A stretch of 34,830 nucleotides of DNA, taken from positions 1-34,830 of the IMG/VR virus record IMGVR_UViG_3300048000_000141, one strand, 5' to 3'. The DNA comes from a virus. The notes beneath the pieces were generated by a model that made no database searches, was not told the origin of the DNA, and saw only the letters and a list, made by a program, of their open reading frames with translations. This document shows positions 1-34,830 of the stretch, piece after piece (the stretch's first letter is position 1; each line of letters starts with the position of its first letter). A program made the translations under genes and the position numbers.

Positions 1-3000
1 TTAGCATCAACAGGAGTGTCTAATCTACCAGTTACTTGGTCTACAGTAGCTTTTGTCTTTAACTTAGATATCGCTGTTGCCTGTGGTGGTATTAAAGAAA
101 GCAGTGCTCCGTTAGCATCGTGACCAACATGTTTTACCAAAGCAATATTTTCAGAACGACTTGCTATCTGCTCTAACATAAATCGACCCATGTTCTTGCG
201 GTTGCCAAACTCTACAAGTGCGTCAATTCTTTTATTTTTCTTAAATACAATTTTAGCTGCCTTACGATAACCTCCAAGCACAGATGGATTATTTATATCA
301 GTGTCTTGAATAAACTCCCCATCTACAATTTCATTATATAACCCTCGAAGAAAAGTTTTTGGATTAAACAACTTGTGTTTACCTGCATCTTTTAAACCCG
401 ACTTAGTAGAACTAGGACGTTCAGCCATAAGACCTCCATGAGCTTTTATAGTTTCCCTCATGTCAATCATCTCTAGCATCTTAGCTTCAAAAGCTTCATA
501 ACCCATGTTTTTTACAAAGGCTCTATCATAAGTCATACTGTAGCCTAAAAACCCCTGACGATCTCGAATTGTAATGCCTAAAGCATTCATCTGCGATAGT
601 TGGTTTTTATTAGTCTTACGAATAGTATCAACAAGACCTTCCCAAACTTTAACGCCCTGCCATTTTTTAGGTATTTTACCAGTGGCTAATGCATCCATTA
701 TATCTCTGTGGAATAACACAGAGGCTTGTTTTAACTCTGTGCCGTACAAAGCAATTAAATTCTTATTACCTATTGTAGTATTAACATAAGAAGACATATA
801 CTTTGTAGGGTCTTCCCCTAAAAATAATTCAAACAAGCCGTTGTCTATTAAATAATCTAGCAAAGGGTTTTGATCTAGCTGTTTCTGAATGGTCTTATAG
901 GTCTGCAAAGACGTACCTAAGTCCACGCCTTGGCGACGACTGCCGTCCATAAAAGTAGATAACTGATCAATCCTTTTTTTAGCTGAACGATGTTTATTAA
1001 CTAAACTATTTAAACCTTCGTAGGTTACCCTGTCATGCATAGTTCTTAAAACAACTGCATGTGCTTCTGTAGCAAGAAAGTCATTTACCCTACCAATTTT
1101 AACAGCTGCATCGGCAGTCTCATCCAATAGAATATAACCTACACGCTGAGCAACTTCTAACGGAAGTCCTTCGTTAGTTAACTTTACTAAATTATTTAAA
1201 GTAGATTTTAAATCTTTATTCTTCAAAACAATCTTAGCTACTTCTTTATTTCGTTTTTGAGCCGCTTGAATGTTAGAAATCATATTGTTAGCTACATCAG
1301 CTGTAAGCCAACTATGCCCCTTATTTTCCATCTCTGTTATAAAAGTATTTAAGGCTGGGGGTAGTTTAGCAGAAGGTATTTTTGACAGCGAAAGTAAAGC
1401 TGGTAAAACTGTTTCGTCTCCTCCTAATAGTTTTGCTATTGAGTCGTCAATAAAAGCTATAGGATCGCCCATAAAATTGTTTTGTGCTTTGGCGTTCTCT
1501 TCAAAACGAGCTACTGACAATGCAGAATTATCGGGATCAAATACATTACTTAAGTTTGCTTGTGCTCCTTCTTCAGCTCTTTTAACATTTGCTTGAAAAT
1601 CTGCGCTGTTCTTAATAGCTATTATATTCTCAGCTATTGTTGATGCTAACTTACTCGAGTCTGTTATAGACTTTATTTGCTTAACAGCAGGAATATTATC
1701 ATGTTTGTTTAAAGTTTTATTTAAAGTGTCTTGAAGATAATCAAAAGTCTTTGCCATTTTAGTATAAAGAGCAGGATCGACTTGTTTTAGCCTATTCCAA
1801 AAAGCAGGTTGTGTAATAGCAAACTCTATTAAATTAGGAGCAACTTCTTTTGCGGCTGTATCTACTTTTTTTCCAAAAGTATCAACAACGTTTTCGTAAC
1901 CTATTTTCCGAGCTTTATCATACAAAGCAAGATTTACACCCAAACCTTCGTTATAATCAGCAGCAGCCTGCAATGCAGAAGTGTGAAGTATATCATAAGC
2001 TTTAGGATCTATATCTTCTATATGGTGTACTGTTTCGTGCATTAGTGTACGAAACACACTAACAAAAGCCGCAGACTCAGAGGATGTAAAACCATCTTTA
2101 AGTTTATAATTTGCAATGTTTAGAACTTTAGTTGCTTGTATACCTTGCAGCTCATTAGCAGTCCTAGAAAGAAAAAAGTAAGGTTGGTTTATATAGGTAA
2201 TAAGAGGCTCTCCAAACTTAGCTGCGCCCAAAGTTACACTCCCCTCTTTAGACACAGGACCATCTTCTAATATAACACTAGTAACGTCCCTGCCATAAAA
2301 AATATTATCAACTGCTCTCTGAGCTTCTACAAGCATCATAGAGTAATTATCTCCTATAATATCTGTTATCTCGCTAACAGCTCTTTCAAATTTTTCTTTT
2401 GCGGGGTCTATAAAAAACTCTTTTATTTGTCTTTGAGAATACTGTGTCCTGTATGTATCATAAGCAGTCTTCTCTAAGTCTACATACGCTCTTCGTAAGT
2501 TATCAGCTTCAGCAACACGATCGACTAATTTTTTGCCGTAAACTTGAGCAGCATGAGATACAAAACCAATGTCAGGAACTATAGATTTTATTGTTGGGTG
2601 AACCTGGTGTGCCCGAACTATTCGAAAGTCTGCCTCTTTTAACAGTGCTGCATCTGTTGGTTTAAGATTGTTTCTACCCTTACCAAATAAAACTATCTCA
2701 GACAATCGCCTCATCCGTCTTTTTTGTAAAAGCAGTAATGACCTTACAGTATCTTTATTAGCCCGGCTAGCTAACTTCTTAGCAGAAATTACAGACAAAG
2801 CTCTTATCTGTAAGTTTGTCTCATGCATAAGAAGAATTTTTGAAGCTATAAGATCTTGCTCCGCAGTTAGGCGTGTAGTGCTTCGACCCGCTGCCCAGTC
2901 TCTTATTTCTGGATACTGATCAAACATTCTATTAAGAACAAAATTTTGCTCATCAGAAGCTTGAAGTAAGGCAGTTCTTAGATCATCTGATTCAAAAAGC

Positions 3001-3725
3001 TTTCGTAATTCCTTTTCCTGACGTATAATATTTTTATTTCGTAGAGCTGCATTGTTTATAGCGTAACCGCGCACACCACTAATTAAACCTGCAAAACCAA
3101 GATTCATCGCTGCCGACAACTGCAGTTGCTCAAGCGTATATTCCTGTACACCTAAATCGTTTTGCATAAAAGCATAAGGAACTTCATATCCTGCATTTAC
3201 CGCTAAAACATTTTTAAATGTAGAACTTGCTCCATGAAACGTAGCAGCAACTCTATTTCCTGCTAACATATTTAACTGAGCAAGCTTAGCACCTTTACTT
3301 GGCAGAGCTACTGGCGCAAAAGCTAAAGGATCAGTTAACATACCACCTGCAAAAGCACCAGCTAAGTTTCTTATTGTTCTTTTCTGCCCGCTAATATACT
3401 CGTTGTTTATAAAGTTTGTTGCGCCTTGGTGTATACGCCACTCTAGTTGCGCCTCATTTTCATCAGCTCTGTAGTCTAAACCATACTTATAGGCATTTGT
3501 CTTTTCAAACTGCTCTTTAGTCACAGCAGGAGCATCATCATCAGCCAACGATCTTTTCTTTAGCCACTTAGCTAAAGTCATCGTTACATTGTTATACATG
3601 CCGTTATGAAAAGATGCACTTAAACCTTTCCACGCACCGTAGTCTGTCGTACTATGCAGACCATTAATTTCTTCATAGGACTTTAATTGCTCATACCGAG
3701 CTGTGCTAAGGGGTGCTCTAATCAT
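1..3725 (-). CDS. Very large internal virion protein (T7 gp16-like position), partial, with HExxH motif
   Basis: An open minus-strand frame starts at the ATG at 3725, overlapping the end of the preceding gene by 8 nt (ATGATTAG), and stays open in the stretches I translated until it leaves the window at position 1. About 1241 codons are visible; the C-terminus is missing. Its place after gp14-like and gp15-like genes, and its size (T7 gp16 is about 1318 aa), suggest an ejected internal core protein. I found no lytic transglycosylase signature near the N-terminus. Instead residues 563-567 read HETVH (codon for the first His at 2039) within LMHETVHHIEDID, a zinc-metallopeptidase-type HExxH motif. 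Ala/Gly-rich, weakly hydrophobic stretches occur around residues 105-220. The virion role is inferred from synteny; the peptidase activity is inferred from one motif only. Confidence 0.75.
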   Translation of the reverse strand, partial: MIRAPLSTARYEQLKSYEEINGLHSTTDYGAWKGLSASFHNGMYNNVTMTLAKWLKKRSLADDDAPAVTKEQFEKTNAYKYGLDYRADENEAQLEWRIHQGATNFINNEYISGQKRTIRNLAGAFAGGMLTDPLAFAPVALPSKGAKLAQLNMLAGNRVAATFHGASSTFKNVLAVNAGYEVPYAFMQNDLGVQEYTLEQLQLSAAMNLGFAGLISGVRGYAINNAALRNKNIIRQEKELRKLFESDDLRTALLQASDEQNFVLNRMFDQYPEIRDWAAGRSTTRLTAEQDLIASKILLMHETNLQIRALSVISAKKLASRANKDTVRSLLLLQKRRMRRLSEIVLFGKGRNNLKPTDAALLKEADFRIVRAHQVHPTIKSIVPDIGFVSHAAQVYGKKLVDRVAEADNLRRAYVDLEKTAYDTYRTQYSQRQIKEFFIDPAKEKFERAVSEITDIIGDNYSMMLVEAQRAVDNIFYGRDVTSVILEDGPVSKEGSVTLGAAKFGEPLITYINQPYFFLSRTANELQGIQATKVLNIANYKLKDGFTSSESAAFVSVFRTLMHETVHHIEDIDPKAYDILHTSALQAAADYNEGLGVNLALYDKARKIGYENVVDTFGKKVDTAAKEVAPNLIEFAITQPAFWNRLKQVDPALYTKMAKTFDYLQDTLNKTLNKHDNIPAVKQIKSITDSSKLASTIAENIIAIKNSADFQANVKRAEEGAQANLSNVFDPDNSALSVARFEENAKAQNNFMGDPIAFIDDSIAKLLGGDETVLPALLSLSKIPSAKLPPALNTFITEMENKGHSWLTADVANNMISNIQAAQKRNKEVAKIVLKNKDLKSTLNNLVKLTNEGLPLEVAQRVGYILLDETADAAVKIGRVNDFLATEAHAVVLRTMHDRVTYEGLNSLVNKHRSAKKRIDQLSTFMDGSRRQGVDLGTSLQTYKTIQKQLDQNPLLDYLIDNGLFELFLGEDPTKYMSSYVNTTIGNKNLIALYGTELKQASVLFHRDIMDALATGKIPKKWQGVKVWEGLVDTIRKTNKNQLSQMNALGITIRDRQGFLGYSMTYDRAFVKNMGYEAFEAKMLEMIDMRETIKAHGGLMAERPSSTKSGLKDAGKHKLFNPKTFLRGLYNEIVDGEFIQDTDINNPSVLGGYRKAAKIVFKKNKRIDALVEFGNRKNMGRFMLEQIASRSENIALVKHVGHDANGALLSLIPPQATAISKLKTKATVDQVTGRLDTPVDA

Positions 3726-6426
3726 TAAAAAGCTCGTCTAAAACAGACTCTCTTCGAATATTTTTATCTGCAAAAGTTCCATCGTTACCTCCAAGTGTAA
3801 CTTCTTTATCAAAAACTATATCGTACAAATCTTTTGCCTGATTTAAAGTCACATACAAAGGTTCTCCTCTGTCGTGAACTCTAGTGTACCTGTTACCGTC
3901 AAAATATTCAACATAAACTCTTTGTTCGACTGCACCAGTTTTTTGGTTTTGCTCCCAAATTGGTAACCCAATACGCGCCTGTCCTTGCTGGACACCTTCA
4001 CCCATATCAACAAGGTTGTTGTCAAAACCTCTCATAAGTGCTTCTGTGAAACTTCTGCGGGTGTCTGTGTCTTGTGCAGAAACACTAAAAACATTAGGTA
4101 TATTAGGACCTGTAAACCCACTAGGTGCAGGAACACTTTGTTGTGCTAAATCTTTAGTAGCTCTTTTAATTACATCAAGATCATACTTTTGAGTCAAAGA
4201 ACCAATAACAGAAAACTTCCAATAATCTCCTACTATTAAGGCTTCCGCTTTATCCCTTTTAAGCCTTGTTAGCGGGGCAACCATTCTAGCAAAAACACCA
4301 GGACCAGGAGCTCCAAAAAAACCTTCCCCACGCAGAGAAGCTTCTCTTTTATAATCAATATCCTCTACAGCAATCTCAGGTGGAATATTTGTATAACTAC
4401 CACTTTCATTTTGCTCTGTGTACCCAAATAAAGGAAGAAGTGTTTTTTCTTCTATGCTTTTATTCAAGTAAGCAACTACCTTATCTTTATTTGTTAGGTC
4501 TAAAGGACTAGTAGAAGTAGATGCTTTGTAGAGCTGACCATAGATAATTTGCTGTAGAGCCTCACTTGCCTCTATTTGATCAGTGTATTTAAGACTATTT
4601 ATAAAAGAAGACATAGGTGACGAGTCTTCCTCAATAACTTCATTCACAAGTTTTTTACTTTCTTCTGGCAACTTTTCGCCATCAAAATAAGCTGAAAGCA
4701 CTGTATTAACTGCCGTTTCAGGATCAAGCTTCTCACCGTTATACTGCATTCGCAGTGTTTGATTAGTATAAAGCCACATACCACGATAGTAGGCATGCTC
4801 TTCTGGACTTAACCCATCAGAATTTGCAATTTGAACACCTCCATAAAAATTTGTTGCAGAATCACCATTAATTTTTATATTATTTTTAATATGCTCAACC
4901 ATGCCCTCTGGCGAACTAGGTATTGGTTGTTGTTGTGGAATAAAAAAAGTACTAGGTACAGGCTGACCCATAAGAGTGCCACTAGTAGCCTTAACCTCTT
5001 TTGCAAACTGATTGTACTCTAACAAAAGTTGTAAGCGCGCAGCTTCATCGCCAGCACGAGCTTGTAGCACAAGCCGTCTCTTAACTGGATTTAGATCGCC
5101 ATAAAAAGAAGCGTCTCCGCTTGCTAGTTTACTTTTAATTTGGGTTACATCTGTTGAAAGTCTGTTTTCTAGCTTAGTTCTACGAGTTGTATCCAAACCA
5201 AATGTATTTAATCTTGCTCCTACTATTTCTGAGGCACGAACATCTTCTGGGCTGCTTAGTTTTAGAGCTTCAAATAACAATGCTTGATAAGGAGTCTGCA
5301 TAGAATCTATTTTTTCAGCATACTCGCCTTGTAAAAGTTCTGCGCTGCCCCCTGCTGGAAAATCTATAGGTAAAAATTGTCTAACATAATTAAGCGTAGC
5401 CTGTAATGACTTATAGTTGTCACCTCCTGGTTTAAGAACAGTAGATGCTCTGTCCTCCACTACCTCTAAATCTATAAACATCCTAGCAGCTTCTTTTGGT
5501 AAAACCATGTCGCTCTTTAACCTAGTATCTACAGCCAAAATTACATCCTTTACTGCGTCCACAGTATTAGCCCTAAGAACAGCAGGATCATTGAGTTCTT
5601 TTAACCTAGAATCGTAAGCGTCTTCTAATCTGCCAATATCTGTTGCATCAAAATTCATTTCAGGGTTGGCAGAAATAAACTCTCTAAGCTCGTCTTTCTT
5701 AACTGCTAAATCCTGAGAGCTAGCTGTGTTTTCAAGTTCTACCTGTGCAAAACCAAGCATAGTTTTCCCAATAGATTCCAAATAAGCTTCACGCCCTTCT
5801 GCTGTAAGACCTTTAGCAGTGCTGTAAACATCCTTTCCTTCCGTACTAGTAAAAAGTGAATCGTTTATAATAGACCGAAAAACAGATATTGGAGTTCCAA
5901 CACCAAAATGATTAACTAAAACAGTATTTATTTTTTTTCGGAGCGCATCGCTTCTTTCTTCAGCTGTATCTATAATTACAGATTGAGCATTATTAGCCTC
6001 AAACCTTGCTTGTAGATTTCCAGTATCTTTATAAAAATTGTTATTATAGCGCGACATTGCTTTTTCACTAGTCAACGCTACAGGGGAATCTTCAGGTAAA
6101 AAACTAGACAAAGGAGTACCAACAACAGACATAACATTGTCCTGTAACTCCTGAATACCCTTTAATCCAATTTTATTACTAACACCAGTGTTTAAAGCGT
6201 CCAAAGCAGTTTTATATTGCACCTGACGCTCTGCGTCTGCTTTACTAGCCAGCTGTACTTGAGCCTCATCTTTCTTTTCTTGAATAGATCTAGCATAACT
6301 AGCAGCAGCTTGACCAACCTGTCCAAAAGCTTGGCTAACACCTATTAGACCACTTCTAAAGTTTGATGTGGTATCAAAAGCTGAAAATGGTGCTTTTTCT
6401 TGTTTTGGTGTAACTCTAATAGCCAT
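3718..6426 (-). CDS. Internal virion protein, T7 gp15-like position (902 aa)
   Basis: This 902-residue protein is the largest complete ORF of the ejection-protein block. It lies 2 nt after the gp14-like gene and overlaps the start of the gp16-like gene by 8 nt, so the three are probably one translationally coupled unit. T7 gp15 is 747 aa, so this is a longer version. The N-terminus (FRSGLIGVSQAFGQVGQAAASYARSIQ, in pieces) is Ala/Gly-rich and helical, followed by a charged helical stretch (about residues 45-80), which fits an internal core protein that forms part of the DNA-ejection conduit. I see no enzymatic motif. Assignment rests on gene order and character, not on recognised homology. No Shine-Dalgarno sequence precedes the ATG. 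Confidence 0.75.
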   Translation of the reverse strand: MAIRVTPKQEKAPFSAFDTTSNFRSGLIGVSQAFGQVGQAAASYARSIQEKKDEAQVQLASKADAERQVQYKTALDALNTGVSNKIGLKGIQELQDNVMSVVGTPLSSFLPEDSPVALTSEKAMSRYNNNFYKDTGNLQARFEANNAQSVIIDTAEERSDALRKKINTVLVNHFGVGTPISVFRSIINDSLFTSTEGKDVYSTAKGLTAEGREAYLESIGKTMLGFAQVELENTASSQDLAVKKDELREFISANPEMNFDATDIGRLEDAYDSRLKELNDPAVLRANTVDAVKDVILAVDTRLKSDMVLPKEAARMFIDLEVVEDRASTVLKPGGDNYKSLQATLNYVRQFLPIDFPAGGSAELLQGEYAEKIDSMQTPYQALLFEALKLSSPEDVRASEIVGARLNTFGLDTTRRTKLENRLSTDVTQIKSKLASGDASFYGDLNPVKRRLVLQARAGDEAARLQLLLEYNQFAKEVKATSGTLMGQPVPSTFFIPQQQPIPSSPEGMVEHIKNNIKINGDSATNFYGGVQIANSDGLSPEEHAYYRGMWLYTNQTLRMQYNGEKLDPETAVNTVLSAYFDGEKLPEESKKLVNEVIEEDSSPMSSFINSLKYTDQIEASEALQQIIYGQLYKASTSTSPLDLTNKDKVVAYLNKSIEEKTLLPLFGYTEQNESGSYTNIPPEIAVEDIDYKREASLRGEGFFGAPGPGVFARMVAPLTRLKRDKAEALIVGDYWKFSVIGSLTQKYDLDVIKRATKDLAQQSVPAPSGFTGPNIPNVFSVSAQDTDTRRSFTEALMRGFDNNLVDMGEGVQQGQARIGLPIWEQNQKTGAVEQRVYVEYFDGNRYTRVHDRGEPLYVTLNQAKDLYDIVFDKEVTLGGNDGTFADKNIRRESVLDELFND

Positions 6427-6428
6427 AA

Positions 6429-7031
6429 TTAATTAAAAACCTTAAGATCTTTTCCCATTGTGTAAGTCTGACCTAAAGATCCAAATAAATTAGCCGTACC
6501 AGCTAACTGAGTTTGTTTTGCTTGATTTCTAAACTGCGTAGCGTTGTTAGCAGCAGTACGCAAAGTTAAATCTCGATTAGCCTGACCTCGCTGGTAGGAA
6601 TACCCTAGTTGTCGTCCTGAATCTGCAATTTCGCTAGAAAGTTGTGAAGTTTGTTGTGCGGCTTCAAAATCAAACCTAGCTAAGTTATTATAACCTTGAA
6701 TTTCTGCAGACCTAAAAACATCATCAAATGTGCCTTCAAGCCCCATTCCCACTCTTGCAGTAGCAAGTTCTCTACGCTGCTTTTTTTCTAGATCGTCACG
6801 TTCAAAGGTTGTTTTTTGTAATATTTGATTTTTCTTTAAAGAGTTTGCGGCTTCAATATATTTAAGATCACCTTGCTCCGCCACCATGTTGTTGACATCT
6901 ATCTGAGCATTGTATTTACCCATAGCTATCGCAGAATCAGCTGCTTGACGCTGAGCCTTAGCCTGTTGTTGCGCTCCCATGTACTGGGTTATGCCTGAGG
7001 CTAAACTTGATACTACTGCTATAATCTCCAT
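6429..7031 (-). CDS. Internal virion protein, T7 gp14-like (200 aa)
   Basis: A 200-aa protein with a short hydrophobic N-terminus (MEIIAVVSSLASGITQYMGA) followed by a long Gln/Ala-rich helical region (QQQAKAQRQAADSAIAMG and on), typical of the phage internal core protein B family, whose members are about 200 aa. In T7, gp14 is ejected and forms the outer-membrane part of the DNA channel. The gene sits between the tail tubular B gene (stop 2 nt upstream of its start region) and the gp15-like gene, exactly the T7 position. No T7 gp13 homologue is present between gp12-like and gp14-like genes. Family assignment is by sequence style and synteny. Confidence 0.82.
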   Translation of the reverse strand: MEIIAVVSSLASGITQYMGAQQQAKAQRQAADSAIAMGKYNAQIDVNNMVAEQGDLKYIEAANSLKKNQILQKTTFERDDLEKKQRRELATARVGMGLEGTFDDVFRSAEIQGYNNLARFDFEAAQQTSQLSSEIADSGRQLGYSYQRGQANRDLTLRTAANNATQFRNQAKQTQLAGTANLFGSLGQTYTMGKDLKVFN

Positions 7032-7032
7032 C

Positions 7033-10011
7033 TTAGTTTAAATCAGTTTTCGTTATAATTGATGCAACAGTTAAAGGGTATGGTTCTTCATGTTTAATAG
7101 TTGGTACATTATCTACGCCAAAAGTCGAGCCCGCAACAGGTCTTTCTTTATCAAAACCTGTAAACCCTCCATTAACTCCGTAGTCTGTAGAAAGTTGAAT
7201 TGTATCAAACTTGTTCTTTATGCCAATTTTAAAAATAAACGAATTAATAAGAAATGCTCTAATTGATATTATACGGGCTGTGTCTGCTCCATATGCAGGC
7301 TTGTTCTGTGCGTCCCATGTCGGAAACATCATCTGCAACTCGCCAGTATAACGAAGCCCTAAAATTATGGTTCTACCGCTAGCAGCAGCATCAATATAAG
7401 CACTAGCTGCAGTATGCGTATACAAACCTTTATATTCTCCATTATCAATAAGAGCTATATTGGAGTTACCCAATATACCATATATAGTTCCCGCGCTAGG
7501 AGTAGCATTGGAAGTATTGTATTCTAAATAACTATCCAACATTGGGTAGTTTAAAGTCTGCGCAATATCTGGCTCAGATAAAACCTCTGTCCTTATCGAA
7601 GGATTTGTATATCCAGGAAGACTTCTTCTAACAATCACCCATACTTGGTCTAAGTTTGTTGAAGATCCTTTATGTAGGACAGATATATCTAGAACTGTGT
7701 CACTGTCTGCTAACTCCTGCTCAGACCAAGCATAAAACTCTTCCTGTCTGTGGTACGATAAACAAAACAACTTACCCCCAACAGTCCGAACCCATATTCT
7801 AGGCTGAGGCGCATGCTGGTATGCAATCTGTGCAATGGGGTCTTTTATAAATACCCCGTATATAAGCTTAGACACATCATTAGAGGAGGCACTGTTTATA
7901 CTTTGATCATATCTGTACTCCATCAAACGAGTTCCCGACTGATCGGGGTAAAATACAGAACTTCCAACTGTCTCCGCTTGTAAAGCACATGGCTCTTCTT
8001 CAGTTAGCTCCATGCGAATAGTTTTAGGGCTAATGCCATATTGGTACTGGTTCGGGACTATTCTATAAATACCACCAGTAGTGCCAATAACTAAATCCTT
8101 TGCAGCGTTCATCCAACGTATACCTGCATTTCTGTTTGCTAACGCGTAAGTTATTGCATCCGTATCTAACACCTCACCGTCATCCTGTGTTGGCTGAAAA
8201 CTAAACTCATCATCTACCCTACTAAAATATATATAATTTGGGTTGGTGTTCGTGCCACCATATATTCTACGCTGCTCAAACTTAGACACAGCCTTAGGAT
8301 AATTACCTTCATACCAAGCCCCTAGTTTAACCTCATCAAAAACTCCACCGTTTTCAAAAGACAAGGTTCTTTTATTCCGCGGCACTGGGTTTAAAAGTGT
8401 GACTGTGGCTGAACGCGGAGTAGTAGCAGCCTTAATTTTCATAAAAACATTTCCTGAGCCCATGATGCCCATTATATGTCTACCTGTATCCACAGTTGTA
8501 GAAAAAGTATCTTCAGTGCAGTTTAAAATTGCATCATTAGCTATAACATCTACTGTAAAAGTAGAACTGTTTGCCACGACTAAATTATCCCCCTGCTCAA
8601 TCTTAGGGATGCTGTCATCTGTAAGATTGCAAGCTTCTACTACATCAAATTGTTTCTGTGAAGACAAGTTACCAATAGTGTAAGGCGAAGTTGGTACTGA
8701 TAAATTATTATCATTTGTTGTGTTAGACCCCTTAACAGTAGAAAGACCATTAACAAAACTATATGTTCTGTTTCCAGTAAGTGTTAAAACTGCGGTTGTT
8801 TGGTTTATATCCCCCTCAACGTTAGCTCCCAGCTGATATAAGTCATTACTAAGATCACCTTCGTATATTCTATACACATTTCCAGCTTTGTAGTCGTCGT
8901 TAGAGTAGTCTCCCCTAAAAAATTCTACAGGGTGATCTTCTGTACCCCTATGCTCTTTAATCTTTACCCAGCGAACATTAGTCCTGGTCTCCCCTACAAT
9001 TACATTGTTATTTCGCCTGTCGCCTCCAACACGAACATACGAGTTAATAAGACCCGCATTAAATATAATAATGTCGGATCGAAGATGTATCTTGTTATCA
9101 GGGACACCATCTAAATCCAGTGCTTTAAGCTCACCTGCGTCAGCAGTTTCCTCTGCATCTAAAAGATATAACTGTGCTGCATCATCTTCAATAGTTACTA
9201 CAGACACTACAGGTTCTACAAAAACTACAGAATCAAGAGGGTTCTGAAGCGTATAATTAGCACTTGTGTTAGCTTGAACAACCTTGCCTAAAAACGTAGT
9301 GCCCTCTACTTCATATTCAACGTAGTATGTCTTACTAAAACCTCCACTGTCAAAGTCGGTTTTAATACTTGCAAACGAATTAGTGCTGGAGGTTATTTTT
9401 ACATAACGTTCATTTCGAACAAGTGTAAATTTGTTACTTGTGGGTTGTTTGTCTAAAAAAGGCTCAACGTCAAAAGACATGTCAGACAGAGTCCATGAAT
9501 TATCGCCCTGCACTTGAATATTGGCTTGTAAAGTGTTACCAAGACTGTCTTGTAAAGTATCCCCATCAAAAGATAGTAGGGTTATAAGTGTAAATGTAAT
9601 ATCTGCTGTGAGTTTTGCAGGTTTGTGGTTACTGTGTGCTATATGTAGTTCATCGGTTTCAGAGCTAAAACGAAGGTCGTCAAGCTCTGAAGCAGAGTAT
9701 GTCGAAGTCAGTGAATCTTTTAAAGCTCCTGCACCGTCGTATATTTGAATTAATCCAGCACTAAATACTGCTCTATATGGAATAGTTGTGCCCAACACAA
9801 CATCAACTGTCCTTAGTCTATCTTGAGAAGATGCGAGTGTATTGTAGTGTTTAAAGCCAGAGCGAAAAACAGCAGGACCTTGAAGAGATGGAAAAAAGTT
9901 TTTAAAAACTCTGCCAGAGTTTCCAACACGTTTTATGTCTGTGCGACCTAAAACATAGTCACTTATCAGACCGCCTGAAAAATCAGTTTGTACATTGCTA
10001 TACCTTGCCAT
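7033..10011 (-). CDS. Tail tubular protein B (T7 gp12-like nozzle)
   Basis: A 992-aa protein beginning MARYSNVQTDFSGGLISDYVLGRTD, the characteristic start of podovirus tail tubular protein B (F-x-G-G-hydrophobic followed by a run describing rings of beta-propeller blades). T7 gp12 is 794 aa, so this one carries roughly 200 extra residues, most likely as loop or inserted domains in the middle (about residues 200-520, with many Thr/Ser/Asn/Val beta-strands). The phrase RRIYGGTNTNPNYIYFSR near residue 570 is a conserved-looking core segment. It would form the distal nozzle of the tail below the gp11-like ring. The start overlaps the end of the gp11-like gene by 14 nt. Confidence 0.9.
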   Translation of the reverse strand: MARYSNVQTDFSGGLISDYVLGRTDIKRVGNSGRVFKNFFPSLQGPAVFRSGFKHYNTLASSQDRLRTVDVVLGTTIPYRAVFSAGLIQIYDGAGALKDSLTSTYSASELDDLRFSSETDELHIAHSNHKPAKLTADITFTLITLLSFDGDTLQDSLGNTLQANIQVQGDNSWTLSDMSFDVEPFLDKQPTSNKFTLVRNERYVKITSSTNSFASIKTDFDSGGFSKTYYVEYEVEGTTFLGKVVQANTSANYTLQNPLDSVVFVEPVVSVVTIEDDAAQLYLLDAEETADAGELKALDLDGVPDNKIHLRSDIIIFNAGLINSYVRVGGDRRNNNVIVGETRTNVRWVKIKEHRGTEDHPVEFFRGDYSNDDYKAGNVYRIYEGDLSNDLYQLGANVEGDINQTTAVLTLTGNRTYSFVNGLSTVKGSNTTNDNNLSVPTSPYTIGNLSSQKQFDVVEACNLTDDSIPKIEQGDNLVVANSSTFTVDVIANDAILNCTEDTFSTTVDTGRHIMGIMGSGNVFMKIKAATTPRSATVTLLNPVPRNKRTLSFENGGVFDEVKLGAWYEGNYPKAVSKFEQRRIYGGTNTNPNYIYFSRVDDEFSFQPTQDDGEVLDTDAITYALANRNAGIRWMNAAKDLVIGTTGGIYRIVPNQYQYGISPKTIRMELTEEEPCALQAETVGSSVFYPDQSGTRLMEYRYDQSINSASSNDVSKLIYGVFIKDPIAQIAYQHAPQPRIWVRTVGGKLFCLSYHRQEEFYAWSEQELADSDTVLDISVLHKGSSTNLDQVWVIVRRSLPGYTNPSIRTEVLSEPDIAQTLNYPMLDSYLEYNTSNATPSAGTIYGILGNSNIALIDNGEYKGLYTHTAASAYIDAAASGRTIILGLRYTGELQMMFPTWDAQNKPAYGADTARIISIRAFLINSFIFKIGIKNKFDTIQLSTDYGVNGGFTGFDKERPVAGSTFGVDNVPTIKHEEPYPLTVASIITKTDLN

Positions 10012-10618
10012 AACGTTGATGTACTTCTATAAACCTAGAAGTCCCGTCATCTATAACTGATTCTGAAGGTCCTTGTCTAGCCTCTATAATACGAGATCTT
10101 CTAAGGGCTTTTATATACTGTGCGTGTAGTATTTCATGCCTATTCTCAGAACCTGATAGCTCAATAGATATATTTTGAGCTATATGTAAAACAACTAATC
10201 TATTGAGGAAGGCAGGTAAAGTAGTGGCTGTTGATGATAAGTCGGGAATAAAAGTATAGTATATATCAACCTTAGGGTAATTACAGTGAAGCTGTCCATT
10301 GTAAAACTTATACTCTGTTATATTATAATGTTCCGTAGGGTGACATATCTTTACAAGAATATTAAAGTCACTAGGTGTGTTATACACATACTCGTACGGC
10401 TGGCTCGTATATGCAGACATGTTTAAAGCAGTTAGCTCTACAAGCTTTGTATTAAAGTTAAAAACGTTCTCTGCAAACACTTCAAGTATTGCATCAAGGT
10501 ACGCTTGGTTTGTTATATCATATGTTGTGCTGGTTGTATCATTAGACTCTAAGTGAAAGCTACCCACCTTTCGCAAGGCAGCATTCATAATATTTAACTT
10601 AGTGGGCGTAGTCGACAT
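9998..10618 (-). CDS. Tail tubular protein A (T7 gp11-like gatekeeper)
   Basis: A 206-aa protein starting MSTTPTKLNIMNAALRKVGS, the hallmark N-terminus of tail tubular protein A (LN-x-x-N-x-x-L-x-x-hG). T7 gp11 is 196 aa. It forms the ring between portal and nozzle. Mid-protein features fit the family: YNTPSDFNILVKI and a final segment with RRSRIIEARQ. The start codon lies only about 8 nt downstream of the strong hairpin that follows the capsid gene, leaving no room for a conventional ribosome binding site, so translation may depend on read-through transcripts with an altered leader. Confidence 0.92.
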   Translation of the reverse strand: MSTTPTKLNIMNAALRKVGSFHLESNDTTSTTYDITNQAYLDAILEVFAENVFNFNTKLVELTALNMSAYTSQPYEYVYNTPSDFNILVKICHPTEHYNITEYKFYNGQLHCNYPKVDIYYTFIPDLSSTATTLPAFLNRLVVLHIAQNISIELSGSENRHEILHAQYIKALRRSRIIEARQGPSESVIDDGTSRFIEVHQRYGKV

Positions 10619-10626
10619 ACAAGAAA

Positions 10627-10658
10627 GTAGTCTCCCCCGAGTGTACGGGGGAGACTAC
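10627..10658 (-). terminator. Strong intrinsic terminator after the capsid gene
   Basis: Bases 10627-10639 and 10646-10658 form a perfect 13-bp GC-rich stem (arm CGGGGGAGACTAC) with a six-base loop. Read on the minus strand it is followed by TTTCTT. It lies 14 nt past the capsid stop codon. T7 has its late terminator at the same place, after gene 10, so it probably raises capsid mRNA relative to downstream tail genes. Confidence 0.9.
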
Positions 10659-10671
10659 GAATATAATTGTA

Positions 10672-11709
10672 CTATTCTTTACAGCGGATTTCGCCAGAAA
10701 CTTCACCCCACATACGAGATGCTTCAGCAGCAAGCTTGAAGTAAACGTAAGGAATGTTTTTCTTAGCAGGAACACGCCACACATCTCCTTTAAGAGCTGT
10801 GCTTGTAGAGAGCTTAAGAGCTTTTGGAGTAGCGACAATAACACGACGCTCATCACCAGCATTACCAGTAGATAATGGTAGACGCTCGGTGTGAATGAAG
10901 CGGAAGCCCATGAACGTAGTAACACTACCTTCAGCAAGTGCCTTACGGACTGCGAAGTCAGAGTTAATTACTTCATCGATACCAAGTAGATCGTCTAACT
11001 GCTTTGCAGAAACAAAACAATTGATAGTATCGTCTTGATCGATCGCATGCAGCCTTAGCATAGTAGTGCGAACGGCACGAAGCTTTGCAAGGGTAAGACC
11101 AGAATTAGCCCCTCCGAAGTCTGCACCAACAGAGAAACCTTCAGTTTCTCCGCCAGCAACAACGTAGTTGCCAACCGCTGTGATGTCGCCAGCAGACTTG
11201 CCACCAACAACAATGTTACTACGACCTTCGTCTGTAGTGCCTTCAGCAAAAGTGCGTGTAGTTCCACCAGACTTACCAACGTAAGCCTCACCGAAGAACT
11301 TATCGATGATAATGTCGTCGATCTTACGCTTACCAGATGCAAGAAGTGCTTGTGTATAAGCATTCATTGGATCTGTAAGTACACGTTTTAGATCTTTTTC
11401 ATCAACGTACTTGCCGAGCTCGTAGTCCTTAAGACCGATGCGTCTGCGATCGTGAGCAATCTCACTATTTGGGTTGTCACCGTAACGAGTAGCATCCTCA
11501 GTCATCGCTTCAGCTGTGCCGATGCGATCGAAGTATTGGAACTCTTCGTTTTGTGTTTCTTGTTCAAAATAAGGCTGTAGTTTAGACTCAGTTTGCTGGT
11601 ACGCTTGTTCGAAACCAGCTTTATAAGCCTGCACATAAGCATCATTGATAGTGATACCCCCAGCAGGAGTACCAGTTTGTGCCATGTAGGCGGGATCAGA
11701 ATATGCCAT
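10672..11709 (-). CDS. Major capsid protein (T7 gp10-like, HK97 fold)
   Basis: A 345-aa protein (T7 gp10A is 345 aa) lying between scaffold and tail tubular A genes, the canonical position. The sequence is typical of podovirus capsids: an N-terminal helical arm (AYVQAYKAGFEQAYQQTESK), a DRRRIGLKDYELGKYVDEKD segment in the region usually forming the E-loop/spine helix, and a C-terminal domain ending WGEVSGEIRCKE. It is flanked upstream by a 171-nt intergenic region with its own terminator and downstream by a second strong terminator, so the capsid gene looks like a nearly independent transcription unit. No Shine-Dalgarno is seen in its A/T-rich leader. HK97 fold is inferred from the family. 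Confidence 0.92.
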   Translation of the reverse strand: MAYSDPAYMAQTGTPAGGITINDAYVQAYKAGFEQAYQQTESKLQPYFEQETQNEEFQYFDRIGTAEAMTEDATRYGDNPNSEIAHDRRRIGLKDYELGKYVDEKDLKRVLTDPMNAYTQALLASGKRKIDDIIIDKFFGEAYVGKSGGTTRTFAEGTTDEGRSNIVVGGKSAGDITAVGNYVVAGGETEGFSVGADFGGANSGLTLAKLRAVRTTMLRLHAIDQDDTINCFVSAKQLDDLLGIDEVINSDFAVRKALAEGSVTTFMGFRFIHTERLPLSTGNAGDERRVIVATPKALKLSTSTALKGDVWRVPAKKNIPYVYFKLAAEASRMWGEVSGEIRCKE

Positions 11710-11825
11710 GATATTAAATAATTTAGGTTTTAATTAGAAGTTTGCTTTTCGATGAGCTACCCTTTCGGACTCTTCTAGTTATAACGGAACCAACGGCTAT
11801 CTAAAGCTGATATTAAGACCAAAAA
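11710..11825 (-). promoter_or_regulatory. Capsid leader / probable regulatory region
   Basis: This untranslated stretch separates the scaffold terminator from the capsid ATG. It contains GTCCGAAAGGG-type sequence around 11755-11775 and an A/T-rich 30 nt just before the start. Because a terminator precedes it and another follows the capsid gene, a promoter for capsid is expected here, but no clear -35/-10 pair was found. Confidence 0.35.
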
Positions 11826-11856
11826 AAGGCTACCTCAATGTTATTTGGATAGCCTT
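11826..11856 (-). terminator. Intrinsic terminator between scaffold and capsid genes
   Basis: Arms 11826-11834 (AAGGCTACC) and 11847-11856 (GGATAGCCTT) pair with one bulged base. On the minus strand the stem is followed by seven T residues (11821-11827 are all A on the plus strand). It lies about 25 nt after the scaffold stop. The plus strand also has a T tract after the stem, so it may work in both directions. Confidence 0.8.
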
Positions 11857-11880
11857 GTTTTTTTGTAATGTCAAGTCGTT

Positions 11881-12795
11881 TTAGCCGTCTCCGTACAAAT
11901 TTGAATATAAATTTGCACGTTTATTGAGAATCTCCTGTCTCTTAGCCCTGTCAGCCAAGTTTAAAGAAGACGGATCACTCATAATCAAAGATGCATTATC
12001 GGCATCTAACTCAGCAATCTGAGTCTTTACTCCATGAGTGTTCTGATTAGCAAAACCACTAGCTGGGTTGTTAGCGACAGGTGGTAAAGTATCCCCCGAC
12101 ACTTCCGCTAACCTGTGAAACAGCTTTAAAACAGCAGGGTGATTTGCAACCACAGGGTCAGACTCTACGAGCTCTTTAATCTCAGGAATCTCAGAAGCCA
12201 TAGCCTCATATGCTTGATTAGCCTGACCAAGATTTACTTCGTAGTTATCGCCCCAGTCCATACGAACAGAATTACGAGACTCTTCTACTGTTTTTGCAAT
12301 AGACTCCTCAGATGCTGTTTGCTGCTCAATACCCATACCTACATAAGCTTCGTATAGCCTATCAAACTGGTTTTGTGACAATCCAAGCTCTGCTGTAAAA
12401 TCAACAAACTCTTGTACGGTTTCTTCAGGTAGTTCAATAGGTACACTTTCATCGCCAACTGTTACTTCATCAGGGATTGTATACTCAGAGTCAGTAGGTC
12501 TTATATTACTATAAAAATCCTCCCACTGTTCTTCACCCCAGTCTTCTTGAGGTGCAGACAATCGTTTTGTGCCTAATGCACTTTGCGCATTAACAAGCTG
12601 ATCCGCTAAAGCATGGACTGACTTTGTGTTCTTTAGTGTATCGTTTGCCTGTAATTCTTCAGGCAGTGATTTCAAAAACTGACCATAATTTTCTTCTGAT
12701 GTAAAATCAAAAGAGTTAGAGTCAGGCGTAGTTTCAGAGGCTACCTCTTCGGAGACACCCCCGCCTAGACCTCCTGTGTTTTCTTCTTCGCTCAT
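11881..12795 (-). CDS. Capsid assembly scaffold protein (T7 gp9-like)
   Basis: A 304-aa, strongly acidic protein (T7 gp9 is 307 aa) placed immediately before the capsid gene. The N-terminus is Glu/Gly/Ser-rich and disordered-looking (MSEEENTGGLGGG), the middle is acidic and helical (PEETVQEFVDFTAELGLSQNQ, in part), and the C-terminus is a short basic helix (RAKRQEILNKRANLYSNLYG), which in podovirus scaffolds binds the capsid. Its start overlaps the stop of the 90-aa Bbp19-like gene by 4 nt (ATGA). A GGAG stands about 11 nt upstream of the start. Function is inferred from size, charge pattern and gene order. Confidence 0.88.
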   Translation of the reverse strand: MSEEENTGGLGGGVSEEVASETTPDSNSFDFTSEENYGQFLKSLPEELQANDTLKNTKSVHALADQLVNAQSALGTKRLSAPQEDWGEEQWEDFYSNIRPTDSEYTIPDEVTVGDESVPIELPEETVQEFVDFTAELGLSQNQFDRLYEAYVGMGIEQQTASEESIAKTVEESRNSVRMDWGDNYEVNLGQANQAYEAMASEIPEIKELVESDPVVANHPAVLKLFHRLAEVSGDTLPPVANNPASGFANQNTHGVKTQIAELDADNASLIMSDPSSLNLADRAKRQEILNKRANLYSNLYGDG

Positions 12796-13064
12796 ATGTT
12801 TTTATTCTCCATCTCTATTTTGTTAATAAGTTCTTGTGGATCGTCTTGACCCAACAGAGTGAGAAAGCTCATAGCTAAACGCCTACGTCCTTCACACTCG
12901 CGCATTTTTACATCGTCCGAGTGAAACACAGGTTTAGTTACATGACACTCACGGAGCAAGACTTTAAAAAATCTCTGACCCTGTGGAGTCTCTAAAATAT
13001 TGATAAGATCTTCTTTCAGCTTCGATTTCTCACGAAGCCTCTCAAGAGTAGATAATACTGACAT
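12792..13064 (-). CDS. Bbp19-like small virion-region protein (90 aa)
   Basis: A 90-aa protein with the segment MRECEGRRRLAMSFLTLLG near its centre. This E/Q-G-R-R-x-hydrophobic pattern is what I associate with the Bbp19-like phage protein family, found between portal and scaffold genes in podoviruses. It starts 1 nt after the portal stop and overlaps the scaffold start by 4 nt. The role is unknown; the position suggests head assembly. Confidence 0.7.
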   Translation of the reverse strand: MSVLSTLERLREKSKLKEDLINILETPQGQRFFKVLLRECHVTKPVFHSDDVKMRECEGRRRLAMSFLTLLGQDDPQELINKIEMENKNI

Positions 13065-13065
13065 A

Positions 13066-14682
13066 TTAAATATTTAATAATTGACCCACGCCTTCGGGAT
13101 CTATTTGCTTTGCCTGAGCAACATCTTTTATCGCCCCACCAATCTGAGGAGCCATTTGAGCTTGTGCCGCCATTTGTTGTTGTTCTTTTATTTCCTGCTT
13201 AGCTTGCTCAACCTGCTCTGAAGTCTTTACAATTTCAGGGCGAATATTTCTATATTTAGCGTAGTTCTCAAGAAGTTTCTGCTCATCTAAGGCTTGTACT
13301 AACTCAGGTTTTGCTTGCGCTAGTGGAGCTAAGTCTCGCATGAACGCGCTTATATCGCTAAGTCTTGTAGCAAACTGAGATTGAGAAGCTGGGCTTGAGT
13401 ATGAGATCTCTAAATCTTGATCCGTAAGACTGCTGGGAGCCTCGGGAAGTTTACCATTACGATCCAGCAACTCATATGTGGCTTCAATAGCGGGTCCAAG
13501 ATACTCTGTCTCCATTCGATTAAGAAGTGGAGCAAGCTGATTGAGCATCTGTCCTCGTACATCTTGAATCTCTGTCACGCTTTGACGCTCCTTCTTCTCC
13601 TGTCGAATAATCTGGTCAACAAAAAATGATCTGTTAACTGAGTCGCGATACATGCGTATCATCTCAAGAACATGTTGCGGTTGATTCCCCGCCAAAATTG
13701 GCTGTGGTTTCTCACTGCCCGCCTCGTGAAACATAATCTGACGAGATCCATATTTCATTGGGAGCATAATGCTATCTTCCTCCGCAGTCAAAGTTGGGAA
13801 ATTCAAATACTCAGAAGATATAAGAACTTCCTTAACCATTTTATTTAGTGCTCTTATCTGAGATAGACAAGAAAAAGCAGGACCACGCCCGTACACTTCA
13901 TCTGCTAGCTTAGACCAACGAGGAACTAAAAAACTAAAATAACTTGCGCCACTTTCTTGCAGTGGCTCCTTAAGAGCAGGTGACCAGTAAGTTACTTTAA
14001 AAGGTCTGCCCTTACCAACACGACCACCTTTCTTAGCAGCTTTATCCGTGTTAGGCTCTATGGTGTACACTAACTCATACTTGTTGTGAACTGAGCTATC
14101 TTTATTAAATCCATCCATGTCCTCCACCTGTGGGAACATCATCATCAGCTGACGCGCTGTTTTATAGCATCGGTAGTATACCGTATCTACCGTGCCGTAC
14201 TGATCTGTATCAAAGAAAACGTCAGCCAAAGGGCGAGAGCGAAAATTAATAATACCGTCCACTTCAGAAATCTGAACAGGAGAAGTACCGTAAGCACCAA
14301 TATCGAGAAAACATTCATGACTTGAAGTGTAGAACTGTGACTTAGGTAATGAAAACTCATGTAATATTCTGTCTGCTACCGCTTGAAGGTAAGTACGCTC
14401 TTCCTGGGTGTAGGACGAAGCATCCTTATTTACAATCTTCAGGTAAAACCACCTGTCAGACTTTGGTACTAAATTCGAACTTAGACCATTAGCAAACATC
14501 TGATTACACCAAACTGCGGTGTCATCATACATTTCACGAGAACCATCATCCTGATGTGGCGTGTGCCCGTGATCAAACTTGTTAGAGTTTGGACGCACAT
14601 ACTTCTGAGCATCAAGAAACATACTGTCGAGGTGCGATCTCAACAGCTGTAGCTCCGAATAACGTTGTTGTAGTTTAACCAC
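13066..14682 (-). CDS. Portal (head-tail connector) protein, T7 gp8-like
   Basis: The dodecameric portal through which DNA is packaged and ejected. The frame opens at a GTG at 14703 (545 aa), but I prefer the GTG at 14682 (538 aa; T7 gp8 is 536 aa). From there the protein starts VVKLQQRYSELQLLRSHLD and leads at once to the family's wing helix and DAQKYVRP segment; it overlaps the upstream gene by only 8 nt. Further family-like segments are MYDDTAVWCNQMFANGLSS and FLDIGAYGTSPVQI, and the C-terminus is Gln/Ala-rich and helical (EQAKQEIKEQQQMAAQAQ), as in T7-type connectors. It lies between large terminase and scaffold, as expected. Confidence 0.93.
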   Translation of the reverse strand: MVKLQQRYSELQLLRSHLDSMFLDAQKYVRPNSNKFDHGHTPHQDDGSREMYDDTAVWCNQMFANGLSSNLVPKSDRWFYLKIVNKDASSYTQEERTYLQAVADRILHEFSLPKSQFYTSSHECFLDIGAYGTSPVQISEVDGIINFRSRPLADVFFDTDQYGTVDTVYYRCYKTARQLMMMFPQVEDMDGFNKDSSVHNKYELVYTIEPNTDKAAKKGGRVGKGRPFKVTYWSPALKEPLQESGASYFSFLVPRWSKLADEVYGRGPAFSCLSQIRALNKMVKEVLISSEYLNFPTLTAEEDSIMLPMKYGSRQIMFHEAGSEKPQPILAGNQPQHVLEMIRMYRDSVNRSFFVDQIIRQEKKERQSVTEIQDVRGQMLNQLAPLLNRMETEYLGPAIEATYELLDRNGKLPEAPSSLTDQDLEISYSSPASQSQFATRLSDISAFMRDLAPLAQAKPELVQALDEQKLLENYAKYRNIRPEIVKTSEQVEQAKQEIKEQQQMAAQAQMAPQIGGAIKDVAQAKQIDPEGVGQLLNI

Positions 14683-14911
14683 TATACATTCCAGAACCGC
14701 CACCTAAGGGTGATCGACCCTCAACTTTAAGTCGAGAAGGTTTTTTCTTCGCCCTAGCTAACCTAGACATAGACCCAAGAACACTGGAGCCTGACACTTT
14801 ACTAGTGGGTGCAGATGCTATTGGTGCTGGTCTACGAGCAACTGGAGCTGGTGGGGGCGGTGGTGCTGGTGGCGGTGGTGGAGGAGGTGGTGGTTTTGGT
14901 GATGAGCCCAT
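14675..14911 (-). CDS. Small polyproline virion-assembly protein (T7 gp7.3-like position)
   Basis: A 78-aa protein. Residues 6-22 are nearly all proline (nine in a row, then Ala, then five more), followed by Ala/Pro/Ser-rich sequence and a basic tail ending in GGGSGMYSG. T7 gp7.3, a small tail-assembly/host-range virion protein lying just before the portal, also combines a basic Ala-rich body with a Ser/Gly-rich end, so this may be its counterpart; the sequences are not recognisably homologous. Polyproline runs usually need EF-P for translation. The first 80 nt overlap the upstream gene in another frame, and the start codon has no Shine-Dalgarno. Confidence 0.72.
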   Translation of the reverse strand: MGSSPKPPPPPPPPPAPPPPPAPVARRPAPIASAPTSKVSGSSVLGSMSRLARAKKKPSRLKVEGRSPLGGGSGMYSG

Positions 14912-15278
14912 ATTTAGATAATCTTTTTAGAGTTCTCCATTTATAAAATTTATAAGGATCGTCCTCATTCATTTTTTGATACCTGCAAAAATGAACTCTG
15001 TCAAGTGGAAACGGTGCAAGTTTAAAAAACATGTCAACAGTATTCTCAGATCTGCTAGCTGCGTACGATATATGCCAGTACCTTCCAACCTCATCTTCCT
15101 TAACCTCGCCCGCAATCATATAGGTCGGAGACGAAAAAAAATATTTCTCCTCTCCCTCCTGACAGTTAATATAATAATCCAGTAACTTTATGAAATCCTC
15201 ACCCTGTGTGTGATACAGGACTGTAGCTTCATCTATCAAGGATAGTTTGTAATACTCACCAACTGATTGCTGCGACAT
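14832..15278 (-). CDS. Unknown phage protein, possible GNAT-like fold (148 aa)
   Basis: A 148-aa protein between the large terminase and the small proline-rich gene. Residues about 50-120 alternate strands and helices (YMIAGEVKEDEVGRYWHISYA, in part) and end with YKFYKWRTLKRLSKYG, which reminds me of small GNAT-like proteins found next to packaging genes in podoviruses, but I cannot name a family. The last twenty or so residues are a Thr/Ser run that is simply the polyproline tract of the next gene read in another frame. Its start overlaps the end of the terminase gene by 23 nt. Confidence 0.7.
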   Translation of the reverse strand: MSQQSVGEYYKLSLIDEATVLYHTQGEDFIKLLDYYINCQEGEEKYFFSSPTYMIAGEVKEDEVGRYWHISYAASRSENTVDMFFKLAPFPLDRVHFCRYQKMNEDDPYKFYKWRTLKRLSKYGLITKTTTSSTTATSTTAPTSSSCS

Positions 15279-16569
15279 CGTATTGTGATTTTGGTTGTTT
15301 GTTGTTTAGTTTTGGAGTCTTGAGCCCCACTGCCATAGTCCTAAAAGCATCTGCTCCATGAGAATTAGAATCGTGAACAGGGGTCTTTCGAAAAACTTGT
15401 CGGCTAGAATCAAACTCCTTATGGTATCCTTTAAGTGCTTCTATCCCACGAGCACAGCGTACCTTGTTAAACCAACACCTGGGGAGCATTGCACGGACAG
15501 CGTCAATGCCATCAATGATTGGTAGCTTCTTCACGGTAGTAAACTTCAACCCCATACTTCTCGCTATTTCCAATCTACTCTTACCTGTGCCCAGCTCGCG
15601 AACTTTTATGTCGTGCGGTGCGTAGTGCTTGCCGTAGACAATGTCAGACTGAACAGCGTACCGATTCAGCTCTCTAGCGTAGTGAGGCAAACCTTCGCCA
15701 CTGTTCTCGTAATAATGTACAACTCGTATTTCATTCTTAAATAACTGAAAGAACCATATAGTTGTAGCGTCGTCCATCCCCAAGTCCCAAGCAGTGTGCA
15801 CAGGCAGTATAGGATCGGGTGAGAGCTCATCAAGTATACGCTTGTCTCGATAGGCGCGAGATATATATGGTCCGTAGTAACTACCCTCAACTGGAGTCTT
15901 GAACGAGCACATGTACTCTGATTGAAATCTTGCCTCGTTGTTCAGCTCGTCACGGGCGCGACGCAACTCGTCAGGGGGTATCGCCTTCGTGTCCTTAACA
16001 GACAGGTGGCTGCTGTACCACTTGCCGTCCGACTGTGCTTTCAACAGCATCTTGTAAAGGTGGTTCTCGCCACGAGGCGTTCCGTTGAAGAGTGCCCACC
16101 CACCGTTCTCTGCCAGGATTGGATTAATCAACTGCCACGCGCTGGGGTCAGAGATACTGTACTCTGAGAACACACAGCCCACAGGGTTCGCACCCACCAT
16201 CTTGTCGGGGTCGTCCGAGCCCATAAGCTGGATGACGCTGCCGTTCTTCAGGTGCACACGCATCTCCTGCTCGCTCTTCTTCTCGACAATCTCTCTAGGA
16301 AAGTAGTCAATAAACTTCTTACCCTCACCTGTCATACCATTCCAAATGATACGCCTGGCTTGGTTGGCGTAGGGCAAAACGTACCAGTATGTACCCACGC
16401 GCTGTAAGGCTTTGATAGCCAGCACGTTAACGCAAGTTAAATCTTTACCTGCCCGACGATGCCACGCAACAACTGCACGCAGGTTGCGTTTACTCTGGGA
16501 CATATACTTAAGCAAGGGCAGCTGGTAGCCTCTTGGCTCCCATCCCTGTGCAGGAACTTGTACACTCAT
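15256..16569 (-). CDS. terL: Terminase large subunit (packaging ATPase-nuclease)
   Basis: A 437-aa DNA-packaging motor protein. The ATPase half has a Walker A variant HRRAGKD (residues 37-43), typical of terminases, and a Walker B-like strand GCVFSEYS (131-138) ending in the catalytic Glu136, followed by the coupling motif FNGTPRG (161-167). The nuclease half begins with HTAWDLGMDD (Asp262 a metal ligand) and closes with DSNSHGADAFRTM near residues 405-418, where the final Asp is the usual last metal ligand. It is shorter than T7 gp19 (586 aa). It follows two small genes, overlapping the nearer one by 4 nt, and its local base composition is more GC-rich than the ejection-protein genes. Confidence 0.95.
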   Translation of the reverse strand: MSVQVPAQGWEPRGYQLPLLKYMSQSKRNLRAVVAWHRRAGKDLTCVNVLAIKALQRVGTYWYVLPYANQARRIIWNGMTGEGKKFIDYFPREIVEKKSEQEMRVHLKNGSVIQLMGSDDPDKMVGANPVGCVFSEYSISDPSAWQLINPILAENGGWALFNGTPRGENHLYKMLLKAQSDGKWYSSHLSVKDTKAIPPDELRRARDELNNEARFQSEYMCSFKTPVEGSYYGPYISRAYRDKRILDELSPDPILPVHTAWDLGMDDATTIWFFQLFKNEIRVVHYYENSGEGLPHYARELNRYAVQSDIVYGKHYAPHDIKVRELGTGKSRLEIARSMGLKFTTVKKLPIIDGIDAVRAMLPRCWFNKVRCARGIEALKGYHKEFDSSRQVFRKTPVHDSNSHGADAFRTMAVGLKTPKLNNKQPKSQYDVAAISW

Positions 16570-16841
16570 TCTATATAGTTATCTTCTTCGTCCTCGTCCT
16601 CATCTTCGGTATCTACAGATATCCATTGAATGTGGTCGAGGTCTGCGGGAACTCCATCATTTATAAAACTTTCGTGATATTCTGACGCACTCTCCAGCAG
16701 CCCCTTAGCTGCATACGGATCACTGAATCGAACATCGTAAGATAGAGGAGAATTGTCATGCGAAGCAATAACTACATAGTTGCGGAAGTGCTCCCCCAGC
16801 ATACCTGTAACCTTATTAAGAACATCATTTTCAATCATCAT
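16566..16841 (-). CDS. Unknown acidic protein between terminase genes
   Basis: About 92 aa, starting MMIENDVLNKVTGMLGEHF. The frame is open up to an ATG at 16856, but the AGGAGG at 16848-16853 stands six bases before the ATG at 16841, so the internal ATG is the likely start. This is one of the few strong Shine-Dalgarno sequences in the window. The C-terminus is a run of Asp/Glu. It overlaps the small terminase end by 11 nt and the large terminase start by 4 nt, so it is probably a packaging-associated protein. No family was recognised. Confidence 0.78.
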   Translation of the reverse strand: MMIENDVLNKVTGMLGEHFRNYVVIASHDNSPLSYDVRFSDPYAAKGLLESASEYHESFINDGVPADLDHIQWISVDTEDEDEDEEDNYIE

Positions 16842-17385
16842 GCTTGTCCTCCTCACTCATAAATTCATCGTAGTCTTCTTCAACTATCTCAGCTTCTACA
16901 GTATTGACAAGTGCAGACTTTGCAACTTTTGAATAATCTACAGTCATCACCTTCATCTCTCCATTAAGAGTACCTTGAACGTCAACACTCTTGAGCTTCG
17001 GCTGCGTATAGCTGCAGATCTCCTTCCATATCGCTATCTTATCTCTCTTCTCCACATCAGGATCGGCAGCGTACCCAAGCAGCTCCTCAATCGGGTTGAT
17101 CCCCTTCTCGTAGAACAAAGCTAACAGTGCCTTGCGTTGTTGAGCAGGCGTAGGCGCAGAGTTCATAACTTCTAAGAACTGTTGCTTTATATCTATTTCT
17201 TTCTCTACCTTATGAAGCTTCTTCTGTGCAACCTTCATATCTTTCTCTGCTTTCATACGTTTACGATGACACCTGCTCCTTTTAGCAGCTTGTTGCTTAA
17301 CAACTTGTTTGGGCTTCTTGCCCGAAGCATATGTTCTACCATCTGGCACTAGTATCTGTATTGATGATTCATGGTCCTTTGTCAA
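16831..17385 (-). CDS. terS: Putative terminase small subunit
   Basis: A 184-aa protein at the head of the leftward operon, directly before the large terminase. The N-terminal third is very basic (KKPKQVVKQQAAKRSRCHRK and on), then a Lys-rich helix, then a segment GINPIEELLGYAADPDVEKR and IWKEICSYTQPKLKSVD that I associate with small-terminase-like proteins of marine phages. The acidic tail (residues 160-184) is also usual. The only available start is a TTG at 17385, because an in-frame TAG lies five codons upstream. A GCTCACAC repeat (17391-17398) ends just 5 nt before the start codon, so DNA or RNA binding there could control this gene. Function is inferred from position and character. Confidence 0.72.
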   Translation of the reverse strand: MTKDHESSIQILVPDGRTYASGKKPKQVVKQQAAKRSRCHRKRMKAEKDMKVAQKKLHKVEKEIDIKQQFLEVMNSAPTPAQQRKALLALFYEKGINPIEELLGYAADPDVEKRDKIAIWKEICSYTQPKLKSVDVQGTLNGEMKVMTVDYSKVAKSALVNTVEAEIVEEDYDEFMSEEDKHDD

Positions 17386-17390
17386 GAGTT

Positions 17391-17639
17391 GCTCACACTA
17401 TTCACACCTAGCTCACACTAATTTATGGGGGGTGTGAGCTAATTAAATTATAAGAGTATCAATGGTTTACGAATCTGCTCACACAATTCACACTTTTTTC
17501 TGGGAAAACTATTTTATTTTTTCTATAGGCTAATAAAGTGTGAAAAGTGTGAGCAATTACATAAGTCGTTGATAAAGATACTAACTTATAACATTCTGGT
17601 TGATTCAAAAAGTGTGAGCTGACTGTGAGCAGTGTGAGC
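17391..17639. repeat. Iteron-like cluster of GTGTGAGC / GCTCACAC
   Basis: Seven exact copies of an octamer lie within 249 bp: minus orientation at 17391-17398, 17411-17418 and 17477-17484; plus orientation at 17432-17439, 17547-17554, 17612-17619 and 17632-17639. A one-mismatch copy is at 17623-17630. Partial copies (CACAC or GTGTGA) sit about 4 nt from several of them, at 17403-17407, 17489-17493 and 17538-17543. Such a cluster next to the small terminase gene and between divergent operons may be an operator array, a replication origin or a packaging (pac) site. Confidence 0.85.
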
Positions 17640-17701
17640 AAACGGTACAAAATCCTACTTAGTACTAAACGTTTGTACACTCTTTCTCTGAAAAACTGAA
17701 A

Positions 17702-17707
17702 ATTATA
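17702..17707 (-). promoter_or_regulatory. Candidate leftward -10 element (TATAAT)
   Basis: The minus strand reads ATGTATAATTTTC, with an exact TATAAT at 17707-17702. No good -35 lies 16-18 bp upstream. If used, the transcript would run through the whole octamer cluster before reaching the small terminase, which would suit repression by a protein bound there. Confidence 0.3.
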
Positions 17708-18294
17708 CATGCTGGTAGGGACTCTATGTGTCGTCGACTCGCAGTTTCCCCCATCGGGGGTGGCAGTCAATCGATTCGTGCATCTCGGTCCACGGATCGT
17801 CGGACAAACGCGTCGACAGACCCATACATCCTATTGTACATGCACCTACGGATCCCACGACTCTCTGTTGCATATCATCACATGCATAAGGTGCTGAGTT
17901 GGAATATGTTATGTCGCATGAACAACAGGATAAAAGAATCGCGCTCTTTCAGAGCACCCTATCAGAAAAGATAGACTACACAAACCCTTGCACACAAGCA
18001 AGATACAAAAGACAGACACCGTATGGTTTCCGACCCGAACCCAACCCCCAAGAACCCTTCGGGTTTTCTGTGCAATCTACCGTCTTGCCTCGTGACGGGA
18101 TGACTCGCACGCAGTGTAGACCATCTCAAGTAACGAGCACTTTGGGTGGGCAGTCGGGTACACGGCTACTCGCGAGGCACGCCCATCGTTCTCAACGGAT
18201 CGTCACACCTGTCGCAACTCAAGTCCGCAAACAAACGGGCACTCTTGTCTTTTCGGCTGTTTGTGTGGACAGCTTGTTCAGGATTTTTCCTTTC

Positions 18295-18478
18295 TATTTT
18301 GACGGAATTGGCACAGCGACCTAGTAAAGGTAGAATTTCTTCCCCTGTGTTAATTAACTGTCTTAGTGTTCTAATGATGATCTAGTTACATAAATCAGGG
18401 TTACATTCAATCGGATTCCGATTGGTGTGAAATCTCCACCTTGACAAGGTCTTCTTCTGTGACAATTCCGTCAAAATA
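18295..18478. repeat. 22-bp inverted repeat around the early promoter and leader
   Basis: Bases 18295-18316 and 18457-18478 are reverse complements at 21 of 22 positions (core TTTTGACGGAATTG). The arms are 140 bp apart. The left arm covers the -35 box of the candidate early promoter; the right arm ends 15 nt before the first rightward ATG. Two smaller hairpins lie between them: AATCGG/CCGATT (18409-18423) and ACCTT/AAGGT (18438-18450). Two half-sites at this distance suit DNA looping by a repressor. Confidence 0.75.
18308..18336 (+). promoter_or_regulatory. Sigma70-like promoter for the rightward early operon
   Basis: TTGGCA at 18308-18313 and TAGAAT at 18331-18336 are separated by 17 bp; each differs from consensus by one base. 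Initiation would fall near 18343, leaving a leader of about 150 nt before the first rightward gene at 18494. The -35 box lies inside the left arm of the 22-bp inverted repeat. Confidence 0.6.
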
Positions 18479-18493
18479 ACGAAAGATAAAAAT

Positions 18494-18754
18494 ATGCCTA
18501 AACAAGCAACATCCAAACAAACTATCACCGAAAAGACTGGCAAGTGCGTCCGTTCATTCACGGAACCTCTTGAGTCAGGCGACTACGGTGCAACGCTCCT
18601 GGTCGAGAACGACGGGGCTCGCGAGTATGTCCGTGTTTACCACGACTGCTCCATTCCCAAAGGTGCTATCGTCACCTTCGATGTAGTCGACAACGGCTCA
18701 AGCGAGTTCATCGTCGTCACAGAGTTCAAGAAGGCAGACCGCCCAGAACTCTAA
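18494..18754 (+). CDS. First early gene: unknown 86-aa protein
   Basis: An 86-aa protein starting MPKQATSKQTITEKTG. After a basic, probably flexible N-terminus of about 15 residues it has an alternating strand pattern (YGATLLVENDGAREYVRVYH, then GAIVTFDVV and FIVVTEF), consistent with a small beta-barrel such as an OB-like or cold-shock-like fold; I do not recognise a family. It uses G/C-ending codons more than the genes that follow. As the first gene after the early promoter and looping operator it is a good candidate for an early regulator or host-takeover protein. A large stem-loop follows its stop codon. Confidence 0.75.
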   Translation: MPKQATSKQTITEKTGKCVRSFTEPLESGDYGATLLVENDGAREYVRVYHDCSIPKGAIVTFDVVDNGSSEFIVVTEFKKADRPEL

Positions 18755-18763
18755 CGAGCAACT

Positions 18764-18791
18764 TGGGAGTCGGGCTTCGGCTCGGCTCCCA
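18764..18791 (+). other. 12-bp hairpin with TTCG tetraloop, no T tract
   Basis: TGGGAGTCGGGC (18764-18775), loop TTCG, then GCTCGGCTCCCA (18780-18791); pairing is complete allowing two G-U pairs. The plus strand continues with an A-rich, not T-rich, sequence, so it does not look like an intrinsic terminator for rightward transcripts. An RNA processing or 3'-end-stabilising element is more likely. Confidence 0.7.
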
Positions 18792-18836
18792 TACTCTATT
18801 AAAAAAAGAAAGAAAAAGAAATAAATATATACTATT

Positions 18837-19019
18837 ATGTCAGAAACAAGCTACAAATATATACTAACAGTCACATACAAAGATTCACAAAGTGCAGAGT
18901 ATGAAGTTGAATTCCGTTCAATAGATCGTGCAAAAGCATACATAGACAGAAACGGTCTATTTGAACACACCTGGCAACTCACCACATTAGATGGAGAGTT
19001 AGTTGAAGATAACAGTTAA
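18837..19019 (+). CDS. Unknown small protein (60 aa)
   Basis: A 60-aa protein, MSETSYKYILTVTYKDSQSA then an acidic, strand-helix-strand sequence (YEVEFRSIDRAKAYIDRNGL). It resembles a tiny alpha/beta domain but no family is recognised. The start has no Shine-Dalgarno; the leader is an A/T run ending in CTATT before ATG, the same pattern as several other early genes here. The next gene starts 10 nt after its stop. Confidence 0.65.
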   Translation: MSETSYKYILTVTYKDSQSAEYEVEFRSIDRAKAYIDRNGLFEHTWQLTTLDGELVEDNS

Positions 19020-19029
19020 TAAATCTATT

Positions 19030-19389
19030 ATGAAAAACAATACTATATACAAACTAATTGTCGATGGCAAAGAAGTAGCCAGAGACACCCTGCTTACAGG
19101 CGTTGCCATCAAAGCAGAGAAAGTCAAAGATCACTATGAGATCCGAAAATACTATAAGGGTAACATAGTTAAACTATGGGGTTATTCCATCAAAGATGGT
19201 AACAGAGTTGAGTATGCGTCACACGCCAACGATAGCACCATACAAAAAACAAAGATAGTACAAAGCAAAGTCTCAAAATTTATTGGGAGGGTTAGTAATG
19301 TGTTATCTACTATAAAAAGTGAGTACCGAGTTAGAAAGAACCTCAAGCAGATTGAGCGTAAAGTCGACCTTTGGGACTTTAATTCCTAG
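19030..19389 (+). CDS. Unknown basic protein (119 aa)
   Basis: A frame is open from a TTG at 19003, but the ATG at 19030 (MKNNTIYKLIVDGKEVAR) is the likely start, 10 nt after the previous stop. The product is basic. Its first half is strand-rich, with the pattern YKLIVDGKEVARDTLLTG; its second half is Lys/Ser/Arg-rich and helical. No family recognised. Being small, basic and early it could bind nucleic acid or a host protein, but this is speculation. Its stop codon runs directly into the large hairpin at 19389. Confidence 0.65.
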   Translation: MKNNTIYKLIVDGKEVARDTLLTGVAIKAEKVKDHYEIRKYYKGNIVKLWGYSIKDGNRVEYASHANDSTIQKTKIVQSKVSKFIGRVSNVLSTIKSEYRVRKNLKQIERKVDLWDFNS

Positions 19390-19441
19390 TTTGAATATGA
19401 ACTGCGTGTCGTGTTTGCGAACACGCAGTCCATATTCAAAC
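19389..19441 (+). other. Very long intergenic stem-loop (RNase III-type candidate)
   Basis: GTTTGAATATG (19389-19399) pairs with CATATTCAAAC (19431-19441) and, after one A/C mismatch, ACTGCGTGT (19401-19409) pairs with ACACGCAGT (19421-19429), with a further CG/CG pair inside. That is at least 20 bp of near-perfect duplex. Neither strand has a T tract right after it. Early transcripts of T7 carry RNase III processing sites of this general shape between genes. Confidence 0.8.
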
Positions 19442-19457
19442 AAAAATCAAAACTACT

Positions 19458-20318
19458 ATGCAATATACAATACAAGAAATACTCATTGGGATATCCAATG
19501 CCGATCGCTATGACGTTCGTGAACAAAACGGGGAGCTAATCAGTGACTACAAGTTCTGGTGGCGTGAGCTATTCAAAGAAGCCAAACTTACAGCCAAGAT
19601 GATCAGGCGTGAATCTATTCGTGACGGTATTGTCCCTCGTGACGATGACGACATCATGGTCACAATCATCGTTGATCAATGGCTTGCTGAGTTCAAATCG
19701 TATCAAGCACATTCACATCCCAGTGATGATCAGCTATGTAATGATATGTCGTGCATGCAGGCACTTGCCAAACAACAAGAGCAATATCTACTAGACATTC
19801 GTAGGGCATTTGCTAGTGCATGTAGACGCAAAGACACCAAGGCTATGCAACGCATACGCAAGCTGTACTATCAGGAGAAATCATCACAGCTTTCTTCTAT
19901 TCAGTACACGCACTTAGATGAGCCCACCACCAAAGAACCTGTATTCACACCTGAAGATCAAGAGTTCTTTGATGAGACTGAGCAACATGTACGCAAGCTC
20001 GACTATCAAGATGCATTCATACAAGATCCAGAATGTGATCCAAACGATTCACATTACATTGGTGACACACTGCGTATGAACAACGGCAAACCCCGTGGTA
20101 ACATTGGGTTACTCAATGGTTTCTATGAGCAGACACTACCTGAGCCTACTTATCGCACCAAAGATGCAAGACGCAGGTTATTCAAGACATTGCTCAACAC
20201 TGGCAGTGTCTATGATATTGAGAATGCATGTGGTATGCGTGGCTTCAAGAAAGGAGTACGCAACTCATACATACACATGTACGCAGACTCAAACAAAGAC
20301 GTAAAATGGAAATCGTAA
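19458..20318 (+). CDS. Unknown early protein (286 aa)
   Basis: A 286-aa protein, largely helical and charged. Notable stretches are KEAKLTAKMIRRESIRDG, an Asp run (RDDDDIMV, residues about 61-68), a Gln/Ala/Arg-rich helical middle (YLLDIRRAFASACRRKDTKA), and a C-terminal segment TKDARRRLFKTLLNTGSVYD that resembles a helix-turn-helix-like helical bundle. No family recognised and no catalytic motif seen. The gene follows a large hairpin and overlaps the next gene (a membrane protein) by 13 nt. Confidence 0.75.
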   Translation: MQYTIQEILIGISNADRYDVREQNGELISDYKFWWRELFKEAKLTAKMIRRESIRDGIVPRDDDDIMVTIIVDQWLAEFKSYQAHSHPSDDQLCNDMSCMQALAKQQEQYLLDIRRAFASACRRKDTKAMQRIRKLYYQEKSSQLSSIQYTHLDEPTTKEPVFTPEDQEFFDETEQHVRKLDYQDAFIQDPECDPNDSHYIGDTLRMNNGKPRGNIGLLNGFYEQTLPEPTYRTKDARRRLFKTLLNTGSVYDIENACGMRGFKKGVRNSYIHMYADSNKDVKWKS

Positions 20319-20614
20319 TTCTATCCTTTTTCTCATCGCTTGGTATTCTCCTTGTGTGCACACGCACACTTGGAGTTAACCGAGTAATCAAACACCGAAA
20401 GAAACTAGACATACTAGTAACTTTTGGTTTGCCAGCGTTATTTATTGGCACTTTTTCAGGTATGATTACAGCCTTCTTCACAGGACTGTGGTTCACTATA
20501 AAAACCATACTACTGGCACTAGTTATACCAAAGACCTTCCCTTCTTATGGTAACCAAGAAGATAGGCGTAATGATGCTAAAGGTAATCGTTCCTCTCGCC
20601 CTTACGGTGGTTAA
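20306..20614 (+). CDS. Small membrane protein (102 aa, two to three transmembrane segments)
   Basis: Starting at the ATG at 20306 inside the end of the preceding gene, the protein reads MEIVILSFFSSLGILLVCTR (first transmembrane helix), a short basic loop VNRVIKHRKKLD, and then two hydrophobic stretches, ILVTFGLPALFIGTFSGMIT and TGLWFTIKTILLALVIP. The C-terminus (about 25 residues) is polar, basic and probably cytoplasmic. Candidate roles include a holin-like protein or an early membrane protein, but its early location is far from the lysozyme gene and nothing decides between them. The frame continues upstream to 20228, but only the hydrophobic part looks like a real protein. Confidence 0.75.
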   Translation: MEIVILSFFSSLGILLVCTRTLGVNRVIKHRKKLDILVTFGLPALFIGTFSGMITAFFTGLWFTIKTILLALVIPKTFPSYGNQEDRRNDAKGNRSSRPYGG

Positions 20615-20886
20615 GTCCCTCATGACAAAGCACGCGTATCGGTTCTTAAGAGAATGTGACAATCGGAAACGACGTTAGCATCAGCATAGTAGAAAGTAGC
20701 CACTGTCCAGAACGGGCAGTGGCTACCCACTATTATGATAACAATAACAAACAAGGCAGGATATACGCTTGTGAGTTATATGGTGTATTTTATAAATTAT
20801 ATGTCAAACAAAAATCAACTTTCTATACTTTTGGTGAGTAACCAAAAACTAAACAAGAACAATAACAACATAAACCAATATATATT
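20615..20886 (+). other. Leader region upstream of the ubiquitin-like cassette
   Basis: About 270 nt without a convincing gene. It contains the hairpin at 20696-20726 and then an A-rich, unstructured stretch ending AATATATATT just before the Ubl ATG. A GTG-started frame of 61 codons (20656-20841) runs through the hairpin but its translation is not persuasive. Confidence 0.5.
20696..20726 (+). other. 13-bp stem-loop, no T tract
   Basis: GTAGCCACTGTCC (20696-20708) pairs with GGGCAGTGGCTAC (20714-20726), one G-U pair, with loop AGAAC. The sequence after it is ACCACTATTATG-like rather than T-rich. It separates the membrane protein gene from the ubiquitin-like cassette and is a likely processing or stability element. 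Confidence 0.75.
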
Positions 20887-21111
20887 ATGGCAAGTGTAAC
20901 TATACGTTACGGTATGACAAACTCTGTCACCCGTGACTTTGAAAACAATACCACTATTTCTGACCTAGTCAGTGATAATGGTATTCGCGCAGCTCTGTCT
21001 GCTCCCGAGAATGTTCGTGCTGTTTCTGGTGGTCGCACACTAGAAGGACACGAGTACGCAACCTCGTTTACAAGCATTACCTTAGAGCAACAAGCTTCAA
21101 GCAAAGCTTAG
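20887..21111 (+). CDS. Ubiquitin-like (beta-grasp) modifier protein, PRTRC protein C-like
   Basis: A 74-aa protein, the length of ubiquitin (76 aa). MASVTIRYGMTNSVTRDFEN forms a beta-hairpin, TTISDLVSDNGIRAAL a helix, and VRAVSGGRTLEGHEYATSF then TSITLEQQ reproduce the ubiquitin order of strand, GG-turn, loop and last strand (compare IFAGKQLEDG...STLHLVLR). In bacterial PRTRC and related systems such a protein is activated by a ThiF-like E1 and passed to an E2. The tail after the last strand is QQASSKA and has no diglycine; the JAB peptidase encoded downstream may trim it, or it may be used as it is. It is the first gene of the cassette and is followed 51 nt later by the E2-like gene. Fold assignment is by pattern only. 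Confidence 0.8.
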   Translation: MASVTIRYGMTNSVTRDFENNTTISDLVSDNGIRAALSAPENVRAVSGGRTLEGHEYATSFTSITLEQQASSKA

Positions 21112-21162
21112 ATCTCCCACGAGCGTCCTGAGTATGACGAAACATAAAACTGCTCTTTTATT

Positions 21163-21945
21163 ATGTCAGAAAAATATCTAGATCAAGAATTTATCCTACG
21201 CAGTGACGGTAAATTCTACAAACGCACCACTGTAATATCTCCTGTACACAACGCAGACCAGATGTTATCTAATGTCAAGGATAGTGGCATTCCTGTTATA
21301 TATCCTTTTGAACAAACAATAAACATACCAGACTTGGATAAAAACTTTCCAATGTACAGTATGGTATACAGCCACCAGCCACACATTGTAACTACATTTA
21401 TTAAACTAAATGAGTTTCCGTTTCCAGAATCTTGGTTGTACAAATCGTATCAAGCACAACCACACTACTATTTAGGCATTGGTAACACACGAGATCGTGA
21501 TATAGCAGAAACACGATCTATAGCTTGGCAACCAACTATAGACGGGCTTGAGCTTTTTGTTAGTGCAGTAGTAGACACAAACAAAAATTCAATTAGCAAT
21601 CCAATCTTGTTTGTTGTAGATCAAACTAAAACACCGTATACTCCAAACATTGCTAATGTTTTCGACGATGGTCGAATCTGCACTGGTCCTGACTGGAAGC
21701 TAGACTTCGATAAAGGCTATGAGCTAGCTACACTCACTGACAACATACGCAACCTGTATCGCACACCGTGCAACAACGATCTTAGAAACCACGAACGTGA
21801 ACGTGAGTATATGCGGTTTAATGAACAAGGTCATACTCTTCCTTGCCTCTCAGAACTGGGTCTAATCGCTGATAATGATTACAGATTCTACATAAAACAT
21901 ACAAATTCAAAAGTCATTGATTTCGTTCAAAATGTCCAATTCTAA
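21163..21945 (+). CDS. E2-like ubiquitin-conjugating enzyme (PRTRC protein B / Prok-E2-like)
   Basis: A 260-aa protein. The core signature is at residues 158-176: PYTPNIANVFDDGRICTGP. This matches the E2 active-site pattern (PN-hydrophobic...G-x-[IV]-C), with Cys173 as the predicted thioester cysteine. Ahead of it lie strands expected for an E2 fold (LELFVSAVV at 129-137, NPILFVVDQ at 146-154), and behind it helical sequence (YELATLTDNIRNLYR). The region before residue 120 resembles nothing I can name and may be an extra domain, as in PRTRC protein B, where the E2-like domain is also part of a longer protein. It would take the Ubl from the ThiF-like E1. The next gene begins inside its last 14 nt. 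Confidence 0.8.
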   Translation: MSEKYLDQEFILRSDGKFYKRTTVISPVHNADQMLSNVKDSGIPVIYPFEQTINIPDLDKNFPMYSMVYSHQPHIVTTFIKLNEFPFPESWLYKSYQAQPHYYLGIGNTRDRDIAETRSIAWQPTIDGLELFVSAVVDTNKNSISNPILFVVDQTKTPYTPNIANVFDDGRICTGPDWKLDFDKGYELATLTDNIRNLYRTPCNNDLRNHEREREYMRFNEQGHTLPCLSELGLIADNDYRFYIKHTNSKVIDFVQNVQF

Positions 21946-22276
21946 TATATTCCAAGAAATTAATACAGCTTCTGTAGTTGCAAATAACTGTCACAATTGG
22001 TTCCAAGACGCTAGTAACAATGTAAACCGTAGATATTACACTGGCATGCAGGATAACATACGTTCACAATCTGAAAAAGAACTTGATACATATCCTGTAG
22101 ACAACCCACTCAACGAAGAAGATACGCGTATACTATTTAAAATACTGCGCAAAGAGTATGCAGATTGTGGTCGTAAGCGTGGTGCAGTTCTACGCTATAT
22201 TAAAGCTTACCGTGAACTTAAGCCAGAACCAATCGGTCAACGGCTTTACAACCAACTAACTAATTATGAAACCTAA
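21932..22276 (+). CDS. Unknown cassette protein X between E2 and E1 (114 aa)
   Basis: The ATG at 21932 (MSNSNIFQEINTASVVANNC) overlaps the E2 stop by 14 nt, and the E1 start lies inside its last 11 nt, so it is coupled into the cassette. The protein is polar and helical, with a C-terminal segment LFKILRKEYADCGRKRGAVL then RYIKAYRELKPEPIGQRLYNQL. It contains two cysteines (in NNCHNW and ADCGRK), too few for a RING-type zinc site. It is not a known PRTRC or Bil component to my knowledge. It could be an adaptor, a target-recruitment subunit, or a target of modification itself. Confidence 0.75.
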   Translation: MSNSNIFQEINTASVVANNCHNWFQDASNNVNRRYYTGMQDNIRSQSEKELDTYPVDNPLNEEDTRILFKILRKEYADCGRKRGAVLRYIKAYRELKPEPIGQRLYNQLTNYET

Positions 22277-22991
22277 ACTAAATGCAGTAATCATCGGTGC
22301 TGGTGGTGTTACAAGTTACATGCTACCAGCATTGCGTAGCAGTTTTGACGCACACTTAACCATTATCGACGGTGACATACTCGAGAAAAAAAATCTCGAT
22401 CGTCAACTATTCCGTAACAACATGGTGGGGCAATACAAATGTGTTGCTCTAATGAAACAATACTACTTCAAGAAAAGTGAAGGTCAGGCAATCAGGTCAT
22501 ACTTTGACTTGGGTATGCTAGACACAGAATACAAATTCTGGTTCTCACAAGCAGATGTTATTATCTGCGCTGTTGACAATCATCCTGCTCGCAAAGCAGC
22601 AATCGACGCAGCTAAAATGCTCAACACACCAATCGTTATATGTGCTAACGAGTATCATACAAGTCAAGCACTCTATTATGATCCACATCTTGCTAACCAT
22701 CTTGAGCTGCCAATGTTTGATCCTATACTTAGATACCCTGAAATTAGTACTGACCAATCAGGCAGTCCAATTAGTTGCCAAGGTATTGCACTAGAATCTA
22801 CACCACAACTTGCTACAGCTAATCAAGTAGCTGGTGCTTTTGGCAACTTCTTATTATGGTCTTGGTTTGGTATGCCAAAATGCAAAGATGAAAATCTAAA
22901 GTATATGCCAATCGAATTCCAATCTACATTCTCTAGAATGCAAACCACAACTATTGATGACCTCAAAAAACTCAGCAAAAAAGCCAGCTAA
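22266..22991 (+). CDS. ThiF/E1-like adenylyltransferase (Ubl-activating enzyme)
   Basis: A 241-aa ThiF/E1-type enzyme that would adenylate the Ubl C-terminus and pass it on as a thioester. Visible motifs: nucleotide-binding GAGGVTS (11-17), acidic end of strand 2 with IDGD (34-37), the E1 signature NLDRQLF (43-49, containing the Asn, Arg and Gln that contact ATP), a Lys at 58 in VGQYKC, and the magnesium-binding Asp104 in CAVDNHPAR (101-109). Cys171 in SPISCQGIALESTPQ is the candidate catalytic cysteine, placed before a PQ-x-ATANQVAGAFGN helix typical of ThiF proteins. Length (240-270 aa) matches PRTRC ThiF. The start overlaps the preceding gene by 11 nt; its end overlaps the JAB gene by 35 nt. 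Confidence 0.9.
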   Translation: MKPKLNAVIIGAGGVTSYMLPALRSSFDAHLTIIDGDILEKKNLDRQLFRNNMVGQYKCVALMKQYYFKKSEGQAIRSYFDLGMLDTEYKFWFSQADVIICAVDNHPARKAAIDAAKMLNTPIVICANEYHTSQALYYDPHLANHLELPMFDPILRYPEISTDQSGSPISCQGIALESTPQLATANQVAGAFGNFLLWSWFGMPKCKDENLKYMPIEFQSTFSRMQTTTIDDLKKLSKKAS

Positions 22992-24126
22992 TGTTTACCA
23001 CGAAGGTGCTATCTACCAGGCTGTAGAAACAACCTTGTGCACAACTTACACTAAGCTTCAAGATATCCAAGAAGTAGAAAAACTTACACCAGTATGGAAT
23101 GGTAAAAAGATACCACTTCACATGTGGAAAGAAATTCTTGCTTTTATGAAACAAAGCTATAACGAACTCAAATCAGAGACTCTGCTGTATCTCTTCTACG
23201 ATGAAGCTGCATCACAGCCCTGGCTGTATTGGGTTCCTCCACAAGAAACTGCTGGCATGACTGTCAAGTCTTCTCCTGATCATCCTGACTACATTAAGCA
23301 GCGGGCTGCATACCCTGACACTATGTTTGGCACAGTGCACCACCACTGTTCTACTTCTGCGTTTCAATCTGGCACAGATGAAGCAGACGAAGTAAACCGT
23401 GAGGGTTTGCACTTTACTGTTGGTAATCTTAACAACTCAGATACAGTTGATGTCCACTTTCGTATTACGTTAGGTGGTACACATGCTGAACTTGATGCTC
23501 ATACCTACATTGAAATGGATGAATCACCTTTCAAAAAAACATGTCGTGTTCCTCAAACGATACAAAACCAAGCTCGCACTGAACTACACAAAATGGACGT
23601 GTGCACTCTGCCTGACATAAAACAATACAAGTTTGAAACAGAAATGCAGAATGTTAGTAAAAAAACATATACGCCAATTACACATGCTCCATACAGCCAA
23701 CGTTCACTTGGTTGGGATTATGAACCCATATCTAAAAAAAACATGGTCGAAGACGAAAATATGTTAGATGATCAACAAATATTAGCAGAAACTTTTGTAG
23801 AATCTGTTCTCACCGACTGGCATTTCGAAGAAATACTACAAAGTTATTATCAATATACTAATGACACTCTTAAAATTTCTGATCTTATGCACGCCCAACT
23901 CGAAGAAGAAGATGTTCGTGTTGATCTTATAACAATGTTTAACGATACAAGATATACAAATTCACAAGAATATGCAGAAACTCTTACATCAATTCAAATG
24001 TTTCTTCAAGAACAAAGTAACTTGGGGGTTGCATTTTCAACAAAAGAACTTATCCATGGACTTAACACTATCAGCTATGACCAAGGAACAGGAGTTCAAC
24101 AAATGGATAAGGAGAATGTTTTATGA
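22957..24126 (+). CDS. JAB/JAMM-domain isopeptidase (deubiquitinase-like), 389 aa
   Basis: A metalloprotease of the kind that removes or matures ubiquitin-like proteins. Numbering from a TTG at 22954 (the ATG at 22957 is preferred), residues 129-142 read HHHCSTSAFQSGTD. His129, His131, Ser139 and Asp142 fit the JAMM signature H-x-H-x7-S-x2-D exactly; Glu71 or Glu75 upstream is the likely catalytic acid. The domain spans about residues 50-190 (strand LYWVP and then THAELDAHTYIEMDE). The remaining 200 residues are acidic, helical and of unknown function, which is unusually long for a bacterial JAB (150-200 aa). The start lies within the end of the E1 gene, and a nuclease gene starts inside its 3' end. 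Confidence 0.9.
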   Translation: MTSKNSAKKPANVYHEGAIYQAVETTLCTTYTKLQDIQEVEKLTPVWNGKKIPLHMWKEILAFMKQSYNELKSETLLYLFYDEAASQPWLYWVPPQETAGMTVKSSPDHPDYIKQRAAYPDTMFGTVHHHCSTSAFQSGTDEADEVNREGLHFTVGNLNNSDTVDVHFRITLGGTHAELDAHTYIEMDESPFKKTCRVPQTIQNQARTELHKMDVCTLPDIKQYKFETEMQNVSKKTYTPITHAPYSQRSLGWDYEPISKKNMVEDENMLDDQQILAETFVESVLTDWHFEEILQSYYQYTNDTLKISDLMHAQLEEEDVRVDLITMFNDTRYTNSQEYAETLTSIQMFLQEQSNLGVAFSTKELIHGLNTISYDQGTGVQQMDKENVL

Positions 24127-24505
24127 ACACTCTAATCATAAAGTGTGCTGTCAGCGCATCGAAACTACTACGGGGAATGGAATACCTGATTTCTTGGTCG
24201 TCTTACCATTCGGAATCTATCTTATTGAGAGCAAGTTTGAGACTACAAAAATACGCCCTGAGCAAGCAGCGTTCCATATCAGAACGAATTCGATTGCGAA
24301 AGATGATGTCCACCGTTGTATCACACTCTCAGCATACCCAAAAAGTAAGAGACTAGTAGCTACAACTTATAGCTCATACTCCATAACTGAAGATGGTATT
24401 GTACCCGCTAGAACAACAACATTTACACTTGACTCTAAGGGATTTAAACAATTCTATTCAACACTTTCCGACAAGCCAGTATGGCAAAAGTCCGAAACTA
24501 AGTGA
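24077..24505 (+). CDS. VRR-NUC-like PD-(D/E)xK nuclease
   Basis: Starting at the ATG at 24077 (MTKEQEFNKWIRRMF), 50 nt inside the end of the JAB gene, this 142-aa protein has the VRR-NUC layout: TGNGIPDFLVV with Asp38, then IYLIESKF with Glu51 and Lys53, then RPEQAAFH with Gln63, a residue that commonly follows in this family. The glycine before PD and the Leu/Val strands on both sides fit the core fold. Phage VRR-NUC proteins are often stand-alone and are thought to be structure-specific nucleases acting on junctions or flaps, which would suit a replication region without T7-type endonuclease I. Its frame extends further upstream inside the JAB gene but the ATG used here begins the recognisable domain. 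Confidence 0.85.
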   Translation: MTKEQEFNKWIRRMFYEHSNHKVCCQRIETTTGNGIPDFLVVLPFGIYLIESKFETTKIRPEQAAFHIRTNSIAKDDVHRCITLSAYPKSKRLVATTYSSYSITEDGIVPARTTTFTLDSKGFKQFYSTLSDKPVWQKSETK

Positions 24506-24507
24506 CT

Positions 24508-24615
24508 CTGCACGGCTTAGTTCAATACTTGTGCAGACTAGGCGACAAAGTAAACCATCATTGAGATCATTTACACCGTCTATCCTAGATAACTGGTTAA
24601 CAAACAGTTAGCCAG
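24508..24615 (+). other. Two hairpins between nuclease and 74-aa gene
   Basis: CTGCAC (24508-24513) pairs with GTGCAG (24531-24536). CTGGTTAAC (24593-24601) pairs with GTTAGCCAG (24607-24615), one G-U, loop AAACA, ending 10 nt before the next ATG. Neither is followed by a T run. The second could affect translation of the next gene. Confidence 0.55.
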
Positions 24616-24625
24616 CCAATTTACT

Positions 24626-24850
24626 ATGACAGAAATACGCGCACTACTAGATCTAATTGAAACTAAAACTAACCAGATTTTAGCTAGTGACCCATATCTT
24701 GAACACAGACAGATAGCTGAATGGGCAAAAAATAAAGGACTTATTAGACCTTTAACCGACAATGAAATACAAACTCGTATGAACAATAAAACTTATAAAA
24801 AAGTTAATAAAATTATTCATGCTAATTTACGCAAACAAAAAGAAAAATGA
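24626..24850 (+). CDS. Unknown small protein (74 aa)
   Basis: A 74-aa, helical and Lys-rich protein (MTEIRALLDLIETKTNQILA then DPYLEHRQIAEWAKNKGLIR). The middle (HRQIAEWAKNKGLI) resembles a short helix-turn-helix-type segment, and the end is basic (KKVNKIIHANLRKQKEK), so DNA binding is possible but not shown. The next gene starts within its final 4 nt (ATGA). No family recognised. Confidence 0.65.
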   Translation: MTEIRALLDLIETKTNQILASDPYLEHRQIAEWAKNKGLIRPLTDNEIQTRMNNKTYKKVNKIIHANLRKQKEK

Positions 24851-25224
24851 ACTATATATCAATTATTCTTGCAATTCTTGTAATAGAAAGTGGTGGTAAT
24901 GATTTAGCTGTTGGCGATAATGGTATGTCATTAGGTTGTTTACAACTTACAGAAGCATATGTACAAGACGCATCTGAACATGCTAATATAGACTGGGTGC
25001 ATAATGATGCTTTTAACAGACAAAAAAGCATAGATATTTTTAATGCGTATATGTCACGATATGCAACACCTAAAAGACTAGGAAGACCAGTAACCGTTGA
25101 GGATATTGTAAGAATCCACAACGGTGGACCAAATGGATACAAGAAACAAACAACAAAAAAATATTGGCAAAAAGTTAAAAAACTATTAGATGCAACAAAC
25201 AGAACTCAACGTAATAACATCTGA
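24847..25224 (+). CDS. Lysozyme-like/transglycosylase (endolysin candidate), 125 aa
   Basis: A 125-aa protein. ILVIESGGNDLAVGDNGMSLGCLQLTEAY has the lysozyme-fold order: catalytic Glu (residue 14) followed by Ser-Gly-Gly-Asn and then GDNG-x-S-x-G-x-LQ, as in SLT-type lytic transglycosylases. The second half, DIVRIHNGGPNGYKKQTTKK then YWQKV, is a motif I associate with small phage lysozymes of this type. The first ten residues are hydrophobic (MNYISIILAILV) and may be part of the fold rather than a signal sequence. It is probably the endolysin that cleaves peptidoglycan at lysis; in T7 too the lysozyme is in the middle of the replication genes. The 3' end overlaps the polymerase start by 35 nt. 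Confidence 0.85.
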   Translation: MNYISIILAILVIESGGNDLAVGDNGMSLGCLQLTEAYVQDASEHANIDWVHNDAFNRQKSIDIFNAYMSRYATPKRLGRPVTVEDIVRIHNGGPNGYKKQTTKKYWQKVKKLLDATNRTQRNNI

Positions 25225-27025
25225 TGTATCGTGGCGACCTCCAGTTATATTACCACAATTTGAAGATATAGTAGCTATTGATTTAGAAACTTATGATCCA
25301 TATTTAAAACAAACTGGACCATCTTACAAACGAGGTGCTGGTAAAGTAACAGGAGTTGCTATCGCAGATAGCCATCAGCAAATATACTTACCGTTTGATC
25401 ATTTAAATGGAGACAACTTAGATAAAAGCATAGTTGTTTCTTTCGTTAGAAACGTTGTAAAGAATAGTAAAGAGATACTATTTGCCAACGCTGCATACGA
25501 TCTCGGCTGGCTTGAGTCTCTCGGCATTAAAGTCTCTTGTCCAGTCCGAGACGTTCAGGTTGCTGAAGCATTAATTGATGAAGAACAGTTTTCATACAGT
25601 CTTAACAACTTATCTAAAAAATATTTAAACAAAACTAAGTTTGAAGATAAACTTAATGAGGCTGCCAAAGCTTATGGTTACAATCCTAAAGGTGACATGT
25701 GGAAACTGCCAGCCAGGTATGTAGGCGAGTATGCTGAGATAGATGCTCGTAATACCTGGGATGTATACCAACATCAAATACCTATACTCAAAGAACAAAA
25801 CCTCTGGGATATTTGGGAACTAGAGTGTAAGCTTACACCTATACTACTACAGATGACACTCAAAGGTGTCCCTGTAGATATAGATAGAGCTGATCAACTT
25901 AATACTAAACTGCTTAAACAAGAAACCAAACTTAAAGAAAAGTTTGGCACATTAGACATTTGGTCACCTAATCAACTAGGAGAGTATATTACTCGACTTG
26001 GTCTTGTAGTTCCTAAAACAGAAAAAGGTAATTACTCTGTATCTAAATCATTCTTAGAACACTGTGATCACGAAACAGTAAAACAAATATACGAAGTACG
26101 CTGTATCAATCGGCTGCGTAAAGTATTTATTGAAGACATTATACTTAAAGGCAGTTACAAAGGTCGCATTCACGCAGACTTTAGACAAACTGCATCTGAC
26201 CAAGGCGGCACACGATCTGGTAGATTGTCTTCTAGTAATCCTAATTTACAACAGGTTCCTAAACGCAGCGAAATTGGTAAAGCAATTAGAACGTTGTACA
26301 TAGCAGAACCAGACGCACTCTGGTGTAAAGCAGACTACAGCTCTCAAGAACCAAGACTCCAAGTGCACTACGCACTACTAGGTCAGTTTGATAAACCGCT
26401 GCCCAAAGCAGAACAAGCTAGAGATGCTTTTGCTAGTGGTGAGAAACTATATACTTTCTTTGAAAAAACCACAGGACTACCATACGACACATGTAAGATG
26501 TTGTGTTTAGGTATTAGTTATGGCATGGGAAACAAAAAAATGGCACAAACATTAGGCATATCAGAGGAAGTGTGTAGTTCAACTATGAATAAGTTTAACG
26601 CTGAAGCACCATTTTTAAAAATACTATTTGATAATGTTATGAACAAAGCCAGTCAACAAGGATATATAAAAACCATACTTGGTAGGCGAGCTCGTTTTGA
26701 TTTCTGGGTGTCTGACTTTGGAGATAAACCAGTCAAAACTAAACGCATAGCCCAAGGCAGATTTAAAACAAACAGAGTATTCCGTGCATTTACTAGCAAA
26801 GGACTAAACAGACTAATACAAGGCTCTGCTGCAGACCAAGCTAAGAAAGCAATGGTTGATGCGCACGAAGCTGGCTTTGATCTCAGGTTGCCAGTGCACG
26901 ATGAAATTAATGCCATGGTTAAAAATAAACAAGAAAGCCTTGACTTAAAATTAATCATGGAGAATGCTATACCTCTTAAAGTACCTGTTGTTGCTGATAT
27001 AGATTTAGGAGCAACATGGTGTTAA
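25190..27025 (+). CDS. DNA polymerase family A (phage replicative polymerase)
   Basis: A 611-aa Pol A with 3'-5' exonuclease, somewhat shorter than T7 gp5 (704 aa). Exonuclease motifs: IDLETYD (Asp31, Glu33), FANAAYDLGWL (Asn100, Asp104), YAEID (Tyr181, Asp185). Polymerase motifs: A, ADYSSQEPRL (Asp382); helix O, CKMLCLGISYGMG (Lys436, Tyr444); C, LPVHDEI (His570-Asp571-Glu572). The residue equivalent to E. coli Pol I Phe762 is Leu440. No DnaJ-like or 5'-3' exonuclease domain is attached. The start overlaps the lysozyme gene by 35 nt. It replicates the genome with the downstream primase and helicases. Confidence 0.96.
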   Translation: MQQTELNVITSDVSWRPPVILPQFEDIVAIDLETYDPYLKQTGPSYKRGAGKVTGVAIADSHQQIYLPFDHLNGDNLDKSIVVSFVRNVVKNSKEILFANAAYDLGWLESLGIKVSCPVRDVQVAEALIDEEQFSYSLNNLSKKYLNKTKFEDKLNEAAKAYGYNPKGDMWKLPARYVGEYAEIDARNTWDVYQHQIPILKEQNLWDIWELECKLTPILLQMTLKGVPVDIDRADQLNTKLLKQETKLKEKFGTLDIWSPNQLGEYITRLGLVVPKTEKGNYSVSKSFLEHCDHETVKQIYEVRCINRLRKVFIEDIILKGSYKGRIHADFRQTASDQGGTRSGRLSSSNPNLQQVPKRSEIGKAIRTLYIAEPDALWCKADYSSQEPRLQVHYALLGQFDKPLPKAEQARDAFASGEKLYTFFEKTTGLPYDTCKMLCLGISYGMGNKKMAQTLGISEEVCSSTMNKFNAEAPFLKILFDNVMNKASQQGYIKTILGRRARFDFWVSDFGDKPVKTKRIAQGRFKTNRVFRAFTSKGLNRLIQGSAADQAKKAMVDAHEAGFDLRLPVHDEINAMVKNKQESLDLKLIMENAIPLKVPVVADIDLGATWC

Positions 27026-27029
27026 ACTT

Positions 27030-27278
27030 ATGGATATACTAAAAACAGCATTAAAGATAACAAGCGAAGACAGGCACAAAGACTATGGAGATTGTGATGT
27101 TGAGTTTCAAAAGACTGCTAGAATGTGGTCTGAGATATTCGAAACAAAAGTAACATCTACTCAAGTGGTACTAGCAATGATTGCTCTTAAATCTATTAGA
27201 CAACTAAACAAAAACAAAAGAGATAACTGGGTTGATATTGCAGGATATGCAAGGCTTGGTGATCTCATTAACAAATAA
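27030..27278 (+). CDS. DUF6378-like small phage protein
   Basis: An 82-aa protein with the pattern HKDYGDCDVEFQKTARMWS in the first half and KRDNWVDIAGYARLGD at the end. R/K-x-YG followed by N/E-F...A...W and a closing DNW-x-DIAGYA is what I remember of the DUF6378 family, found in many phages and of unknown function. It starts 4 nt after the polymerase stop codon and 5 nt before the next gene, in the replication block. Confidence 0.78.
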   Translation: MDILKTALKITSEDRHKDYGDCDVEFQKTARMWSEIFETKVTSTQVVLAMIALKSIRQLNKNKRDNWVDIAGYARLGDLINK

Positions 27279-27283
27279 TAACA

Positions 27284-27865
27284 ATGACCGACCCCTTATT
27301 AGAAGAATCAGATATAATACCAATCGCTGAAGTTGAAGGAGTATCTACAGAAAATGTAGCAACTGATGACTTACAAGAAATTACAGCTCTTAGTGAGTCG
27401 CTCAAAGATGCTGACAATGATATTGCTGCTAAAGAAGCAGAACTTAGTCAACTAAGAACAATACGCAAACAAATTGCAGAAGAGTTAATTCCTGAGCTTA
27501 TGAGCAAAAACGGACTTAAACTAATACAGCTAGACACTGGTGCTAAAATACAAATTAATGATTTTGTTGACGCTCGTATAAAAGACCCAAGCGTAGCATT
27601 TGATTGGTTACGAGACACAAACAACGATTCAATTATTAAAAACCAAATTACTATATCTTTAGACAGAGGGGATGATGGCATAGCCGAAGAACTCACTACC
27701 AAACTCAAAGAAGAGTATGGTATTGATGCAGATCGTAAAATTGCTATACATCACTCAACTCTCAAATCTTTCTGTCGTGACGCTTTGGATGACCCAGAGC
27801 TGGCAGAATCCTTACCTCGTGAAGCCTTTGGTATCTACCAAGGTCAACGAGCGAAACTAACCTAA
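27284..27865 (+). CDS. Unknown replication-region protein with coiled coil (193 aa)
   Basis: A 193-aa acidic protein. An unstructured acidic N-terminus (about 28 residues) is followed by a heptad-rich helix (LSESLKDADNDIAAKEAELS then QLRTIRKQIAEELIPELM), a beta-hairpin (LKLIQLDTGAKIQINDFVDA), and a C-terminal domain ending SLPREAFGIYQGQRAKL. This architecture is common in phage replication blocks just before the ssDNA-binding-like protein, but I cannot name its family. The next gene starts 18 nt downstream. Confidence 0.78.
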   Translation: MTDPLLEESDIIPIAEVEGVSTENVATDDLQEITALSESLKDADNDIAAKEAELSQLRTIRKQIAEELIPELMSKNGLKLIQLDTGAKIQINDFVDARIKDPSVAFDWLRDTNNDSIIKNQITISLDRGDDGIAEELTTKLKEEYGIDADRKIAIHHSTLKSFCRDALDDPELAESLPREAFGIYQGQRAKLT

Positions 27866-27883
27866 ACATAGAAAGAAAGAATC

Positions 27884-28612
27884 ATGGCATTCGATATAAC
27901 AACAGTCGCAGGTCAAGGTACAGAGAACTTGGATTCAGGTTCATCCTTGCCCTTCATTCGTATACTACAGGACTTAAGTCCCCAACTCAAGAAACAAAAA
28001 GATGAATACATTGAGGGGGCTGAGTCTGGTGATCTATTCTTTGCTAAGACGCAAAGTGTACTAGACCAACCAGTAGAAATTGTACCATGCTATACAAAGT
28101 CCATCTACACTGAATGGGTTCCCCGTTCAAAAGGTGGTGGCTTTGTTGGTAACCACCCACTAACCGTAGTCAGCAACCCTGCTTACGAAAAAGGTCGGGA
28201 GCGTCAATACGATGAATGGTTAGGTGAAAACGAACTTAAGTTTACAACTTACTGGTTCGTGCTGATGAAAGTAAATGACTCTTGGGAACAAGCAGTTATT
28301 CCTTTCACATCCTCACAGCTTCGCGTATCACGCAAGCTTACACAAGACATCAACCGTTTCAGGTATGACGACGCAAGCATTGCACCGCCTTTGTTTGCAC
28401 AAAGTTGGAAACTGAAATCCGTCTTGGAAACTAGCAAAAATGGAGATGACTATTACAACTTTGAATTCGTAGAGCCTACTGCTCTCGACTTTGAAGCTGA
28501 CGAGTCAATCCTTACGCTAGCATCTGATACATATAAAAATGCATCAGATACACCTCTTCTTCAAACAGAAGACAAACCACAATTAGTAGACTCAGCAGCA
28601 ATGCCCTACTAA
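27884..28612 (+). CDS. Putative single-stranded-DNA-binding-like protein (242 aa)
   Basis: A 242-aa protein preceded by GAAAGAAAG, a weak purine-rich ribosome binding site. The body is strand-rich (DQPVEIVPCYTKSIYTEWVP, then YWFVLMKVNDSWEQAVIPFT), and the C-terminus is acidic (residues 200-230 rich in Asp/Glu). This shape, its position two genes after the polymerase and the strong terminator behind it suggest an abundantly made accessory such as a gp2.5-type ssDNA-binding protein. No family was recognised with certainty. LPFIRILQDLSPQLKKQ at residues 22-38 is a segment I have seen in other phage proteins of unknown function. Confidence 0.72.
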   Translation: MAFDITTVAGQGTENLDSGSSLPFIRILQDLSPQLKKQKDEYIEGAESGDLFFAKTQSVLDQPVEIVPCYTKSIYTEWVPRSKGGGFVGNHPLTVVSNPAYEKGRERQYDEWLGENELKFTTYWFVLMKVNDSWEQAVIPFTSSQLRVSRKLTQDINRFRYDDASIAPPLFAQSWKLKSVLETSKNGDDYYNFEFVEPTALDFEADESILTLASDTYKNASDTPLLQTEDKPQLVDSAAMPY

Positions 28613-28621
28613 AAATAGGTT

Positions 28622-28656
28622 GCCCCCATCCTCCTTCATGGTGTGAGGGTGGGGGC
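28622..28656 (+). terminator. Strong intrinsic terminator in the replication operon
   Basis: GCCCCCATCCTC (28622-28633) pairs with GAGGGTGGGGGC (28645-28656) over 12 bp with one G-U; TTTTATTTT follows. It splits the replication arm: the ssDNA-binding-like gene ends just before, and the primase starts 12 nt after. Confidence 0.92.
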
Positions 28657-28667
28657 TTTTATTTTAC

Positions 28668-30206
28668 ATGATTCCAATAGCAGACCTGTCTTTTAAATTC
28701 CACGAGTTGTTCGTGTCCAACCCCAATGTGTATGGTCAAACATCACTTACAGGTAAGACGCGAAATCGTGACGGTAAAGCAGATTCAAAATCATTCCTAG
28801 TCAAAGAAGCTATTGACCCAACAGTGTGGGAATCACACCTTAAAGGTGAACGCATCATTGGTTGCACTCCACTAATTAACGAAGACCAGGTTCGCTGGGG
28901 TGCACTAGATGTAGATGTATACCAAGACTCTAAAACTCTAGAAGGTATCATTAAACAAGTTCAAGAATCTAAACTACCTTTTGTAGTTTGCAGATCTAAA
29001 TCAGGAGGTGCACATGTATACTTATTCTTCTCTGAAGAAGTATCTGCGTACAATGTTATCGACAAACTTAAATCTTTCTCCGCCTTCTTTGGTCAAGGTG
29101 CTTGTGAGATATACCCCAAACAACCTAAAATAGGTGATCGTAAAGACAACAGCAAATACGGCAACTGGATAAACATGCCATACTCTGGCAACCCTACATT
29201 GCAATATGGATTTGATAAAGATGGCAAAGCACTTAACCCTGAAGAATTTATTACTTATGCACTAGCACAACAGCTAACTAAAGAACAGTTTGAACAACTA
29301 ACTGTTCCAGCCTCAGGCGAAGATATATTACCCGAAGGTCCACCGTGTCTTAATTACATCTTTCAAAAACGTACACAGCACAGCGAGTCTCGTAATGTTA
29401 CACTATCAAACGTAGCTGTGTATTTAAAAAAAGCACAACCCACTGATTGGAAACATCGGCTTATGCAGTTTAATCGCAAGTTTGCAGAGCCACTAGAAGA
29501 CAGAGAAGTAGAAGCCATTATTAATTCATACGGCAAAAAAGATTACAAGTATCAATGCTCTAGCCAACCGTTGTGCAAGTACTGTGACGCTAGTCTTTGC
29601 GGACAACGTAAACACGGTATTGGTGGAGAAGAATTTCTACCTAACAATCGCTCTCTTATACAATTAAAAAGTGAGCCACCCTTGTGGTTTTTAACTTTAG
29701 ACGACGCAGAGTTACAACTAACTACTGAACAATTTGATAACTTCAACCAGTTTAATCAAAAGGTTATGGAAAAACTGTTGTTTAAGTATCCGCCTATTAA
29801 ACAAGAAGACTGGGTTAAGCAACAAAATCTGCTATTAAAAAACTGCACACAGATTGAAATACCGTTTGAAATGACACCTCTTGGTCAGTTAGTAGAGTAT
29901 GTGTCGATATTCTGTGCAAACGCCAGTGAAGACAGTGACAGACTTAAAAGTGGTCCTGTTAAAAAAGGACAATTCTATTTATTTAGAATGATTGATCTTA
30001 AAGATTATCTTAATCAACAACGCTTCAATGAATTACCTGACAACAAAATATTATCTGCTATTAAACAAGTTCTTAAAGCAGATGCAATAACCCACTCAAT
30101 TAAATCACCAAAATTAAATGTTAGGTGTTGGCGAATACATAAAGATAACTTACATATTGACCCAAGTACACCTTTCCCAGATTTCAATACAGATGAGCCA
30201 TACTAA
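28668..30206 (+). CDS. Archaeo-eukaryotic-type primase (AEP), TOTE-like
   Basis: A 512-aa primase. The AEP catalytic core is visible as WGALDVDVY (Asp81, Asp83), the VCRSKSGGAHVYLFF strand (108-121, with His116) and YGNWINMPYSG (164-173), the layout typical of TOTE-like and phage AEP primases. Behind it is PPCLNY (Cys227) and then CSSQPLCKYCDASLC (Cys297, 303, 306, 311), which may bind Zn or an Fe-S cluster like the PriL/PriCT domain. The last 200 residues are helical and unassigned. It replaces the TOPRIM primase-helicase (gp4) of T7 and works beside the Pol A enzyme. The SF1 helicase begins inside its last 14 nt. Confidence 0.9.
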   Translation: MIPIADLSFKFHELFVSNPNVYGQTSLTGKTRNRDGKADSKSFLVKEAIDPTVWESHLKGERIIGCTPLINEDQVRWGALDVDVYQDSKTLEGIIKQVQESKLPFVVCRSKSGGAHVYLFFSEEVSAYNVIDKLKSFSAFFGQGACEIYPKQPKIGDRKDNSKYGNWINMPYSGNPTLQYGFDKDGKALNPEEFITYALAQQLTKEQFEQLTVPASGEDILPEGPPCLNYIFQKRTQHSESRNVTLSNVAVYLKKAQPTDWKHRLMQFNRKFAEPLEDREVEAIINSYGKKDYKYQCSSQPLCKYCDASLCGQRKHGIGGEEFLPNNRSLIQLKSEPPLWFLTLDDAELQLTTEQFDNFNQFNQKVMEKLLFKYPPIKQEDWVKQQNLLLKNCTQIEIPFEMTPLGQLVEYVSIFCANASEDSDRLKSGPVKKGQFYLFRMIDLKDYLNQQRFNELPDNKILSAIKQVLKADAITHSIKSPKLNVRCWRIHKDNLHIDPSTPFPDFNTDEPY

Positions 30207-31707
30207 AATATTCGTAGCTAGCGCAGGCACAGGAAAAACCACAACATTAATGGATTTGTTGTCTGCCTGCCTAGAAAAAACAAAACCAAAAAACATTGCT
30301 TTTACAACTTTTACAAAAGCAGGTGCACAAGAAGCTATAGACAGAGCTTTAATTAAAAACCCTAAATGTAGTGTAAAAGACTTTGAAGGGTTTAGCACAT
30401 TACATGCATTGTGCTACAGACGCATATTAAAAAAACCTATGCTTGCACGGTCTGACTACCATGAGTTTGGTCAACTTATAAACGTGCCTATGACTGGTAA
30501 CATTCGTACTGGTAATGATGGATTTGTATTTAATTCATCACTAGGAAATCAACTATTATACTTAGACAGCTTAATGCGCAATCTAAACACAGATGCAGAA
30601 AACGTTATTAAATACCAACTAAACTCTCGTGTTAATATAAAAACACTTGAAGAATTTCACAGTAATTACAAAACATATAGAAGTAAAATTAACAAATATG
30701 ACTTTACAGATCAACTAGAAGTATTTGTAAAAGAAGATGAAATATTTAATTTTGAGTATGTATTTATAGACGAAGCTCAAGACTTATCACCACTACAGTG
30801 GAAAGCTGTTAATGTAATTACAAAAAATGCAAAAACAGTTTATGTAGCTGGTGACGACAAACAAAGTATTTACAAATTTGCAGGCGGTGATCCACAGTCT
30901 TTAATAAACATGAACGGAGAACGTACTGTTCTTAATACATCTTACAGGCTACCTAAGCCAGTCTTAGAGTACTCAGAAAAAATTGCAGAACAAATATCAG
31001 AAAAACAAGAATACTCTATTACAAGTGCTGTTCCAAAAGGAAATGTCGAACAATTACACAGCATGATTGATTTAGACACAAGCCAAGGAACTTGGTTCTT
31101 TTTATGCCGTAACAAAATATACATGCCTTACTTTGAAGATGCATTAATTAAAAAGAAAACATTGTTTGTATCTTCTAGTGGTGACTCTTGGTTTAATCAA
31201 AAACAAGTAGACTATATATTAATGTGGGAGCAACTGCGCAGAGGCTACAAGTTTAAAGCTTCAATGATAAAAGAACTATACAGAGAGTTTTTACCTACAG
31301 GTGCTGTTGTTAAACGAGGCTTTAAAAAAGTAATAGATGCTATGCCCGATGATGAACTGTTTGATAAAGATAACTTAGTAAATGATTTTGGATTACAAAC
31401 AACAGCTAAGTGGGATTTAATATTTAAATTACCAGATATTACAAAAGAATTATTGCTACAAGCAGAAAAAGAAAATAGATTAGAAAATTGCTGTGATATA
31501 GAGGTAAATACTATACACGGCACTAAAGGTAGAGAAGCAGATAATGTAGTTATCTTGCCCGATGTAACAGACATAACATACAAAGCTATGTTAGAAGATC
31601 CTGATAATGAACATCGTGTGTTCTATGTTGCAGCTACTCGAGCAAGACAAAACTTATATGTGCACACACCAATCACAAACAGATTTTATAAACTACCACA
31701 AGTATGA
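30193..31707 (+). CDS. SF1 DNA helicase (UvrD/PcrA/Rep-like)
   Basis: A 504-aa helicase from the ATG at 30193 (the frame is open further upstream within the primase). Motifs: I, ASAGTGKTT (9-17); Ia, FTTFTKAGAQE (37-47); II, FIDEAQDLSP (191-200); III, GDDKQSIYKFAGGD (220-233); IV, TSYRLPKPV (249-257); V, NTIHGTKGREADNVV (439-453); VI, YVAATRARQNLYVH (478-491). It is shorter than UvrD (720 aa), with reduced 1B and 2B domains. In this operon it would unwind DNA for replication or recombination next to the AEP primase. Confidence 0.94.
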   Translation: MSHTKIFVASAGTGKTTTLMDLLSACLEKTKPKNIAFTTFTKAGAQEAIDRALIKNPKCSVKDFEGFSTLHALCYRRILKKPMLARSDYHEFGQLINVPMTGNIRTGNDGFVFNSSLGNQLLYLDSLMRNLNTDAENVIKYQLNSRVNIKTLEEFHSNYKTYRSKINKYDFTDQLEVFVKEDEIFNFEYVFIDEAQDLSPLQWKAVNVITKNAKTVYVAGDDKQSIYKFAGGDPQSLINMNGERTVLNTSYRLPKPVLEYSEKIAEQISEKQEYSITSAVPKGNVEQLHSMIDLDTSQGTWFFLCRNKIYMPYFEDALIKKKTLFVSSSGDSWFNQKQVDYILMWEQLRRGYKFKASMIKELYREFLPTGAVVKRGFKKVIDAMPDDELFDKDNLVNDFGLQTTAKWDLIFKLPDITKELLLQAEKENRLENCCDIEVNTIHGTKGREADNVVILPDVTDITYKAMLEDPDNEHRVFYVAATRARQNLYVHTPITNRFYKLPQV

Positions 31708-33116
31708 TATACAAAACAAAACCATTTAAACACCAAGAAGATGCTGTTAAACGCTTTGTAGATGCCCCATATGGAGCTTTGTTCTGCGAAATGGGTACGG
31801 GTAAGACAAAAATGGTGCTAGACATTCTGCAAAACGCTGACGACGTTGTAGACGCTGTAGTAATTGCGCCTAATGGATTACACCACAACTGGGCATTAAA
31901 TGAAATACCAAGACATGTAGCTAAACCAGTTGAGGTATATTGTTGGAAAGGACCTATTAAAACTAAAAAAGCTAAACAAGACTTTGCTAGATTTATAAAA
32001 ACCACCAATAAAACTCGTATGCTTTTAATTAATGTAGAAGCTCTTCGTACAACAGCTGGTTATAGTACTGCTTATAAATTTCTTGAAACAGCTGAGCATG
32101 AAGTACATATGATTGTAGACGAATCTACTTGTATTAAAAATCCTAAAGCCATACAAACAAAACAAGTTCTTAAACTAGCAGAGTTTGCTAATTGTAAGTG
32201 GATTCTTAACGGCACACCTATTACTCAAAGTCCGTTAGACTTGTTTAGCCAATGTAGATTTTTACACAAAACTGCATTACCGTATAATACATACACAGCA
32301 TTTAAACACGCATTTGCTGTAGAAACTACAATGACAATGGGTAGTCGTTCATTTCGTAAAATTATTGGCTATCAAAATTTAGAAGAATTAACTAAATTAC
32401 TAGAACCTTTTAGTTTGCGAATTGAGAAAAAAGATTGCTTAGACTTACCAAACAAAGTTTTTACAAAAGTCGCTGTTGAACTAACGCCTGAACAACAGCG
32501 CATCTATAAGACAATGAAAGAGGATTGCCTCGCGTTGCTAGATAGTGGTGAATTGGTTACCACAACCCTAGCCCTGACTAGAATAATTAAATTGCATCAA
32601 ATTCTAACAGGGTTTGTAACAGATGACGAAGGCACAGAACACGCCCTTGACAACAACAGAATAGCTTCTCTCATGCAAATAGCCGAGACTACGAAGCCTT
32701 TGGTTGTGTTCTGTGCTTATCGCCACAACACACAAAGTATTTATGAGGCTTTAGCTAAAAAATACGGACAAAACAAAGTTGTCTGCTTTACTGGTGGGGT
32801 CTCTAACAACCATAGAAATTTAGCAGTAAAAAAGTTTCAAGATGGAGATGCTAATTTCTTTGTTGCTACCTCTGCTGCTGCTAAGGGTTTGACACTACAC
32901 CGAGCTTCTACAATGGTCTATTACTCTAATAATTACAGCTTAGAGACTAGACTGCAAAGCCAGGATAGAATACATCGCATAGGACAAAACAATAAATGTA
33001 CTTACATTGATCTTGTTGTTCCCAGCACCATAGATGACGCTATCCTTACAAGACTAAAACAAAAGAAAGAGCTATCCAGTATGGTGTTGGATGATCTTAT
33101 TAAAATAATAAAATGA
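31704..33116 (+). CDS. SF2 DNA helicase, SNF2/DEAD-like
   Basis: A 470-aa SF2 ATPase. Walker A EMGTGKTK (29-36), a DEST box in place of DEAH (139-142), motif III LNGTPI (168-173), then VVFCAYR (334-340) and TSAAAKGLTLHRA (389-401), and motif VI QDRIHRIGQ (420-428), the SNF2-type arginine finger. N-terminal FKHQEDAVKRF is the Q-motif. Such stand-alone SNF2-like helicases are common in marine podoviruses. The start overlaps the SF1 helicase stop by 4 nt and its stop overlaps the next gene by 4 nt. Confidence 0.94.
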   Translation: MIYKTKPFKHQEDAVKRFVDAPYGALFCEMGTGKTKMVLDILQNADDVVDAVVIAPNGLHHNWALNEIPRHVAKPVEVYCWKGPIKTKKAKQDFARFIKTTNKTRMLLINVEALRTTAGYSTAYKFLETAEHEVHMIVDESTCIKNPKAIQTKQVLKLAEFANCKWILNGTPITQSPLDLFSQCRFLHKTALPYNTYTAFKHAFAVETTMTMGSRSFRKIIGYQNLEELTKLLEPFSLRIEKKDCLDLPNKVFTKVAVELTPEQQRIYKTMKEDCLALLDSGELVTTTLALTRIIKLHQILTGFVTDDEGTEHALDNNRIASLMQIAETTKPLVVFCAYRHNTQSIYEALAKKYGQNKVVCFTGGVSNNHRNLAVKKFQDGDANFFVATSAAAKGLTLHRASTMVYYSNNYSLETRLQSQDRIHRIGQNNKCTYIDLVVPSTIDDAILTRLKQKKELSSMVLDDLIKIIK

Positions 33117-33301
33117 CTGTACCATCCACCAATCGATCTCTTTTTAAACAAGACGCTGAAACTATACTATCTAGAGCTTTAAATTCTATGACTTTAGCTT
33201 GTGAAGCGTTAACTAAAGAAAACACTAGTCTTAAAGAAGAAGTTAAAAATTTGACTATTGAAGTAAATAGGTTAAAAGAAAAGGTAGTACTTAACTCATG
33301 A
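33113..33301 (+). CDS. Small coiled-coil protein (62 aa)
   Basis: A 62-aa protein that is mostly one amphipathic helix: from about residue 30, KENTSLKEEVKNLTIEVNRL shows heptad hydrophobics (Leu/Val/Leu/Val/Leu). Likely a dimeric coiled-coil adapter. It overlaps the genes on both sides by 4 nt (ATGA type), supporting that it is expressed. Function unknown. Confidence 0.7.
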   Translation: MTVPSTNRSLFKQDAETILSRALNSMTLACEALTKENTSLKEEVKNLTIEVNRLKEKVVLNS

Positions 33302-34275
33302 AAAAATCAGAGCTAGTAAAACAGTATGTTGAAAAGTTCCCAGACCACGGCAATAGAACTATTGCTTTGTTAGTAATTAAAGAAAATCCTAATTTATTTA
33401 CATCCATAGATTCTGCTAGGTCTTGTGTTAGGTATGTTCGCGGTAACAACGGTAAACAAGACCGAGCCAAAAGAAAAAATAAATCTGAAGTATTTAAACC
33501 TAACGGTAAAGCAGGTGAATATAAAATACCTAAATCTTTAACTCCCAAAAAACGCATTGTACGCATACCTGATGGTAAAACTTTAATTCTATCAGACATA
33601 CACCTACCTTATCATGATGTTGAAGCATTAGAATGTGCACTAGACCACGGACATGACGCTGACAATGTTATTCTTAACGGAGATACTGTAGACTTTTACG
33701 CTACTAGTCGTTGGGACACAGATCCCAATCATCGTGATTTAGCAGGAGAACTACAAGCCAGCAGACAATTTTTACTGCACTTGCGTGAGCGGTTCCCCAC
33801 TGCCAATATATACTTTAAAATTGGCAATCACGAAGAACGTTGGGAAAAATATCTGTGGCGTAAAGCTCCTGAGTTATGTGGTGTTCCAGATTTTAAAATG
33901 GAAAAGCTTCTTAATTTTGAAGATTTAGACATCCAAGAAATTGGAGGTCGTCAGCTTACTAAAGCAGGAGGTCTCTGGATACTGCACGGACACGAGTTTT
34001 TTAATACCTTTGACCCAGTAAACTTTGCTCGTACCTTACAAGTGAAAACTGGTGTGTGTACAATCGCAGGGCACAAACACAAAAGCAGTCAGCATTCTGT
34101 CAAATCAATGGACGGAGATACTATAGCTTGTTGGTCTATGGGTTGTTTATGCGACCTTGAGCCTGACTACATGCCAGTAAACCAATGGAACTTAGGGTTT
34201 GCAGAAGTTACCCACAAAGGTAAAAAATTTGATGTTAATAACTACCGTATTATTGACGGAGTAGCCTATCGTTAA
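33298..34275 (+). CDS. Metallophosphoesterase with N-terminal helical (HTH-like) domain
   Basis: A 325-aa calcineurin-like phosphoesterase. Metal motifs: LSDIHLPYH (Asp100, His102), NGDTVD (Asp129), GNHEER (Asn177, His178), ILHGHE (His230/232), AGHKHKS (His259, His261). The first 50 residues are a separate helical unit (KSELVKQYVEKFPDHGNRTI then ENPNLFTSIDSARSCVRYVR) resembling a winged or HTH DNA-binding domain, then a basic linker. Phages commonly carry this two-part protein; the substrate is unknown, with a role in nucleic-acid metabolism likely. It ends the rightward arm: its stop codon shares bases with the stop of the convergent tail-fibre gene. Confidence 0.92.
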   Translation: MKKSELVKQYVEKFPDHGNRTIALLVIKENPNLFTSIDSARSCVRYVRGNNGKQDRAKRKNKSEVFKPNGKAGEYKIPKSLTPKKRIVRIPDGKTLILSDIHLPYHDVEALECALDHGHDADNVILNGDTVDFYATSRWDTDPNHRDLAGELQASRQFLLHLRERFPTANIYFKIGNHEERWEKYLWRKAPELCGVPDFKMEKLLNFEDLDIQEIGGRQLTKAGGLWILHGHEFFNTFDPVNFARTLQVKTGVCTIAGHKHKSSQHSVKSMDGDTIACWSMGCLCDLEPDYMPVNQWNLGFAEVTHKGKKFDVNNYRIIDGVAYR

Positions 34276-34830
34276 GCATTTTCGAGTGCCTCCACTCGTG
34301 CTTTTAGAGATTCATTTTCAGATTTAAGTTCTTTTATAGCCTCTACCATAGGAGCTATAAGTTGTACATAAGATACGCCAATGTAGTTGACTTCTTCTTC
34401 TGTCTCTTCACCATTTTCATCTATTTCGTACTTTTGTATTTCTTTAACAACTTCAGGGAACACTTCTTTAATTTCCTGAGCTATAAAACCGAACTCAATC
34501 TGTCCTTCTTCGTTATCCAACATAGTGTACGACTTACCACTTAATTGAGTAATTTTATCGAGACTTCCTGTGAGGTCGTTAATGTTTTCTTTAAGACGTC
34601 TGTCCGAGGTATCTGTAATAGTACCAGTGTACTCGATATCACCTGTTACATCCAAACGAGCACTAGGGTCAACACTTCCAATGCCTACGTTACCGCTCGC
34701 TGAAACTGTAAACAATTCAGTTCCAACTCCAGCTTGATTAACAACTCTAAAACTACCACGCTCGTTGTCAATCTGCATAGTATCAAATCCTTGAGAAGCA
34801 AGTACTAACTGCCCTCCATCAGCACCGCCA
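34272..34830 (-). CDS. Tail fibre/spike C-terminus with Peptidase S74 chaperone domain (partial)
   Basis: The minus-strand frame is open to the right edge of the window, so only about 185 C-terminal residues are seen (a Met at 34778 is internal). VSASGNVGIGSVDPSARLDV is the typical fibre-end repeat. TSDRRLKENINDL is the S74 autoprocessing motif: Ser and Lys of SDRRLK are the catalytic dyad (Ser codon at 34605-34607). FGFIAQEIKEVFPEVVK and YVQLIAPMVEAIKEL continue the domain, which ends in a coiled coil (KSENESLKARVEALENA). The chaperone domain trimerises the fibre and then cuts itself off. Being on the late strand, it belongs to the virion operon on the other side of the window edge. Confidence 0.9.
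   Translation of the reverse strand, partial: GGADGGQLVLASQGFDTMQIDNERGSFRVVNQAGVGTELFTVSASGNVGIGSVDPSARLDVTGDIEYTGTITDTSDRRLKENINDLTGSLDKITQLSGKSYTMLDNEEGQIEFGFIAQEIKEVFPEVVKEIQKYEIDENGEETEEEVNYIGVSYVQLIAPMVEAIKELKSENESLKARVEALENA

Follow-up and report, generated by a model that had tools for sequence, protein, structure and literature searches.

What is the function of a dense cluster of short repeats placed directly upstream of a phage small-terminase gene? The original prediction reported seven exact copies and one near copy of GTGTGAGC, in both orientations within 249 bp, and proposed that they might be an operator of the late operon, an origin, or a packaging recognition site bound by the small terminase itself. 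Here we analysed the DNA around this cluster (the window, 34,830 nucleotides, which is one entire IMG/VR virus record) together with related loci from viral contigs and with cultured phages that encode a homologous primase.

Architecture and surroundings of the array

All seven exact copies (starting at 17391, 17411 and 17477 on the minus strand and at 17432, 17547, 17612 and 17632 on the plus strand) were recovered, as was the near copy CTGTGAGC at 17623 on the plus strand. The claim that the cluster lies beyond chance held: every exact GTGTGAGC of the 34.8-kb window falls inside 17391-17639, giving 7 copies against 1.05 expected, a number reached in none of 100 shuffles. Moreover, no 8-mer occurred more than 4 times in any 249-bp stretch of 60 first-order Markov shuffles, against a maximum of 7 in the window. 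Three additional degenerate units, each GTGTGA followed by two bases (17400-17407 and 17486-17493, minus; 17538-17545, plus), had been missed earlier and bring the total to 11.

Ten of the 11 units form an exact two-fold mirror about an axis at 17515.5, with unit centres at -121, -112, -101, -35 and -26 on one side and at +26, +35, +100, +111 and +120 on the other, and the units point outward on either side of the array (Table 1). Two perfect matches to the IHF consensus WATCAANNNNTTR, for which about 2.8 matches would be expected by chance in the whole window, are mirror-placed at -52.5 and +52.5 from the same axis, and we infer that IHF binds there. The original prediction noted neither the symmetry nor the IHF-consensus sites. 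The order across the array is triplet, IHF site, doublet, 44-bp centre, doublet, IHF site, triplet, and A+T content in the centre is about 80%.

Table 1. Coordinates of the array and of associated features in the window
Feature	Position	Strand	Details
Small-terminase gene	16831-17349	-	GTG start at 17349; called by position before terL
Late promoter	17357-17385	-	TTGACA (17385-17380), 17 bp, AATACA (17362-17357)
Proximal triplet of units	17391-17418	-	17391-17398 GTGTGAGC, 17400-17407 GTGTGAAT, 17411-17418 GTGTGAGC; layout retained across 50 non-redundant relatives
Lone unit GTGTGAGC	17432-17439	+	Adjoins G6 run; sole unit without mirror partner
Putative IHF-consensus site TATCAATGGTTTA	17457-17469	+	Match to consensus WATCAANNNNTTR
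Inner doublet, 9-bp spacing	17477-17493	-	17477-17484 GTGTGAGC, 17486-17493 GTGTGAAT
AT-rich centre, 44 bp	17494-17537		Symmetry axis 17515.5; length nearly conserved, sequence not
Inner doublet	17538-17554	+	17538-17545 GTGTGAAA, 17547-17554 GTGTGAGC
Putative IHF-consensus site TATCAACGACTTA	17562-17574	-	Most conserved array element among relatives
Distal triplet of units	17612-17639	+	17612-17619 GTGTGAGC, 17623-17630 CTGTGAGC, 17632-17639 GTGTGAGC
Conserved element GGTAGGGAC	17714-17722	+	Outside distal triplet
AEP-TOTE primase, candidate reader	28668-30206	+	Pfam AEP-TOTE E=2e-13
Predicted winged helix of primase	29877-30140		Residues about 404-491; AlphaFold2

The array lies at the divergence point of two gene blocks. 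Head, tail and packaging genes occupy the minus strand left of about 17.4 kb, early and replication genes occupy the plus strand right of 18.5 kb, and ~1.1 kb without convincing genes separates the leftward and rightward blocks. The small terminase had no PHROGs match (E 1e-3) and no Pfam match above the curated cut-off. Its start had been placed at a TTG 5 nt past the nearest octamer; the TTG is indeed there, but it belongs to the -35 box TTGACA at 17385. Because this TTG is out of frame in two relatives (L163, L118) and followed by a stop in three others (L126, L095, L138), we take GTG 17349 as the start. This GTG is just a few bases past the -10 box, so the transcript of the small-terminase gene may have almost no leader.

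Outside the array, GGTAGGGAC is followed by a CCCCC-GGGGG hairpin sequence (about 17748-17758), and the pair is retained in most of the family. Farther out is a long imperfect inverted repeat (18021-18339 versus 18429-18794, 69% identity), with ORF 18494-18754 within its right arm. The left arm resembles a duplicate of the right arm in which numerous short deletions have occurred. A similar arm pair is present in L003, L005, L006, L036, L040 and L047, and the left arms of the window and of L005/L006 no longer align, as if recopied repeatedly from the right arm. A ubiquitin-like conjugation module occupies 20887-24126 in the early block. It comprises a ThiF/E1 protein (Pfam E=3e-15), a protein at 22954-24126 that matches JAB weakly, a small and perhaps ubiquitin-like protein at 20887-21111, and a rapidly evolving one at 21163-21945 that looks, by eye, like PRTRC-type E2 proteins.

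A fixed scaffold with a changing octamer

Scanning viral contigs with the small terminase yielded 51 and then 80 loci, plus one contig in a Sneathiella MAG, and layout statistics were based on 50 non-redundant arrays. Searches of 50,697 cultured-phage records detected no relative of the small terminase and likewise none of ORF 19458-20318. Nothing alike was seen by eye in the intergenic region of pelagiphage Greip, Rfam gave no relevant match, and a literature search found no description of this array. In one related contig (L129, G018:C1:19104-20410) the large terminase is split over two overlapping frames, reflecting either a frameshift or a sequencing error.

Looking for the repeat in related phages, as had been suggested, proved informative. 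The octamer is identical in the six closest relatives, and the remainder have the same layout with a different octamer, rewritten in all units of one genome at once. The octamers of other lineages include GTGTCTAT, GTGTCAAC, GTGTCTGT, GTGTGATA/GTGTGACA, GTGTCTAG, GTGTCTGG, GTGTCAGG and GTGTCACA, as well as GTGTACCA, GTGTGACC, GTGTGAAC, GTGTACTT and, in L144, TTGACTACA. The scaffold that holds these words is nearly invariant. The distance from the first IHF site to its doublet is 24 bp in 46 of 50 arrays, that from the second doublet to its IHF site is 24 in 43 of 44, and that from the second IHF site to the triplet is 50-51 in all 44 arrays measured. A unit beside a C/G run occurs at the place equivalent to 17432 in most relatives. 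The centre is 44-47 bp long in 45 of 50 arrays; its A+T content averages 72% across the family with a range of 52-84%, so it is not AT-rich in every relative.

These measurements bear on the possibility that the array is a divergent operator, at which a phage regulator would switch the late promoter, and perhaps an outward promoter too, with IHF aiding loop formation. In all 50 non-redundant relatives a promoter (TTGAC[AT], 17 bases and a -10-like hexamer with consensus CATAA) stands next to the proximal triplet, and GGTAGGGAC is conserved on the outer side. In temperate phages, operators are known to change in a concerted way along with repressor specificity. The promoter, however, begins anywhere from 1 to 16 bp beyond the triplet, with many values across relatives and no fixed distance or phase, in contrast to the near-rigid distances within the array. 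We therefore regard the array as one rigid unit to which the promoter is not tied; on the sequence evidence, it is not built around the promoter. No regulator was identified, and the two nearest early-side genes can be swapped with the array unchanged (see below). As an explanation of the whole array the originally offered late-operon operator is doubtful, although such a function may be a secondary role of the array rather than an alternative.

A partition site or a site-specific recombination site using IHF, similar to P1 parS or to attP, would also be consistent with parts of this architecture, since P1/P7 parS and lambda attP place IHF between repeated boxes that are species-specific. The subset of window proteins scanned, from a window that is not a complete genome, gave no match to a ParA, ParB or recombinase family. 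Nor is the centre a conserved core, and the gene set looks lytic. We consider this explanation highly improbable.

Candidate readers of the octamer

If the octamer is rewritten in concert, which protein changes with it? The small terminase is the candidate if the array is a site of packaging initiation, with the lambda cosB pattern in duplicate, at which terminase would bind the octamers and cut in or near the centre. The array sits directly upstream of the small-terminase gene and combines repeats with IHF sites, as lambda cosB combines the terminase-binding sites R3, R2 and R1 with the IHF site I1 (PMC4856287). But changes in the octamer are not matched by changes in this protein: L136 and L140 have different units and small terminases that are 96.7% identical, L140 and L143 share a unit at 94.0% identity, and L144 combines a wholly different unit with an almost unchanged basic N-terminal region. 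These close pairs led us to reject the small terminase as the reader, and the predicted recognition site for this protein is accordingly disfavoured; going by the sequences, it is very unlikely that the small terminase reads the repeats. In a low-confidence model of the protein (mean pLDDT 67, pTM 0.32) the N-terminus forms a long helix, with no clear winged helix there, and the centre of the array lacks the conservation of a nicking site. Furthermore, contigs end at scattered points 130-1400 bp upstream of terS, with no repeated end at the array and no sign of a fixed genome terminus there, and near-complete relatives open at differing places. Taken together, these observations make a packaging site unlikely.

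Proteins of the early block were considered in the same way. G023 and G027 have an identical array and neighbouring genes that are 95-100% identical, but differ in the segment that encodes the first early protein and ORF 19458-20318, which has been replaced by a distant version (29% identity for ORF 19458-20318). In this pair, the region from 18.3 to 20.3 kb acts like an exchangeable cassette that includes the inverted repeat together with both of these genes. The swap speaks against ORF 18494-18754 as the reader and also against ORF 19458-20318, even though the latter diverges strongly between octamer groups; there is a slight chance that the swap reflects a chimeric assembly. ORF 21163-21945 was rejected because it varies strongly within a single octamer group too (61%, window versus G003), indicating that its variation is unrelated to the octamer.

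The window itself is a mosaic. Its TerS and TerL are nearest to those of G001, which has the octamer GTGTCTAT of the GTGTC clade, and its primase, gp34-like protein, UvrD and octamer are nearer the GTGTG/GTGTA clade. Mantel correlations with octamer distance were 0.68 for UvrD, 0.66 for the primase, 0.49 for TerL, 0.48 for TerS and -0.04 for the metallophosphatase, with the highest value (0.79) for a membrane protein encoded at 20228-20614. By these comparisons the octamer tracks the replication genes better than the packaging genes. Because all the genomes are related, such covariation is weak evidence. A window-by-window partial covariation test on 11-15 related genomes ranked membrane and structural proteins highest and singled out neither the primase wing nor any other site, this number of genomes giving the test too little power, so covariation alone does not pinpoint the reader.

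We then considered the AEP-TOTE primase, whose gene lies 11 kb from the array and in which Pfam found no helicase domain. AlphaFold2, run with 25 relatives, predicted a C-terminal winged helix with pLDDT near 90, and no segment of the protein is more variable than the wing (residues 473-486). When candidates from Foldseek were ranked with a structural aligner (VIA), TcpK bound to oriT (Z 8.3), SCCmec Cch (Z 6.2) and SaPIBov1 Rep (Z 5.9) were at or near the top, Z values of 6-8 being middling. Foldseek alone gave no match at E<0.001 (SaPI Rep, E 0.17), and the P4 alpha origin-binding domain was absent among the structural matches listed, which excludes nothing. A sequence search of the primase C-terminus against the PDB found no relative, its sole matches being kinases at E about 0.6, as expected by chance. 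SaPI Rep and SCCmec Cch2 bind iterons through their C-terminal domains (PMC7581432), and the resemblance of the modelled winged helix to the iteron-binding domains of SaPI Rep and SCCmec Cch is best treated as a lead.

A further comparison came from cultured phages whose primase is homologous (about 28-36% identity). In seven of the eight siphophages tested (Acinetobacter DMU1 and 53, Klebsiella K21lambda1 and VLCpiS6a, Salmonella PMBT28, Pseudomonas PSA28 and Providencia Kokobel2) the sequence immediately upstream of the primase gene carries an octamer cluster whose 6-mer and 8-mer counts were attained in none of 300 shuffles. The octamers are lineage-specific (GAGCAACC; GAGTAACC/GAGAAACC; TGGAACGG; TGGAACC). 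Two phages with related primases, Barton and MW202510, had no clear cluster of this kind. DMU1, VLCpiS6a and PSA28 have a second cluster elsewhere in the genome; that of DMU1 (L272, 43113-43317) is in inverse orientation just upstream of terS. The siphophage clusters resemble the array in comprising three tandem copies of a lineage-specific octamer along with inverted ones, and the C-terminal region of the accompanying primase aligns to the winged helix. They differ in their tandem spacing of 8 bp (DMU1, PSA28), in having no IHF-consensus site near the clusters checked, and in being sited upstream of the primase gene instead of beside terS. Across these phages of different morphology, octamer clusters apparently accompany this primase. 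Because of its predicted winged helix, the variable wing, the structural likeness and the siphophage clusters, the primase is the most likely reader of the octamer.

A candidate replication origin and its relation to known systems

Of the functions originally offered, an origin is favoured by the symmetry, the rigid layout and an octamer that tracks replication genes, and it is from these features that we infer activity. The mirror-placed units and IHF sites around an AT-rich centre, the rigid spacings, the concerted change of the octamer and the position at the divergence of the gene blocks together suggest a replication origin, a function that we regard, on its own, as perhaps somewhat probable. 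That the array is an iteron/IHF origin read by the AEP-TOTE primase through its C-terminal winged helix has, in our estimate, about an even chance.

In this mechanism, a phage protein would bind the octamers on both flanks, as doublets and triplets that face outward. Between the triplet and the doublet of each flank, host IHF would bend the DNA and fold the 250 bp into a complex with two-fold symmetry. The AT-rich centre would then open and two forks would depart in opposite directions, each co-directional with the genes of its side (leftward late, rightward early). With the primase winged helix as reader, the primer-making enzyme itself would mark the origin, comparable to P4 alpha and SaPI Rep.

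A bolder and less probable reading is a new class of phage origin: an exactly two-fold-symmetric IHF/iteron array, recognized by the winged helix of a helicase-less AEP primase, in which the recognition word is rewritten in concert, time and again, between close relatives so that each lineage has a private origin. If so, co-infecting relatives or satellites would be unable to use one another's replication start. We know of no mapped origin for phages like those of this uncultured marine family, and the array offers a 250-bp target for testing. The family is also a natural series of about a dozen recognition words in one fixed scaffold. Such a series could allow a winged-helix initiator's protein-DNA code to be read off directly, and it would show how easily replication specificity is replaced. 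Should the primase be the reader, a stand-alone AEP primase would mark the origin and link priming to initiation, a link that to our knowledge is known mainly from P4 alpha and satellite Rep proteins.

How does the array compare with established systems? Phage P4 ori1 and crr contain octamer repeats read by the C-terminal domain of the primase alpha, a likeness to the recognition proposed here. P4 alpha is a primase-helicase fusion, the P4 repeats lie in two separate regions, and we know of no mirror-placed IHF sites at the P4 origin. Lambda cosB (R3-IHF-R2-R1 beside Nu1) likewise has repeated boxes together with an IHF site, and these too lie immediately upstream of the small-terminase gene; it differs from the array, in which the box sequence does not track the small terminase, the arrangement is a mirror-symmetric double array, and an unconserved centre replaces the conserved nicking site. 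Because the small terminase does not track the sites, we do not class the array as a lambda-type cos. PICI origins always contain two iteron sets around an AT-rich region (PMC6092414). Two short-iteron sets likewise flank the 44-bp centre in the window, and the C-terminal iteron-binding domain of SaPI/PICI initiators resembles the predicted primase winged helix. The two sets of the array mirror each other exactly and have IHF-consensus sites between their units, and the candidate initiator is an AEP primase without a helicase domain. SaPI/PICI origins lie directly downstream of the initiator gene, whereas the array is beside terS and 11 kb from its candidate initiator; being away from the initiator gene, it is not classed as a SaPI-type origin.
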